Source: Arthrobacter sp. AFG7.2
GTDB taxonomy: Bacteria > Actinomycetota > Actinomycetes > Actinomycetales > Micrococcaceae
Reading direction: 5' to 3'
Assembly: GCF_002892835.1 (NCBI RefSeq)
Contig: NZ_PJMB01000002.1
Span: 496,001 to 560,000 of the forward strand
DNA length: 64,000 bases
Shown here in pieces: positions 1 through 64,000 of the stretch (position 1 is its first letter; each line of letters opens with the position of its first letter). Made by a program: the position numbers and the translations under genes. Under the pieces are notes generated by a model that was not told where the DNA came from, made no database searches, and saw only the letters and a program-made list of their open reading frames with translations.

Positions 1-60
1 CACCAGGCCCACCTCGATGAAACCCTCCCGTACGGCGTTGTGCTGGAGGACATCGATTAG
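1..60 (+). CDS. C-terminal end of an unidentified gene (5' part outside window)
   Basis: Reading frame 1 is open from the first base to a TAG at 58-60 and gives a 19-residue tail that ends in an acidic LEDID. It is followed after 39 bases by the metallophosphoesterase gene on the same strand. The tail is too short to identify a family. It is called coding only because the frame is open, codon use is typical and the spacing to the next gene is normal; chance cannot be excluded. Confidence 0.45.
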   Translation, partial: HQAHLDETLPYGVVLEDID

Positions 61-99
61 ATTTACCGTACACTTGCACCAAAACACCGGGGGCTAGGA

Positions 100-1131
100 G
101 TGCGTTTGGGCAAGCGCAGGTTAATCGCCATCATCAGTGCGGCTGTCATCCTGGCAGTCGTAGCCGTACTGGTCGGATGGCAGCTGAAGATTCTCCCCTG
201 GCAGAAGAGCTCCACCGAGCTGCATGTCACCGCGGCGGGCGACTATTCCTCGAGTAAAGCAGCCGCCGGCGTCCTGGCCCGGATTGGCGAGATCAAGCCG
301 GATGTTCATTTCGCGCTGGGCGACATGTCCTATGGGGCCAAGGGAACTGAGCAGGCCTGGTGCGACCTGGTGACATCCAATGCGGGCCGGCAGTTGCCGT
401 TCCAGCTTCTGGCGGGCAATCACGAGAGCAATGGCAGAAACGGCGACATCAACCAGTTCGCAGCCTGCCTGCCCAACAGGTTGCCGGGACTCGTTGGCAC
501 CTACGCCCGGCAGTACTACGTCGACGTCCCGGAGCAGGACCCCATCGCACGGTTCATTATGATTTCCCCCGGTATCCCCTTTGCCGAAGGGGACCTGGAC
601 TACTCCGCCGACAGTACCCGCTACCAATGGACTGCGGACGCCATCGACGGTGCCCGGTCCGCGTCCATCCCCTGGGTGGTCGTGGGAATGCACACGCCCT
701 GCCTGACCATGGGGCGGTACGAGTGCGAGGCCGGGCGTGCCATCACCGATCTGATGATCAACAAGAAAGTCGACCTGGTGCTGCACGGGCACGAACACCT
801 CTACCAGCGCAGCAAACAGCTCACCAGCGGAGGCGATTGCACACGGATCGAACCGGGTGCCTACAGCGGGGACTGCGTCCAGGACGACGGGAAGAATCTT
901 TCAAAGGGCGCCGGGACGGTCTTTGCCACAGTGGGCACCGGCGGGGTGGCGCTGAGGGACATCGACGAGGATGACAAGGAAGCGCCCTATTTCGCTGCCT
1001 ACTCCGCGAAAAACGCCAGCCCCAGTTATGGCCTGCTGGACCTGAAATTCACCGAGAAGTCACTCACCGCGGAATTTGTGGCCACCACCGGAGATTTCAA
1101 GGACGACTTCACCATCGGGTCCGCACCCTAG
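100..1131 (+). CDS. Membrane-anchored calcineurin-like metallophosphoesterase
   Basis: The 343-residue product has a hydrophobic N-terminal segment (about residues 8-27) that acts as an uncleaved anchor or signal peptide, followed by a metallophosphoesterase domain on the outside of the membrane. Visible metal-binding motifs are GD at about residues 47-48, ALGDMSYG (about 72-79), GNHES (about 106-110) and GHEH (about 230-233), in the order expected for the purple-acid-phosphatase-like branch. It would hydrolyse a phosphomono- or diester; the substrate is unknown. The GTG at 100 directly abuts AGGA at 96-99, so translation more probably starts at the in-frame TTG at 106, five bases after AGGAG. 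It ends 19 bases from the convergent ABC permease gene, with no clear terminator between. Confidence 0.85.
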   Translation: MRLGKRRLIAIISAAVILAVVAVLVGWQLKILPWQKSSTELHVTAAGDYSSSKAAAGVLARIGEIKPDVHFALGDMSYGAKGTEQAWCDLVTSNAGRQLPFQLLAGNHESNGRNGDINQFAACLPNRLPGLVGTYARQYYVDVPEQDPIARFIMISPGIPFAEGDLDYSADSTRYQWTADAIDGARSASIPWVVVGMHTPCLTMGRYECEAGRAITDLMINKKVDLVLHGHEHLYQRSKQLTSGGDCTRIEPGAYSGDCVQDDGKNLSKGAGTVFATVGTGGVALRDIDEDDKEAPYFAAYSAKNASPSYGLLDLKFTEKSLTAEFVATTGDFKDDFTIGSAP

Positions 1132-1150
1132 CCAGGCCCCCTGGTGCCGG

Positions 1151-2026
1151 TCAGCCCCTCACCGCGCCTGAAAGGGCGAATGAGCTGCCGGCGCCCCTGG
1201 CCACGATGACGTACAGAAACAGCACCGGCAAGGAATACAGGATGGAGAATGCGGCCAGTTGCCCGTAGGCCACGGCACCGTGCTGACCGAAGAAGCTGAA
1301 GATGGACACCGCCGCCGGCTGCCGGGCTTCGGAAAGGAGCAGGACAAAGGGGACAAAGAAGTTTCCCCAAGCCTGGATGAAGACGAAAATGAACACCACA
1401 CCCAGACCTTGGCGCATGAGCGGCAGCACAATGGTCCGCAGTGCGGTCATCCTTGACGCGCCGTCCACCCAGGCCGCTTCCTCCAGCGAGACCGGCACCC
1501 CTGCCATGAAGTTCCGGGTCATCCAGATGGCCATGGGCAACGTGGTAGTGGCCATAAAAAAGATGGTGGCGGGCATGGAGTCGAGCAGTTCGAACTGGAC
1601 GAAGAGCCCGTAGACCGGGACCATGATGGCCGTGATGGGCAGGCAGGTTCCAAAGAGGACGGTGTACAGGAACGGCTGGTTGAACCTTGACCGGTAGCGG
1701 GACAGCGGGTAGGCCGCCAGCACTGCAGCCACAACCGTCACGGCTGCAGTTCCGCCGGAGAGCACCAGACTGTTCCAGAGCGGCCTCAGCAGCAGCTCCG
1801 GTGTCAGCACGGCGGCGAAGTTCTCCAGGCCGGCCCGGTCCGGAAGCTTCAGCTCGTGCCCGGCTTCAGCGTCGAGGGAAGCGAGGATGAGCCACAGCAG
1901 GGGCAGCAGGAAACAGGCGCCAATCAGGAGCAGCACCAGGTCGGCCGGGGTGCTGCCGGCGCGGCGCCGTTTGGCTGCATTCCTGCCGGACCGCAGCACC
2001 CGGGATGCTTGAGCGGGCACTGTCAT
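1151..2026 (-). CDS. Carbohydrate ABC transporter permease (MalG-like)
   Basis: This 291-residue inner-membrane subunit has about six hydrophobic segments, starting with LLLIGACFLLPLLW near residue 32. The MalG-type cytoplasmic EAA loop is present (EEAAWVDGASR then a conserved LP), which docks on the ATPase. The chosen ATG at 2026 overlaps the TGA of the upstream permease by four bases (ATGA), which indicates translational coupling; longer frames upstream are not supported. It forms the third gene of a binding-protein/permease/permease operon. No ATPase gene is present, so the importer probably borrows a shared MsiK-type ATPase encoded elsewhere, as is common in actinobacteria. The sugar is not identifiable from sequence. 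Confidence 0.93.
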   Translation of the reverse strand: MTVPAQASRVLRSGRNAAKRRRAGSTPADLVLLLIGACFLLPLLWLILASLDAEAGHELKLPDRAGLENFAAVLTPELLLRPLWNSLVLSGGTAAVTVVAAVLAAYPLSRYRSRFNQPFLYTVLFGTCLPITAIMVPVYGLFVQFELLDSMPATIFFMATTTLPMAIWMTRNFMAGVPVSLEEAAWVDGASRMTALRTIVLPLMRQGLGVVFIFVFIQAWGNFFVPFVLLLSEARQPAAVSIFSFFGQHGAVAYGQLAAFSILYSLPVLFLYVIVARGAGSSFALSGAVRG

Positions 2027-2904
2027 GGCCTGGTCTCCCTGAGCAGCCGGATGTACACCAGGCCGAACACGGCGCCGATCAGGATCAGCACCGAAGCCAC
2101 GGCAGTCCCGTAGCCGATGTCCCCGAATTTGAACGCCTCGAGGTAGGCCAGGACGGGCAGGGTGGTGCTGGCGTTGGCCGGTCCGCCGGCGGTCATCACC
2201 CACACGAGCGTGAAGACGGCGAGCGTCTGCAGCGTGATCAGCATCAGGTTCGTGGCGATGCTTCCGCGGATCATCGGCAGGGTAATAAACGCGAACCGCT
2301 GCCAGCCGTGCGCGCCATCCACCTGGGCCGCCTCACTCACCTCTGCCGGAACCTCGTTGAGCGCCGCCCGGTACACCAGCATGGAAAAGGCTGTCCCCCG
2401 CCACACATTGGCAAGCATCACGGCCATCATCGGAAAGGCATACAGCCAGTCCTGCCGGGCAAGTCCCAGGCGGCCGAGCAGCTGGTTCAGGGTCCCGTCG
2501 CCGCTGAAGTAGGCGTAGGCGGCGAAGGCGGCCACGATTTCCGGCAGCACCCAGGCGGCCACCACAGTGGTGCCGACGGCGGCGGACACCGCCGGCCGTG
2601 CCCGGCGCATCAGCACGGCAAGGGCGAGCCCCAGCAGGTTCTGGCCCACCACCGCCGACCCTGCCACGAACACCACCGTGAGCAGAACAGACAGCGGGAA
2701 CACCGGATCAGCAAACAGGCGCTGATAGTTCTCCAGCCCCACCCATGACGGGTTGCGGGCACTGCGCCCGGTCAGGCCGGCGTCGGTCAGGGACGCCTGA
2801 AAGGCCCAGAGCACGGGGCCGGCGAGAAAGACAAGCAGGAGCAGGACGGCGGGGAGCACCGGCAGGTACCGAAGCAGTTGCCGTGCCGTGACAGGGGGCT
2901 GCAC
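2023..2904 (-). CDS. Carbohydrate ABC transporter permease (MalF-like)
   Basis: The 293-residue protein is the MalF-type partner permease of the neighbouring subunit. It has an N-terminal transmembrane segment (about residues 14-34), several further helices and the EAA loop SEAAQVDGAHGW near residue 190. The start is a GTG at 2904, only three bases after the TAG of the binding-protein gene, and its end overlaps the next permease start. The tight packing supports a single transcript and 1:1 assembly in the membrane. Family assignment is firm; substrate is inferred only as a sugar or oligosaccharide. Confidence 0.93.
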   Translation of the reverse strand: MQPPVTARQLLRYLPVLPAVLLLLVFLAGPVLWAFQASLTDAGLTGRSARNPSWVGLENYQRLFADPVFPLSVLLTVVFVAGSAVVGQNLLGLALAVLMRRARPAVSAAVGTTVVAAWVLPEIVAAFAAYAYFSGDGTLNQLLGRLGLARQDWLYAFPMMAVMLANVWRGTAFSMLVYRAALNEVPAEVSEAAQVDGAHGWQRFAFITLPMIRGSIATNLMLITLQTLAVFTLVWVMTAGGPANASTTLPVLAYLEAFKFGDIGYGTAVASVLILIGAVFGLVYIRLLRETRP

Positions 2905-2907
2905 AGG

Positions 2908-4260
2908 CTACTTCCGGACGGTCTTGTCGCCGCCCACAATGTCCGCCACTGCGGCGTCGTACTCTGCAGCCGCCTCCCCGGGCGATCTGGTACCCGTGAT
3001 CACGGCTTCGGTGGCTTCCTGGACGGCCGCGGAGATCCGGGGGTAGTCGGCAGTTGCGGGGCGGTACCGCGTCACGGGGACAAGCTTGGAGACGTCCCTG
3101 ACGAAGGGGTTGGCGTCCAGGTACCCCGGATCGGCGGCCACGTCCTTCCGGACCGCAATCTGGGAGCTTTCCACGGTGAAGGCGAGCGAATTCTTCTCAT
3201 TGAGTGCGGTGGTGAGGAAACGGAAAGCCAGGTCCGGTTCCTTGGTCCCCGCACCTACCGCGAGCGTCCAGCCGCCTGACATGCTCACAGCTCCAGGTGG
3301 CTGGCCGTTTTGGGTGGGGAAAGGGGCAACGCCGATCTCCTGTTCGTAGCCGGGCCATGCGTAACTGCCGCCATCCTGCCAGAACGACGGCGCGTAGGAC
3401 CCTTCCACGGTGGCGCCCAGTTTGCCTTCCGGGAACCACTCGCCGAACACCTTCTTCCACACATTGGCGTCCAGGGCTTCAGCCGGAGAAACAGCCAGTT
3501 GTTCGTCATACAGGGTCTTGAGGAATGCCAGCGAGTCCCGGAAACCGGCCGAGCCAACCACCCACTTTTTGGTTTCCTCGTCGTAAAGCGTGGACCCGGT
3601 CCCGTACAGCACTTCATAAAAGCTTTGCATCACGGTGCCTTCGCCTGTTCCCTTGCCCGCGTACATGTTGAATGGAATGACGGTGGGGTCGTTGGCTTTG
3701 ATCTTCCGTGCCGTATCCAGGATGTCCTGCCAGCTGCGCGGCTCCCAGGGAAGGGCGACCCCGGCAGCTTCCAGGACTTTCCGGTTGTACCAGATGGCGC
3801 GGGTGTCGGTGCCCAGCGGCACTGCGTAAGTCCCGCCGTCGTCCGCCCGCCCGGCCGCCTTGGCGCCGTCCTCAAAGGTGTCCCACTCCTCCCAGCCCTC
3901 AAGGTGGCTGTCCAGTTTCAGGAGGTAGCCGGCGTCCACGTCGGAACGGATCTTAAAGGTGTCCTCATAAAAAACGTCCGGCGCCGTGGACGGTGAGCGC
4001 AGGGCAAGGGCCAGCTTGGTGCCGTAGTCGTCGTCATTGGCCTGGATGGGCTGCAGCTCAACGGTCACATCCCGGTTGGCCGCCTCGAACTCCTGCTTGG
4101 CGGCCTGGAGCATGGTGTCCAGGGCGGTAAAGGAATCCGTTTTCTGGTACGCCACTTTGAGTGTTGTGGACGTGTTGCCGGGGTCGCCCGGACTGCACGC
4201 GGTCAGGATTATCACGGCGGAAGCGATGAGGGACATGGTCTTCAAGGCCCGGCGACGCAT
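2908..4260 (-). CDS. Sugar ABC transporter substrate-binding lipoprotein
   Basis: The 450-residue product has a basic N-terminus, a hydrophobic stretch and a lipobox LTAC with the lipidated Cys at residue 22, so it is tethered to the outer face of the membrane. The rest resembles family 1 extracellular solute-binding proteins (about 430 residues is usual). It would capture the sugar for the two permeases encoded immediately downstream. The upstream neighbour is a ROK-type regulator on the same strand, about 120 bases away, a frequent arrangement for sugar-inducible importers. No operator could be recognised in the intervening 4261-4377. Confidence 0.92.
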   Translation of the reverse strand: MRRRALKTMSLIASAVIILTACSPGDPGNTSTTLKVAYQKTDSFTALDTMLQAAKQEFEAANRDVTVELQPIQANDDDYGTKLALALRSPSTAPDVFYEDTFKIRSDVDAGYLLKLDSHLEGWEEWDTFEDGAKAAGRADDGGTYAVPLGTDTRAIWYNRKVLEAAGVALPWEPRSWQDILDTARKIKANDPTVIPFNMYAGKGTGEGTVMQSFYEVLYGTGSTLYDEETKKWVVGSAGFRDSLAFLKTLYDEQLAVSPAEALDANVWKKVFGEWFPEGKLGATVEGSYAPSFWQDGGSYAWPGYEQEIGVAPFPTQNGQPPGAVSMSGGWTLAVGAGTKEPDLAFRFLTTALNEKNSLAFTVESSQIAVRKDVAADPGYLDANPFVRDVSKLVPVTRYRPATADYPRISAAVQEATEAVITGTRSPGEAAAEYDAAVADIVGGDKTVRK

Positions 4261-4377
4261 GGCGCTCCATTCAAGTCGATGGCGGCGGCCCCGTTGGCGG
4301 CAGGCCCCAACCGCACAGTATGCACATGCTAGATTGGCGCCCTGCAGCAGGCAAGGCGTCCTGCGCGGCCCGTCGGG

Positions 4378-5631
4378 TCAGCTTTCCAGAAGGAGCCGCT
4401 GGGCCCGAGGGGCCAGCGTATGTTCCAGGACCAGTGAGGCTGCGCCAATGGCACCCACGTCATCGCCCACTCCGGTACCCACCACCTCGATGGGATGGAT
4501 CAGCCGGGTGTCACTGTGGGCAGCAAGCAGCGCCGGAATCTTTTCAAGGTAGCGCTCCGCCAGGCGGCTCCAAAACGGGCCGCCGAACACGACGCGCTCG
4601 ACATCCAGCGTGTTGGTGACCACCGCCGCTGCCCGCGCCACCCGCACGGCAGACCTGTCAATGATGGCGCGCGCCTGTTCGTTGCCCTCATCCGCGAGAT
4701 CGCACAGCCGGGAAAAGCTCTGCTCAATCTCGGCACCGCTGTTCCCCGGGCGGGAGCCGTCCAAAAGGCCGGCATCTTCCGCCTCGGCCACCAGCACCTG
4801 CGGGATGCAGGTGGACTTTACACAGCCGCGCAAGCCGCAGTCGCACGGCGGCCCGTCCGGGTCCACCACGATGTGGCCGATTTCGCCGGCATTTCCGGAC
4901 GTTCCACGCACCACTTCGTCATTGAGCACGATGCCGCAGCCTATGCCGGTGCCCATGTACATAAAGATGAAGCTGCCGGAGCCGCTGGGACCGCCGGCCC
5001 ACGTTTCCGCCACCGCAGCGCTGGTGACGTCCTTGTCCACCAACACCGAGTACCCGGTGGCCTCGGAGAGGGCAGTGCGCAGTTCCACCCTGTCCCAGCC
5101 TGGCAGCAGCGGCGGATCAACGACTGTGCCGTTGTCCAGGTCTATGGGTCCGGGTGCGGCGAGTCCCAGGCCGGCAATCCGTTCCTGGTCGACGCCGGAG
5201 TCCGCCACAAGCCGGGCGATCTGGTCCGCGATGGTGGTGATAACCGCCGCGGGGTCGTTGCCGCCGGGTGTCTTGATGCGGGAGTGCCGCACTACTGAGC
5301 CCACCAGGTCCAGGACAACGAAAGTGGTCACTGCGGGGTCGAGGTGCACTCCGAGGGCGAAGACGCCGCCAGGGTTGAGCCGGAGGATGGTGCGCGGTTT
5401 GCCCGGCCCGCTGCCTTCCTTGCCGGCCTCCACAATGAGGTGCTGGTCCAGGAGGCGCCGGGAAATGTTGGAGATGGTCTGCGGCGACAGGCCGACGATC
5501 TGGGCAAGCTCCACCCGGCTCAGTCCGCCGGAAGACCGGCGGATGGCATCCAGGATCACCGTGAGGTTGAAGTCACCCATCCTGGGCAGGTTGGTTCCGC
5601 GCCTCGGAGAGGATTGGCGGATCTCAGTCAC
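4378..5631 (-). CDS. ROK-family transcriptional regulator (NagC/XylR type)
   Basis: The 417-residue protein starts with a winged helix-turn-helix (about residues 19-75, including SRVELAQIVGLSPQTISN) followed by a sugar-kinase-like ROK domain. The ROK zinc motif CDCGLRGC is visible near residue 275 together with GEIGHIVVDPDG. Such proteins repress sugar genes until a sugar binds. The gene lies directly upstream of and in the same direction as the ABC importer, so it probably controls that operon and perhaps itself. It is distinct from the second ROK protein of this window at 53933-55159. Kinase activity is not expected but cannot be excluded by eye. Confidence 0.88.
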   Translation of the reverse strand: MTEIRQSSPRRGTNLPRMGDFNLTVILDAIRRSSGGLSRVELAQIVGLSPQTISNISRRLLDQHLIVEAGKEGSGPGKPRTILRLNPGGVFALGVHLDPAVTTFVVLDLVGSVVRHSRIKTPGGNDPAAVITTIADQIARLVADSGVDQERIAGLGLAAPGPIDLDNGTVVDPPLLPGWDRVELRTALSEATGYSVLVDKDVTSAAVAETWAGGPSGSGSFIFMYMGTGIGCGIVLNDEVVRGTSGNAGEIGHIVVDPDGPPCDCGLRGCVKSTCIPQVLVAEAEDAGLLDGSRPGNSGAEIEQSFSRLCDLADEGNEQARAIIDRSAVRVARAAAVVTNTLDVERVVFGGPFWSRLAERYLEKIPALLAAHSDTRLIHPIEVVGTGVGDDVGAIGAASLVLEHTLAPRAQRLLLES

Positions 5632-5767
5632 AGCGTCCCCTAAACGTCTTCGGCCACGTACTTATGGTGATGCTTGAATCGTACGTTACGCGTGGGCACA
5701 GACCCTAGGACGGCACGACGGCGCGGCGCGGCATGGGCGCTAACCGGACTGTCCGGCCGGGTGCGGC

Positions 5768-6973
5768 TTATGCAGCTGCCTGCCCCGGACTGCGGCGGAT
5801 GCTCAGGGTCACGGTGAATTTGGGGTTCCGGCCCTTCACGGCAGTAGGCCCGACGTAGCGCTCGAGTGCGGGCAGATAGGGCAGGTGGCGGTTGAAGACC
5901 GTCCACAATTCGCCGTGGGGTGCGAGGACCCGCCCCGCTGCTTCGATCATTTTCAGGCCGGCTCCGGAGTGGACCCCGGCACCTACATGGAACGGCGGGT
6001 TGAGCATGACCAGGTCCGCGCTGCCGTCCGCCATGGTGCTCAGGGCGTCATCCTGCAGGACGGTGATGCGGTCTGCCAGCCCGTTGGCCCGGGCGGTGGC
6101 CTGCGCGGAAGCCGCAGCTGCAGCTGATTGGTCCGTTGCAGTCACGGCGGACCCCGGATGGTGCCGGGCGTACATGGCGGCAAGGATTCCTGTGCCGCAA
6201 CCCAAGTCGACGGCGTGGCCGGCTGTTTTCATGGCCGGCAGGAAGGTCAGCAGGAACCTGGTGCCGATGTCCAGCCTGGTGCCGGCGAACACGGCACCAT
6301 GGGCTGCGACGTTCAGGTCCAGTTCAGCAAGGTGTTCAACAACGGGGTAGCGGTCCGGTGCCCCGCTCCCCTGCGGCCCGCGCGCCAGGATCACCCGGGA
6401 TTTCTGCTGTGCAAGCTGCGGACGGACGGAACGGAAATGCCGTTCCAGCACCGTGTTCATGCCCAGGGACATGTGCTTGACCCTGCCACCCGCCAGGAGC
6501 GTTACGTCCGGTTCTGCGTGCCTGGCCACGGCAGCGGCAATCTCATCGAGCTCCGCCAGGGTCTTGGGCAGCTGCAGGAGTACTGTCTGCGCACCGGCGA
6601 GGAGCTCCGGCCCGAGCGGCATCCGGGTGAAGGCGGGCACTCCCCGCGCTTCGCCGTCGGCCCTTTCTGCCGCCGCTGGCGCCAGGACGGCGGAGCCACT
6701 CAGCGCGGCCGCGTTGAGCTGGAGGGCCCGTTCTCCGGTGATGAGGTCCTGGTGCACGCGGACCGCGCCCGGGCCCAACAGGGCAAGGGCGCCGAGGGTC
6801 AGCGCGCCGTACCGGTCCCCGATAACGGCTACCGTGCTTCCCTCAGTCACCTGTCCCGCGGCGGTTTCCAGCAGAAGCCGGTCCGTGGCGTCCCAAGCCT
6901 GCAGGTTGGGCGCTTCGACATCCGGCCTGCGCCGCAGTGCCCCGAAAATGTCCTCAAGTGTGTTCAATGTCAA
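5768..6973 (-). CDS. RlmG/RsmC-type rRNA (guanine-N2) methyltransferase
   Basis: The 401-residue protein has two methyltransferase-like halves, as in RlmG and RsmC (E. coli RlmG is about 378 residues). The C-terminal half holds the S-adenosylmethionine motif VDLGCGTG and the catalytic NPPFH typical of enzymes that methylate exocyclic amino groups of guanine; the N-terminal half is degenerate. The likely substrate is 16S or 23S rRNA, but which base cannot be told. The annotated start is TTG at 6973, which overlaps the end of the flavin monooxygenase gene by 20 bases; the ribosome-binding site is weak, so the start is uncertain. Confidence 0.82.
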   Translation of the reverse strand: MTLNTLEDIFGALRRRPDVEAPNLQAWDATDRLLLETAAGQVTEGSTVAVIGDRYGALTLGALALLGPGAVRVHQDLITGERALQLNAAALSGSAVLAPAAAERADGEARGVPAFTRMPLGPELLAGAQTVLLQLPKTLAELDEIAAAVARHAEPDVTLLAGGRVKHMSLGMNTVLERHFRSVRPQLAQQKSRVILARGPQGSGAPDRYPVVEHLAELDLNVAAHGAVFAGTRLDIGTRFLLTFLPAMKTAGHAVDLGCGTGILAAMYARHHPGSAVTATDQSAAAAASAQATARANGLADRITVLQDDALSTMADGSADLVMLNPPFHVGAGVHSGAGLKMIEAAGRVLAPHGELWTVFNRHLPYLPALERYVGPTAVKGRNPKFTVTLSIRRSPGQAAA

Positions 6974-8060
6974 CTGTTCCCGCGCTTTCCATATCTGCTT
7001 GCTTGACGCTGATCCCCGGCAACTTCAGGATGGCCGCCACCGCCGCGCGTCCTGCCCGGTTGGCACCAATAGTGGACGACGACGGGCCGTACCCCACCAG
7101 GTGGACGCGGGGTTCCGATGCCACCTGGCTTCCTGCCATCACAATTCCGCCGCCCGGGCCCCGCAGGTGAAGCGGGGCAAGATGTTCAAGTTCCGCACGG
7201 AATCCCGTCGCCCAGAGAATCACGTCCGCAGGCTGGAAGGCACCTCCGGCACGCCTGACCCCGTGCGGCTCTATCGATGTGAACATCGGCTGGCGGTCCA
7301 GTGCGCCCCGGGCTGCCGCCGCTTCGAGTGCGGGTGTCCGGATCAGCCCGGTCACCGAGACCACGCTCTGCGGCGGAAGCCCCTGGCGGACCCGCTCCTC
7401 CACCAAGGCCACTGCGTCATGTCCTGCCTTGGCATCGAACTCCGCGTTCCGCCACACAGGTTCGCGCCGGGTAAACCAACTGGTGGTGGTGACCTGCGAA
7501 ATCTCCTCAAGGAGGCCCACCGCGGAGATGCCGCCGCCCACCACGACCACGTGCTGCCCTATGAACTCCTGCGCAGAGACGGCGTCCGCCACGTGAAGCT
7601 GCCGCCCGCGGAACGTGGACTGCCCCGGGTAGATGGGCCAGAAGGGGCGGGTCCAGGTACCGGTGGCATTGATGACGGCTTTGGTTGTCCAGTCCTCTTC
7701 GGATGTACTGATCCTCAACCGGCCTGCGGGGTTCGTGTCTTCCCGCATGACCGAGCGCACCTTCACAGGCCGGCGGATGGACAGTCCAAGCGCCTCTTCA
7801 TAACCGCCGAAGTAGCGGGTAAGGAAGTCCGAGCTGGGCTCACGCGGATCTATTGCAGGCTTGGCCATGCCCGGCAAATCACTGATGCCGTTGACTGTTG
7901 CCATCAGCAAACTCTTCCACCGGTGCCGCCACGCGCCGCCGGGCCCGGCCTCGGCGTCGAGCGTGACATAGTCCACGCCGCGGCGCTGGAGATGGTAGGC
8001 AGCCGAGAGCCCCGCCTGGCCCGCGCCGATAACCACGACGTCGGCCCGGGCGGATTTCAC
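6954..8060 (-). CDS. FAD-dependent monooxygenase / flavoprotein
   Basis: This 368-residue flavoprotein has an N-terminal FAD-binding Rossmann motif (VVIGAGQAG, residues 9-17) and a second NAD(P)H-binding GGG.S segment near residue 174 (VVVGGGISAVG), with ATGF near residue 290. These are the hallmarks of flavin-containing monooxygenases and related putrescine/lysine hydroxylase-like proteins. It probably oxidises a small molecule using NADPH and oxygen; the substrate is unknown. The start is GTG at 8060. It overlaps the methyltransferase gene at its 3' end and diverges from cfa, from which it is separated by only 66 bases that must carry both promoters. Confidence 0.83.
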   Translation of the reverse strand: MKSARADVVVIGAGQAGLSAAYHLQRRGVDYVTLDAEAGPGGAWRHRWKSLLMATVNGISDLPGMAKPAIDPREPSSDFLTRYFGGYEEALGLSIRRPVKVRSVMREDTNPAGRLRISTSEEDWTTKAVINATGTWTRPFWPIYPGQSTFRGRQLHVADAVSAQEFIGQHVVVVGGGISAVGLLEEISQVTTTSWFTRREPVWRNAEFDAKAGHDAVALVEERVRQGLPPQSVVSVTGLIRTPALEAAAARGALDRQPMFTSIEPHGVRRAGGAFQPADVILWATGFRAELEHLAPLHLRGPGGGIVMAGSQVASEPRVHLVGYGPSSSTIGANRAGRAAVAAILKLPGISVKQADMESAGTVDIEHT

Positions 8061-8126
8061 TCCACCATGATAGTCGCGGAGGGCGTCCCGGCCTTAGTCT
8101 GGGCCCATGGAAACGGGAGGACCACC

Positions 8127-9449
8127 ATGACCACACCCGCCGGACATGCTGCACGCCTGGCCAAGGCCCTGGCAGTTGTGCTGGGTACAGACGAGGTACC
8201 GCTGCGCCTGCGCGCTTGGGACGGTTCCGAGGCGGGGCCGGAGGGAGCGCCTGTCCTGGAGTTCCGTTCGCGCCGCGCCCTTCGCCGGATCCTGTGGTCG
8301 CCGGGCCAGCTTGGGTTGAGCCGGGCCTATGTAGCGGGCGAGATCGATTCCCCCGGGGACATCTTCGCAGCCTTCATGGCTTTGAGTTCTGCGGGCAAGT
8401 TCGCGGGACCGGGCCCTTTCCGGCCGCTGGGGCCCAGTGAGATCTGGACGCTGCTGCGCACTGCCATCCTGCTGGGAGCCTTGGGTCCCAATCCGGCGCC
8501 TCCGCCCGAGGAGGCCCGGATGGTGCGGAAGGGCCCGTTGCACTCGCGCCGCCGCGACTCGGCAGCCATCTCCCATCATTACGATGTGGGCAACGATTTC
8601 TACGCCCTGGTGCTGGGGCCGTCCATGGTCTACTCATGCGCGGTCTGGCCGGAAGGCAGTGACGCCACTGCAAGCACGGATTCCGGCAGCATTCCCGCTG
8701 GCGGGCTTGACGAAGCCCAGGAAGCGAAGCTGGACCTGGTGTGCCGCAAGCTGGGCCTGCGGCCCGGATCGCGGCTGCTGGATGTTGGCTGTGGCTGGGG
8801 AAGCCTTGCCCTCCACGCGGCCGGAAAGTACGGCGCAACCGTTGTAGGCGTCACTCTTTCCCATGAGCAGGCAAACCTTGCCCGCAAGCGGGCCGCCGAA
8901 GCAGGACTGACAGAGCGGGTGGACATCCGGGTTCAGGATTACCGGGACATCGGGGATGGACCATTTGATGCCATCAGCTCAATCGGCATGTCTGAACACG
9001 TGGGAAGGGAACAGACGCCGGCCTACGCGGCGGCACTGTTCGGACTGCTCCGGCCAGGCGGGCGGCTGCTGAACCATGCGATTTCCTGGAACGCGGGGCC
9101 AACAAAACCGGACCCGGACTCCTTTATCCCCCGCTATGTTTTTCCGGACGGGGAGATGATCAGCCTTGGCGAGATGGTGGCCGCGCTGGAGCGTGCCGGG
9201 TTTGAGATCCTGGACGTGGAGGCGCTGCGGCGGCACTACGCATTGACCCTCCGGGCCTGGGTCCGAAGGCTTGAGGCCAACTGGGAGAAGGCAGCAAAGC
9301 TGGCCAGTCCGGGGCGCGCCCGGGTCTGGCGGCTGTATATGGCCTCAAGCGCCCTGGGCTTCGAGAACGGGCTGACAGGCGTCAACCAGGTCCTGGTCCA
9401 GCGGACGGGCGGCGACGATCCGCCGCTGCGTCGGACCGCCTGGCTGTGA
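8127..9449 (+). CDS. cfa: Cyclopropane-fatty-acyl-phospholipid synthase
   Basis: The 440-residue enzyme transfers a methylene group from S-adenosylmethionine to an unsaturated acyl chain of membrane lipids (or a related lipid modification). It shows the motif I LDVGCGWGSLALHA near residue 216, the upstream SHHYDVGNDFYALVLG typical of the CFA/mycolic acid synthase family, and GMSEHVG. The start chosen is ATG 8127 because GGGAGG lies at 8115-8120, six bases away; the frame is open far upstream but that part is antisense to the monooxygenase gene. An alternative activity is a 10-methyl-stearate type methyltransferase, which shares the fold. A hairpin with a T-run follows 21 bases after the stop. 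Confidence 0.9.
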   Translation: MTTPAGHAARLAKALAVVLGTDEVPLRLRAWDGSEAGPEGAPVLEFRSRRALRRILWSPGQLGLSRAYVAGEIDSPGDIFAAFMALSSAGKFAGPGPFRPLGPSEIWTLLRTAILLGALGPNPAPPPEEARMVRKGPLHSRRRDSAAISHHYDVGNDFYALVLGPSMVYSCAVWPEGSDATASTDSGSIPAGGLDEAQEAKLDLVCRKLGLRPGSRLLDVGCGWGSLALHAAGKYGATVVGVTLSHEQANLARKRAAEAGLTERVDIRVQDYRDIGDGPFDAISSIGMSEHVGREQTPAYAAALFGLLRPGGRLLNHAISWNAGPTKPDPDSFIPRYVFPDGEMISLGEMVAALERAGFEILDVEALRRHYALTLRAWVRRLEANWEKAAKLASPGRARVWRLYMASSALGFENGLTGVNQVLVQRTGGDDPPLRRTAWL

Positions 9450-9469
9450 GAGGTCGGGGCACACATGCG

Positions 9470-9500
9470 AAAGGGACGGCCCCATGAGACCGTCCCTTTT
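9470..9500 (+). terminator. Rho-independent terminator of cfa
   Basis: A ten-base perfect stem AAAGGGACGG / CCGTCCCTTT (9470-9479 with 9490-9499) encloses a ten-base loop and ends in TTTT. It sits 21 bases after the cfa stop. The A-rich 5' arm makes it usable from the opposite side too, where tRNA-Ala transcription arrives. Confidence 0.8.
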
Positions 9501-9538
9501 GCATCCGCCCCGCCTTCCAGAGGCGGGGGAACATCCGG

Positions 9539-9611
9539 TGGAGCTGAGGGGACTCGAACCCCTGACCCCCTGCATGCCATGCAGGTGCGCTACCAGCTGC
9601 GCCACAGCCCC
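9539..9611 (-). tRNA. tRNA-Ala(GGC), copy 1
   Basis: The minus strand folds into a full cloverleaf: acceptor GGGGCTG/CAGCTCC with one G-T pair, anticodon stem CCTGC/GCAGG around the loop ATGGCAT with anticodon GGC, and the T-loop GTTCGAGTC. The discriminator base is A and CC follows but the terminal A of CCA is not encoded. It decodes GCC and GCT, the dominant alanine codons here. A second, apparently identical gene lies at 9783-9855. A GC hairpin (CCCCGCCT/AGGCGGGG, about 9507-9527) lies downstream. Confidence 0.95.
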
Positions 9612-9744
9612 GGACTTTCGCTGCTCCTGAATGACTCCTGAAGCAACCTGTTCAGCTTAATGCACTTTTGCCTGCCACGCCAATCGGGCCCGCGGCCCCA
9701 GCACCGGGCGCGCGTACGTGCCGTGAGGCAGGATGGAAAGAAAA

Positions 9745-9777
9745 AATCCGCCGGAATCACAGTGATTCCGGCGGATT
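9745..9777 (-). terminator. Terminator of tRNA-Ala copy 2
   Basis: A perfect 16-base stem (AATCCGCCGGAATCAC and its complement) with a single-base nominal loop lies directly 3' of the second tRNA-Ala on the minus strand, followed on that strand by a run of six T (complement of 9741-9746). This is a textbook intrinsic terminator and it separates the two tRNA-Ala genes into independent transcripts. Confidence 0.85.
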
Positions 9778-9782
9778 ATCGG

Positions 9783-9855
9783 TGGAGCTGAGGGGACTCG
9801 AACCCCTGACCCCCTGCATGCCATGCAGGTGCGCTACCAGCTGCGCCACAGCCCC
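9783..9855 (-). tRNA. tRNA-Ala(GGC), copy 2
   Basis: The same cloverleaf as at 9539-9611, with anticodon GGC in the loop ATGGCAT and acceptor stem GGGGCTG/CAGCTCC; no base difference from copy 1 was seen over the mature sequence. CCA is again not encoded in full. It lies 3' of rsfS and could be read through from that operon or from its own promoter in 9856-9968, where no clear motif was seen. Confidence 0.95.
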
Positions 9856-9968
9856 GAACTATTGCTGCTCCTTTGAGCTTTTCGGGCTTTCCCCGAAGCA
9901 ACTCAAATATCTTAGAACAGCAATTCCGAAAATTCCAAATCGGGCATATTCGGCAGGATTTAGCGGAT

Positions 9969-10370
9969 TTATTCGCTCTCGGACCCGGCTGTGGCCTTGG
10001 CGGAAGCGTCGTCTCCGAGCTGCAGGTCCACGACGGGGCAGTCCTTCCAGAGGCGTTCCAGGGCGTAGAAGACGCGGTCTTCCTCATGCTGAACGTGAAT
10101 AACGATGTCCGAGTAATCCAGCAGGACCCAACGGCCGCCGGAACGGCCCTCGCGGCGCACCGGACGCAGGTCCTGCTTTGCGAGCTCTTCCTCGATACCG
10201 TCCACGATGGCATTGACCTGCCGTTCGCTGGGTGCCGATGCGATGAGGAAAACGTCGGCCAGGGCGAGCCGCTCGCTGACGTCCAGGGCGACGATGTCCT
10301 GCGCGATCTTGTCCGCGGCTGCCTTGGCGGCGGCGCGGGCTATGGTGATGGATGATTCTGATGCAGTCAC
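9969..10370 (-). CDS. rsfS: Ribosomal silencing factor RsfS
   Basis: The 133-residue protein belongs to the RsfS/Iojap family, which binds ribosomal protein L14 and blocks joining of 30S and 50S subunits when nutrients run out. The typical core is present: ALDVSERLALADVFLIASAPSERQVNAIVDGIEE and the C-terminal RWVLLDYSDIVIHVQHEEDRVFYALERLW. The start is GTG 10370, preceded by AAGGAG four bases upstream; longer frames are unsupported. It is last in the nadD-side operon, after a hypothetical membrane protein, as is usual for nadD-rsfS pairs in actinobacteria. Confidence 0.94.
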   Translation of the reverse strand: MTASESSITIARAAAKAAADKIAQDIVALDVSERLALADVFLIASAPSERQVNAIVDGIEEELAKQDLRPVRREGRSGGRWVLLDYSDIVIHVQHEEDRVFYALERLWKDCPVVDLQLGDDASAKATAGSESE

Positions 10371-10416
10371 GTGACTCCTTGTTGGGTTAAAGATGCAAAC
10401 GGCCGGCCATTGCCGG

Positions 10417-11700
10417 TCAGCGGGACATACCGCTGATGATGAGGATGATGCCTGAGACCAGGGCCACGATTCCGAAGGCCAGGATGCAGAACTGCAGGAC
10501 CCTGTTCCGGTTTGCCCGGGCAAGCCCGGCTGTAGCGGCGTCCAACGGGTCCAGGCCATGGGCGGACCTGGCAGGGATCCTGGGCAGGTCCTCGAAAAGG
10601 TCCTCAGCCTGGTGCTCGTCGGTCATGACAGACTGGGTGCGGGCAGCGGCTTCAGCCCTGGCAATGACCTGGGACCGGCCGGCTGCGGTACCGGCTGGGT
10701 CAGGGCGTTGAGTGCCCGGGGAGCGCCGCTTCTTGTTCCCCGACGGGGTTACTTTGCTTCCCGGACGTGTAGTCACCGGCACGTGCGAGGTTGCCGGCGG
10801 TTTCATGACGGGCCGGTCAATTCCCGGAACCTGCACGAACTCCAGCGGCGTGACCATCGCCAGGTTGTTGGCTGTGGAAGGCGCAGGCCGCTGGCCAGGC
10901 CCGGATGCAGGCTTGCCTGACTGGTCTGTCCTGTCAGGATCCCGGGTCAAACCGTGGACAGGGTCCTTCGGGGCCGGCTGCGGATTCCCGGCCTGTTCGG
11001 CCAGTTTCTGCTTCGCCATCGCCCTGCGGTTCATGACCGCTGCCCGTTCCGCCAAAGCAATCTGCTCCGCCAGGATCTCCGGGTCAACCGCCTCCGGATC
11101 CAGGGAAGCGATGTGCTCCATCTTGGCGATCTGGTTCTTCGCCTGCTCTGCAAGGAGGGTTCGGGCCGCCAGCGCCTGTTCGACGGTCATCCCCGGGGAG
11201 GCATCGGAACCGGGCTCCCCGGCGTGGGGCGTCGTCCCGTCCTGCACGCTGCTCTCCGCCGCACTGGCGCTGCGCGTGCCGGCCGACTCGTTGCTGCTGG
11301 TGTCCCTCTTGCCGGCGCCCTTCCCGGAGTCCCTGGCAGGAAGGGCCGGCGCGGCGGCCGGCGGCACAATGGGGTTGGCTGCCGTGAGCGCCTGTTCCTT
11401 CAGCTGCTGCAGGCGGAGCTGGCGCCGGGTGGGCGGACCGCCAGCGGAGAGCTGGCCCTCTTTTTCCTCAAGCTCCTTGATGGCACGCAGAGCAGCGCGG
11501 TCCCGGGCCCGGATCTGGGAGGAACGCTGGGTGGAGGCTTGGCCGGCCGCCGTATCGGTGGCACCGGGCACCGACGGAGCAGCAGCCGGTTTTGGGGCAG
11601 GGGAACGCTGTTCCGCGCCTGTCGAAGCGGACTCCTGTTGGGCATCCCTGGCCTTCCGGAGTTCCCGGCGGCTGCGGATGGGGGGCTGTTCCTGACTCAT
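10417..11700 (-). CDS. Hypothetical Ala/Pro-rich protein with one C-terminal membrane helix
   Basis: I do not recognise a functional domain in this 427-residue protein. It is rich in Ala, Pro, Ser and charged residues, with basic RSRRELRKAR near the start and heptad-like Ala/Glu stretches (about 100-130 and 180-230), and ends in a single hydrophobic helix RVLQFCILAFGIVALVSGIILI followed by SGMSR. It is therefore probably a tail-anchored, largely disordered cytoplasmic protein. ATG 11700 is the first plausible start, eight bases after the nadD stop, although a good ribosome-binding site is lacking and an upstream start is possible. It sits between nadD and rsfS, suggesting co-expression rather than a known function. 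Confidence 0.75.
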   Translation of the reverse strand: MSQEQPPIRSRRELRKARDAQQESASTGAEQRSPAPKPAAAPSVPGATDTAAGQASTQRSSQIRARDRAALRAIKELEEKEGQLSAGGPPTRRQLRLQQLKEQALTAANPIVPPAAAPALPARDSGKGAGKRDTSSNESAGTRSASAAESSVQDGTTPHAGEPGSDASPGMTVEQALAARTLLAEQAKNQIAKMEHIASLDPEAVDPEILAEQIALAERAAVMNRRAMAKQKLAEQAGNPQPAPKDPVHGLTRDPDRTDQSGKPASGPGQRPAPSTANNLAMVTPLEFVQVPGIDRPVMKPPATSHVPVTTRPGSKVTPSGNKKRRSPGTQRPDPAGTAAGRSQVIARAEAAARTQSVMTDEHQAEDLFEDLPRIPARSAHGLDPLDAATAGLARANRNRVLQFCILAFGIVALVSGIILIISGMSR

Positions 11701-11707
11701 TGAGGAC

Positions 11708-12361
11708 TCATTCAGTACTGGCTGGTTCGCGTGCTTGGGACGTTGGGACATCGGCTGGCGCGGCCTCGGCGTACAGGCCGTATTTGGCGATGTACTGCAC
11801 CACACCGTCAGGCACCAGGTACCAGACCGGGTTGTTCGCTGCCACCCGGGTGCGGCAGTCGGACGAGGAGATGGCCATGGCCGGAACTTCAAGGAGGCTG
11901 ACGTCATCGCGGCCCATGCCGTCAAGGACGTGGCCGGGCCGGGTCACTCCCACGAAGTGGGCCAGTGACCACAGTTCGTCAATGTCCTTCCAGGAAAGGA
12001 TCTGCGCCAACGCGTCCGCGCCGGTGATGAAGAAGAGGTCTGCGTCCGGCCGCTGAGCCCGCAGGTCCCGGAGGGTGTCGATGGTGTACGTGGGGCCGGG
12101 CCGGTCAACGTCCACCCTGCTGACGGTAAAGCGGGGATTGGACGCTGTAGCGATGACCGTCATCAGGTACCGGTGCTCGGGCTCGCTGACCTGCTTATGG
12201 GACTTCTGCCACGGCTGGCCGGTGGGGACGAACACAACTTCGTCCAGGTCGAATTCCGCCGCCACCTCGCTGGCAGCGACCAGGTGGCCATGGTGGATGG
12301 GATCAAACGTCCCGCCCATCACGCCCAGCCTCAGCCTGCCGCTGGCACCCGAGCGGTGCAA
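11708..12361 (-). CDS. nadD: Nicotinate-nucleotide adenylyltransferase
   Basis: The 217-residue enzyme makes deamido-NAD from nicotinate mononucleotide and ATP. The nucleotidyltransferase signature [12 protein letters not shown] (residues 16-27) and the [20 protein letters not shown] segment near the C-terminus, the counterpart of the ISST.IR motif, are present. The frame opens at TTG 12361, with no good Shine-Dalgarno; the internal GTG-ATG just before GGTFDP (about 12322) is a serious alternative. It is preceded by a small membrane protein 13 bases upstream and belongs to the obg-proB-proA-nadD-rsfS run. Confidence 0.94.
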
Positions 12362-12374
12362 AACGCGGGAAATG

Positions 12375-12605
12375 TTAGTGGCCCTGCCCGTGATCGTGTT
12401 TGTTCGGGTGCTGGCGGTGCGGGTCCGCGTGCTCCTCGGTGACGGCGTGGCGGTTGCCCAGGTTGGAGTAGGACAGCGTAATGAACATCAGCACCAGCAG
12501 GATGGCGAAGATCACCACCCCGAAGACCCACGGCTCAGCCCACAGCGGCGCGAGTTCGTGTTCTTCGCCTTCGGCGATGGTCGTGGCAATCTGCTGGAAC
12601 AGCAT
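12375..12605 (-). CDS. Small single-span membrane protein (hypothetical)
   Basis: The 76-residue product has one clear transmembrane segment ([21 protein letters not shown], about residues 27-47), an acidic N-terminal part and a His-rich hydrophilic tail ([14 protein letters not shown]). It lies between proA and nadD with a 13-base gap to nadD. No function is recognised; the His-rich tail might bind metal, which is speculation. Its position in the operon and the typical codon use argue that it is real. Confidence 0.8.
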
Positions 12606-12682
12606 TTTCTCCCCTTGGGCTCAAACGATCGTGGCAGCGGAAAGCGCCGCCGTTTCTGACTTCTGGTCTATGGTACCGCGCG

Positions 12683-14059
12683 CTACCCGCGGACCTGGCC
12701 CTCGCCCTGCACGATCCACTTGGTGGTGGTGAGCTCGGTCAGCCCCATGGGTCCCCTGGCATGCAGCTTCTGCGTCGAAATGCCCACCTCGGCACCCAGC
12801 CCAAGCTCGCCGCCGTCGGTAAACCGGGTGGACGCGTTGACGATGACCGCCGCGGAATCCACCTCTGCGATGAAACGCTCGGCGTTCGACAGGTCGTTGG
12901 TAAGGATCGCTTCGGTGTGCCCGGTGGACCAGGTGCGGATGTGTTTGACAGCTTCGTCCAGGCTGTCCACCATGGCCACCGCAAGGTCCAGGTTCATGTA
13001 CTCGGTACCCCAGTCCTCATCCGTGGCGGGTTCCGACTCGATTGAGGCGGGAAGGGCGGCGCGGATCCGCTCATCGGTGTGCAACCGGACGCCCGCCTGG
13101 CGAAGCGCGGAGGCGACGGCGGGCAGCACCGTTGAGCCCGAGTGGACCAGGAGCGTCTCGACCGTGTTGCAGACACTGGGACGCTGCGTCTTGGCGTTGA
13201 GGAGGATCTCCACAGCCATGTCCTCACCGGCGGACTCGTCGATGAAGATATGCACGTTCCCCTCCCCCGTCTCAATGACGGGAACGGCGGAGTTGGTAAC
13301 GACGGTCTGGATGAGTTCGCGGCCGCCACGGGGAATCAGCACGTCCACCCTGCCGCGTGCCTTCATGAGGACGTTGGCACCGGCGCGGCCGTACTGGTCC
13401 ACTGTTTGGACGGCGTCGGCGGGAAGGCCCACCGACTCGAGCGCTTCGCGAAGTACGCTGACGAGCACCTCATTGGTGGCCTGGGCCGCACTGCCGCCCC
13501 GCAGGATCACGGCGTTGCCGCTTTTGAGGGCCAGCCCGGCGATGTCCACCGTGACATTCGGCCGTGCCTCGTAGATGGCCGCCACCACGCCCATGGGGAC
13601 GTTGACCTGGCGGAGGCGCAGCCCGTTGGGGAGCGTCTGTCCGCGCACCACGTTGCCCACCGGATCAGGAAGGTTTGCCAGGATTTCCAGGGCGGCCACG
13701 AGTCCGTCAATCCGGGCGTCCGTGAGTGTCAGCCGGTCCAGCATGGCCGCGGAGGTGCCGTTGGCTTTTCCTGCCTCGACGTCCTTCGCATTGGCGGAAA
13801 GAATCGCCCGCGTATTCTCCTGGAGGGCTGTTCCTACAGCGCGGAGGGCGCGGTCCTTCCATGCCCGGTTTGCCATGGCCATCCGGCGCGCGGCATGACG
13901 GGAACGGTCGGCGATGGCATGCACTGCTGCTTCAACTTCGCCGGCGGACAGCGGGGCCTCGGCCGGAACGGGCGCTGCCGATGACTCGACCGGCTGCGTG
14001 GCGGCAGCAGCGGTGTCTCCGGAAAGGTCGGCAGTCTTGTGGGTCAGGGCCTCAGTCAT
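12683..14059 (-). CDS. proA: Glutamate-5-semialdehyde dehydrogenase (gamma-glutamyl phosphate reductase)
   Basis: This 458-residue aldehyde-dehydrogenase-fold enzyme reduces glutamyl-5-phosphate to the semialdehyde with NADPH, the second step of proline synthesis. The catalytic Cys is in KTQRPSVCNTVETLL and the substrate-binding segment NVPMGVVAAIYEARPNVTVD is intact. It is about 40 residues longer than the usual 417 because of an Ala-rich N-terminal tail; a start nearer VEAAVHAIADRSRHAARRMA would give the canonical length. It follows proB by 26 bases, so the two proline enzymes are co-transcribed. Confidence 0.95.
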   Translation of the reverse strand: MTEALTHKTADLSGDTAAAATQPVESSAAPVPAEAPLSAGEVEAAVHAIADRSRHAARRMAMANRAWKDRALRAVGTALQENTRAILSANAKDVEAGKANGTSAAMLDRLTLTDARIDGLVAALEILANLPDPVGNVVRGQTLPNGLRLRQVNVPMGVVAAIYEARPNVTVDIAGLALKSGNAVILRGGSAAQATNEVLVSVLREALESVGLPADAVQTVDQYGRAGANVLMKARGRVDVLIPRGGRELIQTVVTNSAVPVIETGEGNVHIFIDESAGEDMAVEILLNAKTQRPSVCNTVETLLVHSGSTVLPAVASALRQAGVRLHTDERIRAALPASIESEPATDEDWGTEYMNLDLAVAMVDSLDEAVKHIRTWSTGHTEAILTNDLSNAERFIAEVDSAAVIVNASTRFTDGGELGLGAEVGISTQKLHARGPMGLTELTTTKWIVQGEGQVRG

Positions 14060-14085
14060 GTTCCAAGTTTAGGCGAGCCGGAAGC

Positions 14086-16876
<2,791 letters not shown>

Positions 16877-16888
16877 TTAAAAGAACAG

Positions 16889-16916
16889 TGGAGCGGACCA
16901 TATGGCCCGCTCCACC
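16889..16916 (-). terminator. Hairpin between rpmA and obg (possible attenuator)
   Basis: GTGGAGCGG-A-CCA and TGG-C-CCGCTCCAC form a near-perfect inverted repeat with one A/C mismatch, 17 bases after the rpmA stop; on the minus strand it is followed by TGTTCTTTTAA. It probably ends part of the abundant ribosomal-protein message while letting some transcription reach obg-proBA. Confidence 0.6.
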
Positions 16917-16932
16917 GCTTCAGAACTGGTTG

Positions 16933-17196
16933 TTACTCTGCAGCTGCAGCAGCGACGATGTTGACGACGCGACGACCGCGGCGGGTGCCGAATTCAACGG
17001 CGCCCGGGGTCAGTGCGAACAGGGTGTCGTCGCCGCCACGGCCAACGCCGGCGCCCGGGTGGAAGTGGGTGCCGCGCTGGCGGACGATGATTTCGCCGGC
17101 GGAAACTACCTGGCCACCGAAGCGCTTGACGCCGAGGTACTGTGCGTTGGAGTCACGACCGTTGCGAGTGGAGCTCGCGCCCTTTTTATGTGCCAT
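16933..17196 (-). CDS. rpmA: 50S ribosomal protein L27
   Basis: The 87-residue protein is complete and typical, starting [19 protein letters not shown] and containing [10 protein letters not shown] and [12 protein letters not shown]27 reaches towards the peptidyl-transferase centre. There is no cleavable N-terminal extension of the Firmicutes type. It follows rplU by 61 bases and shares its promoter. Confidence 0.98.
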
Positions 17197-17257
17197 CTGA
17201 AATGCCTGCCTTTAAATTCTGGGGAATCTGCTGAAAAACCTGAACAGTAACGGAAGG

Positions 17258-17578
17258 TTACTTGATACCAGTGATCTTGACCTTGGTCAGTTCCTGGCGG
17301 TGACCCTGGCGCTTCTTGTAACCGGTCTTGTTCTTGAACTTCTGGATCACAATCTTAGGACCACGGAGGTCCTGGAGGATCTCAGCCGTAACAGTTACCT
17401 TGGCCAGGTCAGCAGCGGCAGAGGTGACCTTGTCACCATCAACCAGGAGCAGTGCGGGCAGCTGAATGGTGCTGCCAGCTCCACCGGCGACGCGGTTCAG
17501 GGTAACGAAGTCTCCAACGGAAACCTTCTCTTGGCGGCCGCCTGCGCGGACAATCGCGTACACCACTTGGGAACTCAC
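17258..17578 (-). CDS. rplU: 50S ribosomal protein L21
   Basis: L21 binds 23S rRNA. The product is 102-106 residues with the family's [18 protein letters not shown] start and the basic [13 protein letters not shown] motif near the C-terminus. The frame can start at GTG 17578 or at an internal GTG (about 17566), which would give the more usual MVYAIV; neither has an ideal Shine-Dalgarno sequence. It is the first gene of the rplU-rpmA transcript, with a likely promoter about 120 bases upstream. Confidence 0.97.
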
Positions 17579-17698
17579 TTCTCTCGACGTTTATTACAAA
17601 TTTGCGTGCGGAACCCGGTTCCATAATTGGTTGGGCTCTCGCTGTGCCTCAACGCCGTGGGGTCATAACCCAAGTGTTGGCGTAAGCACCGAAGATCT

Positions 17699-17728
17699 AG
17701 AATACGCTAGTTTTGTCTTCGGCCGCAA
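17699..17728 (-). promoter_or_regulatory. Putative sigma-70-type promoter of rplU-rpmA
   Basis: On the minus strand TTGCGG (17723-17728) and TATTCT (17699-17704) are 18 bases apart, in a noticeably AT-richer stretch. This leaves a leader of roughly 110 bases before rplU. The match is moderate and no transcription data are available. The rest of 17579-17829 holds no gene that I can support. Confidence 0.4.
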
Positions 17729-17829
17729 ATGAGGCTGGTTCCAGCGGGTTGTCTGTGATAGGTACCACACGACGTTTTCCCGGCCGGACCGCGCCCCACC
17801 ATAGTACCCGCGGGACAGCCTTCCCGCTG

Positions 17830-19380
17830 TCAGGCATGAAGGCGCGGCGCGTCGAAGAATTCCACTTCCAGGCGGCAGGACTGCCTGAACGCCGTGATCA
17901 TGGCGGCCCGTTCTGTCTCTGACGCTGCCCGCCCGGCCGCGTCCACGAGGGATATTGCTTCCCGGGTTGCTTCTGCGAAACCCTCATCGGCGTAGGTGCG
18001 GAGCCAATCGGCGTAGGGGTGCCCGGCGGGTTCGCCGGCAGCGACGAAGCGCCCGTGGAGTGCTGCGCCTGCCTCTGCGTAGAGCCAGAAACAGGGCAGG
18101 ACGGCTGCCGCCAGGACACCGTAACTGCCCGAGGCCGATGCCGCCAGCAGGTGGTCGACGTAGGACTTGGTGACGGGGCCAGGCACGCGCTCGACCGGAC
18201 GGGTGCTGAGCCAGGAGCGGTGCAGCTCCGATTCGACCTCGAGGCACTGCTGGGCGGACCGTGCCCAGAAGAGCTGTCCGGCTTCCGTCGGAGCGAGGGC
18301 ACTGGCCCGGGCAAGCACCCGGGAGTAGCCGTTGAGGTAGATGGCGTCCTGGGCAAGGTAGTAGGCAAACTGGTTCTCCGGAAGGCTGCCCGAGGCCAGG
18401 TCCCCGATGAAGGGCAAGGCGTAGATGGCTTGCAGGTCCGTTTCCGCTTCCGTCCACAACTCGGCTGCGAAGCTGCCTTCCCCGCGCAGTGCCGGGAAGT
18501 GGTGGAAGTGATGGACGGGCCCGTTGCCGGTTCCCACGTCCAGTTGCGCCGAGGCCTCCAAGGCACCAGCCAGCCAGGGTTTGACCTCCCGGAGGGCTGC
18601 TTCCCAGTCCCCCAGCCGGGCCTGGACAGTGGCCATTGCCGAGGACAGGGAGCAGCCGGTGCCGTGGCTGTTCCTGGTTGCCACACGTTTCCCCGGAACC
18701 ACCACCACGTCCCGGTCCAGCCCGCCGGCGGTATTGACGAGGGCATCGGGGCACTCATCCCCTGCCAGGTGCCCGCCCTTGACCAGCACCGTTGCACCCG
18801 TTACCGCAGCGAGTGTGCGGCCCTGTTCCAGGGCGCCTTCCCAGCTCTCCTGGACTGTCCCGCCCACCAGCATGGCAAGTTCGGCCAGGTTTGGCGTGAT
18901 GAGGTGTGCCAGCGGCAGCAGCTGCCGCAGTGCGGCCTCGGCGGATTCCTGCAGGAGACGGTCACCGCTGGTTGCCACCATGACAGGGTCCACAACCACG
19001 ACGCCGGGCCGCACCTTTTCGAGCCACGCCCGCACTGCTTCGATCACCGCAGCGTCGCCCAGCATGCCGATTTTCACGGCATCGATGTTGATGTCCTCAC
19101 TGAGTGCATCGAGTTGCCGGGTGAGGAAGGCGGCGGGCGGAACGTGCACATCCTGCACACCGCGAGTGTTTTGCGCGGTGAGGGCTGTGATGGCGGCCAT
19201 CCCGTAACCGCCGTGGGCAGCGATGCTTTTCAGGTCAGCCTGGATGCCCGCACCGCCGGAAGGATCGGAACCGGCAATGGAGAGGACGCGGGGGACGTCC
19301 CGCCGGCCGGGCCGGACGGCAGGAAAGACTGCAGGCGTGGCCTGGGAGGTGGCAGCGGGCATTGCAAGAGCAGTGGACAA
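17830..19380 (-). CDS. thiD: Bifunctional hydroxymethylpyrimidine kinase / TenA aminopyrimidine hydrolase (ThiD-TenA fusion)
   Basis: The 516-residue protein joins two thiamine enzymes. The N-terminal part (about residues 25-285) is a ribokinase-fold HMP/HMP-phosphate kinase with VLSIAGSDPSGGAGIQADLK and the anion hole NSHGTGCSLSSA. The C-terminal part (about 300-516) is a TenA thiaminase-II-like domain, with FAYYLAQDAIYL and DEGFAEATREAI, which salvages degraded thiamine pyrimidine. The start is taken as TTG 19380, because AAGGGA six bases upstream is the 3' edge of a TPP riboswitch; a downstream ATG (about 19362) is an alternative. Frames that extend further would translate the riboswitch. 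Expression should fall when TPP is plentiful. Confidence 0.92.
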   Translation of the reverse strand: MSTALAMPAATSQATPAVFPAVRPGRRDVPRVLSIAGSDPSGGAGIQADLKSIAAHGGYGMAAITALTAQNTRGVQDVHVPPAAFLTRQLDALSEDINIDAVKIGMLGDAAVIEAVRAWLEKVRPGVVVVDPVMVATSGDRLLQESAEAALRQLLPLAHLITPNLAELAMLVGGTVQESWEGALEQGRTLAAVTGATVLVKGGHLAGDECPDALVNTAGGLDRDVVVVPGKRVATRNSHGTGCSLSSAMATVQARLGDWEAALREVKPWLAGALEASAQLDVGTGNGPVHHFHHFPALRGEGSFAAELWTEAETDLQAIYALPFIGDLASGSLPENQFAYYLAQDAIYLNGYSRVLARASALAPTEAGQLFWARSAQQCLEVESELHRSWLSTRPVERVPGPVTKSYVDHLLAASASGSYGVLAAAVLPCFWLYAEAGAALHGRFVAAGEPAGHPYADWLRTYADEGFAEATREAISLVDAAGRAASETERAAMITAFRQSCRLEVEFFDAPRLHA

Positions 19381-19386
19381 GAGACA

Positions 19387-19466
19387 TCCCTTCGCCGGTG
19401 CTAACCGGACAGGTTCAACGGGTCTGGATCTCAGCCGGCTCTCTGCGCGGCACCCCGTGTCGGTTC
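19387..19466 (-). promoter_or_regulatory. TPP riboswitch (THI element) of thiD-tenA
   Basis: The minus strand carries the conserved order GGGGTGCC, GGCTGAGA, ACCCGTTGAACCTG, then CCGGTTAGCACCGG and CGAAGGGA, which is the thi-box consensus for binding thiamine pyrophosphate. The final AAGGGA is also the Shine-Dalgarno of the TTG start six bases later. Ligand binding would therefore directly hide the ribosome-binding site, pointing to translational control; no separate terminator hairpin is seen between the aptamer and the start. Confidence 0.93.
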
Positions 19467-19550
19467 CCCAGCCTAGCTTTTTTGCCCTGCCCACGGCGAA
19501 GGTGACACATTGCGACTGGCACCGGGACAAGGGCGCAGGCCTTAAACAAC

Positions 19551-19589
19551 GGATGCCCGGCCGCCACGAGGTGTAGCGGCCGGGCATCC
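19551..19589 (-). terminator. Terminator of rne
   Basis: A perfect 14-base inverted repeat GGATGCCCGGCCGC / GCGGCCGGGCATCC with an 11-base loop lies 21 bases after the rne stop. A T-run does not follow closely, so it may be a GC-type actinobacterial terminator or an mRNA 3' stabiliser. Confidence 0.65.
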
Positions 19590-19610
19590 GGTCACGTGTA
19601 GCGACTGCTC

Positions 19611-22600
19611 CTAGAGCTCCGAGGCGGGGACCCCGACGCCGAGAATGATCGGGGCCTCTTCGGGCTTGCTGCTGCCCGACCGGGCCGCCGGCGCCTTGGC
19701 CGCGTGGGAGTGACCTCCTGCCGCGGCCGGAGCATTCTCATGCTGCTGTACCGAGGTTTCGTTGGCCGCGCCCTGGGCACGGCTGGCACTCCGGTTGCGC
19801 CGCGCCCGCCGGGGGCGGGCCTGCTCCAGCGTGTGGTCCGAGTATTCCCTCTCCGCCGCACCGGGCGCCGTGCGCTGCGGCTGGACCGCTTCCGGTTCTC
19901 GCTGTTCCGGGGCCTGGGCAGGCTCCGGCGACCCTGGCTGCTCAACCACCGCTTCGGCGGCGGGAACTGGCTCCCCCAGGTGGGCGAACGCCTCGGCGAG
20001 CCGGTCCAGCGTGAGGGCAGGCTTTGGCTGCTGCTCCTCAGCGTGCTCGACGAAGGGCAGGACCACTTTCTCCCCGCCAAAGGTGAGGACTGCGGCAGGC
20101 CGGGAAGCCTCGCCGTCGTGCTTGTCCGCTTCTTCCGCCGGTGCTGCCGGCTGGGCCGGCGGCGCCTGCCTGGCAGCGGCCAGCTCATCGTCGTGCAGGT
20201 GGGCTGCGTGGGCAGCTGCCGCGATGTTGGCGAGGGCCAGCCGGGTGGCCTCGGCCTTGGCGTGCCGCTCAGCGTCCGAGGGGTCGGGATGGACGGTGTG
20301 GACCTGCAGAGCAGGGGCCGGGGCAACGTCAGGCTGCTGTCCGCCGCGGCCGCGGCGGCGTTTCCGGTCAGGACGAACGCCGGGCTGCGTGGTGTCCGCG
20401 CGCTGGACCTCACCACGGTTGCCCTCGGCACGGGGCTCCGGGCGGGTGTCAGTCCGCTGGACATGGTGCTCGGCCGCCACAATGTTGGCCCTGCGGTGTT
20501 CCACCGGGTCATCGTGGGTAACAACCCCACGGCCGGCACAGGCCTCGCACTGTTCGCCGAACACTTCGAGCAGTCCAGTGCCCATCCGCTTGCGGGTCAT
20601 CTGCACCAGGCCCAGGGAGGTGACTTCGGCAACCTGGTGCTTGGTGCGGTCCCGGCCAAGGCACTCCACCATGCGGCGGAGAACAAGGTCGCGGTTGGAT
20701 TCGAGGACCATGTCGATGAAGTCGATGACGATGATGCCGCCGATGTCACGGAGGCGCAACTGGCGGACAACTTCTTCCGCAGCCTCAAGGTTGTTCTTGG
20801 TGACAGTTTCCTCGAGGTTTCCGCCGCTGCCGGTGAACTTGCCGGTGTTGACGTCCACAACGGTCATGGCTTCGGTGCGGTCAATCACCAGCGAACCGCC
20901 GGAGGGCAGGAAGACCTTGCGTTCGAGCGCCTTGTGGATCTGCTCGTCAATTCGCCAGGCACTGAAGATGTCCTGGTCCTTGGTCCATTTCTCCAGGCGC
21001 CCCACCAGGTCCGGCGCCACGTAGGTAACGTACGCCTCGATGGTGTCCCAGGCTTCCTCGCCTGAGACGATCAGCTTGGAGAAGTCCTCATTGAAGACGT
21101 CGCGGACTACCTTGATGGTGAGGTCCGGTTCACCGTAGAGCAGCTCTGGAGCGAGGATCTTGGTGGACTTCGACTGGCTCTCGATGCCCTCCCACTGCGC
21201 GCGCAGCCGGTTGATGTCGTGCGTCAGCTCTTCCTCGGAAGCACCCTCGGCGGCGGTGCGGACAATAACGCCTGCCTGTTCCGGAAGGCGGTCCTTCAGG
21301 ATCCGCTTGAGGCGGTTGCGTTCGACGTCGGGCAGCTTGCGCGAGATGCCGGTCATGGAACCGCCGGGCACGTACACCAGGTACCGGCCCGGCAGCGAGA
21401 TCTGGCTGGTCAGGCGGGCGCCCTTGTGTCCCACGGGGTCCTTGGTCACCTGGACCAGGACGGTATCGCCGGATTTGAGGGCGTTCTCGATGCGCCGCTG
21501 CTTGCCCTCGAGGTTCACGGCTTCCCAGTTCACCTCACCGGCGTACAGGACGGCGTTACGGCCGCGTCCGATGTCCACGAAGGCAGCTTCCATGGAGGGC
21601 AGCACGTTCTGGACCTTGCCCAGGTACACATTGCCGATCAGGGAGTCCTGCTGGGTCTTCGATACAAAGTGCTCAGCCAGGACGCCGTCTTCGAGGACGC
21701 CAATCTGGATTCTGTCATCGCGCTGGCGCACAATCATCTGCCGGTCCACGGATTCCCGGCGGGCCAGGAATTCTGCTTCGGTGATGACGGTACGGCGGCG
21801 GCCGGTGTCGCGGGATTCGCGGCGGCGCTGCTTCTTGGCTTCCAGGCGGGTGGAGCCCTTGACGCTGGTGACGCGGTTGTTCACGACGGGTTCGGTGACG
21901 GCGCGGGGTGCGCGGACGCGGGTGACCGTGTTGGGCGGATCGTCGTCTCCCCCGCCCGTCAGCTCAAGGTCCTGGTCCCCGCGGCGGCGGCGGCGACGGC
22001 GGCGGGACGTCACGCCTTCATCAGCCTGCCCGGCGGACTCCTCATCGGCGTCGTCGGCATCGCTGTCCGCGCCATCGACGCTTTCTGCATCTCCTTCACC
22101 GTCGCGCTCACCGGTCCGGCTCCGGCCGCGGCGACCGCGCCCACGGCGCCTGCGGCGGTTGCCGGCGTCGTCTGCGTCCTCTTCCGCTTCGTCTTCCTCA
22201 GTTTCTTCAGCTTCCACCGGTGCAGGACGGACAACGGTGCTGAGGTCAGGAGCCTGGAAAAGTACCGAGGTGGCGGAACCAGGTTCCATGAACAGGGAGC
22301 CGAACGGGCTGGCCGGGGCGGCGGGTTCAGCGTCCTGCGGGGCGGCAGCGGCGGGTTCAGCGTCCTGCGGGGCTGCCACCGGGGCAGCTGCCTGGGCCGG
22401 GGCGGAAGCTTCGCCGGCCGGCTGCGTCTGCGGGGCGTCGCCGCCAGCCTGCCCGGCAGCCTGGGCTGAGAGCTCCGCGGCGTCTACAACCGGTGCACTG
22501 ATCTCCGACGCGGCGAAGGAGGAGGCTTCAGCCGGTGCGGCGTCAGCAGATGGCCCTGCGGCCTCCCCGGGAGCGGGCTCTGCCTGGGCGGACACGGGGG

Positions 22601-23036
22601 CAGAGGTCTTTCGGGTGGCAACGCGGCGGCGCCGGACAGGTTTCGTGTCCTCCGCGGCAGCACCGGACGGTTCGCCTCCACCTACGCCCCGGGCACCAAC
22701 ATCGACGGTTGCTGCAGCGGGTGTGGCAGTCTCCGCAGCGGGTGTGGTGGTCTCCTCGGCGAAAGCCGGAAGCGGCTCGGCTGTGTCAACCTTTTTCCGC
22801 GAGCGGCTCCGGCGGACGGGGGTCTTGGCAGCCCCGGCTTCTGGTGCTTCACCGGCGGACGGATCCGCACTGTCCCCGGGCGCTGTAACTGCGTCGGAGA
22901 GGCCAGCTTCAGCGATCAGTGGGTCGCCGGCCTTGGGAGCTGCTTTCCGCCGGGTCCTCGTGGCCTTCTTCGGCGCGGGATCGGCATCCGTGACAGCTGC
23001 TTCATCATTAACGGCTGGAACTTGTTCATTATCCAT
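19611..23036 (-). CDS. rne: Ribonuclease E/G with long disordered flanks
   Basis: The 1141-residue endoribonuclease processes rRNA, tRNA and mRNA. The catalytic core is in the middle (about residues 420-880): an S1-like RNA-binding region starting at DSLIGNVYLGKVQNVLPSMEAAFVDIG, the catalytic Asp motifs VVDVNTGKFTG and IIVIDFIDM, and the zinc-link CEACAGRG. Both flanks are low-complexity: an Ala/Pro/Glu-rich, Arg-clustered N-terminal arm of about 400 residues and a Pro/Ala-rich C-terminal arm, as in mycobacterial RNase E. The start is ATG 23036 (MDNEQV), with CAGGAG 11 bases upstream; the longer frame is noncoding leader. A 30-base direct repeat in the N-terminal arm encodes two copies of APQDAEPAA. 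Confidence 0.95.
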   Translation of the reverse strand: MDNEQVPAVNDEAAVTDADPAPKKATRTRRKAAPKAGDPLIAEAGLSDAVTAPGDSADPSAGEAPEAGAAKTPVRRSRSRKKVDTAEPLPAFAEETTTPAAETATPAAATVDVGARGVGGGEPSGAAAEDTKPVRRRRVATRKTSAPVSAQAEPAPGEAAGPSADAAPAEASSFAASEISAPVVDAAELSAQAAGQAGGDAPQTQPAGEASAPAQAAAPVAAPQDAEPAAAAPQDAEPAAPASPFGSLFMEPGSATSVLFQAPDLSTVVRPAPVEAEETEEDEAEEDADDAGNRRRRRGRGRRGRSRTGERDGEGDAESVDGADSDADDADEESAGQADEGVTSRRRRRRRRGDQDLELTGGGDDDPPNTVTRVRAPRAVTEPVVNNRVTSVKGSTRLEAKKQRRRESRDTGRRRTVITEAEFLARRESVDRQMIVRQRDDRIQIGVLEDGVLAEHFVSKTQQDSLIGNVYLGKVQNVLPSMEAAFVDIGRGRNAVLYAGEVNWEAVNLEGKQRRIENALKSGDTVLVQVTKDPVGHKGARLTSQISLPGRYLVYVPGGSMTGISRKLPDVERNRLKRILKDRLPEQAGVIVRTAAEGASEEELTHDINRLRAQWEGIESQSKSTKILAPELLYGEPDLTIKVVRDVFNEDFSKLIVSGEEAWDTIEAYVTYVAPDLVGRLEKWTKDQDIFSAWRIDEQIHKALERKVFLPSGGSLVIDRTEAMTVVDVNTGKFTGSGGNLEETVTKNNLEAAEEVVRQLRLRDIGGIIVIDFIDMVLESNRDLVLRRMVECLGRDRTKHQVAEVTSLGLVQMTRKRMGTGLLEVFGEQCEACAGRGVVTHDDPVEHRRANIVAAEHHVQRTDTRPEPRAEGNRGEVQRADTTQPGVRPDRKRRRGRGGQQPDVAPAPALQVHTVHPDPSDAERHAKAEATRLALANIAAAAHAAHLHDDELAAARQAPPAQPAAPAEEADKHDGEASRPAAVLTFGGEKVVLPFVEHAEEQQPKPALTLDRLAEAFAHLGEPVPAAEAVVEQPGSPEPAQAPEQREPEAVQPQRTAPGAAEREYSDHTLEQARPRRARRNRSASRAQGAANETSVQQHENAPAAAGGHSHAAKAPAARSGSSKPEEAPIILGVGVPASEL

Positions 23037-23474
23037 ATGTGGCAACACTCCTGCCCCTGACGTACCGCCACATCCGGCACCCATTGGGGCACATATTGTC
23101 AAAACCCGCAGGCATTGACAGAAGTCAAGTGGATACCCCCAGGTTCGCACCGGCTGTGGGGTGCGGCAGCCCGTGGGGGCCGGCAGGATGTTCTGAAACC
23201 CGTTGTTCACGTGCCACAACCAGGTGCCGTCCAATGGAGTTGCGGGACCTGGATTGATGATTCCGGGTCCTGCGCTGCTCATCATTGGCGGTCTTGCGAA
23301 CAAGCTACCGGACTGGAATCCGAATGTGGATCGGGCTCCAGCCACGTTCATTCTCTCATACCCGGGCTATTTCACGGTGGAAGCGGCAGCACCCGTTCCC
23401 GTACCTGAAGGGTCTTTCCAGCGTCCGGCGTTACAATCGGGCAAGGACCACCCGATGAAAAGGACGCCTCGACA
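23037..23474. other. Divergent intergenic region rne / VKOR gene
   Basis: These 438 bases hold no gene I can support. They must contain the rne leader (with its Shine-Dalgarno CAGGAG about 11 bases before ATG) and the VKOR promoter; TACAAT at 23432-23437 is a candidate -10 box for the latter, without a convincing -35. An imperfect inverted repeat, GGACCTGGA/TTCCGGGTCC at about 23246-23272, could form a hairpin in the rne leader. Confidence 0.5.
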
Positions 23475-24146
23475 ATGCCCAGCATCTCCCCCGTCAACGG
23501 CACCCACGCGCCGGAACGGCCTGTGGCTCCGGACAGCAGTACAACCGGAACCCGCCCGCCTATGACCCGCAACCGCCAGCTTGGCTGGCTGATGGTCATC
23601 ACCGGAGTCGTGGGGTGGATTGCCTCCGGGATCCTGGTCCTCGAAAAACTGGAGGTCCTTAAGGACCCCAACCACACGACCGTGTGCGACGTGAACCCGT
23701 GGATCTCCTGCGGACAGGTGATGCAGACGTGGCAGAGCTCGCTGTTTGGCTTCCCCAACATGTTCATCGGCATCGTTGCCTTCGCCATCGCCATCACCGT
23801 GGGCATGTCACTTCTCGCCGGAGCCACCTTTGCCCGCTGGTACTGGCTGGGCCTGCAGGCCGGTGTCACGCTGGGCTTTGCGTTCGTGGTGTGGCTGTGG
23901 TCCCAGGCGCTCTACGTGATCCACGTTCTCTGCCCGTTCTGCATGGTTGTCTGGGCGGCCATGATTCCGTTGTTTGTCTGGGTGACAATCCGGAACATCA
24001 CCACCGGGGTCATTCCGGCCCCAGCCAATGCTGCCCGCATTCTGGGTGACTCCGGCTGGATTATCACCGCCCTGCTGTACGTGGCCGTCATCGCCACCAT
24101 CTTCTTCGCCTTCATCCAGGTCTTCGCCGGGACCTCGGGGTTCTGA
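23475..24146 (+). CDS. Vitamin K epoxide reductase family membrane protein (bacterial VKOR)
   Basis: The 223-residue protein has four to five transmembrane helices and the two cysteine pairs of bacterial VKOR: a loop pair in VCDVNPWISCG (about residues 73-82) and the quinone-facing CPFC (about residues 157-160). In actinobacteria this enzyme replaces DsbB: it passes electrons from a DsbA-type partner to menaquinone, so enabling disulphide formation outside the membrane. An alternative start is the internal ATG at MTRNRQ (about residue 30), just before the first helix. It is a single gene with a strong hairpin behind it. No dedicated exported DsbA partner is encoded in the window. Confidence 0.92.
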   Translation: MPSISPVNGTHAPERPVAPDSSTTGTRPPMTRNRQLGWLMVITGVVGWIASGILVLEKLEVLKDPNHTTVCDVNPWISCGQVMQTWQSSLFGFPNMFIGIVAFAIAITVGMSLLAGATFARWYWLGLQAGVTLGFAFVVWLWSQALYVIHVLCPFCMVVWAAMIPLFVWVTIRNITTGVIPAPANAARILGDSGWIITALLYVAVIATIFFAFIQVFAGTSGF

Positions 24147-24159
24147 ACCGCCCCGCACA

Positions 24160-24192
24160 AAAGCCCCTGGTTCGCCATGAACCAGGGGCTTT
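24160..24192. terminator. Bidirectional terminator, VKOR gene / ndk
   Basis: A perfect 14-base stem AAAGCCCCTGGTTC / GAACCAGGGGCTTT with a five-base loop lies between the convergent VKOR and ndk genes. A-runs on one side and T-runs on the other make it suitable for both transcripts. Confidence 0.85.
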
Positions 24193-24210
24193 CTGCTGTC
24201 CGGGAGGGTG

Positions 24211-24630
24211 TCAGCCCTGGAACCAGATCTTGATCTCGCGCTCGGCGGAATCGGTGGAGTCGGAGCCGTGGACCAGGTTCTGCTGGACCTTCAGGCCCCA
24301 GTCCCGGCCGAAGTCGCCACGGATGGTGCCGGGGGCCGCGGTGGTGGGATCGGTGGTGCCGGCCAGGGAACGGAAGCCCTCGATGACCCGGTGGCCCTCG
24401 AAAATGGCCGCCACCACAGGACCGGAGAGCATGAATTCCACCAGGGGCTCGTAGAAGGGCTTGCCCACGTGTTCCTCGTAGTGCTGTTCCAGGAGGTCGC
24501 GTGTGGCCTCAACCTTCTTCAGCTCGGCCAGGGTGTAACCCTTGGCTTCGATCCGGGCCAGGATGGCGCCCGTGAGGTTGCGGGCGACGCCGTCGGGCTT
24601 GATCAGGACGAGGGTGCGCTCAGTAGTCAC
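24211..24630 (-). CDS. ndk: Nucleoside diphosphate kinase
   Basis: The 139-residue enzyme transfers the gamma-phosphate from ATP to other nucleoside diphosphates through a phospho-His. The active-site NLVHGSDS (His near residue 119) and the N-terminal [13 protein letters not shown] are intact, and the length is standard. The start is GTG 24630. It is the last gene of the ileS-folC-DUF4233-ndk group, 40 bases after the DUF4233 gene, an order typical of actinobacteria. Confidence 0.97.
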
Positions 24631-24670
24631 AACTGCTCCAATGCGTTGGTAAGGGGTTTCGGCATCAAGT

Positions 24671-25135
24671 CTACGGGGACTGGGGCTGCTGGCCGGGACC
24701 GGCCTGGTCCGGTTGGGCTGCTTCCCATGCCGCTTGCTCGCGGGCCCGCGCCCCGGCTTCCCGGTCCAGCCTGATGCCCGTACGGATGCCGTACCACCAG
24801 GCGGCTGCGAACAGGGCGCCCACCAGGAACATGGCCGGTTCGAAGATGCCGGAGAGGATCAGGACGAGTTGCAGGATCCATCCCAGGCCCATGCCCCAGG
24901 GCCTGGTGAGGAAGGCGCAGGCCACGATCATCACCACGCTCAGCCCGATGCCAACCCCGAGGATCACGGCAGGCGGAAACTCCCCGCGGCGGAGTCCAAA
25001 TACTGCCAGCGTGGCGAAGAACATGACGAAGGCTTCCAGCAGCAGTACCGTCGAAGCGAACATCACCTTGGTGGAACGCCGTTTTTTGGGCATGCCCGGG
25101 CGCCACTCGCGCTGGGCTTTGGTAAGCCTGGCCAT
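24671..25135 (-). CDS. DUF4233 family membrane protein
   Basis: The 154-residue protein has four hydrophobic segments ([23 protein letters not shown] onward to [18 protein letters not shown]), with a basic N-terminus and a Gln/Pro-rich tail. It matches the DUF4233 family, whose genes almost always lie between folC and ndk in actinobacteria; no function is known. It begins three bases after the folC stop, so it is translated from the same message. Confidence 0.88.
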
Positions 25136-25138
25136 AGC

Positions 25139-26497
25139 CTACGCCTCCGTCTTTCCGAGCAGGATCCGCGCTTCGGCCACCAGCGTGATGGAGCCGGTGA
25201 CGAGAACGCCGCCGGAGAGGTCGTCGTTCGCTTCGGCCCGTTCCACAGCCCACTCCAGGGCGTCGTCGAGCTTCTCGGCGATGTGCACGTTGTCCTCGCC
25301 GAAGCCAAGCTCAACCGCAAGTTCGGCGAGCTCTGCTGCCGGCACGGCCCGGGGCGAATTCGACTGCGTAAAGCAGTACTCCTCGGCCATCCCGCCCAGG
25401 GACTCCTTCAGCTGCCGGAGGATCTCCTCGGCATCCTTTTCCTTCAGCACTCCTACCACCGGCACCAGCCTGGTGAACGTGAAGGCTTCCTGCAGGGCGG
25501 CGGCGGAGGCCTTAATGCCGTCCGGGTTGTGTGCAGCGTCCACAACAATGGTGGGTGCTGTCCGCACGACTTCAAGGCGTCCCGGGGACGTCACGTCTGC
25601 GAAGCCCTCCTGCAGCACCTCGAAGTCGAGTTCCTTCTCACCGCCGAAGAAAGCCTCGAGCGCTGCCACCGCGACGGCGGCGTTCTGGGCCTGGTGGGCG
25701 CCGTGCAGCGGGACGAGGAGTTCCGGGTAGCGGCCGGCGATGCCCTGGATGGTCACCATCTGCCCGCCAACGGCCACCGTCCGGGAGTCGACACCGAATT
25801 CCACGCCTTCGAAGCGGAACGGCACCCCCACGTCCTTGGCCTTGTCCAGCAGGACCTGGGCAGCGTCCAGTGGCTGCGCGGCGCTGATGAGGTAGCCGCC
25901 CGGCTTGATGATGCCGGCCTTCTCGTAGGCGATATCCTCCGTGGTGTCACCCAGCAGGTCCGTGTGGTCCAGGGAGATCGGGGTGATGACGGAAACCTGG
26001 CCGTCTCCCACGTTGGTGGCATCGGTGATTCCGCCGAGGCCTACTTCGATGACCGCGACATTAACCGGCTGGTCCGCGAAGATGGCGAACCCCAGGATGG
26101 TGAGGCATTCGAAGTAGGTCAGCCGGGGCTCGCCGGCGGCCTCAAGCTCGGAGTCCACAATCTGCAGGTAGGGGCGGATTTCGTCCCAGATCCTGACGAA
26201 GGTTTCATCCGGGACCGGGTGCCCGTCGATGCTGATCCGCTCCGTCACCTTGGACAGGTGCGGGCTGGTGTACCGCCCGGTGCTCAGCCCGTGGGCGCGC
26301 AGGACGGACTCGATCATGCGCGCGGTGGAGGTCTTGCCGTTGGTCCCCGTGACGTGGATGATCGGGAACGCCTTGTTGGGCTCCCCCAGCACGTCCATGG
26401 CCCGGAACAGCGGGGCAAGCCGCGGCTCCATTTTGTTCTCCGGCGCCCGGCCCAGCAGTTCGGCGTAGACGCTCTCTACGGAAAATTCGTCAGTCAT
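25139..26497 (-). CDS. folC: Folylpolyglutamate synthase / dihydrofolate synthase
   Basis: The 452-residue Mur-ligase-fold enzyme adds glutamate to dihydropteroate and to folates, using ATP. The P-loop HVTGTNGKTSTARM (about residues 48-61) and the family signature SPHL, with the later VVDAAHNPDGI, are present. The ATG start lies three bases downstream of ileS, giving tight coupling of tRNA charging and folate synthesis genes in one transcript. Whether it has both activities cannot be told, but a separate folC-like gene is not seen here. Confidence 0.95.
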   Translation of the reverse strand: MTDEFSVESVYAELLGRAPENKMEPRLAPLFRAMDVLGEPNKAFPIIHVTGTNGKTSTARMIESVLRAHGLSTGRYTSPHLSKVTERISIDGHPVPDETFVRIWDEIRPYLQIVDSELEAAGEPRLTYFECLTILGFAIFADQPVNVAVIEVGLGGITDATNVGDGQVSVITPISLDHTDLLGDTTEDIAYEKAGIIKPGGYLISAAQPLDAAQVLLDKAKDVGVPFRFEGVEFGVDSRTVAVGGQMVTIQGIAGRYPELLVPLHGAHQAQNAAVAVAALEAFFGGEKELDFEVLQEGFADVTSPGRLEVVRTAPTIVVDAAHNPDGIKASAAALQEAFTFTRLVPVVGVLKEKDAEEILRQLKESLGGMAEEYCFTQSNSPRAVPAAELAELAVELGFGEDNVHIAEKLDDALEWAVERAEANDDLSGGVLVTGSITLVAEARILLGKTEA

Positions 26498-26500
26498 GGA

Positions 26501-29500
26501 TCAGGCCCCTGCCTTTTCGACGGCGATCTGCTGCTCTGTGCCGTCACCGCTGGAATACAAGCCAAGCTCCACGGTGAGGGTTTCGGTGGACACAAGGTCT
26601 TCATGGGCTTTCAACGCATCCACAACGTCCTGCGTCGCGGTGATGCTTGTCCGGATCCGGTCGCTGACGTTCAGTCCGGCGTCCTTGCGTGCCTGCTGGA
26701 TGGCCCGGACCATGTCGCGGGCCAGTCCTTCCGCTTCCAGTTCCGGCGTGACCTCGGTGTTGAGGACAACGAAGCCGCCGCCGGGCAGGACTGCCACGGC
26801 CTTCCGGGCAGCGGCAGCACCGCCGTCGGCCTCTGCAACAACGGTTTCCAGCGTGTACTCCTGCGGTTCCAGCTGCAGTCCGCCGGCTGTCACCACCCCG
26901 CTGTCGTCCACAGACCAGTCACCGGACTTGGAACCCTTGATCGCCTGCTGGACGTTCTTGCCCAGGCGGGGACCGGCTGCGCGGGCGTTGACCACCAGTT
27001 TCTGCTGGATCCCGAACTCCTCCGGGGAAGCCGTGGCGGCATCCAGCAGGCGCACGGAGCGGAGGTTCAGCTCATCGGCGACGACGGCGGCGAAACCTCC
27101 CAGCGCATCGGCCCCGGGTGCCACGACTGTGAGTTCCTGCAGCGGCAGGCGGACGCGGAGGTTCGCGGCCTTCCGGAGCGAGGAACCGGTGGAGCAGATC
27201 TGCTGGACCTTGTCCATGGCCTGGACCAGGTCCGGGTTGGCGGGAAACAGGGCGGCGTCCGGCCAGTCGGCCAGGTGCACCGAGCGGCCGCCGGTGAGGC
27301 CGCGCCAGATCTCTTCGGATACCAGCGGCAGCAGGGATGAAGCCGCCCGGGAGACGGTTTCCAGCGCGGTGAAGAGCGCGTCAAACGCGTCATGGTCCTC
27401 GTCGAAGAACCGCTGGCGGCTCCGGCGCACGTACCAGTTGGTGAGCATGTCCAGGTAGCTGCGCAGCGCGTCGCAGGCACCGGAGATGTCGTACTCGTCC
27501 AGCCGTTCGGTCATGGTGCTGACCAGCTCGCCGGTGTTGGCCAGCAGGTACTGGTCCAGGGTGTCGGCGTAGCCCTCGTAGCGGAGCCTGGCCTCGTACC
27601 CGGCGCCGCCGTTGGCGGCGTTGGTGTAGAGCGTGAAGAAGCTGTACACGTTCCACAGCGGAAGGATGACCTGGCGGACGCCGTCGCGGATTCCCTGTTC
27701 GGTGACCACCAGGTTTCCACCGCGGAGGATGGGGCTGGACATGAGGAACCAGCGCATGGCGTCCGAGCCGTCGCGGTCCAGGACCTCGGACACGTCCGGG
27801 TAGTTCCGCAGGCTCTTGGACATCTTCTGCCCGTCGGAGCCCAGCACGATGCCGTGGCTGATGACGTTGCGGAAGGCCGGCCGGTCGAACAGGGCCGTGG
27901 ACAGGATGTGCAGCATATAGAACCAGCCGCGGGTCTGGCCGATGTACTCCACGATGAAGTCAGCCGGGTTGTGCGTATCGAACCAGGCCTCGTTCTCGAA
28001 CGGGTAGTGCACCTGCCCGTACGGCATGGAGCCGGAGTCGAACCAGACGTCCAGCACGTCCTCCACCCGCCGCATGACGGACTGGCCTTCTTCGGGCGTA
28101 CGTGGATCGTCAGGGTTGGGCCGGGTCAGTTCGTCGATGAAGGGCCGGTGCAGGTCAACCTGGCCGTCCTTGTTCAGCGGCAGCCGGCCGAAGTCAGCCT
28201 CGATCTCGGCCAGGGAGCCGTACACGTCCGTGCGGGGGTATTCGGGGTCGCTGGACTGCCACACGGGAATGGGGCTGCCCCAGTAGCGGTTGCGGCTGAT
28301 GGACCAGTCGCGGGCGTTTTCCAGCCACTTGCCGAACTGGCCGTCCTTGACGTTTCCGGGGATCCAGTTGATCTCCTGGTTCAGTTCGGACATGCGGTCC
28401 TTGAACTTGGTGACCTCCACGTACCAGGAGGACACCGCCCGGTAGATCAGCGGGTTGCGGCAGCGCCAGCAGTGCGGGTAGCTGTGCTCGTAGCTTGCCT
28501 GGCGCACCAGGCGGCCCTGGGCGCGGAGGACCTGGGTGATGGGCTTGTTGGCTTCGAAGACCTGCAGGCCCACGATGTCGTGCAGGTCGCCGTGCTGGAA
28601 GAGCGGCAGGAACTTGGCGCCCTCGTCAACGGAAAGGATTACCGGGATGCCGGCTTCTTCGCAGACCTTCTGGTCGTCCTCGCCGTAGGCCGGTGCCTGG
28701 TGGACGATGCCGGTGCCGTCAGTGGTGGTGACGTAGTCGGCCACGAGGAACCGCCAGGCGTTCTCCATGCCGTACTTTTCGTTGTCGGCAAAGTCGTTCC
28801 ACAGCGGCTGGTATGCCAGGCCTTCAAGTTCGGCACCGGTGTGCGTGGACACGACAGCCGCCAGGGCAGCCTCGACATCGTCGTAGCCCAGGTCCTTGGC
28901 GTAGTTGGCCACCAGGTCCGCGGCCAGCAGGAAGCTCCCCGTGACGGGCGCCTCCGCAGAGGCCGCCTTGATGCCGTTGGGCCCGGCCGGCAGGACGGCA
29001 TACGTGATGGCAGGTCCGACGGCGAGCGCTGCGTTGGTGGGCAGCGTCCAGGGGGTCGTGGTCCAGGCGAGCGCCTGGACGCCCTCGAGCCGGCGGGACA
29101 GCTCCGACTCCCCGGCGGTGATGGGGAAGGTCACCGTGACTGTCTGGTCCTGTCGGTTCTTGTAGACGTCGTCGTCCATGCGCAGCTCGTGGTTGGACAG
29201 CGGCGTCTCGTCCTTCCAGCAGTACGGAAGCACCCGGTACCCGTTGTAGGTCAGGCCTTTCTGGTGCAACTGCTTGAACGCCCAGAGGACGGACTCCATG
29301 TACTCCACGTTGAGGGTCTTGTAATCGTTGTCGAAGTCCACCCAGCGTGCCTGGCGGGTCACGTAGTTCCGCCATTCGTCGGCGTACTTCATCACCGAGG
29401 CGCGGCAGGCGTCGTTGAACTTGTCGATGCCCATGGCTTCGATCTGGGTCTTGTCCGTCATGCCCAGCTGCTTCATGGCTTCCAGTTCGGCGGGCAGCCC

Positions 29501-29842
29501 GTGGGTGTCCCACCCGAAGCGGCGCTCCACGCGCTTGCCGCGCTGGGTCTGGTACCGGCCCACAAGGTCCTTGGCGTAACCGGTGAGCAGGTGCCCGTAA
29601 TGAGGCAGGCCATTGGCGAAGGGCGGGCCGTCGTAGAAGACGAACTCGTTGCTGCCGGGCTCGCCGCCGGGGACGTCTGCGCTGCGCTGGTCGATGCTGG
29701 CCTGGAAGGTGCCATCGGTGTCCCAGTACTTCAGGATGCGCTCTTCGATCTCCGGAAACTTCACGGAGGCGGAAACGGCGCCGCCGGCCGAAGTGCTGGT
29801 GGAAGCAGTGGTGGAGGCTGAGGCCTTCGGGTAATACGACAT
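26501..29842 (-). CDS. ileS: Isoleucyl-tRNA synthetase
   Basis: The 1113-residue class I synthetase charges tRNA-Ile. It shows the HIGH motif as HYGH in [16 protein letters not shown] (about residue 80), the editing insertion, KMSKS in [11 protein letters not shown] (about residue 670) and the C-terminal anticodon domain with the eukaryote-like (IleS2-type) organisation typical of actinobacteria. The first 25 residues are an Ala/Ser/Thr-rich extension. The start ATG 29842 is seven bases from the AGGA that is captured by the T-box sequestrator upstream, so translation is expected to depend on uncharged tRNA-Ile. It leads the folC-DUF4233-ndk operon. Confidence 0.97.
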
Positions 29843-29847
29843 GTCGA

Positions 29848-30120
29848 CATCCTGGGTTGAGCTTGGCGAACTGCCGGCTTGCGCCTTCTGTTCCGTTCAG
29901 GATGCGAGGACGGTTTTCCGTGGTGTCCGGCCGGACTCCACGCTCACCGCGGTACCACCTCACTTACCGGCGCTGCATGCTCCGCGGGGAGCATGCGCCA
30001 CACCGGCCACTCGTTACTGCTGTGACGGGCTTACCCGTCCGGTTCTACTGGCGCGTTCCCCCCGTGTGTCAGTTCGACAGGCAGCCCGCGTGTTCTTCCG
30101 GAAGCTCACCGGTGATTGCC
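29848..30120 (-). promoter_or_regulatory. Translational T-box leader of ileS
   Basis: The minus strand contains the T-box core TGGTACCGCGG (29947-29957), a GCATGCTCC/GGAGCATGC stem (29975-29996) and an upstream region with an ATC triplet at 30114-30116 that is a good Ile specifier, within AATCACCGGTGAGC, like the ultrashort stem I of actinobacterial ileS leaders. The ileS Shine-Dalgarno CAGGATG (29848-29854) has an exact seven-base complement CATCCTG (29898-29904) just upstream. Binding of uncharged tRNA-Ile should free the ribosome-binding site; no terminator run of T is present. Confidence 0.92.
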
Positions 30121-30169
30121 GGGTCATAGCCGCTTTCGAGTCTACTATTTCCCGCGCCGGGCCACCAAT

Positions 30170-31261
30170 ATGGAACCTATGCAAGAGAACGGCGGCGGCC
30201 GGCCCGGCATGTGGTCCCTGCTGCCGCGGTCCCGGTGGTCAGTCATCACGGCCGTCCTGGCCTTGCCCGGCGCGGCCCTGATGGTCCTGCGTCTGGTTCC
30301 CTGGGACGTCGGCAGCCCCTGGATCCAGCTTCTGTCGCTGTTTCCGGCGGCCCTGCTCACCACGACGGCGGCACTTGCCACCGCCGTCGTCGCTCTCATC
30401 CTGCAGGCCGCCGCCCGCAGGGCTGTGCTGGCGGCCCTGGTGGCGGCGCTGCTGGTCACCCAGCTCGGGCTGGTTTTGGACCGCGTTGTGGCGGCTCCCG
30501 GACCATTGGCCCGCGTGCAGTCCAGCCAGGTGCAGCGGGGCACTACTGAGTTATCAGGTCCGCCAGGCCGCAGTGCTCCCGGACAGGAACTGACGGTGAT
30601 GGCCGTGAACGTTGGTTCCACCGGCATCGACCCCCGGGCTTTGGTGTCAGAGATCAGGAGCCGCGGTGTGGACATCCTGGCCCTGCCGGAGCTTGCGCCT
30701 CTTGGGTTGAAGGAGCTGGATAAAGCCGGGCTGGCTTCCCTGCTGCCGTACCGCGCCACCGATGTGGACTGGGTGGGAACCGGAAGCGCCCTCTTCTCGC
30801 GCTTTCCCCTTGAGCGGGTGGAGCGGGTGCCTGGCTCCGCGTTCCACCAAAGCCGTGCCGTGGCCGCGGTTCCCGGCGCAGCAGGCCCGGTGCACTTGAC
30901 GGCAGTGCATGTTGATTCCCCGCGCCGGGGACACATACCTTCGTGGCGCGAGGAGCTGCGGCAGTTGGGCGGTCTGTGGCTGGCGCTGCCGGACGGCCAT
31001 CACACCATCCTGCTGGGTGACTTCAACGCGAGCGCCGACCATCGGGAGTTCCGGGAGCTCGTGGCAACCGGACTGGCGGATGCGGCGGACGTGGCCGGCA
31101 AGGGCCTGACACCCACCTGGCCCGTAAACTCCCCTGCGCCCGCCTTCGTGGCCATCGACCATGTCCTGGTAAGCCCCGGAATCGGCGTGGCGGACTTCCA
31201 GGTGGTGAGGCTCCCGGGAACAGACCATGCTGCGGTTCTCGCCCGGCTGGTGCTGCCCTGA
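30170..31261 (+). CDS. Membrane-anchored endonuclease/exonuclease/phosphatase family protein
   Basis: The 363-residue protein has about three N-terminal membrane helices (residues 20-105), followed by an exposed EEP (DNase I/sphingomyelinase-like) domain of roughly 230 residues. Recognisable family features are MAVNVG, the ALPEL segment (metal-binding Glu), VHVDSP, LLGDFNAS and the terminal AIDHVLVS...TDHAAV catalytic Asp-His. The substrate could be nucleic acid or a phospholipid head group. The start is uncertain: ATG 30170, 30179 and a later ATG before the first helix are all possible. It faces away from the ileS leader, which it borders directly. Confidence 0.83.
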   Translation: MEPMQENGGGRPGMWSLLPRSRWSVITAVLALPGAALMVLRLVPWDVGSPWIQLLSLFPAALLTTTAALATAVVALILQAAARRAVLAALVAALLVTQLGLVLDRVVAAPGPLARVQSSQVQRGTTELSGPPGRSAPGQELTVMAVNVGSTGIDPRALVSEIRSRGVDILALPELAPLGLKELDKAGLASLLPYRATDVDWVGTGSALFSRFPLERVERVPGSAFHQSRAVAAVPGAAGPVHLTAVHVDSPRRGHIPSWREELRQLGGLWLALPDGHHTILLGDFNASADHREFRELVATGLADAADVAGKGLTPTWPVNSPAPAFVAIDHVLVSPGIGVADFQVVRLPGTDHAAVLARLVLP

Positions 31262-31286
31262 ATCGGGGCCCGCGTCCGCCCCGAAG

Positions 31287-32045
31287 TCAGGCCCGGCGGA
31301 CCATCTTGTAGTTTGAGGCCTGGGCCACGGGCCGGATCACGATCTGGTCCAGGTTCACGTGGTGCGGCGCGGCGACAGCGTACCGCACTACATCGGCCAC
31401 GTCGCCGGCTGTCAGCGGCTTGTCCACACCGTGGTAGATCTTGGCGGCGGCCTGGCTGTCTCCGAGCCGGTTCAGGGCAAACTCCTCGGTCTGGACCAGC
31501 CCTGGTGCCACCTCGATCACGCGGACGTTGTGCTCCGCCTCCTCCAGCCGCAATGCCGACGTCATGGCGTGCTGGGCGAACTTGGCAGCGTTGTAGCCGG
31601 CGCCGCCCTCGTAGGCTGCCAGCCCGGCGGTGGAAGTCAGGTTAAGGACGGTCCCTTCGCCGGTGGCACGCAGCATCGGCAGGAACGCCCTGGTGAGTTT
31701 CATGGTGCCAAGCACATTGACCCGGTACATCCATTCCCAGTCCTCGGTGCGGGCTGAGCCGATGGTATCGGCGCCCCTGGCGCCACCGGCGATGTTCACC
31801 AGCGTGTCGATGCCGCCCGCTTCGGTGACCCGGGCCAGCAGCCGGGACACGTCGTCGTCCGCGGAAATGTCGGCGGGGATTGCGACGGCGCCCGTCTCCT
31901 TTTCCAGCGCCGCGAGGCGTTCTGCACGGCGGGCCACGGCAAACACCGTCCACCCTTCCGCTGCCAGGGCACGGACGGTGGCTTCCCCGATTCCACTGCT
32001 CGCGCCGGTCACCAAGGCTGCCTTTTTCTGCGAAACGTCAGTCAT
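31287..32045 (-). CDS. Short-chain dehydrogenase/reductase
   Basis: This 252-residue classical SDR has the cofactor motif VTGASSGIGEA (residues 13-23), NIAGG at the NNAG position and the catalytic YNAAK (Tyr and Lys near residues 155 and 159) with an upstream Ser. Asp after ADIS and the ARR following beta-2 suggest NADP(H). It resembles ydfG-like oxidoreductases acting on hydroxy acids, but the substrate is not determined. It ends 25 bases from the convergent EEP gene and starts 115 bases from valS, which it faces. Confidence 0.85.
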   Translation of the reverse strand: MTDVSQKKAALVTGASSGIGEATVRALAAEGWTVFAVARRAERLAALEKETGAVAIPADISADDDVSRLLARVTEAGGIDTLVNIAGGARGADTIGSARTEDWEWMYRVNVLGTMKLTRAFLPMLRATGEGTVLNLTSTAGLAAYEGGAGYNAAKFAQHAMTSALRLEEAEHNVRVIEVAPGLVQTEEFALNRLGDSQAAAKIYHGVDKPLTAGDVADVVRYAVAAPHHVNLDQIVIRPVAQASNYKMVRRA

Positions 32046-32160
32046 GGCACCACCCTAGCGGGCGGCAGGATGACCGCCCTTGGATGACATGGCGGATGCT
32101 CGGCGTGGCCACGCCCGACGCCGGGCCGGCGGAAGTGCCCGGCCATGAAACAATTGCCAC

Positions 32161-34782
32161 ATGGCTGAAGACACTCAGGGTACAGACACGCCCACCACCG
32201 CCCCTATCAACGTTCCGGACAAACCGGCCCTCGAGGGCCTCGAAGCTGCCCTCACGAAGCGGTGGCTGGCCGAGGGGACCTATAAGTTCGACCGGGAGAC
32301 CACCCGTGACCAGGTCTATTCCATCGACACTCCCCCTCCCACCGCGTCCGGATCACTGCACGTGGGGCACATGTTCTCCTACACCCAGACTGACGTGCTG
32401 GCGCGCTACCAGCGCATGACGGGCAAAAACGTCTTCTACCCCATGGGCTGGGACGACAACGGGCTGCCCACCGAACGCCGCGTGCAGAACTACTACGGTG
32501 TCCGCTGCGATCCTGCCATCCCCTACAAGGCGGACTACCAGCCGCCGGCGCAGCCCGCCAAGAACCAGCGGGACTTCGACGTCGTCTCCCGCCGGAACTT
32601 CATCGAGCTGTGTGAAGAGCTGGCCGTCGAGGACGAGAAGGTCTTCGAAAACCTCTTCCAGACCCTGGGCCTGTCCGTGGACTGGGAGCTGACGTACCGC
32701 ACCATTGATGACAATTCGCGGGCGGTCTCGCAGCGTGCCTTTTTGGCCAACCTCGCCGCAGGTGACGCCTACATGGCAGAGGCGCCCACCCTGTGGGACG
32801 TGACGTTCCGTACGGCGGTGGCGCAGGCCGAACTGGAGGACCGCGAGGTGCCCGGGGCGTACTACCGCTACCCGTTCTTCACCGAGGACGGGGACAGGAT
32901 CTACATCGAGACCACCCGTCCCGAACTGCTCGCGGCATGCGCCGCGCTGGTGGCAAATCCCGACGACGAACGGTACCAGCCGCTGTTCGGCAAGAAGGTC
33001 ACGTCCCCCGTGTTTGGTGTTGAGGTCGAGGTCAGGCCGCACCCGCTGGCCAAAGCGGACAAGGGCTCGGGCATCGCCATGGTCTGTACGTTCGGTGACC
33101 TGACCGACGTCACCTGGTGGCGTGAACTGCAGCTGCCCACCCGTGCCATCGTGGGCCGGGACGGCAGGATCGTCAGCGAGGCTCCCGAATGGATCACCAC
33201 CGACATCGGCCGCGAAGCCTTTGCCGCGATCGCGGGCAAGACCGTCTTCAGCGCCAAGGAAGAAGTGGTGAAGCTACTCACCGCCGCTGAGCTGCTGGAC
33301 GGTGAGCCCAAGAAGATCATGCACCCGGTGAACTTCTACGAAAAGGGCGACAAGCCCCTCGAAGTGGTGACGTCGCGCCAGTGGTACATCCGCAATGGCG
33401 GCCGCGACGAGGACCGCCGCGAACGCCTGATCGCACGCGGCCATGAGATCGACTTCCACCCCGCCTTCATGCGCTCCCGCTACGAGAACTGGATCGCCGG
33501 GCTCAACGGCGACTGGCTGGTATCCCGGCAGCGTTTCTTCGGTGTGCCCATCCCCGTCTGGTACCCGCTGGACGCCGACGGCAACCCGGACTACGACTCC
33601 CCCATCATCCCCTCCGATGAGCAGCTGCCGGTGGACCCCGCCGCGGACGCCGCTCCCGGCTTTGACGAAGCACAGCGCGATGTTCCCGGCGGCTTCACCG
33701 GTGACGCGGACATCCTGGATACCTGGGCAACGTCCTCGCTGACTCCCAAGATCGTGGGCGGCTGGAAGCGCGACGAAGACCTCTTCGCCAAGGTCTTCCC
33801 GTTCGATCTCCGGCCCCAGGGCCATGACATCATCCGGACCTGGCTCTTCTCCTCCGTGGTGCGCGCGGATGCGCTGGAGAACAGCGCACCGTGGAAGCAC
33901 GCTGCCATTTCCGGGTGGATCCTGGATCCGGACCGCAAGAAGATGTCCAAGTCCAAGGGCAACGTGGTGGTACCCACCGATGTGCTGGAGGAGTACGGTT
34001 CCGACGCTGTCCGCTACTGGGCCGCCTCCGCCAAGCTCGGCGCCGACACCGCGTACGAAATCGCCCAGATGAAGATCGGCCGCCGCCTGGCCATCAAACT
34101 CCTGAATGCCTCAAAGTTCGTGCTGAACCTGGGCGCCACCGAGGACTCGGTGCTGTCGGGTGACCTTTCAGTGCTGACCAACGCCTTGGACCGGGCGGTA
34201 CTGGCGCAGCTTTCAGAGGTTGTGGCCCAGTCCACCAAGGCCTTTGAGAACTATGACTATGCGCGGGCGCTGCAGATCACGGAGAGCTTCTTCTGGCAGT
34301 TCACCGACGACTACGTCGAGCTCATCAAGGACCGCGCCTACGGTGCCGCCGGTGAAACCGAACAGGCCTCAGTGCTTGCCGCCCTGGCAACCACCCTGGA
34401 CACCCTGCTCCGGCTCTTCGCGCCGTTCCTGCCGTTTGCCACCGAAGAGGTCTGGAGCTGGTGGCGCAAGGGCTCGGTCCACCGCGCGGAGTGGCCGGCG
34501 GCACTGGCGGTGGCCGGCGGCGACACCACGATGCTGGCTACCGTCGGGATCGCGCTGAGTGGAGTCCGCAAGGCGAAGTCCGAGGCGAAGGTCAAGCAGC
34601 GGACCGAGGTCCTTTCCGCGACCATCACCGCACCGGCGGACCTCACGGCCCAGCTCGAGGCTGGCCTTGCGGACCTGAAGGCAGCCTCCAACGCACGTGA
34701 TATTTCACTGGTGGCGGGTGAGGGCGAACTGGCCGTCACTGACGTGGCGCTGGCTCCGACCGAAGAGCCCGCGAAAGCCTAG
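32161..34782 (+). CDS. valS: Valyl-tRNA synthetase
   Basis: The 873-residue class I synthetase charges tRNA-Val. The HIGH motif is HVGH in TASGSLHVGHMFSYTQTD (about residue 66), the editing domain follows, and KMSKS appears in DRKKMSKSKGNVV (about residue 600). The C-terminal region contains a short coiled-coil-like tail. The ATG at 32161 is well spaced from the preceding genes and is followed by a plausible charged N-terminus; no T-box was seen upstream, in contrast to ileS. A hairpin lies about 35 bases after the stop. Confidence 0.97.
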   Translation: MAEDTQGTDTPTTAPINVPDKPALEGLEAALTKRWLAEGTYKFDRETTRDQVYSIDTPPPTASGSLHVGHMFSYTQTDVLARYQRMTGKNVFYPMGWDDNGLPTERRVQNYYGVRCDPAIPYKADYQPPAQPAKNQRDFDVVSRRNFIELCEELAVEDEKVFENLFQTLGLSVDWELTYRTIDDNSRAVSQRAFLANLAAGDAYMAEAPTLWDVTFRTAVAQAELEDREVPGAYYRYPFFTEDGDRIYIETTRPELLAACAALVANPDDERYQPLFGKKVTSPVFGVEVEVRPHPLAKADKGSGIAMVCTFGDLTDVTWWRELQLPTRAIVGRDGRIVSEAPEWITTDIGREAFAAIAGKTVFSAKEEVVKLLTAAELLDGEPKKIMHPVNFYEKGDKPLEVVTSRQWYIRNGGRDEDRRERLIARGHEIDFHPAFMRSRYENWIAGLNGDWLVSRQRFFGVPIPVWYPLDADGNPDYDSPIIPSDEQLPVDPAADAAPGFDEAQRDVPGGFTGDADILDTWATSSLTPKIVGGWKRDEDLFAKVFPFDLRPQGHDIIRTWLFSSVVRADALENSAPWKHAAISGWILDPDRKKMSKSKGNVVVPTDVLEEYGSDAVRYWAASAKLGADTAYEIAQMKIGRRLAIKLLNASKFVLNLGATEDSVLSGDLSVLTNALDRAVLAQLSEVVAQSTKAFENYDYARALQITESFFWQFTDDYVELIKDRAYGAAGETEQASVLAALATTLDTLLRLFAPFLPFATEEVWSWWRKGSVHRAEWPAALAVAGGDTTMLATVGIALSGVRKAKSEAKVKQRTEVLSATITAPADLTAQLEAGLADLKAASNARDISLVAGEGELAVTDVALAPTEEPAKA

Positions 34783-34814
34783 TTCTGTTGTGAGCCCTGT
34801 ATTCGGGCAAAGGG

Positions 34815-34850
34815 GAAGCCCCATCAGCGTTTTGCCGTTGGTGGGGCTTC
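34815..34850 (+). terminator. Putative terminator of valS
   Basis: GAAGCCCCATCA and TGGTGGGGCTTC pair as a 12-base stem (one G-T) around a 12-base loop, 32 bases after the valS stop. No long T-run follows, so this is a moderate call. Confidence 0.6.
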
Positions 34851-35050
34851 GACTTTCGGCCATCCGGTGACGTCTTGATGGTCTGGCAGGATCCTTGGAA
34901 ATTTCAGGTCTTCCTACCACGTCACTGGTAGCTTGTATCCGGCTTTGCCGATGGCTGCGTCAAATACATATCACTGAATCGTCGGTTCCTGCGTCCCCCT
35001 TCTTTCGAAGGGGGTAAGAACCATTGTTGTCCTGCCTCAGCTGATGCACA
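34851..35050. other. AT-richer intergenic stretch with an isolated hairpin
   Basis: This stretch between the valS and DsbA-family gene terminators has no gene I can support. It holds one perfect eight-base hairpin CCCCCTTC-TTTC-GAAGGGGG (34995-35014), not followed by a T-run. Composition is visibly less GC-rich than the neighbours, but nothing marks it as a mobile element. Confidence 0.4.
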
Positions 35051-35094
35051 AGGGCCCCGGGTGAACTACACGCTGGTAGTTCTCCCGGGGCCCT
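35051..35094 (-). terminator. Strong terminator of the DsbA-family gene
   Basis: AGGGCCCCGGG-T-GAACTAC and GTAGTTC-T-CCCGGGGCCCT form a 19-base stem with one T/T mismatch around a six-base loop, 33 bases beyond the stop of the minus-strand gene. The symmetry would also serve a transcript coming from valS. Confidence 0.8.
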
Positions 35095-35127
35095 CTACCG
35101 TCCCGCCGCGTCCCCGGCAGGCCAACG

Positions 35128-35742
35128 TCAGCTGAATTCGGGCCGTTCAGTCCGGCTGCGCTTCAGTTCAAAAAAGTGCGGGTAGGAAGCAATCGCGGTG
35201 GTGGCGTCCCACAGCTTGCCGGCCTCCTCGCCCCGGGGAATCCTGGTGAGCACCGGGCCGAAGAACGCCGTTCCGTTGAAGGCGACCACGGGTGTTCCGA
35301 CGTCCTGGCCCACCAGCGAGATGCCTTCCTCGTGGCTGGCCCGGAGCTGCCCGTCGTGGGCGTCTGTGGCGGCGGCATCGGCGAGGCTTGCGGGGAGGCC
35401 GCATTCAGCCAGTGCCTTGGTGATCACAACGTCCCGGTCTTTTTCGCCGCGCTCGTGGATCCAGGTACCCATGGAATCGTAGAGGCCCTTGACTGCCTCC
35501 TGGCCGTGTTCCTGCTGTGCGGCGATGATCACGCGGACCATGCCCCACGCATTGTCCATGGATTCACGGTAGGCGGGTTCGAGTTCGCGGCCTTCGTTGA
35601 GCACTGCAAGGCTCATGACGTGCCACACCGTTTCGATGTCGCGGACGTTTTCCACTTCACCGATCCAACGCGACGTGATCCACGCAAAAGGACACAACGG
35701 ATCGAACCAAAAGTCGGCCTTGTTCCTGGGGGCTTCAGTCAT
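35128..35742 (-). CDS. DsbA-family protein, mycothiol-dependent nitroreductase (Rv2466c) type
   Basis: The 204-residue cytoplasmic protein closely follows the actinobacterial DsbA-like family of M. tuberculosis Rv2466c, with the N-terminal ADFWFDPLCP and the C-terminal GTPVVAFNGTAFFGPVLTRIPRGEEAGKLWDA and ASYPHFFELKR. That enzyme uses mycothiol to reduce substrates. The active site here reads C-P-F-A (TGT CCT TTT GCG), so the second cysteine of the usual CPWC is replaced by Ala. The protein would be a monothiol enzyme that forms mixed disulphides with mycothiol. It is a single gene ending in a strong terminator, next to clpX but in its own unit. Confidence 0.87.
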   Translation of the reverse strand: MTEAPRNKADFWFDPLCPFAWITSRWIGEVENVRDIETVWHVMSLAVLNEGRELEPAYRESMDNAWGMVRVIIAAQQEHGQEAVKGLYDSMGTWIHERGEKDRDVVITKALAECGLPASLADAAATDAHDGQLRASHEEGISLVGQDVGTPVVAFNGTAFFGPVLTRIPRGEEAGKLWDATTAIASYPHFFELKRSRTERPEFS

Positions 35743-35820
35743 GGGGAATCCTTCCGATTGGGCCCGCTGCGCAGGGCAACCGCAACATGCAGGGTGGTGT
35801 GCGTTGATCAGATGCCAGAG

Positions 35821-37101
35821 TCAGGCGGACTTCCGACGCTTGGTGACGTGCGGGATTATGGTGGGTTCTGCACCCCTCAGGACAACGTCCTCCGTGATGA
35901 CGACGCTTGCCACGTCCTCGCGGCTGGGGAGGTCAAACATCACGGGAAGCAGGACTTCCTCCATGATGGCCCGCAACCCACGGGCACCTGTGCCACGTTC
36001 CAGGGCCTGGTCAGCGATGGCGTCGAGGGCAGTGTCGTCGAAGACAAGCTCCACGCCGTCGATCTGGAACATCTTCTGGTACTGCTTTACCAAAGCGTTC
36101 TTCGGCGTGGACAGGATCTGGATCAGGGCGTCCCGGTCCAGGTTGGACACGGTGGTGATGACCGGGAGCCTGCCGATGAACTCCGGGATCAACCCGAACT
36201 TCAGCAGGTCTTCAGGCATGACCTCGCCGTAGGAGTCGACCTTCTTGCTGGCCTCGTTGAGGGGGGCGCCGAAGCCGATCCCCTTCCGTCCGGACCTGGA
36301 GCCGATGATTTCCTCGAGGCCGGCAAAAGCGCCCGCCACGATGAACAGGACATTCGTGGTGTCGATCTGGATGAATTCCTGGTGCGGGTGCTTGCGGCCG
36401 CCCTGCGGCGGAACCGAGGCCACAGTTCCTTCGAGGATCTTCAGGAGCGCCTGCTGGACACCCTCCCCGGAGACGTCGCGGGTAATGGAAGGGTTCTCGC
36501 TCTTCCGTGAGATCTTGTCGATCTCATCGATGTAGATGATGCCCTGCTCGGCTTTTTTGACGTCGTAGTCGGCGGCCTGGATGAGCTTGAGGAGGATGTT
36601 CTCCACGTCCTCGCCCACGTAGCCGGCTTCAGTGAGGGCGGTGGCATCGGCCACGGCAAACGGCACATTCAGGCGTCGGGCCAGGGTCTGGGCCAGGTAG
36701 GTCTTGCCACAGCCCGTGGGGCCGATGAGGAGGATGTTTGACTTGGCGATCTCGACGTCGTCGTGGTGTCCGCCGTCAGCGAGGCTTCCGGACTTGGGCG
36801 CATGGCCCGCCTGGATGCGCTTGTAATGGTTGTAGACCGCGACGGCGAGGGAACGTTTGGCGGGTTCCTGGCCGATGACGTATTCCTGCAGGAAGTCGAA
36901 GATCTCACGGGGCTTGGGAAGTTCGAAGCTCCCCAGATCGGCAACTTCCGCGAGCTCTTCCTCTATGATCTCGTTGCAGAGCTCAATGCATTCATCGCAG
37001 ATGTAGACACCGGGCCCGGCAATGAGCTTGCGCACCTGCTTTTGGCTCTTTCCGCAGAAAGAGCACTTCAGCAGATCCGTGCTCTCGCCAATCCGAGCCA
37101 T
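35821..37101 (-). CDS. clpX: ATP-dependent Clp protease ATPase subunit ClpX
   Basis: The 426-residue AAA+ unfoldase feeds substrates to ClpP. It has the zinc finger C13-C16-C35-C38, the Walker A GPTGCGKT (127-134), the Walker B IIYIDEID, the pore loop GYVGEDVE, and the ClpP-binding IGF loop in KGIGFGAPL. The length is standard. The gene lies 175 bases downstream of clpP2, in the same direction. An own promoter may lie in 37102-37276, where no clear motif was found. Confidence 0.98.
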
Positions 37102-37276
37102 ATGTGAACCCCTTAGTATCTTGCTGCCAGGCAGCCTTGCACCGTTGCTGGAATCTCCACCAGCCTGGATGGACCGGTTGTGACAACATCCACTCTAGGT
37201 CACATTCGCGCCCGAGGGTGGAAGGAAAAGGCCGGTGGGGCCAAATGAATGACGCCACCGGCCCACTACTTTACCG

Positions 37277-37936
37277 TTACCTGGTGATTGCCTGCGGTTT
37301 GATCTTGCGTGAATCCAGGACCTGGTCAATCAGGCCGTAGGCCTGGGCTTCCGCGGCGGTGAGGATCTTGTCGCGCTCGATGTCGTTGTTGACCTGTTCC
37401 GAGGTCCGTCCCGAGTGGTGGGCGAGGGTGTCCTCAAGCCAGGAGCGCATGCGCATGACTTCTGCTGCCTGGATCTCGAGGTCCGATGCCTGGCCGCCCT
37501 GCCCGCCGGAAAGTGCGGGCTGGTGGATCAGGACCCTCGCGTTGGGCAGGGCGAGCCGCTTGCCCGGAGTACCTGCCGCCAGCAGGACCGCTGCCGCGCT
37601 TGCGGCCTGGCCGAGGCAGACGGTCTGGATCTCGGGGCGGATGTACTGCATGGTGTCGTAGATCGCCGTCATGGCCGTGAAGGAGCCACCTGGCGAATTG
37701 ATGTAGAGGGTGATGTCGCGGTCCGGGTCCGTGGACTCGAGGACCAGCAGCTGGGCCATGACATCATCGGCCGAGGCGTCGTCCACCTGCACGCCGAGGA
37801 AGATGATGCGGTCCTCGAAGAGCTTGGTGTAGGGGTCCTGGCGCTTGAAACCGTACGGAGTGCGTTCCTCGAACTGGGGCAGGACGTAGCGGCTGGACGG
37901 AAGGTTGCCGGCAGTCGATCCGAAGTTGTAGGTCAT
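37277..37936 (-). CDS. clpP2: ClpP protease subunit 2
   Basis: The 219-residue serine peptidase has the catalytic Ser in [11 protein letters not shown], the His in VLIHQPA and the Asp in NDIERDK. Actinobacteria make a mixed ClpP1P2 tetradecamer, and this is the second-encoded paralogue, 38 bases after clpP1. An N-terminal stretch precedes the processed region. Co-transcription with clpP1 under ClgR control is expected from the motif upstream of clpP1. Confidence 0.96.
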
Positions 37937-37974
37937 TTTTTGTTGCTCCTGATCTGGATGTTCTGTATGCCGGA

Positions 37975-38619
37975 TTACTGGTCTGACTCGCCGGATGTTC
38001 CATTGGCAGTTCCGCCGCCACCGGAAACCGAGTTGGCGTGGGCGGCAATCTTGTCGAAGAAGCCGTACTCCAGCGCTTCAGTTGCCGTGAACCACTTGTC
38101 ACGGTCGTTGTCCTTCAGGATGGTCTCAACGGTCTGCCCGGTCTGCTCCGCGGTCAGTTCCGCCATGACCTTCTTCATGTGCAGGATGAGCTCGGCCTGG
38201 ATTTTGATGTCCGAGGCGGTGCCGCCGATGCCGCCTGACGGCTGGTGCATCAGGACGCGGGCGTTCGGGGTGGCGTAGCGCTTGCCCTTGGTACCCGAGG
38301 ACAGCAGGAACTGGCCCATGGACGCGGCCAGGCCGGTGGCTACGGTCACCACATCGTTCGGGATGAACTGCATGGTGTCGTAGATGGCCATGCCGGCCGT
38401 GACGGAGCCGCCCGGGGAGTTGATGTAGAGGTAGATGTCCTTGTCCGGGTTTTCCGCGGACAGGAGCAGCAGCTGTGAGCAGATGGCGTTGGCGTTGTCG
38501 TCACGCACCTCTGAGCCCAACCAGATGATCCGCTCTTTCAGGAGCCGGTTGTAGATGTAGTTGTCCTGGGCTGCAGGATCGACAGTCGCCATCCGGGGGG
38601 ACTCTGTGTGCTGTGACAT
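37975..38619 (-). CDS. clpP1: ClpP protease subunit 1
   Basis: The 214-residue peptidase has catalytic Ser in [11 protein letters not shown], His in VLMHQPSGG and Asp in [11 protein letters not shown]. The start chosen is ATG 38619 (MSQHTE), with AGAGGT nine bases upstream; a longer frame to 38766 passes through the promoter and is rejected. The C-terminal Gly/Ser tail is disordered. It is the first gene of clpP1-clpP2, with a ClgR box about 95 bases upstream of the start. Confidence 0.97.
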
Positions 38620-38713
38620 GTGTACTAACCTCTCGCTGGTGACGGTGACATCACTGAAAATCACTACTTGGACACTAACCGGTTTCATCAGCGATTTGTT
38701 CGCGCACCCGCGG

Positions 38714-38727
38714 CTGTTCGCTGACGG
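38714..38727 (-). promoter_or_regulatory. ClgR binding motif upstream of clpP1P2
   Basis: GTTCGCTGACGGCG (read on the plus strand) matches the Streptomyces ClgR consensus GTTCGC-N5-GCG exactly and most of the longer C. glutamicum consensus. It lies about 95 bases before the clpP1 start, where an activator would sit just upstream of the promoter. ClgR is known to activate clp and other proteolysis genes under envelope or protein stress; no clgR gene is in the window. Confidence 0.72.
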
Positions 38728-38773
38728 CGCACGATCGGCAGGCCCTGCCCGCAGCGGCCTGGTCATTAACGCA

Positions 38774-38807
38774 AAGGGCCCCCGGATCAGGTGATCCGGG
38801 GGCCCTT
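38774..38807 (-). terminator. Terminator of tig
   Basis: A perfect 16-base stem AAGGGCCCCCGGATCA / TGATCCGGGGGCCCTT with a two-base nominal loop lies 21 bases after the tig stop. It isolates tig from the clpP1 promoter region. Confidence 0.85.
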
Positions 38808-38827
38808 GGAACTGTGTGTCTTAAGGC

Positions 38828-40222
38828 CTAGGCCTTTGCTTCTGCGGTCTCTTCCTCAACGGAACCCTCAGCGGTCTCCGCTTCCACTGCCTCAGCCTCA
38901 ACAGGCTCGGCTGCGGGAGCTTCCTCTTCGTTGCCGGGGCGGACGAAGTCGCTGAGGTCGACGGCCTTGCCGTCGGTGTCGGTGACCTCAGCCTGGCCGA
39001 GGACAACGGCCAGGGCCTTGCGGCGGCGGACCTCGGAGACCATCATGGGCACCTGGCCGCTCTGGTCGATGATCTGGGCGAACTGGTTCGGGTCCATGCC
39101 GTACTGGCTGGCAGTGGTAACGATGTAGTCGATCAGCTCGTTCTGGCTGACGTTGACTTCTTCCTTCTCGGCGATCGCGTCGAGGATGATTTCGTTCTGG
39201 AAGGCGCGGGCCGTGTTGGCGCGGACTTCCTCGCGGTGCTCCTCGGTGTCGTGCTCGCCTTCGCCGTGTCCGTTGCCCTCCTTGAAGTGGGCCTCGAGCT
39301 GCTCTTCAACCACGGAGTCAGGAACGGGAACCTCTACCAGTTCAACGAGCTTGTCCAGGACCTTGTCGCGCGCTTCAACACCCTGCTCCACAACCTTGGA
39401 GTCCGCGGCCTGCTTGGCCAGGTCTTCGCGGAGTTCAGCGAGGGTGTCGAACTCGGAAGCGAGCTGGGCGAAGTCGTCGTTGGCCTCGGGGAGCTCGCGC
39501 TCCTTGACGGCCTTCAGGACAACCTTGACCTGGGCTGCTTCGCCGGCGTGGTCCCCGCCCACCAGTGTGGTGTCGAAGATGGCGTCTTCATCGGCACTGA
39601 GGCCGGTGACGGCTTCGTCGAGCCCTTCGAGCATGGTGCCTGCACCAACCTGGTAGGAAAGGCCGGCAGCAGAGTCGACTTCCTCGCCGTCGATGGTGGC
39701 AGTGATGTCGATGGTGAGGAAGTCACCGTCTGCAGCCGGGCGCTCGACCGACTTGAGCGTGCCGAAGCGGCCGCGCAGTTCGTCGAGGGCTTTGTCCACG
39801 TCTTCGTCAGAGGACTCGGCCGCTTCAACCTCAACCTTGATGCCGGCGTAGTCGGGGAGTTCAATTTCGGGGCGGACGTCAACCTCGGCGGCGAACTTCA
39901 GGCCGCCGTCGGTTGCGGACGGGTCCGGAACCTCGGTGATCTCAACCTCGGGGCGGCTCAGCGGGCGGATGCCGGATTCCTGCACGGCAGCCTGGTACCA
40001 GCCGTTGAGGCCTTCGTTGATGGCCGTCTCCAGGACGTAGCCGCGGCCGACGCGCTGGTCGATGAGCTTTGCGGGCACCTTGCCCTTACGGAAGCCCGGG
40101 ACCTGGATCTGCGAAGCAACGGTCTTGTAGGCCGAGTCGATGCTGGGCTTCAATTCCTCAAAGGGGACCTCAACATTGAGCTTGACCCGCGTGGGGGTGA
40201 GGTTCTCGACAGCGCTCTTCAC
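38828..40222 (-). CDS. tig: Trigger factor (ribosome-bound chaperone, peptidyl-prolyl isomerase)
   Basis: The 464-residue chaperone binds L23 at the ribosome exit. The N-terminal ribosome-binding domain includes [18 protein letters not shown] (the GFRxGxxP signature, about residues 43-60), then the FKBP-like domain (about 155-240) and the C-terminal helical domain. The last 40 residues are strongly acidic (Glu/Ala-rich), typical for high-GC actinobacteria. It precedes clpP1P2-clpX in the classic tig-clpP-clpX order, but with its own terminator and, presumably, promoter. Confidence 0.97.
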
Positions 40223-40304
40223 GGTCTAAGTACTCCTGGGATTGTGGGATGGGTATCTGCAAACGCAATGTTTTTGTCCAGGCCGTGAGGTCCGGGCCGC
40301 AGAG

Positions 40305-40379
40305 TCGGGGTGACAGGATTTGAACCTGCGACTTCCTGCTCCCAAAGCAGGCGCTCTAGCCAAGCTGAGCTACACCCCG
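40305..40379 (-). tRNA. tRNA-Pro(TGG)
   Basis: The minus strand folds as a tRNA with acceptor CGGGGTG/CACCCCG (the C1-G72 pair is typical of tRNA-Pro), D-arm GTAGCTCAG, anticodon stem CCTGC/GCAGG around TTTGGGA with anticodon TGG, and T-loop GTTCAAATC. CCA is not encoded. It lies upstream of tig on the same strand, about 80 bases before its start. Confidence 0.95.
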
Positions 40380-40521
40380 TAAGTGCACAGGCAAGTCTAC
40401 GGTGATACGCGCCGAGTTTGCACATTTGACACGTAGCCCATGGATTAGGTTTAGTTGTATCCGGCTTGAACAGCCAGCCCGAAGTTGCCGGCCTGCTAAT
40501 GTTGCAGATGCAGCTTCTTTC

Positions 40522-40595
40522 GGGGACGTAGCTTAATGGTAAAGCCTCAGTCTTCCAAACTGATTACGCGGGTTCGATTCCCGTCGTCCCCTCCA
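40522..40595 (+). tRNA. tRNA-Gly(TCC)
   Basis: Acceptor GGGGACG/CGTCCCC, discriminator T and an encoded CCA give a complete 74-base gene. The anticodon stem TCAGT/ACTGA encloses CTTCCAA with anticodon TCC, decoding GGA/GGG. A terminator follows directly. It diverges from tRNA-Pro, with 142 bases between. Confidence 0.95.
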
Positions 40596-40601
40596 AGGAT
40601 C

Positions 40602-40628
40602 AAAGGGCCCCTCACCGAGGGGCCTTTT
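40602..40628 (+). terminator. Terminator of tRNA-Gly
   Basis: GGCCCCTC/GAGGGGCC (8 base pairs, extended by a G-T and three A-T pairs) with a three-base loop, ending in TTTT. It also lies just beyond the 3' end of the convergent nei-like gene and can serve both. Confidence 0.85.
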
Positions 40629-40636
40629 CTGTGTGG

Positions 40637-41593
40637 TCAGGACTGCTGGCAGTAAGGGCACCAGTAGAGCTTGCGTCCCACGAGTTCGGCAATCAGCACA
40701 GTTGTGCCGCAGACACGGCACGGCAAACCGTCCCGCTTATACACAAAATGGGCGTTGTCCCGGGCCGGAAAGGTGCCGCTTTTCATGGCGGACAGCGCTG
40801 CCGCCGGCGTTGTCCTCTTGCCGTTTCCGGACCAGTACCGGGGAGTTGTGGTGATGATCCTGCCGTCGGCCACGCCGTCGTTCATCACGGAGACGACGTC
40901 GCGCCACAGCTTGCGTGCCTCGCCGTCCGTAAGGTCCCCGCCTGGCAGCCAGGGATCGAGCCGCCGCCGGAACAGGACTTCCGCGCGGTAGACGTTGCCC
41001 ACGCCGGCGATGATCTTCTGGTCCATTAACAGGGCGGCCACGGGGGTCTTCCGGCTTTGCAGGTTGGCGGCAAAGCGGCCGGCATCGCCCCTGCGATTGA
41101 CGAGCGGGTCCGGCCCCAGCCGGGCCAGGATCCCATCTGTCTCGGCCAGGGTGACGGTTTCACACGTGGTGGCACCGCGCAGGTCGGCCCAGCCGTTGCT
41201 GCTGGCAAGCCTGACCCGCACAGCCCCTACCGGTGGCGGCGGTCCCGCATATGCATTGCCGCCGTCGTCGTAGCCGTCCTCGTCCGCCTCAGCAAAGGTT
41301 TCCTCCTCCCCCACCCGTCGCGGCGCACCAATGCTGGAGGAGCCGGCGAAGGTGCTGTCACCGCCAAAGCTCCAGGCGCCGTAGAGTCCCAGATGGACAT
41401 GAAGCACCAGGGCGTTGTCGAAGTGCAGGAACAGGTGTTTGCCGTGCGCCTCAGCGGCGAGGAGAGTGTGGCCGTCCAGGAGCGCGGCGCCCGCACTGAA
41501 CCTGCCCTGAGGACTGGAGACACTGAGTTGCCGGCCGGTAAAGACGTCCCCGAACTGCCGCGCCAGGCGGCGGACGGAATGCCCTTCAGGCAC
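40637..41593 (-). CDS. Fpg/Nei-family DNA glycosylase (endonuclease VIII 2 type)
   Basis: The 318-residue base-excision-repair enzyme removes oxidised bases and cuts the abasic site. The catalytic N-terminal Pro and Glu are in MPEGHSVRRLARQF, as in mycobacterial Nei2; the H2TH region KIIAGVGNVYRAEVLFRRRLDP is intact, and the C-terminal zinc finger has CRVC...WCPYC. A disordered Gly/Glu-rich insert is seen at about residues 77-110. The GTG start at 41593 shares one base with the rpiB stop (TAGTG), so translation is coupled. Confidence 0.9.
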   Translation of the reverse strand: MPEGHSVRRLARQFGDVFTGRQLSVSSPQGRFSAGAALLDGHTLLAAEAHGKHLFLHFDNALVLHVHLGLYGAWSFGGDSTFAGSSSIGAPRRVGEEETFAEADEDGYDDGGNAYAGPPPPVGAVRVRLASSNGWADLRGATTCETVTLAETDGILARLGPDPLVNRRGDAGRFAANLQSRKTPVAALLMDQKIIAGVGNVYRAEVLFRRRLDPWLPGGDLTDGEARKLWRDVVSVMNDGVADGRIITTTPRYWSGNGKRTTPAAALSAMKSGTFPARDNAHFVYKRDGLPCRVCGTTVLIAELVGRKLYWCPYCQQS

Positions 41594-42087
41594 TACTCGA
41601 CGACCTCGCCGGTGGCCTCGTAGGCAGCAATTTTCCCGATGCGCCGTACGTGGCGCTCGTCATTGCTGAAAGGCTCCGTCAGGAAGGCCTCAATGAGTTC
41701 GGTGGCTTCCTCCACACTGTGCTGCCGGCCGCCGACGGCAACCAAATTGGCATCGTTGTGCTCGCGGGCCAGCTTTGCGGTGGAGTGGTTCCATGCCAGG
41801 GCCGCCCTGGCGCCCTTGACCTTGTTCGCCGCAATCTGTTCGCCGTTGCCCGAGCCGCCCAGCACGATCCCGAGGGCGTGGACGCCGGCCTGCTGGTCTG
41901 CAACGACAGCACGGGCGGCGTTGATGCAGAAGGACGGGTAGTCGTCCTGGGCGTCATAGACCTTGGGACCGTGGTCCACCACCTCATATCCCTTGGCAGT
42001 CAGGTGTGACACCAGGTGGGCACTGAGCTCCATGCCTGCATGGTCGGTGGCGATGTGTACGCGCGGGAAGGCAGGGGAAGAGGTCAC
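41593..42087 (-). CDS. rpiB: Ribose-5-phosphate isomerase B
   Basis: The 164-residue enzyme interconverts ribose-5-phosphate and ribulose-5-phosphate. The N-terminal HIATDHAG and the GGSGNGEQIAANK motif are present. At the position of the catalytic Cys of E. coli RpiB this sequence has the Ser-Gly-Asn-Gly-Glu arrangement of the M. tuberculosis enzyme, where a Glu acts as base. It is followed with a one-base overlap by the nei-like gene, a pairing also common in related actinobacteria. Confidence 0.93.
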   Translation of the reverse strand: MTSSPAFPRVHIATDHAGMELSAHLVSHLTAKGYEVVDHGPKVYDAQDDYPSFCINAARAVVADQQAGVHALGIVLGGSGNGEQIAANKVKGARAALAWNHSTAKLAREHNDANLVAVGGRQHSVEEATELIEAFLTEPFSNDERHVRRIGKIAAYEATGEVVE

Positions 42088-42167
42088 GAGCAGAATCCGT
42101 TCGGTTGGGGCGCTGGTCGCCGGCCGGGACGGCGCAGGCCAGGGTCAGGACAACACGGTCCAGAATA

Positions 42168-43187
42168 CTAGGACTCCGGCTGCCCGGCGGCTGATGACGG
42201 GCCGCCGCCGCGCCGGGCCCGCGCCGCAACCCGGGTCAGGACTTCAGCCAGCCTGGCAGCGGACGCCGGGCTGCCGCCGCTCACTGCCACGCGTTGGCCG
42301 TCCGTCTTGCTGACGACGACGGCGGGGCCGCTGCTGACAAGCATGGCTGCGGTTCCGTCGTGGTGCCGGTAGCCCCACCCGCCATAGTCTGCCGCCTTGA
42401 CGTCCGCCGCAGTCGCCACGGAGATGGCCCCGGCCGGAACATTCATGACCGGCACAATGCCGGCGAGGAGGACTTTCAACCCGCGGCGGTCGGCTTTGAT
42501 CCGGGCGAACAGGAAGGCGGCGCCGACCACAGCAACGAGCACGAGGAGCGCGCCGAGCCAGGGCACGGCGACGGCAATAAGCGCTGAAGGGAACAGCGAC
42601 GCTACGGCGATCATGATGAAAACCGAGCTGCGGGCATGCACCCAAAGCCGGATGTTGTCGGCCGCCAGGTCCGGGTCCGCTTCCCTGGCGATGGCCAGCT
42701 GGAGCGCGCGGTCATCATCCGGGGACCACTGCTGGTCGGCCTTGAACACGAAGGCCATGATGACCCCCAGCGACACGGCTGCACCACTTCCGAGTGCCAG
42801 GACGGTCATGTCCACCCGCGATTCCCGGGCGTCCACCAGGCCTGTCTGTCCAACAAGTCCGGCCGCCAGGGTGCTGGTGACGAAGAGGGTGAGGAAAAGC
42901 CCGGCGCCCATCATGATCCGCCGCATCAGGACGGGCCTGTTGATGGGCACTGCCTGGAAGAGGACCAGCCATCCGGCGGCGATAATCATCAGGGCGCCGC
43001 CCGCGATGTAGGCGCTGAAGGGCGCGAAGGACGCACCGCCGTCGTCCGTCCACCGCACGGCGAGTGGTTCAGGAAGGTCAGGCCGCAGCAGGAACGCGCA
43101 CACCACGAAGGCTGCTGCGACCACCACGGGGAACCCCACGGCAAAACGCAGGGCCTTGCTGTCCACCGATTCCATGAACTTGCCCAT
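42168..43187 (-). CDS. Hypothetical multi-spanning membrane protein (DUF1648-like)
   Basis: The 339-residue protein has a DUF1648-like start (FPVVVAAAFVVCAFLLRPDLPEPLAVRWTDDG), about six membrane helices up to residue 235, and a C-terminal soluble segment with VSSGPAVVVSKTDGQRVAVSG. The latter resembles photosystem-independent PH-like domains of actinobacterial membrane proteins, but no specific function is recognised. It is a single gene pointing away from pepN. Confidence 0.75.
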   Translation of the reverse strand: MGKFMESVDSKALRFAVGFPVVVAAAFVVCAFLLRPDLPEPLAVRWTDDGGASFAPFSAYIAGGALMIIAAGWLVLFQAVPINRPVLMRRIMMGAGLFLTLFVTSTLAAGLVGQTGLVDARESRVDMTVLALGSGAAVSLGVIMAFVFKADQQWSPDDDRALQLAIAREADPDLAADNIRLWVHARSSVFIMIAVASLFPSALIAVAVPWLGALLVLVAVVGAAFLFARIKADRRGLKVLLAGIVPVMNVPAGAISVATAADVKAADYGGWGYRHHDGTAAMLVSSGPAVVVSKTDGQRVAVSGGSPASAARLAEVLTRVAARARRGGGPSSAAGQPES

Positions 43188-43345
43188 GATCTAACGCTAC
43201 TCCCGCCGCCTGCCCCTTGCTTCCTGGGAGTATCCGTACCCACTGTGAGCCGCGCTACTTGTCAAGGGGTCAGGGAATGCAAGAATGATCAGTGCCGCAC
43301 TGGGCACCGCCAGCCGGCAGTCGCAATCTTTCTGGAGGCCCCACT

Positions 43346-45922
43346 TTGCCAGGCATGAATCTGACCCGCGCTGAAGCGAGCGAACGCGCCGAACTGATCG
43401 CCGTCGACTCCTACGATGTCAGCCTTGACCTGACCCGCGGCGGAAAGGTCTTCGGCAGCACCACCACCGTGAAATTCAGCGCGAAGCCAGGCTCATCCAG
43501 CTTCATTGACGCAGTCACCTCCAAAGTCCACAGTGTCACCCTCAACGGCACGGACCTTGATCCGGCCACCGTGACCGACGGGATCAGGATCCAGCTGCCC
43601 GGACTCGCGGAGCACAACGAGCTCACGGTGGTGGCCGATGCCCCCTACATGAACACCGGTGAGGGCCTTCACCGCTTCGTGGATCCGGTGGACAACGAGG
43701 TCTACCTGTATACGCAGTTCGAGGTTCCGGATTCCCGCAGGATGTTCGCGGTGTTCGAACAACCCGACCTGAAAGCCACCTTTAGGTTCACCGTCACTGC
43801 CCCGTCGCACTGGGACGTCATCTCCAACTCCCCCACCCCGTCACCGGTGGAGACCACGCCCGCGGACGACGGCGGTGCACGCTCCGTGTGGTCCTTCACC
43901 CCCACCCCGCGCTTGTCCTCCTACGTCACGGCCCTGATCGCGGGTCCGTACCAGTCAGTGCGCAGCGAAGTGGTGAGCTCCGACGGAAGGACCATCCCGC
44001 TGGGGGTTTTTGCCCGCAAGTCCCTGATGCAGTACCTGGACGCTGACAACATCTTCGAGCTGACCAGGCAAGGGTTCGGGTTCTTCGAGGCACAGTTCGG
44101 CTGCCCGTACCCGTTCGAGAAGTATGACCAGCTGTTCGTGCCGGAGTTCAACGCCGGCGCGATGGAAAATGCCGGGGCGGTAACGATCCTGGAGGGCTAC
44201 GTCTTCCGCAGCAAGGTCACCGGCGCCCAGATTGAACGCCGCGCCATCACGGTCCTGCACGAGCTCGCCCACATGTGGTTCGGGGATCTGGTGACGATGC
44301 GCTGGTGGAACGACCTCTGGCTCAACGAGTCCTTCGCCGAGTACATGTCCCATCTTGCAGCGGTGGAGGCAACCAGCTTCACCAGTGCCTGGACCACGTT
44401 TGCTTCAGTGGAGAAGTCCTGGGCCTACCGCCAGGACCAGCTGCCCACCACCCACCCGATCTTCGCGGAAATCAACGACCTGCAGGACGTTGAGGTCAAC
44501 TTCGACGGCATCACCTATGCCAAGGGCGCCTCCGTCCTCCGCCAGCTGGTGGCCTGGGTTGGCCCGGAACAGTTCATGGCCGGCGTGCGCGAGTACTTCG
44601 CCAAGCACTCCTGGCAGAACACCGAGCTGGGCGACCTCCTGGTGGAACTGGAGAAAGCCAGCGGACGGGACCTTGATGACTGGGGCCGCCAGTGGCTGGA
44701 GACCGCCGGCGTCAACACCCTGAAACCGGAGCTCGAGGTGGACGCCGGGGGCATGCTTGCATCCTTCGCCATTGTGCAGTCCGCCGTGGAGCAGTGGCCC
44801 ACCATCCGGCCGCACCGGCTGGCAGTGGGCTTCTACAACCTCAACGACGCCGGCAAGCTCGAGCGGGTACACCGCGAGGAACTGGACGTCGACGGCGCAC
44901 GCACGGAAGTCCCCGGCCTGGTGGGTCTGCCACAGCCGGACCTGATCCTGGTGAACGACGACGACCTCGCCTACGCCAAGGTCAGGCTGGACGAAAAGTC
45001 CCTGGCCACGGCAACGGCCCACCTGAAGGACTTCAGCCAGAGCCTGCCCCGGACCCTGGTGTGGAACTCGGCCTGGGACGCTGCCCGGGACGGCGAAACT
45101 CCGGCACGGCGCTACGTGGAACTGATCCTCGCCAACGTGGCTGCCGAATCGGACTCCTCGGTCATCCTGGTCCAGCTCCGCCAACTGGCCACCACGCTGA
45201 ACTTCTATGTAGCGGAGGAACACCGGGAAGCGACGGCGGTGGCTGCGGTGGACCGGCTGTGGGATCTGGCGTCCGGGGTGGCCGGCGGATCGGATGCGCA
45301 GCTGCAGTTCGTCAAGTCCTTTGCACTGCTGGCCCGCAGCGGATCCCAGCTGGACAGGGTGGCCGGGCTCCTGGACGGCTCCGCCACGCTGGAGGGGTTG
45401 ACCGTGGACCAGGACCTCCGCTGGGAGCTGCTGGCGTCCCTGGTGGCCGGCGGCCGCCTCGGCCAGGAGGGGATCGACGCTGAACTCCAGCGCGACAACA
45501 CCGCCAGCGGCCAGAACGCCGCTGCCCTCGCCAAGGCTGCCATCCCCACTCCGGAGGCGAAGGCAGCTGCCTGGGAGTCCATCGTGGTGAAGGGCGAGCT
45601 TTCCAACGCTCTGCAAGGCTCGGCGGTGACCGGCTTCATGCGGGTGCTGGACCGCTCCCTGATCGAGCCGTACGCCGAAAAGTACTTCGAAGCCGTGCCG
45701 GAAATCGTTGAAAGCCGAACCCACGCACTGGCCCAGCAGATCGTCGTCGGGCTCTACCCCGCGCTGCTCACCACCCAGGCAACCATCGACCGCACCGACG
45801 GCTTCCTGGCGGCGCTTTCGCCGGCAAGCGCCGCGCTGCGGCGGATGATGCTGGAAAACCGCGACGGCGTTGCCCGCGCTCTGCGGGCACGTGCGGCTGA
45901 CGTCCTCCCGGCACAGGCCTAG
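43346..45922 (+). CDS. pepN: Aminopeptidase N (M1 metallopeptidase)
   Basis: The 858-residue zinc aminopeptidase releases N-terminal residues from peptides. The exopeptidase motif GAMENAGA and the zinc signature HELAHMWFGD with the later Glu in NESFAEY are present (about residues 275-330). The start TTG 43346 is chosen because GGAGG at 43334-43338 is seven bases upstream; an in-frame ATG lies three codons further on. The length and C-terminal ERAP1-like domain match the usual actinobacterial PepN. It is followed seven bases later by an OsmC-like gene. Confidence 0.94.
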   Translation: MPGMNLTRAEASERAELIAVDSYDVSLDLTRGGKVFGSTTTVKFSAKPGSSSFIDAVTSKVHSVTLNGTDLDPATVTDGIRIQLPGLAEHNELTVVADAPYMNTGEGLHRFVDPVDNEVYLYTQFEVPDSRRMFAVFEQPDLKATFRFTVTAPSHWDVISNSPTPSPVETTPADDGGARSVWSFTPTPRLSSYVTALIAGPYQSVRSEVVSSDGRTIPLGVFARKSLMQYLDADNIFELTRQGFGFFEAQFGCPYPFEKYDQLFVPEFNAGAMENAGAVTILEGYVFRSKVTGAQIERRAITVLHELAHMWFGDLVTMRWWNDLWLNESFAEYMSHLAAVEATSFTSAWTTFASVEKSWAYRQDQLPTTHPIFAEINDLQDVEVNFDGITYAKGASVLRQLVAWVGPEQFMAGVREYFAKHSWQNTELGDLLVELEKASGRDLDDWGRQWLETAGVNTLKPELEVDAGGMLASFAIVQSAVEQWPTIRPHRLAVGFYNLNDAGKLERVHREELDVDGARTEVPGLVGLPQPDLILVNDDDLAYAKVRLDEKSLATATAHLKDFSQSLPRTLVWNSAWDAARDGETPARRYVELILANVAAESDSSVILVQLRQLATTLNFYVAEEHREATAVAAVDRLWDLASGVAGGSDAQLQFVKSFALLARSGSQLDRVAGLLDGSATLEGLTVDQDLRWELLASLVAGGRLGQEGIDAELQRDNTASGQNAAALAKAAIPTPEAKAAAWESIVVKGELSNALQGSAVTGFMRVLDRSLIEPYAEKYFEAVPEIVESRTHALAQQIVVGLYPALLTTQATIDRTDGFLAALSPASAALRRMMLENRDGVARALRARAADVLPAQA

Positions 45923-45929
45923 GCGCAGC

Positions 45930-46403
45930 ATGGGCCTGAGCGAGCACCGCTATGAGCTGACGGTCAGGTGGACCGGCAATACGGGTGAGGGAACGGCGTC
46001 CTACCGTGGCTACACACGGGACCACGACATCATAATCCCCGGGCTGCCAATCCTCAGGGGCTCAGCAGACCCTACATTCCATGGCGACAGGGAACGGTAC
46101 AACCCCGAGCAGCTGCTCCTGGCGGCGTTGGCCCAGTGCCACATGCTCTCGTTCCTGCACGTGGCGGTAAAGCACGGTGTGGTGGTCACGGACTACGCTG
46201 ACGAGGCCTCCGGCCTGCTGAAGCTGAACCGGGACGGCAGCGGCCAGTTCGAACACGTGACGCTGCGTCCCCGGGTGGCGGTGGCCGATCCGGCCCATGT
46301 GGAACTGTCAGCCCGGCTGCACCACGAGGCGAACCAGGTATGCTTCATCGCCCGCAGCGTGAACTTTCCGGTTGAGCACGAACCGGAAACAGTGGTGGCC
46401 TAG
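45930..46403 (+). CDS. OsmC/Ohr-family protein
   Basis: The 157-residue protein has the OsmC fold, with GDRERYNPEQLLLAALAQCHMLSFLHVA carrying the first reactive Cys (about residue 71) and NQVCFIARSVNFPV carrying the second (about residue 134). Such proteins reduce organic hydroperoxides with thiol cofactors. ATG 45930 begins seven bases after the pepN stop, so the two genes are co-transcribed. The 3' end overlaps the convergent epimerase gene by four bases. Confidence 0.9.
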   Translation: MGLSEHRYELTVRWTGNTGEGTASYRGYTRDHDIIIPGLPILRGSADPTFHGDRERYNPEQLLLAALAQCHMLSFLHVAVKHGVVVTDYADEASGLLKLNRDGSGQFEHVTLRPRVAVADPAHVELSARLHHEANQVCFIARSVNFPVEHEPETVVA

Positions 46404-47386
46404 GCTGCGAGGCTGCTGACCAGCCGCGCCTCGGTCTCCGGAGTGAGTCCTGCCTTCCGGGGCCGGTGCAGTCCGCGCCGGCGCTCGTCCGCCAGCGTGT
46501 CCTGGAGTGTTTCCTGCCAGGGCCTGAGCTGCAGTCCGGCACTGCGTGCCGCGCTGTTGCTCCGTGCCATGAAACCATCGTGCCCGGGCGGGAGCCAGAG
46601 GGGCAGCGAGTCCGGCCCGGCCCAGTAGGCGACTCCCTGGTCCGTGAGCCAGTCCTCCTGGGCGGCAAGGACCTCGCCCTCGAAGCCGGCGGCGTCCCGG
46701 GCGGCAGCGAGGTACTGTCCAAAGGCAGCCTGATCCCCCACTGCGTTGACGGCACCGGTGAGGCCCTGCTCTGCAGCCAGCAGGATCCAGGCGGCAAGGT
46801 CGCGGACGTCGATGACCTGGACCGGGTGGTTGTCGATGGCGGGCACCAGGACATGCTTGCCGCCCCGTGCGAAGCGGGCGGGCCAGTAGCCGTAGCGGTC
46901 TGAGCTGTCCCCCGGTCCGGCAATCAGGCCGGCGCGGCACAGGTGGGTCCTTCCGTCCGTCGCGGCGAGGCTGGCTTGCTCAATGGCAACCTTTGATTCT
47001 CCATAGTTTTCGGCAATTGATTCCGTCCCGGGCGGCAGCGGGGGCAGAAGCTCCGCGTCCTCCGCGGCGCCGGGAACCGAGGCACCTGCATAGACGGAGC
47101 AACTGGAGACGAACGTCCAGTGGGCTGCCCGGCCGGCAAGTGCGTCCAGCGCACCCTGTGCAAGGTCCGGGTCCCGTGCTACCTCGACCACCGCATCCCA
47201 CTCTCCGTGCGCGCCGGCATAGGCGCCCGCGCCACGTGAACGGTCCGCCCTCAGCCAGGAGGCGCCCGAAGGCGGAACAGCTGCGGAACCACGGGCGAGG
47301 CAGGTGACGCCGTGCCCCGCCGCTACCGCCTGGCGGGTGAATTCCGCTGACAGGAAGGCGGTTCCGCCGAGGACAAGGATGCGCAT
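46400..47386 (-). CDS. NAD-dependent epimerase/reductase (extended SDR)
   Basis: The 328-residue Rossmann-fold protein has the N-terminal cofactor motif LVLGGTAFL (residues 4-12), VSSCSVYAG, and the catalytic YGESK (Tyr about 130, Lys about 134). It resembles sugar-nucleotide epimerases or the CSP41-like reductases of actinobacteria. The substrate is not identifiable. It sits alone between OsmC and MscS genes. Confidence 0.8.
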   Translation of the reverse strand: MRILVLGGTAFLSAEFTRQAVAAGHGVTCLARGSAAVPPSGASWLRADRSRGAGAYAGAHGEWDAVVEVARDPDLAQGALDALAGRAAHWTFVSSCSVYAGASVPGAAEDAELLPPLPPGTESIAENYGESKVAIEQASLAATDGRTHLCRAGLIAGPGDSSDRYGYWPARFARGGKHVLVPAIDNHPVQVIDVRDLAAWILLAAEQGLTGAVNAVGDQAAFGQYLAAARDAAGFEGEVLAAQEDWLTDQGVAYWAGPDSLPLWLPPGHDGFMARSNSAARSAGLQLRPWQETLQDTLADERRRGLHRPRKAGLTPETEARLVSSLAA

Positions 47387-47504
47387 GTTGAGAGGCTACG
47401 GCGATAGTGTTGAAGGAGAACAGAGCCTTCCGCGCCGGGCGTAACCGGCGCCGCGGCGCCCCCTTTCCGGTGCAGCCGGAGAACAGCAGGAGTACTACCC
47501 CCTT

Positions 47505-48191
47505 ATGGTCAGCACGTTGTCGATCCTTCCATCCGCCGCCAGTGACCCGAACGGCATCAGCGTCACCGGCATCGTGATCAGCCTCGGTGTCGGCGTTACC
47601 ATCTGGCTCGTGGCCACTTTTGTGATTTCCCGCATCACCAACCGCGTGGCGGCAGGAAGCAATTTCTTCAAGAAGCCCACCTTCAAATGGGCGGCCCCGG
47701 CCTTCAGGGCGCTGGACCATGAACGGCGCGTACAGCGTGCGGAAACCATAGGTTCACTGCTGAACAGCATCGTGGGAGTGCTGGTGGTGGTCATCACCGG
47801 CATGTATGTACTGCAGAACCTGGACATCAATATCGCGCCGCTCCTGACCAGCGTCGGCATCCTGGGTGTGGCCATCGGTTTCGGCGCCCAGCAGCTCATC
47901 CGCGACTTCCTGGCAGGTATCTTCATTACCATTGAAGACCAGTTCGGCATTGGCGATGTGATCGAAACCAGCGAAGTGGTAGGCGTGGTTGAGTCCATGG
48001 GCCTGCGCATCACCCGTGTCCGCTCCGACGACGGTGCCATCTGGTACCTGCGCAACGGAGAGATCCTGCGGGTAGGCAACCGCTCGCAGGGCAACTACGT
48101 CCCGCTGCACGAGTCCGCGGGCGGTACCACGGACCAGAGCTCGGACCACGGCGCCGAGAATACCAAGACCGAGCAGAAAGCCGGAGAATAG
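47505..48191 (+). CDS. Small-conductance mechanosensitive channel (MscS family)
   Basis: The 228-residue protein has transmembrane helices at about residues 20-38 and 82-105, then the pore-lining TM3 LLTSVGILGVAIGFGAQQLIRDFLAGIFITIEDQFGIGD, characteristic of MscS, and the beta domain. It is short for the family: the C-terminal portal domain is largely replaced by an acidic tail. It would release solutes on osmotic downshock. AGGAG lies 12 bases upstream of the ATG, so the start is a little uncertain. The globin gene follows after two bases. Confidence 0.9.
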   Translation: MVSTLSILPSAASDPNGISVTGIVISLGVGVTIWLVATFVISRITNRVAAGSNFFKKPTFKWAAPAFRALDHERRVQRAETIGSLLNSIVGVLVVVITGMYVLQNLDINIAPLLTSVGILGVAIGFGAQQLIRDFLAGIFITIEDQFGIGDVIETSEVVGVVESMGLRITRVRSDDGAIWYLRNGEILRVGNRSQGNYVPLHESAGGTTDQSSDHGAENTKTEQKAGE

Positions 48192-48193
48192 CG

Positions 48194-48643
48194 ATGACCA
48201 TTCCCATCGAGCCCCAGCGTCCGCAGCTGATGCAGAACGACCCGTTCAGCAAGCCTGGCTACACTGACAACTTTTATGATGCTGTGGGCGGGCACGAGAC
48301 GTTCGTGAAGCTGATCGACGTCTTTTACGACGGGGTGGCCACCGATCCCCTGTTGCGGCCTATGTATCCGGAAGAGGACCTGGCGCCTGCGAAGCGCCGC
48401 TTCCTGATGTTCCTTGAGCAGTACTGGGGCGGGCCCACCACGTATGGCGAGGAACGCGGCCACCCCCGGCTTCGGATGCGGCACATGCCCTTCAAGGTGA
48501 CTCCCGAGGCCAAGGACCGCTGGCTCTTCCACATGCGGAACGCTGTGGACGCCCTTGAACTGCCGCCCCTGTACGAGGGGACGCTCTGGGATTACATGGA
48601 CCGGGCCGCGTTATCGATGATCAACAGCCCGTCCGGCGCCTGA
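48194..48643 (+). CDS. Truncated haemoglobin, group II (GlbO type)
   Basis: The 149-residue protein is a 2-on-2 globin: the proximal-His motif RMRHMPFKV (His near 98), the B-helix Tyr in FYDGV, PMYPEEDLAPAKRRFLMFLEQYWGG and the group-II Trp in DRWLFHM are present. Such globins bind oxygen, CO or NO and may detoxify NO or peroxides. It is translated two bases after mscS, an odd operon partner. The N-terminal 20 residues are an extension with no clear role. Confidence 0.93.
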   Translation: MTIPIEPQRPQLMQNDPFSKPGYTDNFYDAVGGHETFVKLIDVFYDGVATDPLLRPMYPEEDLAPAKRRFLMFLEQYWGGPTTYGEERGHPRLRMRHMPFKVTPEAKDRWLFHMRNAVDALELPPLYEGTLWDYMDRAALSMINSPSGA

Positions 48644-48663
48644 CCCATCCTTGCCCGGTACTG

Positions 48664-49323
48664 CTAGAGCAGCCCGGTTCCGGTCCTTGCCAGCACATGC
48701 CCGCGGGGACCGGTAAGCCGGAACCAGCGGCCGGTCCGGTACAGCTTCTGGTCGCCGTCGGCAAGGAACCCCAGCGCCAGGGCGGCAAAGGCGGCTCCCG
48801 CCGGCAGCCCTGACTCGTCAAGTTCCCTCCCCCAGACAGCAGCCCGCGCGTTGTTGACGATCAGTGCTCCCGGCTTGTCGGGTACGATGCCTGCCACCTC
48901 TGCGATGCCTGCCTCGGCTGCCTTCCGCAGCGCCGCGTCGGTGCGCGTGCCCACCAGCTCCCATCCGCTCCTCGGAGCGCCCACCCCGGTCCAGGATTCC
49001 GTCACGGTCGACGGCGGCACGGGCAGTTCGGTATCGTCCCCGCCTGCGCGCGCGAGACGGTCCAGGACGGCGGACAACGCAACCGTTGCGTCCGTCGCGG
49101 AAGGCTCTGCCAGCGCCATGGTGCGCAGCCCGAGAATTGTCGGGGTCGACTCACCCAGGAGCCTGGGCCTCAGCACGCACACATAGGCGGCGAGAACGGA
49201 ACCTGCCGCCTGAAGCCGGATGGCGCCGTCGTCAATGGCTTTTGCACGCGCAGCGAAGGTCTTCAGATCGGCAAGATCCTGGGAGTCGGCAAAACGGAAG
49301 GACGAGGTGAGGAGATCAGACAC
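48664..49323 (-). CDS. Conserved hypothetical actinobacterial protein
   Basis: The 219-residue product is mostly alpha-helical by composition, rich in Ala, Leu and Arg, with no signal peptide or membrane segment and no motif that I recognise. The N-terminal half has QDLADLKTFAARAKAID and the C-terminal half VNNARAAVWGRELDESGLPAGAAFAALALGFL. It is convergent with the globin gene and divergent from tesB, with 63 bases between. Reality is supported by codon use and tight packing; function unknown. Confidence 0.78.
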   Translation of the reverse strand: MSDLLTSSFRFADSQDLADLKTFAARAKAIDDGAIRLQAAGSVLAAYVCVLRPRLLGESTPTILGLRTMALAEPSATDATVALSAVLDRLARAGGDDTELPVPPSTVTESWTGVGAPRSGWELVGTRTDAALRKAAEAGIAEVAGIVPDKPGALIVNNARAAVWGRELDESGLPAGAAFAALALGFLADGDQKLYRTGRWFRLTGPRGHVLARTGTGLL

Positions 49324-49386
49324 ACCAAGAACACTACCGGCTGGGGCTTTGTTGAGCAGTGCCGGGGCGCCGTCTAGAGTCGAACC

Positions 49387-50367
49387 ATGACTGAAGCCGA
49401 CGCCGGACTGCTGGCGCTCCCCAGCGAAGATCCCACATCATCGCTCATCTCACTCCTGGACCTTGGTGAGCTGGAGGGGGCTCGGACTGATGAGGACATT
49501 TTCCTGGGACCCTCCCAGCAGCAGCCCCATCACCGGGTGTTTGGCGGCCAGGTGCTTGCCCAGTCGCTGATTGCATCCATCAGGACGGTGGAGCCGGACC
49601 GCTTTGTCCATTCAATGCACGGCTATTTCCTGCGCCCGGGCGATGCGAACAAGCCCATCACCTTCGGCGTCCAGCGGCTCCGGGACGGCCGGTCCTTCTC
49701 GGCCCGCCGGGTCCACGCCTACCAGGAAGGCACGCCCATCCTGTCGATGATTGCCTCCTTCCAGGGCGAGGACGAAGGAATTGAGCACCAGTCCACGATG
49801 CCAAGCGGCATCCCGGACCCCGAGTCCCTGCCCAGTACCGCCGACCTGCTGGGCAAATTCGACCACCCAGTGGCCCGGCACTGGGCTTATGAGCGGCCCT
49901 TTGACATCCGGCACGTTGATCCGCCGCTGTACGTCTCCGCGAAGGGCAAGCGCGAAGCGACGAACGCGGTATGGATGAAGACGTTCGGGCCGATGCCGGA
50001 CAACCCTAACCTGCACCGGGCCGCCCTGGCCTACGCCAGCGACTACACCCTCCTCGAGTCCATCCTGCGCCGTCACGGACTGAGCTGGATCACCCCTGGC
50101 ATGAACGTGGCCAGCCTGGACCACGCGATGTGGTGGCACCGCCCCGCCCGGGTGGACGAATGGCTCCTCTATGTCCAGGAATCACCCAGCGCCCAGGGCG
50201 CGCGCGGGCTCGCGACAGGAAAAATCTTCAACCAGGCAGGGCAGCACGTTGCCTCCGTGGCGCAGGAGGGCATGGTCCGCGTGCCCACAGACCTCAAAAA
50301 CAAAGTAGTGGGTGCGTTCCAGTCCAAGGTCATGGAGCACCAGATCCGCAAGGCTGTCCGGGACTGA
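49387..50367 (+). CDS. tesB: Acyl-CoA thioesterase II
   Basis: The 326-residue double-hotdog enzyme hydrolyses acyl-CoA esters. The N-terminal hotdog has HRVFGGQVLAQSL and SMHGYFLRPGD, and the C-terminal one has SLDHAMWWHRPARVDEWLLYVQESP with the catalytic Asp; both are typical for TesB. It is a monocistronic gene with a strong terminator about 30 bases downstream, before the convergent ettA. Confidence 0.93.
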   Translation: MTEADAGLLALPSEDPTSSLISLLDLGELEGARTDEDIFLGPSQQQPHHRVFGGQVLAQSLIASIRTVEPDRFVHSMHGYFLRPGDANKPITFGVQRLRDGRSFSARRVHAYQEGTPILSMIASFQGEDEGIEHQSTMPSGIPDPESLPSTADLLGKFDHPVARHWAYERPFDIRHVDPPLYVSAKGKREATNAVWMKTFGPMPDNPNLHRAALAYASDYTLLESILRRHGLSWITPGMNVASLDHAMWWHRPARVDEWLLYVQESPSAQGARGLATGKIFNQAGQHVASVAQEGMVRVPTDLKNKVVGAFQSKVMEHQIRKAVRD

Positions 50368-50395
50368 CCGGAAATCCCGCATGCCTTCAAGCGCA

Positions 50396-50433
50396 GAACA
50401 GGCCGGCACCCAGTGGGTGCCGGCCTGTTCTTT
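50396..50433 (+). terminator. Terminator between tesB and ettA
   Basis: A 16-base perfect stem GAACAGGCCGGCACCC / GGGTGCCGGCCTGTTC with a three-base loop, followed by TTT, lies 29 bases after tesB and 45 bases from the end of ettA, which converges from the other side. Confidence 0.88.
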
Positions 50434-50477
50434 ACCGTTCCTGATGTGCTGCCCCGGTTCCTGGCCGGGGGTGCATA

Positions 50478-52160
50478 TCAGTCGCGGGTGAGGCGGCGGT
50501 GCGTTACACGGTGCGGCTTGGCAGCATCCGGGCCCAGGCGTTCCACCTTGTTCTCCTCGTAGGATTCGAAGTTACCCTCGAACCAGTACCACTTGGAGGG
50601 GTTTTCCTCGTCGCCTTCATAGGCCAGGATGTGGGTGGCCACCCGGTCAAGGAACCAGCGGTCGTGCGAGACCACCACGGCGCAGCCGGGGAACTCGAGC
50701 AGCGCGTTTTCCAGGCTGCTGAGGGTTTCAACGTCCAGGTCGTTGGTGGGCTCATCGAGGAGCAGGAGGTTTCCGCCCTGCTTGAGGGTCAGCGCGAGGT
50801 TGAGGCGGTTGCGCTCACCACCGGAGAGCACCCCGGCCTTCTTCTGCTGGTCCGGACCCTTGAAGCCGAAGGCCGCAACGTAGGCGCGGGAGGGCATTTC
50901 GACGTGGCCAACCTGGATGAAGTCGAGTCCGTCCGAGACGACTTCCCACAGGGTCTTGTTGGGATCGATGCCGCCGCGGCTCTGGTCCGCGTAGGAGATC
51001 TTGACGGAATCGCCGATCTTCAGGTCGCCGCCGTCGAGCGGTTCCAGCCCAACGATGGTCTTGAAGAGCGTGGTCTTGCCGACGCCGTTGGGGCCAATGA
51101 CACCGACGATGCCGTTGCGGGGCAGGCTGAAGGACAGGCCGTCGATCAGGGTGCGGTCCTCGAAGCCCTTCTGGAGGTTCTTGGCTTCCAGCACCAGGCC
51201 GCCCAGGCGGGGTCCCGGCGGAATCTGGATTTCTTCGAAGTCCAGCTTCCGGGTACGGTCCGCCTCCGCGGCCATTTCCTCGTAGCGGGCCAGGCGGGCC
51301 TTGGACTTGGTCTGGCGGCCCTTGGCGTTGGAGCGGACCCACTCCAGTTCCTCGCTCAGGCGCTTGGCCTGCTTGGCGTCCTTCTTACCCTGAATTTCCA
51401 GGCGGGCGCGCTTCTTCTCCAAGTAGGTGGAGTAGTTGCCTTCGTAGGGGTACAGGTGGCCGCGGTCCACTTCGGCGATCCATTCGGCCACGTGGTCCAG
51501 GAAGTACCTGTCGTGGGTGACGGCGAGGACGGCGCCTGCGTAAGAGGACAGGTGCTGCTCAAGCCACAGTACGCTCTCCGCGTCCAGGTGGTTTGTGGGC
51601 TCGTCCAGCAGCAGCAGGTCCGGCTTCTGCAGCAGCAGTTTGCAGAGGGCCACGCGGCGGCGCTCACCACCGGAGAGGTTTGTGACGTCTGCGTCCGCCG
51701 GCGGGCAGCGCAGGGCGTCCATTGCCTGTTCCAGCTGCGAGTCCAGATCCCACGCGTCGGCAGCGTCGATGGCTTCCTGCAGCTGACCCATCTCCTCGAG
51801 GAGGGTGTCATAGTCAGCGTCGGGGCTGGCCATTTCCTCTGAGATCTCGTTGAAGCGCTGGATCTTGCCGTAGATCTCGCCAACGCCTTCCTGGACGTTG
51901 CCCAGGACAGTCTTTTCTTCGTTGAGCGGGGGCTCCTGCAGCAGGATGCCGACGCTGTAGCCGGGGCTCAGCCGGGCCTCGCCGTTGGAGGGGGTGTCCA
52001 GTCCGGCCATGATCTTGAGGATGGTGGACTTACCGGCACCGTTCGGGCCCACGACGCCGATCTTGGCGCCCGGGAAGAAGGACATGCTTACGTCGTCAAG
52101 AATGAGTTTTTCGCCAACGGCTTTGCGGGCCTTGGTCATTGTGTAGATAAATTCCGCCAT
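50478..52160 (-). CDS. ettA: Energy-dependent translational throttle protein EttA
   Basis: The 560-residue ABC-F protein has two ABC domains with Walker A GPNGAGKST (about residues 39-47) and GPNGVGKTT (about 358-366), signatures LSGGERRR and LSGGERNR, and the arm motif (ETTA-type, with EWVRSNAKGRQTKSKAR in the linker). It binds the ribosomal E-site and slows the first peptide bond when ATP is low. The start ATG 52160 (MAEFIYTM) gives the canonical N-terminus; an upstream frame to 52196 is not needed. A single gene, ending near the tesB terminator. Confidence 0.95.
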   Translation of the reverse strand: MAEFIYTMTKARKAVGEKLILDDVSMSFFPGAKIGVVGPNGAGKSTILKIMAGLDTPSNGEARLSPGYSVGILLQEPPLNEEKTVLGNVQEGVGEIYGKIQRFNEISEEMASPDADYDTLLEEMGQLQEAIDAADAWDLDSQLEQAMDALRCPPADADVTNLSGGERRRVALCKLLLQKPDLLLLDEPTNHLDAESVLWLEQHLSSYAGAVLAVTHDRYFLDHVAEWIAEVDRGHLYPYEGNYSTYLEKKRARLEIQGKKDAKQAKRLSEELEWVRSNAKGRQTKSKARLARYEEMAAEADRTRKLDFEEIQIPPGPRLGGLVLEAKNLQKGFEDRTLIDGLSFSLPRNGIVGVIGPNGVGKTTLFKTIVGLEPLDGGDLKIGDSVKISYADQSRGGIDPNKTLWEVVSDGLDFIQVGHVEMPSRAYVAAFGFKGPDQQKKAGVLSGGERNRLNLALTLKQGGNLLLLDEPTNDLDVETLSSLENALLEFPGCAVVVSHDRWFLDRVATHILAYEGDEENPSKWYWFEGNFESYEENKVERLGPDAAKPHRVTHRRLTRD

Positions 52161-52212
52161 GGTTCCAAATCTAGTGGGTTGGCAGGCATATCTCACATTC
52201 GGTGCAGGAAGG

Positions 52213-52884
52213 TCAGGAGCCTACAAAGCACTTGCCGCTGGCAAGGACGGGCAGGACTGTCACCGCCACGGCACCCTCGCGGACCTGGCCGATGACGCAG
52301 TCGCTTCCCTGCCGTACCGCGGCCTCGACGGCATCGGCTTCCAGGCCGGTGGGGGTCCGGCTCTGGGACACCTCCAGTACTCCTGGCGCGATTCCAGCTC
52401 CGGTGAGGGCGTCGCTTACCTGGACGGTGGCAGGCTTGGGGCTGCCGGCTGCCAGTCTGCCCAGCGCGTCTGTGACGGTCTGTTTGACTGTTTCCGTGGC
52501 TGCGGCCTGGGCGGCCGGCTGGCTGGCGGAACCGTCCCCGGGCGCTGCGGATCCGCCAGAAGTGTCTGCAAGCGGGCCTGCAGCCGCTGGTCCCGTCGTC
52601 CCGTTGCCGGTTTTGGAGCGGGCAGCGGCTGAGCCCTCAACCGAGGGCGCTGCAGGTGCCGGTTCTGCCGGTCCCTGCTGGCTGCCGGACTGCGTCCCAA
52701 TCCCCGACTGCGTCACGCCCGTGCAGCCCGACAAGGCGACGGCAAGGACCGGGGCGGCAATTGCAGCCAGTAAGCGGTGTGCGGTTGGCCGCAGCGGCAA
52801 GGTCCCAGCCTCGCTCGAGGCCGGGCGGCTATCCGGTGAGGTACCGGTGCTGACAGTCTGCCGGTGCTCAGGGGTATGCCGCAT
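52213..52884 (-). CDS. Putative lipoprotein with Ala/Pro/Gly-rich linker
   Basis: From ATG 52884 the product is 223 residues: a basic lead of about 35 residues, a hydrophobic stretch LLAAIAAPVLAVA and the lipobox LSGC (Cys about 54), then a low-complexity Ala/Pro/Ser/Gly region of about 70 residues and a compact C-terminal domain (about 130-223) with two Cys (SDCVIGQ, GKCFVG) that may form a disulphide. The lead before the signal is unusually long, so a downstream start is likely. It resembles an actinobacterial family of unknown function (perhaps DUF6993, from memory). An upstream ATG at 52911 is also open. Confidence 0.7.
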   Translation of the reverse strand: MRHTPEHRQTVSTGTSPDSRPASSEAGTLPLRPTAHRLLAAIAAPVLAVALSGCTGVTQSGIGTQSGSQQGPAEPAPAAPSVEGSAAARSKTGNGTTGPAAAGPLADTSGGSAAPGDGSASQPAAQAAATETVKQTVTDALGRLAAGSPKPATVQVSDALTGAGIAPGVLEVSQSRTPTGLEADAVEAAVRQGSDCVIGQVREGAVAVTVLPVLASGKCFVGS

Positions 52885-53014
52885 GCAGTCATTCTGCCAC
52901 GGGCTTTGCATGCTCCAGGCAACCGTGACGGGCAGGGCGCGGCCGGGGGTGCCGCATCCTGCCCGCCAGGGAATCTGGTGAATCCTTGATGGAAGGACGT
53001 TGACAAGGGAAGGT

Positions 53015-53578
53015 CTAGGCGCCGGTCCCGGCGAGTTCCCCCGTTTCGAGATCGAGGGAAACCAGGTCCCCATTGTTGTCCTCGATGTACGCGGCGGCAG
53101 GATCGCCGTCCCCGGTTAGATCTTCTTCGGCGTCCTCAGGTTCGTCGAAGGCCCCCTCCGTGCCGGGTCGGGGACCGCCGTCAAAGGATGGATCCTGCTC
53201 CACCAGCGAAAGGATCGGCTTGGAGGAGGACCGGATGAAGTTGGCAGACCCCCAGCTCAGGTCATGGCCCACGGCGTCAGCGTCGATGATGTTCGAGTGG
53301 AAAACCTTGCCGTCTTTTTCCCACGTCCGGATCTTCAGCTTGCCAACAACGATGACGGGCTGGCCTTTCCTGATGCTGCAGCCCATGCTCCCTGCCAGCT
53401 GGCGGTAGCCCTGCACTGTGAACCAGTTCGTGTGGCCGTCCGCCCAGGTACCCGACTCCTTGTCGTAGCGGCGGGAAGTGGAGCCGATCCGGAAAGAGGC
53501 GGTGGCCACTCCCCCCGGCGTGGTGGAGCTCCTGGTCTCGGTGGCAACAAACCCCCGGATCGTAATGGTGTCGCTCAT
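53015..53578 (-). CDS. ssb: Single-stranded DNA-binding protein (second, tail-less paralogue type)
   Basis: The 187-residue protein has an OB fold typical of SSB: TITIRGFVATETRSS, RYDKESGTWADGHTNWFTVQGYRQLA, and GQPVIVVGKLKIRTWEKDGK (about residues 2-95). The C-terminal 80 residues are acidic, but the conserved DDDxPF tip that recruits repair enzymes is absent: the protein ends ELAGTGA. It thus looks like the SsbB-type paralogue found beside the main Ssb in actinobacteria. The start is ATG 53578 (MSDTIT); longer frames pass through the promoter region. Confidence 0.88.
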   Translation of the reverse strand: MSDTITIRGFVATETRSSTTPGGVATASFRIGSTSRRYDKESGTWADGHTNWFTVQGYRQLAGSMGCSIRKGQPVIVVGKLKIRTWEKDGKVFHSNIIDADAVGHDLSWGSANFIRSSSKPILSLVEQDPSFDGGPRPGTEGAFDEPEDAEEDLTGDGDPAAAYIEDNNGDLVSLDLETGELAGTGA

Positions 53579-53792
53579 CTTTTCCGTCCTGTCTTCTGAG
53601 TGATGCCCTTTGCGGGCACCATCAGCTTCGCCCAAGCCGGACTTCTGCAGGAGGCTCTCCTTTATCTATGTGCACAACCCTGTCCTGCGCGTGGTTGTGG
53701 AGGAAGAGTGGAGCCTGCCACGCCGCTGACGGCTCAGGCACGTCCGGCAATGTAAACTTTTTGAGGCACCGGGCTTCGCAGCCGATGCCTTT

Positions 53793-53868
53793 GCCTCAGT
53801 AGCTCAGGGGATAGAGCAGCGGCCTTCTAATCCGCCGGTCGGGGGTTCGATTCCCTCCTGGGGCACCA
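53793..53868 (+). tRNA. tRNA-Arg(TCT)
   Basis: Acceptor GCCTCAG/CTGGGGC with one T-G pair, D-arm GTAGCTCAG, anticodon loop CTTCTAA with anticodon TCT, T-loop GTTCGATTC, discriminator A and encoded CCA. It decodes the rare AGA/AGG codons. A hairpin terminator follows immediately. Confidence 0.95.
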
Positions 53869-53872
53869 CGCA

Positions 53873-53904
53873 GAAACACCCCGGTTCACGAACCGGGGTG
53901 TTTC
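53873..53904 (+). terminator. Terminator of tRNA-Arg
   Basis: GAAACACCCCGGTTC and GAACCGGGGTGTTTC make a 15-base perfect stem with a two-base nominal loop, starting four bases after the tRNA. The other flank is the end of the convergent xylR gene. Confidence 0.85.
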
Positions 53905-53932
53905 GCCACTTTCCGCTGTTGCCTTGGGCGGT

Positions 53933-55159
53933 TCAGGCCTGGAGCCGGTACGGCGCCTCCACCAGCGCCCGGACAACGCTGCCGGCAGCCCCCAGCAGGG
54001 CCCCCGCCTCCCCCACAGTCGATGCGCTGACGTCTTCAGGGGAAAGCAACCCCGGCGCGTACTTCGCCAGGCTTTCGAGAAGGGGACCACGCAGCCACTG
54101 GTCCAGGACGGCGAAGTGTCCGCCGAGCACCACGGCACGGACATTGACAACCCTGGACGTCGATGCCACCGCAACCCCCAGCGACGCCCCGGCCCGCTGG
54201 ACGGCCAGCAGCGCGGAAGGACTCCCGGCGGCGAGCGCGGCCAGCAGATCGGACATGCTTTCCGATCTCGAGCGGGCTTTGGCTTCGATACCGGCTGCAG
54301 CGAATATGGCGTCCTGTCCCGCTATGGTTTCCAGGCAGCCGGTCCCGCCGCAGGAGCAGGGCGTTCCCGCCGGATCCACCACAATGTGGCCAACTTCCCC
54401 TGCGTTGCCTTCCGGGCCGGTAAAAAGTTCCGAACCTATGACCAGCCCGCCACCCACGCCGACCTCGCCGGAGACGAACAGGAAGTCGCGCAGCTCCTGT
54501 GGACCATGGGCAAGTTCTGCGAGGGCAGCAGCATTGGCCTCGTTAAAGAGGGAGACCCCAAGCGGCACGCCGGGAAGCAACCGGTTTACATCCAGCTTCG
54601 TATTCACCCAGCCCAGGTTCGGGGCAACAGTAACCATGGAACTGCCGGCTTCAACAAGGCCCGGCACGGCCAGTCCCCCGCCCAGGACTTCTACATCCTT
54701 TGCAGCAGCGGCGCCGCGGACTCCGGCCGTCAGCTCAGCAAGGGCGGACATGACGGCCGCGTCCGAGCTGTCCCGGTTGTCCCGTTCCTGGATTTCGTGC
54801 ACCACCAGGTCCCCGGAAAGCCGTGTCACGCCTGCAGAGATGTAGTCGACGTTGATTTCCATGCCCATGACGCCCCGCGACGGATTGAGCTCCAGCCCCA
54901 CCCCCGGCCGGCCGCGCTCCCCCTGGCGGCTCAGGCCGACTTCCCGGATGATGCCGGCGTCCAGGAGATCCAGGACAATGCTGGACACGGAGGCCTTAGT
55001 CAGCCCTGTTCCGGCAGCGATCTGCGCCCGCGTCAGATGGACCCCCGCCGCGGACTGCACCACCTTGCCCAGAACAAGTGCGAGGTTGCTCCTTCGCACG
55101 TCGCCCATATTTCCGGGCGTCCCGACCTCGGACACTGCGGCAGCTGCGGTGCCAGACAT
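53933..55159 (-). CDS. xylR: Xylose-responsive ROK repressor XylR
   Basis: The 408-residue ROK protein has an N-terminal winged helix-turn-helix (about residues 22-85, LTRAQIAAGTGLTKASVSSIVLDLL) and a sugar-binding ROK domain with the zinc-type motif CSCGGTGCLE and GEVGHIVVDPAG. It is transcribed divergently from xylA, with 136 bases between, and an operator-like palindrome lies there, so it most likely represses xylAB in the absence of xylose, as in Bacillus and Arthrobacter relatives. Function is inferred from context. Confidence 0.88.
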   Translation of the reverse strand: MSGTAAAAVSEVGTPGNMGDVRRSNLALVLGKVVQSAAGVHLTRAQIAAGTGLTKASVSSIVLDLLDAGIIREVGLSRQGERGRPGVGLELNPSRGVMGMEINVDYISAGVTRLSGDLVVHEIQERDNRDSSDAAVMSALAELTAGVRGAAAAKDVEVLGGGLAVPGLVEAGSSMVTVAPNLGWVNTKLDVNRLLPGVPLGVSLFNEANAAALAELAHGPQELRDFLFVSGEVGVGGGLVIGSELFTGPEGNAGEVGHIVVDPAGTPCSCGGTGCLETIAGQDAIFAAAGIEAKARSRSESMSDLLAALAAGSPSALLAVQRAGASLGVAVASTSRVVNVRAVVLGGHFAVLDQWLRGPLLESLAKYAPGLLSPEDVSASTVGEAGALLGAAGSVVRALVEAPYRLQA

Positions 55160-55210
55160 ACCCCTCCCCTCAGGATCGAAACCGGGCCGTCAAAAGGCGG
55201 CCTTTCGCTA

Positions 55211-55255
55211 TTGACCCTAGCGTAATCGCGCCTATATAGTTCAAGCTATAAACTA
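55211..55255. promoter_or_regulatory. xylA promoter with XylR operator
   Basis: TTGACC (55211-55216) and TATAGT (55235-55240, 18 bases apart) or TATATA (55233-55238, 16 apart) form a good promoter towards xylA. The imperfect palindrome TAGTTCAAGCTATAAACTA (55237-55255), with arms TAGTT/AACTA, overlaps its -10 and start, so bound XylR would block RNA polymerase. TATATA is also readable on the minus strand towards xylR, which suggests autoregulation. Confidence 0.72.
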
Positions 55256-55295
55256 AGTCGCGCAAGAGCGACCACCCTGACTGCAAGGACGCATC

Positions 55296-56483
55296 ATGAC
55301 TCTTTCCCCCACCCCCGCTGACAAGTTCACCTTTGGCCTCTGGACCGTCGGCTGGACCGGCGCCGATCCGTTCGGCGTCGCTACCCGCGCAGCACTGGAT
55401 CCCGTGGAGGCAGTCCACCGCCTCAGCGAACTCGGCGCCTACGGCATCACCTTCCACGACAATGACCTGGTTCCCTTCGATGCCACGGATTCGGAGCGGG
55501 AGCTGATCCTGAAGAACTTCAAGGCAGCCCTGGCCGAGACCGGCCTGAAGGTCCCCATGGTGACCACCAACCTGTTCAGCCATCCGGTATTCAAGGACGG
55601 CGGCTTCACCTCCAATGACCGCTCCATCCGCCGGTTCGCACTCAGCAAGGTCCTGCGCAACATCGATTCAGCCGCAGAGTTTGGCGCCGAGACGTTCGTG
55701 ATGTGGGGCGGGCGCGAAGGCAGCGAATACGACGGCTCCAAGGACCTCGCCGCGGCGCTGGACCGGATGAAGGAAGGCGTGGACACTGCCGCCGCGTACA
55801 TCAAGGACAAGGGCTACAACCTGCGCATCGCCCTGGAGCCCAAGCCCAACGAACCCCGCGGCGACATCTTCCTCCCCACCGTGGGCCACGGCCTCGCCTT
55901 CATCGCCGAGCTCGAACACGGCGACATCGTAGGACTGAACCCCGAAACCGGACACGAGCAGATGGCCGGGCTGAACTTCACCCACGGCATCGCCCAGGCG
56001 CTCTGGGCCGGCAAGCTGTTCCACATCGACCTCAACGGCCAGCGCGGCATCAAGTACGACCAGGACCTCGTCTTCGGCCACGGCGACCTCACCAGCGCAT
56101 TCTTCACCGTCGACCTGCTCGAGAACGGCTTCCCCAACGGCGGACCCCGCTACGAGGGACCCCGCCACTTCGACTACAAGCCCTCCCGCACCGACGGCTA
56201 CGACGGCGTCTGGGAATCAGCCAAGGCAAATATGGCCACCTACCTGCTGCTCAAGGAACGCGCACTGGCCTTCCGCGCCGACCCCGAGGTCCAGGAGGCA
56301 CTGGCCGCGTCCGGTGTTGGTGAACTCGGTGAACCAACCCTCAGCGCCGGCGAAACCACCGCCGACCTGCTTGCTGACACCAGCGCATTCGAGGACTTCG
56401 ACGCCGACAAGGCTGCCGAGCGCTCCTTCGCGTTCGTCCGCCTGAACCAGCTCGCCATCGAACACCTCCTCAACGCCCGCTAA
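55296..56483 (+). CDS. xylA: Xylose isomerase
   Basis: The 395-residue TIM-barrel enzyme converts xylose to xylulose (and glucose to fructose in related enzymes); it needs divalent metal. Typical segments are [22 protein letters not shown] (catalytic His), [23 protein letters not shown] (metal-binding Glu) and [10 protein letters not shown]. This is the shorter (class I, actinobacterial) form. AAGGA lies six bases before the ATG. It is divergent from xylR and followed by a strong hairpin before xylB. Confidence 0.97.
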
Positions 56484-56511
56484 AGCGAGCGCTTACGCCG
56501 CTCAGGCAACC

Positions 56512-56556
56512 GCCGCCGTCGGCCCGTCCCAAAGGTGCGGGCCGACGGCGGCTTTT
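56512..56556 (+). terminator. Rho-independent terminator between xylA and xylB
   Basis: GCCGCCGTCGGCCCG and CGGGCCGACGGCGGC form a perfect 15-base stem (loop 11 bases) followed by TTTT, 28 bases after the xylA stop. It would strongly reduce xylB transcription from the xylA promoter. xylB has its own strong Shine-Dalgarno (AAGGAA) 18 bases later. Confidence 0.88.
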
Positions 56557-56574
56557 CTCGAAAAGGAATTTTTA

Positions 56575-57993
56575 ATGCCATTAGTTGCCGGAATCGACAG
56601 CTCCACCCAGTCCTGCAAGGTGGTGATCCGCGACGCGGACACCGGGAAGCTCATCCGCCAGGGCCGCGCTGCCCATCCCGAAGGCAGCGAAGTCCATCCG
56701 GACCACTGGTGGACAGCCCTGCAGGAAGCCATCGCCCAGGCAGGCGGACTGGACGACGTGGCAGCACTCTCCGTTGGCGGCCAGCAGCACGGCATGGTCT
56801 GCCTGGACAATGACGGCCAGGTCATTCGGCCTGCGCTGCTCTGGAACGACACCCGCAGTGCCGGTGCGGCTGCGGACCTGATCAAGGCAGCGGGCGACGG
56901 CGATGCTGCCGCCGGCGCCCGCTACTGGGCCCAGGCCACCGGCACTGTTCCGGTCGCTTCCCTGACGCTGACGAAGCTGCACTGGCTTGCCGGGAATGAG
57001 CCGGAGAACGCCGCCCGCGTTACAGCCGTGTGCCTCCCCCATGACTGGCTGACCTGGCGGCTCATGGGTTATGGCCCCGGGAGCGGCGAGGCGGGCCTGG
57101 CGGCCTTGAGGACCGACCGCTCGGACGCGTCGGGCACCGGCTACTTCTCCACGGCTTCAGGCCAATACCTGCCCGAGGTCCTGGAGTCATCGCTGGGCCA
57201 CGTTCCACTGCTTCCCGAGGTACTGGGCCCGCTGGACTCCGCCGGTAAGACACCCGCCGGCACCCTCCTGGCGGCGGGCGCCGGTGACAACGCGGCGGCC
57301 GGGCTGGGAGTGGGGGCAGGCCTGGGGGACGTGGTCATGTCCCTTGGGACGTCGGGAACGGTATTCGCCGTGTCAGCTGCCCCTGCTGCCGATTCCTCCG
57401 GCCTGGTGGCAGGATTTGCGGATGCCGCGGGGAATTTCCTGCCCCTGGTCTGCACGCTCAACGCCACCCGGGTCTTTGACGCCACAGCAGCGCTGCTGGA
57501 TGTCAGCCTGCAGGAGTTCAATGAGTTGGCCCTTGCAGCCTCGTCCGGTGCCGGGGGCCTGACCCTGGTTCCGTACTTCGACGGCGAGCGCACACCCAAC
57601 CTGCCGGATGCCACCGGATCCCTGCATGGCATCACGCGCGCCAACTACACGCCGGCAAACCTGGCGCGTGCCGCCGTCGAAGGCGTGGTCTGTTCCCTGG
57701 CAGACGGCCTGGCTGCCCTGCAGGCCCAGGGGGTTGAAGCCCGGCGAATCATCCTGGTGGGCGGAGGGGCACAATCAACTGCCGTCCAGGAGGTGGCGCC
57801 GCAACTGCTGGGCATTGACGTAGTGGTGCCCGGGCCGGGCGAGTATGTGGCCGACGGCGCTGCCCGGCAGGCCGCCGCGGCACTCACGGGACAATTTCCG
57901 GAGTGGCAGCTGGACGCCGTCGAACTTTCCGCACGGAAGGACGACGCCGGCGTGCTGGCACGCTACCGCAGCTTCGCCTCGCTGTACGCCTAA
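56575..57993 (+). CDS. xylB: Xylulokinase
   Basis: The 472-residue FGGY-family kinase phosphorylates xylulose, sending xylose into the pentose phosphate pathway. The N-terminal [15 protein letters not shown], the substrate-binding [12 protein letters not shown]-binding [10 protein letters not shown] and the C-terminal [19 protein letters not shown] are clear. AAGGAA lies about six bases before the ATG. It follows xylA by 91 bases with a strong terminator between and is closed by its own terminator. Confidence 0.96.
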
Positions 57994-58007
57994 GATAACG
58001 GCAGGAA

Positions 58008-58045
58008 AAAAGGACCCGGACCGCTTTTGCGGCCGGGTCCTTTTG
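58008..58045 (+). terminator. Terminator of xylB
   Basis: AAAAGGACCCGG-A-CCGC and GCGG-C-CGGGTCCTTTT (16-17 bases with one mismatch) enclose TTTT as the loop, 14 bases after xylB. The flanking A and T runs make it usable from either side. Confidence 0.85.
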
Positions 58046-58113
58046 GGTGGGGCGCAGGCTCCTGCCGTGACGTAGCAGGAGCCTGCGGTCTGGATCAGGA
58101 CATCCAAAGCGTG

Positions 58114-58953
58114 TCAGGCGAACGGGAGAACAAGCTCCGCGTAGCGCTCCTTGACCGTGGCCAGGACGGTGTTGCCGTCCGTGTCCCAGATGTCCTGATT
58201 AAAGATCTCGACTTCGATGTCACCGGTGTAGCCGGCGTCGCGCACCCAGGTGCCGATGGTGGCGAAGTCCACCACGCCGTCGCCCATGTACCCGCGGGAC
58301 AGCAGCGGATCGGCGGCGATGGGCATGTTGAAATCGCACACCTGGTAGGAGGCGATCCGGTTCTCCCGGCCGGCACGTTCGATCTGTGCCTTCAACTCGG
58401 GATCCCACCAGACATGGAAGGTATCGACGGCGACCCCCACCGTGGAGGCGTCGAACGGCGCTGCCAGGTCCAGGGCCTGCCCCAGCGTGGAGATCAGGGC
58501 GCGGTCCGCTGCGTACATCGGGTGCAGCGGCTCCAGGACCAGGCGGACCCCGTTTTCCTCGGCAAACGGAACCAGGTCGGCAAGGCGGTCTGCGACCCGC
58601 TGGCGGGCGGCCACCACGTCCTTCTCCCCCGGGGCCAGCCCGCCGACCACCAGGAACAGGTCCCGGGTGTCCAGGGCGACGGCTTCCAGGATGGCTGCAC
58701 GGTTGTCCGCGAGAGCGGCTGCCTGGCCCTCCGCATCGGGGGCGGTGAGGAATCCGCCCCGGCACAGGGAGGACACTCGCAGGCCCGCGTCCTTGATCAG
58801 GCGGGCCGCCTTGTCCAGGCCGGCTTCCTCAACCCGGTCCCGCCAGGGACCAATGGCGGGGATGCCGGCGTTGACGCAGCCGTCAACAACCTGGGCAAGG
58901 GTCCACTTCTTGGTGGTGGCACTGTTGATGGACAGCCGGGCGAAGTCGCTCAT
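58114..58953 (-). CDS. Sugar phosphate isomerase/epimerase family protein (TIM barrel)
   Basis: The 279-residue xylose-isomerase-like TIM-barrel protein has the metal-site segments LVLEPLHPMY (Glu about 141), VGVAVDTFHVWWDP (Asp/His about 175-182) and DIEVEIFNQDIW (Glu about 248). Family members act as isomerases, epimerases, hydratases or, for some oxidised sugars, beta-eliminases. ATG 58953 overlaps the stop of the DUF993 gene by four bases, so it is the last gene of a coupled three-gene operon. Its place beside a Gfo/Idh dehydrogenase and a DHDPS-like barrel suggests a step in an oxidative sugar pathway. Confidence 0.85.
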   Translation of the reverse strand: MSDFARLSINSATTKKWTLAQVVDGCVNAGIPAIGPWRDRVEEAGLDKAARLIKDAGLRVSSLCRGGFLTAPDAEGQAAALADNRAAILEAVALDTRDLFLVVGGLAPGEKDVVAARQRVADRLADLVPFAEENGVRLVLEPLHPMYAADRALISTLGQALDLAAPFDASTVGVAVDTFHVWWDPELKAQIERAGRENRIASYQVCDFNMPIAADPLLSRGYMGDGVVDFATIGTWVRDAGYTGDIEVEIFNQDIWDTDGNTVLATVKERYAELVLPFA

Positions 58954-60164
58954 ACTCCCACCCCGTTGATGCGCAGGTAGTCAGACATTCGGAACGCGGC
59001 CAGCGCAGGATCCTTCAGCAGGCCTGCCTGGTCGGCCAGTTCGAAGGTCCTGGCCAGGTGGCATACCGAGCGGCCGGAGTGCAGGCCGCCGACCATCTGG
59101 AAGCCGGGCTGCTTGCCGTTGAGCCAGGACATGAACGCGATACCCGTTTTGTAGTAGAACGTGGGGGCGCTGAAGATGTGCTTGCCCAGCTCGCGGGTGG
59201 AGTCCAGGATTTCGCGGGCCTTGGCCGCATTGCCTGCGTCGTAGTTTTGCAGGGCTACCGAGGCGGCCGGGTAGATCGCCGCGAAGATGCCCAGCAGGGC
59301 ATCCGAGTGGTGCGTGCCGTCGCCGTCGATGAGTTCGGGGTAGTTGAAATCATCACCGGTGTAGAGGCGGACACCCTCAGGCAGCGCTGCCCGCAGGGCC
59401 ACCTCGTGGCTCGCGTCGAGCAGTGAGACCTTGACGCCGTCAACCTTGTCTGCGTTGTCCCGGATGAGGCCGAGGAACGTTTCCGTGGCGGCGGCGACGT
59501 CGTCAGAACCCCAGTAGCCGGCGAGGGCAGGGTCGAACATGGTGCCGAGCCAGTGCAGGATCACCGGCTGGTCCACTTCCTGCAGCAGGGTGGAGTAGAC
59601 GTTCAGGTAATCCTCGGGGCCGCTGGCCACCTTGGCCAGCGCGCGGGAGGCCATGAGGATGACCTTGGGTCCGGCTTCGCTGATGACGGCGATCTGCTCG
59701 CGGTAAGCCTCCAGGACAGCCTTGATGCCTGCTTCGCCCACGGGCAGGGAGTCAATATCCAACTGGTCGGTGCCGGCTCCGCAGGAGACGAGGTCCCGGA
59801 CGGACTTCCCTGCCGTGGCCGCGTTTCCTGCGGCAACCACGGAGGCTGCTTCGACGCCGGTCCGCTTGATGAGCTGCTGGGTTGCGGCCCAGTCCAGGCC
59901 CATACCGCGCTGGGCGGTGTCCATGGCGTCTGCGACGCCGAGGCCGTAGGACCACAGTTCATGGCGGTAGGCCATGGTGGCGTCCCAGTCCAGCCGGGCA
60001 GGAGCGCCGGGGGTGTTGTCCGCCAGGACTTCGGGGATGACATGTGCTGCGGCATAAGCGCGCCGGGCGGTGAGCGGAGCCGTGGGGCGTGCCCAGGTGG
60101 TGCCGCCCTGCAGGCGGTACTCGCGGGTGCCGCCGTCGTTGGAGGGGAGGATGAGAGAGGTCAT
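58950..60164 (-). CDS. DUF993 / dihydrodipicolinate-synthase-like TIM-barrel protein
   Basis: The 404-residue protein belongs to the DUF993 family, whose fold resembles DapA-type class I aldolases. Segments such as CGAGTDQLD, PVILHWLGTMFDP and TGDDFNYPELIDGDGTHHSDALLGIFAAIYP are conserved in the family. I cannot identify with certainty a Schiff-base Lys, although VDGVKVSLLD is a reasonable candidate position (KVSLLD, near residue 244). Its start ATG shares one base with the TAA of the upstream oxidoreductase gene (TAATG), and its end overlaps the next gene. It probably cleaves or hydrates a keto-sugar acid; this is inference. Confidence 0.82.
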   Translation of the reverse strand: MTSLILPSNDGGTREYRLQGGTTWARPTAPLTARRAYAAAHVIPEVLADNTPGAPARLDWDATMAYRHELWSYGLGVADAMDTAQRGMGLDWAATQQLIKRTGVEAASVVAAGNAATAGKSVRDLVSCGAGTDQLDIDSLPVGEAGIKAVLEAYREQIAVISEAGPKVILMASRALAKVASGPEDYLNVYSTLLQEVDQPVILHWLGTMFDPALAGYWGSDDVAAATETFLGLIRDNADKVDGVKVSLLDASHEVALRAALPEGVRLYTGDDFNYPELIDGDGTHHSDALLGIFAAIYPAASVALQNYDAGNAAKAREILDSTRELGKHIFSAPTFYYKTGIAFMSWLNGKQPGFQMVGGLHSGRSVCHLARTFELADQAGLLKDPALAAFRMSDYLRINGVGV

Positions 60165-61333
60165 TAGAGGGTGATCTCCGGGATGTCGAGGGTGCGGCGT
60201 TCGTCGTTGGACTTCAGGCCGAGCTCAGCGAGCTGGACGCCGCGGGCGGCGGACAGCAGGCCGAAGCGGTGTTCCCGACCGGCGACGACGTCGCGGAGGA
60301 ATTCTTCCCACTGCAGCTTGAAGCCGTTGTCCAGTTCGGCGTTGGCGGGGACTTCCTGCCACTGGTCGCGGAAGGATTCGGTGACGGGCAGGTCCGGGTT
60401 CCAGACGGGCTTGGGGGTGTGGGCGCGCTGCTGGGCAACGCACTTGTTCAGGCCGGCGACGGCGGAACCGTGGGTACCGTCCACCTGGAACTCAACCAGT
60501 TCGTCGCGGTAGACGCGGACGGCCCAGGAGGAGTTGATCTGGCCAATGACTTCGTCGCCAGCGGGTGTTTCGAGTTCGAAGATGCCGTAGGACGCGTCAT
60601 CCGCCGTGGCTTTGTATTCCTTGCCTGCCTCATCCCAGCGGGCAGGGATATGGGTGGCGGTCTTGGCGTTGACGCTCTTGACCTTGCCGATGATGCCTTC
60701 GAGGACGTAGTTCCAGTGGCAGAACATGTCCGTGGTCATTCCACCGCCGTCTTCCTTGCGGTAGTTCCAGGACGGGCGCTGGGCTGCCTGTATGTCGCCT
60801 TCAAAGACCCAGTAGCCGAACTCACCCCGGATGGAGAGGATGCGGCCGAAGAAGCCTTCGTCCACCAGCCGGCGGAGCTTGACCAGGCCCGGGAGGTACA
60901 GCTTGTCGTGGACAACGCCCGCTGTGACTCCGGATTCCTTGCCGATGCGGGCCAGCTCGATGGCTTCCTCCAGCGTCTCGGCAGTGGGCTTTTCAGTGAA
61001 GATGTGCTTGCCGGCGAGCATTGCCTTCTTGAGGGTGGCTGCGCGGAGGCTGGTCATGGATGCGTCAAAAATGATGTCGACTGTGGGGTCGTTGATGACC
61101 GAATCCAGGTCAGTGGTCCACTCCGCTACCTTGTGCTTTTCGGCAAGTTCGCGGATCTTTGCTTCGTTGCGGCCCACCAGGATGGGTTCAACCTGGACGC
61201 GCGTGCCGTCTTCCAGGGTGAATCCGCCGGCATCCCGGATGGGAAGGATGGAGCGCAGCAGGTGCTGGCGGTAGCCCATCCGGCCGGTGATGCCGTTCAT
61301 GGCGATGCGGATGGTTTTAGTTTCGAAGCCCAT
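60164..61333 (-). CDS. Gfo/Idh/MocA-family NAD(P)-dependent sugar oxidoreductase
   Basis: The 389-residue dehydrogenase has a Rossmann N-terminal domain with an unusual cofactor loop MNGITGRMGYRQH (about residues 12-24), closer to the GxxGRMG of DapB than to the family's GxGxxG, and the family's catalytic Lys in the EKP motif (TEKPTAETL, about 112-120). The C-terminal domain carries GEFGYWVFEGD and YRKEDGGGMTTDMFCHW, a family-typical substrate cleft. It is the first gene of the operon with the DUF993 and isomerase-like genes, and lies divergent from a LacI regulator. The substrate is unknown, probably a sugar or inositol-like polyol. Confidence 0.87.
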   Translation of the reverse strand: MGFETKTIRIAMNGITGRMGYRQHLLRSILPIRDAGGFTLEDGTRVQVEPILVGRNEAKIRELAEKHKVAEWTTDLDSVINDPTVDIIFDASMTSLRAATLKKAMLAGKHIFTEKPTAETLEEAIELARIGKESGVTAGVVHDKLYLPGLVKLRRLVDEGFFGRILSIRGEFGYWVFEGDIQAAQRPSWNYRKEDGGGMTTDMFCHWNYVLEGIIGKVKSVNAKTATHIPARWDEAGKEYKATADDASYGIFELETPAGDEVIGQINSSWAVRVYRDELVEFQVDGTHGSAVAGLNKCVAQQRAHTPKPVWNPDLPVTESFRDQWQEVPANAELDNGFKLQWEEFLRDVVAGREHRFGLLSAARGVQLAELGLKSNDERRTLDIPEITL

Positions 61334-61374
61334 GTGTCCTCCACGGTGAGTGAGCAGTAGTACTCAAGCTTGTT

Positions 61375-61438
61375 GGGAAAGCGCATTCCCACTACGTCAA
61401 TAATGCACTGCCGCATTCACAGTTGGCAAGCGCTTTCC
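61375..61438. promoter_or_regulatory. Two LacI-family operators in the divergent promoter region
   Basis: Two palindromes lie between the oxidoreductase and lacI genes: GGGAAAGCGCATTCCC (61375-61390) and GGCAAGCGCTTTCC (61425-61438). The core AAGCGCTT/AAGCGCAT with GG and CC flanks is the classic LacI/GalR operator form. Their centres are about 49 bases apart, so looping or control of both directions is possible. The regulator encoded next door is the natural candidate. Confidence 0.75.
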
Positions 61439-61505
61439 GGAAGAACTTCAAACTGCCATACTGTGGTTACCGCTATTGGACCTAGAACGTTGACCAGGAG
61501 ATGCT

Positions 61506-62594
61506 GTGGCTGCAAGTACCCTTACCGAGGTGGCCCGGCTGGCCGGAGTCTCCCCCGCCACCGCCTCCCGGGTGTTGAACGGCTCGGCGCGCAAGCCCGG
61601 CAAGGACATCGCGGAAAGGGTGCGCCAGGCTGCGGATTCCCTGGGCTACATCCCCAACGCCCAGGCCCAGGGGCTGGCCAAATCGAGTTCAGGCCTGATC
61701 GGCCTGATCGTCCATGACATCGCAGACCCGTACTTCGCAGCAATAGCCCGCGGCGTCCAGGACGAAGCCAGGGAGCAGCGCCGGATGGTACTGCTGGCTA
61801 CCACGGGCGGAGCTCCGGCGGAAGAACGCGAAGCCGTGGCCGCTTTCGCCGCCCGGCGCGCTGATTCGATCGTCATCGCAGGTTCCCGCTCGTCCCGGAC
61901 GGAAGACCGGGACGACAACGCTGAACTGGCGGCTGAGCTCGACCGGTACTGCCGCAATGGCGGGCAGGTGGCCGTGGTTGGGCACCCGGTGGTCGGTGCC
62001 ACAGTTACTGAGGGGTATCACGTGGTGGCGGTGCCCAACCAGGAGCTCGCAGGTGCCCTGGCAGCTGAACTCGCATCCCGCTGGGATGGCGACTTCGTCA
62101 TTATCGGCGGCCCTGACGGTCTCTTCACCTCTGACGACCGGATTCGCGGCTTCCAGGAAGGCCTCGCCACCGCCGGCCGTCCACCTGCCGAGGTCCTGCG
62201 CACCGCGTTCAACCGCTCCGGCGGTTACGATGCCGGACTCGAGCTGGCGGCCAGGATCAAGGCCGGGAGGTCAGGGGACGGGGAAGCCTCCGCCCGGAAA
62301 CTATGCATCTTCGCAGTCAATGACGTCATGGCCATTGGAGCATCGGCTGCTTTGCGGGCGGAGGGGCTTCGGATTCCCCGGGACGCCACAATTGCCGGAT
62401 TTGACGATATCGAGACACTGCGGGACTTCCGCCCCGCACTCTCCACCGTCCGCCTGCCGCTCGAGGAGATCGGACGACTTGCCACCCGGGCCACGGGCCG
62501 CACGGCCGGTGGCAGCGAGGACCTGGATGACGGGGAGCCCGGGCCGGTGAGCGGTGAGGTGACGCTTCGGCGCAGCACCGAGGCGGTGGCATGA
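61506..62594 (+). CDS. LacI-family transcriptional regulator
   Basis: The 362-residue repressor has the N-terminal helix-turn-helix LTEVARLAGVSPATASRVLNG (about residues 5-26), the hinge helix with AQGLAKSSS, and a periplasmic-binding-protein-like effector domain (about 60-345). GTG 61506 is the start, with CCAGGAG a few bases upstream. It would respond to a sugar and control the divergent operon and itself through the two palindromes upstream. The esterase gene starts inside its stop codon (ATGA), giving translational coupling. Confidence 0.92.
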   Translation: MAASTLTEVARLAGVSPATASRVLNGSARKPGKDIAERVRQAADSLGYIPNAQAQGLAKSSSGLIGLIVHDIADPYFAAIARGVQDEAREQRRMVLLATTGGAPAEEREAVAAFAARRADSIVIAGSRSSRTEDRDDNAELAAELDRYCRNGGQVAVVGHPVVGATVTEGYHVVAVPNQELAGALAAELASRWDGDFVIIGGPDGLFTSDDRIRGFQEGLATAGRPPAEVLRTAFNRSGGYDAGLELAARIKAGRSGDGEASARKLCIFAVNDVMAIGASAALRAEGLRIPRDATIAGFDDIETLRDFRPALSTVRLPLEEIGRLATRATGRTAGGSEDLDDGEPGPVSGEVTLRRSTEAVA

Positions 62595-63370
62595 GCATGG
62601 CGGCCGCACTGACCAGCATCCCTGCACACCAGGCTGCTACCGGGGCCGATGCCGGCAACCCAAGGCCTGCCGTCCTGGTGCTGCCTGGCGGTGGCTATGC
62701 CCGCCAGGCAGACCACGAAGCGGAGCCGGTGGCAGAGTGGCTCGCCGCACTGGGCATCCACGCCTTCGTCCTGCGGTACAGCGTGGCGCCGGACAGGCAT
62801 CCGGCGCCGCTGGTGGCCGCCAAGGAAGCCATGCTGCATATCCGCAGCGGATCCCATGGCCTCGGGGTGGACCCGGGCCGCGTGGGTGTCCTCGGGTTTT
62901 CCGCCGGCGGACACCTTGCCGCCACGCTCTCAACGGCCAGGGCAACGGGCAACGCGGACCTCGATGTTCCGGCGGCGGTACCGGACCTGACGGTACTGTG
63001 CTACCCGGTGGTGTCCTACACGCAGTCCGTGCATCAGGGTTCGGTGGACAACCTCCTCGGCCACGCGCCGTCGTCGGACCTCCTTGCCGAGCTCTCTGCA
63101 GAGCAGCATGTGACGGCGGCGACCCCTCCCGCGTTCGTCTGGCACACCGCTGACGACCCTGCCGTGCCGGTCAGCCACAGCCTGGGCTACGCGGGCGCGC
63201 TCATGGATGCCGGTGTTCCTGCCGAGCTGCATGTCTTTCCCCATGGCCGCCACGGCCTTGGCCTTGCCTCGGAAGAGCGGGGGCCGGACCGCTGGACCGA
63301 CCTGTGCGCCGGCTGGCTGGACCGCGCCGGCTGGGCCTCCCGCCCCTCCACAGAGGAAAGCCGGAACTAG
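62591..63370 (+). CDS. Alpha/beta-hydrolase, acetyl-xylan/carbohydrate esterase-like
   Basis: The 259-residue hydrolase has the oxyanion motif PGGGYARQ (about 33-40), nucleophile elbow GFSAGGHLAATLS (Ser about 103), an Asp in HTADDPAVP and the catalytic His in FPHGRHGLGL. It resembles BD-FAE/acetyl-esterase-like proteins that deacetylate sugars or oligosaccharides, and has no signal peptide, so it acts inside the cell. Coupled to the LacI gene by ATGA, it probably removes acyl groups from an imported sugar. The 3' end overlaps the convergent epimerase gene by four bases. Confidence 0.85.
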   Translation: MSMAAALTSIPAHQAATGADAGNPRPAVLVLPGGGYARQADHEAEPVAEWLAALGIHAFVLRYSVAPDRHPAPLVAAKEAMLHIRSGSHGLGVDPGRVGVLGFSAGGHLAATLSTARATGNADLDVPAAVPDLTVLCYPVVSYTQSVHQGSVDNLLGHAPSSDLLAELSAEQHVTAATPPAFVWHTADDPAVPVSHSLGYAGALMDAGVPAELHVFPHGRHGLGLASEERGPDRWTDLCAGWLDRAGWASRPSTEESRN

Positions 63371-64000
63371 GGTAAAGCGCGGATGGTCCAGGCCGCGGAG
63401 TGCGACTCCCCCGGTTCAAGGTGGATGAGGTCCGTCCCGGAGTTGAAGGCATCCGGCGGGCACGTCATGGGTTCGACGGCCATTCCAAGACGGTCGGGGC
63501 CCACCGGCTTGTCACCTGTATGGATCTGGACCCATGGCCACTCGGCACCCCATTCCAGTTCAACACCCGTGCCGGCAGGATCCTGAACGCGGACCCGGGC
63601 CAGCCCTAGGTCGTCACGGGAAAGTTCAGTGAAGGCGTGGTCGATCTTCAGGGAACCGACCCGGCGGGGGCGGCGGAAATCGAAGTCGTGCCCCTCCACA
63701 CTTTTCATTGCCACCGGGAGCAGCCGGTCCGGCGTCACCTCCAGGAACTCCCGGGCCGGCACTTCCAGCGTCCACTCATCCAGCCCTGCGGGCCCGGCCA
63801 CCAGGTAGGGATGCGGACACACGCCGTAAGGGGCAGTGGCAGGCCCGATGTTTTCAGCGGTGACCGTGCTGTGCAGCCCGTCCGCGTCCAGGGAGTATGA
63901 GACGGAGACCTGCAGATCGGAGGGATAGTTCACGCCTGCCTTGACCCTGCAGGCGAGGACCACACAGTCTTCGGCTGCCTCCCGCACGTCCCAGACCTGT
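63367..64000 (-). CDS. Aldose 1-epimerase, partial (5' end beyond window)
   Basis: The C-terminal 211 residues of a galactose-mutarotase-type enzyme are present. Recognised parts are GVCPHPYLVAG (the family's catalytic His-Pro segment), WPWVQIHTGDK (catalytic Glu region further on) and the VEPMTCPPDAFNSG motif. The N-terminal third, with its start, lies outside the window; the frame is open to the last base. It shares its stop region with the esterase gene (four-base overlap) and would interconvert sugar anomers in the same sugar pathway. Confidence 0.88.
   Translation of the reverse strand, partial: QVWDVREAAEDCVVLACRVKAGVNYPSDLQVSVSYSLDADGLHSTVTAENIGPATAPYGVCPHPYLVAGPAGLDEWTLEVPAREFLEVTPDRLLPVAMKSVEGHDFDFRRPRRVGSLKIDHAFTELSRDDLGLARVRVQDPAGTGVELEWGAEWPWVQIHTGDKPVGPDRLGMAVEPMTCPPDAFNSGTDLIHLEPGESHSAAWTIRALP

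Follow-up and report, generated by a model that had tools for sequence, protein, structure and literature searches.

Three reverse-strand genes in the window, the whole stretch of 64,000 nucleotides that was analysed, encode a Gfo/Idh/MocA-family dehydrogenase, a DUF993 protein and an isomerase-like barrel. The LacI regulator, esterase and aldose epimerase reported to flank them in the earlier note were located as claimed, and the features of the locus are as follows.

60164..61333, reverse strand: gene 1, Gfo/Idh/MocA-family dehydrogenase, 389 aa (Pfam GFO_IDH_MocA domains)
58950..60164, reverse strand: gene 2, DUF993 protein, 404 aa (Pfam PF06187, E 3.8e-179)
58114..58953, reverse strand: gene 3, isomerase/epimerase-like TIM barrel, 279 aa (Pfam AP_endonuc_2, E 1.8e-32)
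61376..61389, no strand assigned: putative LacI-type operator 1, GGAAAGCGCATTCC, kept upstream of the dehydrogenase gene
61425..61438, no strand assigned: putative LacI-type operator 2, GGCAAGCGCTTTCC, a 14-mer identical to one before glycerate kinase
61506..62594, forward strand: LacI-family regulator (Pfam LacI and Peripla_BP_3), divergent from the operon
62591..63370, forward strand: esterase-like alpha/beta hydrolase (Pfam BD-FAE/Abhydrolase_3), with an ATGA overlap with the LacI gene
63367..63999, reverse strand: aldose 1-epimerase (Pfam), cut by the window end, of uncertain membership in the operon
56575..57993, forward strand: xylulokinase XylB (NCBIfam TIGR01312, above cut-off), convergent with the operon
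55296..56483, forward strand: xylose isomerase XylA (NCBIfam TIGR02631, above cut-off)

The gene 1 stop and the gene 2 start have one base in common (TAATG), and genes 2 and 3 are joined by an ATGA overlap. The xylA and xylB genes are absent from the previous account of the locus; xylB converges on gene 3 and ends 120 bp from it, and both genes probably lie outside the operon.

At least 7,998 DUF993 relatives were scored in a protein search, and the neighbourhoods of 98 loci were compared, namely the best 80 of at least 595 genome contigs and 18 plasmid regions. The latter carry 15 plasmid-organism labels, out of 147 matching plasmid records, and were hand-picked among 40 listed for their spread; proteobacterial diversity is therefore thin in this set. 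Genes were called on 93 loci with a codon-scored caller, the remaining five having joined later, and neighbours were labelled by BLAST to annotated examples except where a family is named. In this sampled set, the trio formed an unbroken, co-directional run with a constant gene order in 79 of the 93 gene-called loci, and both junctions were 1- or 4-nt overlaps in 59 of these 79. This arrangement exceeds chance and, together with the overlaps, supports the view that the three products are made together. The refuting condition named in the earlier note, DUF993 homologues mostly lacking such partners, did not hold: a Gfo relative lay within 9.5 kb in 88 of the 98 loci and an isomerase relative in 92, in a sample that leans to close relatives. 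Glycerate kinase was found within the same distance in 13 loci from nine genera, and aldose 1-epimerase in seven loci under one genus label. On rhizobial plasmids, acyl-CoA-dehydrogenase-like and SDR genes, accompanied by ETF, take the place of the Gfo gene, and some of these loci also carry CoA-transferase genes; a plain sugar-acid route gives no account of this variant, which counts against the reading proposed below. An enolase-like protein adjoins the trio in alphaproteobacteria, with weak enolase-superfamily matches and no Pfam match at 1e-6.

The assignment of gene 1 to an oxidoreductase held, as its product has the Rossmann domain, the C-terminal domain and the K...D...H catalytic set of the Gfo/Idh/MocA family (K115, D202 and H206), with E114-K115-P116, D202 and H206 invariant among 22 homologues. 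The GxxGRMG loop is also real, since M19 and G20 are invariant in these homologues and G14, T16, G17 and R18 reach 90%. The closest PDB chain is 3oqb, an unassigned oxidoreductase (E 1.2e-138). Gene 3 belongs to the expected isomerase-type family of metal barrels, matching AP_endonuc_2 with 113 bits against a cut-off of 31. Among 25 homologues, E141, D177 and E249 are invariant and position 204 is Q in 16 and H in nine, suggesting that E141, D177, Q204 and E249 form a putative metal site. The protein falls below the NCBIfam equivalog cut-offs for IolO (34.9 against 300 bits) and hydroxypyruvate isomerase (19.4 against 353 bits).

The PF06187 profile covers residues 5-402 of the gene 2 product (596 bits, curated cut-off 24) and is its sole Pfam family at E values up to 0.001, with no match to PF00701. 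The predicted structure (pLDDT 94.2) is a DHDPS-type beta/alpha barrel resembling 4dnh and DHDPS folds, which bears out the DapA-like fold assumed earlier; in a profile-profile comparison, DapA-type proteins match only weakly (probability 18%, E 0.0013). A Schiff-base lysine, sought in the model at the earlier note's suggestion, is present on strand 6: K245 ends strand 241-247, aligns with the reference lysine and is invariant among 38 homologues, as are H204, W205, D82, T83 and R86. Solely from the fold and this lysine, we infer that DUF993 may carry out aldol cleavage. The DapA catalytic Tyr, carried by six of seven references, is replaced by the aligned His204, and the GTTGE carboxylate loop by MDTAQRG, an alignment supported by two of the three modes; chemistry of the pyruvate type is therefore not expected. 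A member structure, 4dnh, has been in the PDB since 2012. A literature search with family, domain and structure names and partly guessed locus tags returned no function for DUF993, and in the accessible part of PMC12542648 Sinorhizobium meliloti SMc04132 and SMc04133 occur solely in an expression table.

The palindrome GGAAWGCGCWTTCC, allowing one mismatch, has six sites in the 4.05 Mb of the strain's own genome, and a reversed control pattern has none. Two of the six stand before the trio operon. A third, on another contig, ends 14 nt ahead of a glycerate kinase start codon; a fourth ends 52 nt ahead of a PcRGLX-type gene, and 1.3 kb beyond lies a rhamnogalacturonan-lyase (PL11) relative. Within the window by itself, it is not rare to find a pair of matches when up to two mismatches are allowed (expected number 0.92; two or more in 22 of 100 shuffles), so the weight of the operator case falls on conservation and the genome-wide control. 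The exact operator precedes the dehydrogenase gene in 36 of the 77 actinobacterial loci (1.80 per kb in this upstream position, 0.007 per kb in the remainder of these loci), whereas none of the 11 non-actinobacterial loci tested has the operator. Among 41 genomes drawn evenly from the genus, exact GGCAAGCGCTTTCC occurs at 55 sites, 29 before DUF993 operons and 20 located 30-32 bp before a glycerate kinase match. The glycerate kinase site was present in 20 of 31 DUF993-positive and none of 10 DUF993-negative genomes, leaving 11 positive genomes without an exact site, and PcRGLX was present in 18 of 31 versus none of 10; the Fisher values for these comparisons (0.0005 and 0.002) overstate independence because the genomes are related. 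The LacI gene and the conserved palindromic operators are both in place, suggesting that this LacI protein binds the sites, and glycerate kinase is predicted to be under the same repressor as the trio. In one same-genus genome without DUF993, a close LacI relative is kept with an operator 83 bp upstream. The association with glycerate kinase speaks against the kinase-free route that had been drawn from the window. Further sites lie beside transketolase/ctaB, CAAX protease and GH26 genes (own-genome C4 and C17; locus L149).

Pectin-related genes carry similar motifs. Across the 41 genomes, AGAAAGCGCTTTCC has 19 exact sites; nine of the 18 PcRGLX genes have one, and a further three sites precede PL11 relatives; one (L155) is beside an unrelated LacI gene and a KdgD-type cluster, two precede no gene of the PcRGLX/PL11 set, and four, one of these in a DUF993-negative genome, are left out of this tally. 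In some same-genus genomes, the exact 14-mer lies beside a rhamnosidase/DUF6807/GDSL/ABC-transporter cluster, and at L151, L153 and L158 it adjoins DUF624/SBP/permease, DUF6807 and rhamnosidase clusters; a one-mismatch relative precedes rhamnogalacturonan-type lyase genes. Same or one-mismatch operators are therefore found at lyase, rhamnosidase and transporter genes, although the variants may be targets of a different LacI protein. Nesterenkonia (L018) has both a PL11 lyase relative and a GDSL protein at 6-10 kb from the trio.

The neighbours also weaken the idea, put forward earlier, of a neutral or acetylated sugar, as transporters usual for carboxylates and sugar-acid dehydratases stand beside the trio in several lineages. 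An NMT1/SaoP-TauC-type ABC transporter adjoins the trio, and in Nocardia (L027) an exact operator precedes its permease gene; in L015 and L038, operators accompany metabolite/H+ symporters that most resemble the shikimate transporter; tripartite tricarboxylate transporters are found at L089 and L091. In four Nocardiopsis loci, 5-dehydro-4-deoxyglucarate dehydratase- and galactarate-dehydratase-like genes follow the trio. A KduI-family search matched 37 of the 41 genomes; the own-genome PF04962 match looks IolB-like by eye and so has no bearing on an unsaturated-uronate route. A xylan/4-O-methylglucuronate substrate was considered and set aside, since ten large neighbour proteins scanned held no alpha-glucuronidase (GH67/GH115).

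Judging from sequence, we tentatively propose, with confidence somewhat short of even, that the trio degrades an acidic sugar of plant origin, perhaps pectic, to glycerate, with DUF993 as the cleaving enzyme and a glycerate kinase acting on the product. The substrate would be an acidic hexose-type sugar, a hexuronate or keto derivative, with the pectin backbone rhamnogalacturonan I as its probable source. The barrel protein and the dehydrogenase would isomerise and oxidise or reduce it, and DUF993, through a Schiff base on Lys245, would cleave it into C3 units, one of which we predict to be tartronate semialdehyde or a related compound. This unit would yield glycerate, which would enter metabolism via the kinase predicted to be coregulated. 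In a worked version, galacturonate would be isomerised to tagaturonate, DUF993 would split tagaturonate into dihydroxyacetone and tartronate semialdehyde, and the dehydrogenase would reduce the latter to glycerate for glycerate kinase. The substrate, step order and dehydrogenase direction are our suggestions, and oxidation, rearrangement or elimination, then cleavage, as proposed earlier, is a possible order among several. Thus, the earlier observation is confirmed and its interpretation partly supported. A bolder version, which we consider rather doubtful, makes DUF993 a Schiff-base aldolase of a new type, in which His204 takes the place of the DapA tyrosine and the pyruvate-carboxylate loop is missing. 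It would cut a pectin-derived keto-uronate directly into two C3 units, and these bacteria would thereby degrade uronates to glycerate by a retro-aldol pathway that differs from the known isomerase, oxidative and reductive routes.

It is also conceivable, if somewhat unlikely, that the trio is tied to glycerate kinase while the rhamnogalacturonan genes are controlled by a different LacI protein whose motif is similar, which would make the substrate an unrelated organic acid. The sites at PcRGLX and PL11 genes are indeed a variant of the 14-mer, the L155 site has its own LacI neighbour, and a LacI-type RhaR regulon for rhamnose genes in Actinomycetales is reported in the accessible part of PMC3870299. 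However, the exact 14-mer at the L151, L153 and L158 clusters, the confinement of PcRGLX to DUF993-positive genomes in our sample and the PL11 relative near the Nesterenkonia trio argue for a shared regulon.

The earlier scheme, in which a neutral or acetylated sugar or glycoside would undergo 3-keto-type oxidation, elimination or hydration by the barrel and cleavage by DUF993, with no kinase, now appears unlikely. Its precedent is levoglucosan, which is degraded via oxidation, elimination, hydration and reduction according to the available part of PMC7676230, and levoglucosan dehydrogenase is the best NCBIfam match of gene 1, with 6a3f as its best named PDB relative; but the 77.2 bits fall far under the 650-bit equivalog cut-off, and the operator common to the trio and glycerate kinase, as well as the acid-related neighbours, speak against it. 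Still less probable is a cyclitol pathway, in which the dehydrogenase would form an inosose, the barrel isomerise it and DUF993 open or cleave the product. IolI is the closest characterised relative and named PDB enzyme of the barrel (profile E 3.9e-22), and scyllo-inositol dehydrogenases and IolG are among the dehydrogenase relatives, but every such match lies far below its equivalog cut-off, glycerate kinase and polysaccharide genes, not inositol genes, share the regulon, and the own-genome PF04962 match resembles IolB by eye. We find it highly improbable that the trio is an accessory of xylose or acetyl-xylan use: xylA is near DUF993 in 11 of the 98 loci, xylB in 10 and an esterase relative in 10, but the xylA neighbours are limited to four genus labels with shuffled order and orientation, and the esterase, which resembles acetylxylan esterase AxeA1 (133.9 bits, cut-off 700), scores slightly higher with its top NCBIfam match, pectin acetylesterase PaeX (147.7 bits, cut-off 550).

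A single 14-base motif links the trio with glycerate kinase and, with less confidence, with pectin genes, narrowing the question of which sugar is used to a short list of acids. If true, breakdown of an acidic sugar to glycerate by the trio would add to the uronate routes of soil actinobacteria and rhizobia and give the DapA fold a new variant of its active site.

Several known systems resemble parts of this operon. In D-glucarate and galactarate catabolism, 5-keto-4-deoxyglucarate is cleaved to pyruvate and tartronate semialdehyde, followed by glycerate kinase; the glycerate kinase end is common to both, and KdgD- and galactarate-dehydratase-like genes adjoin the trio in the four Nocardiopsis loci, but the trio is extra relative to the known route, whose aldolase GarL belongs to class II and has a different fold. 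The levoglucosan pathway likewise has a Gfo/Idh family dehydrogenase adjoining an AP_endonuc_2 barrel protein, although the opening of the PMC7676230 abstract names neither DUF993 nor glycerate kinase. The gene 3 product has the fold of IolI/hydroxypyruvate-isomerase-like barrels, with aligned metal-ligand positions E, D, H or Q, and E, but reaches none of the equivalog cut-offs. Unlike DapA/DHDPS and related PF00701 class I aldolases, the DUF993 protein is about 400 aa long and has no PF00701 match at E 0.001. Its DUF993-type counterpart in the PDB is 4dnh, SMc04132 of S. meliloti, whose entry title, a hypothetical protein, gives no function.

The three genes that the earlier note had described as joined by TAATG and ATGA overlaps are real, as judged by minus-strand ORFs and family matches, and both overlaps are present in the window.

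58114-58953, minus strand, AP_endonuc_2 barrel gene, last of the trio
58950-60164, minus strand, DUF993 gene, middle of the trio
60164-61333, minus strand, Gfo/Idh dehydrogenase gene, first of the three overlapping genes
61376-61389, palindrome 1, divergent intergenic region
61425-61438, palindrome 2, divergent intergenic region
61506-62594, plus strand, LacI gene, divergent from the trio
62591-63370, plus strand, esterase-like gene, overlapping the LacI gene

The other flank carries convergent xylA and xylB, absent from the earlier description, and DUF993 is single-copy in this genome. A scan of genome contigs found at least 595 DUF993 relatives, and the best 80 of these were analyzed with 3 plasmid regions (83 loci) or, counting partners within 9.5 kb at looser thresholds, with 15 further plasmid regions (98 loci). 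Orthologues of the dehydrogenase and of the barrel protein were each found in 80/83 stretches, and looser relatives in 88/98 and 92/98 loci, respectively. Because partner genes lie near DUF993 in most loci sampled, the concern in the earlier note that DUF993 might occur mostly without them does not refute its reading. Gene order and strand were the same in 79 of 93 gene-called loci drawn from these best 80 and the plasmid regions; among the 79, the first junction was a 4-nt overlap in 49 and 1-nt in 14, the second 4-nt in 62 and 1-nt in 3, and both junctions overlapped in 59. DUF993 distribution is patchy (15/198 genomes drawn from the phylum, 31/41 from the genus). The trio forms a genuine catabolic operon that is conserved widely and has no assigned function.

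Of 77 actinobacterial loci whose upstream sequence is long enough, 36 have an exact GGAAWGCGCWTTCC no more than 250 bp ahead of the dehydrogenase gene, rising to 46 when a single mismatch is allowed. Its density there is 1.80 per kb, versus 0.007 per kb over the rest of these loci, and it was found in 0/11 non-actinobacterial loci. Within the window alone the operator count is unremarkable; the whole genome has 6 sites at up to one mismatch, versus 0 for the reversed pattern. One of them has the same sequence as palindrome 2 and sits on another contig, its end 14 nt ahead of a glycerate kinase start codon (PF02595, E 6e-120). Of the 55 exact GGCAAGCGCTTTCC sites in 41 same-genus genomes, 29 precede a DUF993 operon, 20 stand 30-32 bp ahead of a glycerate kinase match and 4 adjoin a cluster of DUF6807, GDSL, transporter and rhamnosidase genes (L151, L152, L153, L158); of the other two, one precedes a LacI relative and one has no such gene nearby. 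The glycerate kinase sites fall in 20/31 DUF993-positive versus 0/10 DUF993-negative genomes, and glycerate kinase genes are present in all 41. The LacI relative just mentioned (L162:4856-5950), close to the LacI of the window, is kept in a DUF993-less genome. The operator stands 83 bp ahead of it, and it is flanked by genes found beyond the xyl genes in the window; that genome looks to have lost, or never gained, the trio and xyl genes. Two further operator-like sites in the Arthrobacter sp. AFG7.2 genome lie between transketolase and ctaB (C4:94369-94382, L113) and near a CAAX-protease gene (C17:93799-93812, L112).

Transporters adjoining the trio in the 98 loci (best 80 of at least 595 plus 18 plasmid regions) include NMT1/TauC-type ABC systems, tripartite tricarboxylate transporters and metabolite/H+ symporters nearest the shikimate transporter, with sugar-type ABC systems in some loci too. 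Operators precede an ABC permease gene in Nocardia and symporters in two loci (L015, L038). Four Nocardiopsis loci have KdgD- and galactarate-dehydratase-like genes downstream of the trio, a glycerate kinase gene is found no more than 9.5 kb from DUF993 in 13/98 loci (9 genera), and one locus has a dihydroxyacetone kinase (L039). Taken together, these signs favour a putative acidic C6 substrate that would be cut into C3 pieces. The chemistry of the earlier note is supported in part; its kinase-free route is not supported, given the 20/31 genomes with glycerate kinase operator sites and the 13/98 loci. Most likely, the trio would serve the breakdown of an acid sugar, with glycerate kinase as the last step.

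In the same genome a variant, AGAAAGCGCTTTCC, lies with its end 52 nt ahead of a gene for an 885-aa PcRGLX-type protein (PF21346, E 9.8e-190), which adjoins a PL11 rhamnogalacturonan lyase relative (L114; 86% identity to a Pfam-confirmed protein of L145). Exact AGAAAGCGCTTTCC stands at the same distance in 9 of 18 PcRGLX-carrying genomes and before PL11 relatives in three further stretches (L145, L146, L147), and PcRGLX occurs in 18/31 DUF993-positive versus 0/10 DUF993-negative genomes. In Nesterenkonia (L018), genes for a PL11 relative and for GDSL, DUF2264 and DUF6807 proteins are no more than 10 kb away from the trio, and the nearest NCBIfam model to the window esterase is pectin acetylesterase PaeX, below cut-off. 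Of the other AGAAAGCGCTTTCC sites (15 of 19 examined in all), one adjoins a KdgD-type cluster and a different LacI gene, and two had no gene of this set nearby. On this evidence the pectin link is suggestive, and the pectin-gene sites could answer to another LacI protein whose motif resembles this one, in line with the site beside another LacI gene; one study reports a RhaR of the LacI type for rhamnose genes in Actinomycetales (PMC3870299).

The acid-sugar reading does not explain several loci that DUF993 chemistry must also fit. Rhizobial plasmids carry acyl-CoA-dehydrogenase-like, SDR and ETF genes instead of Gfo/Idh beside DUF993 and the barrel gene (L085, L087, L092, L103), with CoA-transferase and enoyl-CoA hydratase genes added in L087 and L092; a divergent DUF993 relative on a Streptomyces plasmid (L090:8884-10071) adjoins a type I polyketide synthase gene in a polyketide cluster; and the barrel gene is missing from some loci (L002, L094). 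The conjugative Arthrobacter plasmid pNtRootA2-2 (L002) carries a second type of locus, in which genes for a GMC oxidoreductase, an aldehyde dehydrogenase, a Gfo protein and DUF993 have IS30 transposase and integrase genes in their vicinity, and similar stretches occur (L160, L161). Alphaproteobacterial clusters include a gene for a divergent enolase-like protein that matches no Pfam family (L086:6279-7667, L089:6311-7708, L101, L102); in L101 and L102 this gene separates DUF993 from the barrel gene.

As for the partner proteins, the dehydrogenase retains E114-K115-P116, D202 and H206 across 22 aligned homologues, and all its NCBIfam equivalog matches were far below cut-off. In one Streptomyces (L066:7383-8491) its gene is in two adjacent pieces and is separated from DUF993 by another gene. 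Several Arthrobacter relatives encode a second AP_endonuc_2 protein near the LacI gene (L005-L008, L010-L012, L159:6141-6914), preceded in L159 by a one-mismatch operator ending 15 bp before it; the window lacks this second protein. Across 25 homologues, the barrel protein of the trio retains E141, D177 and E249, residue 204 is Gln in 16 and His in 9, and by alignment these four positions correspond to the metal ligands of IolI, suggesting a putative metal site.
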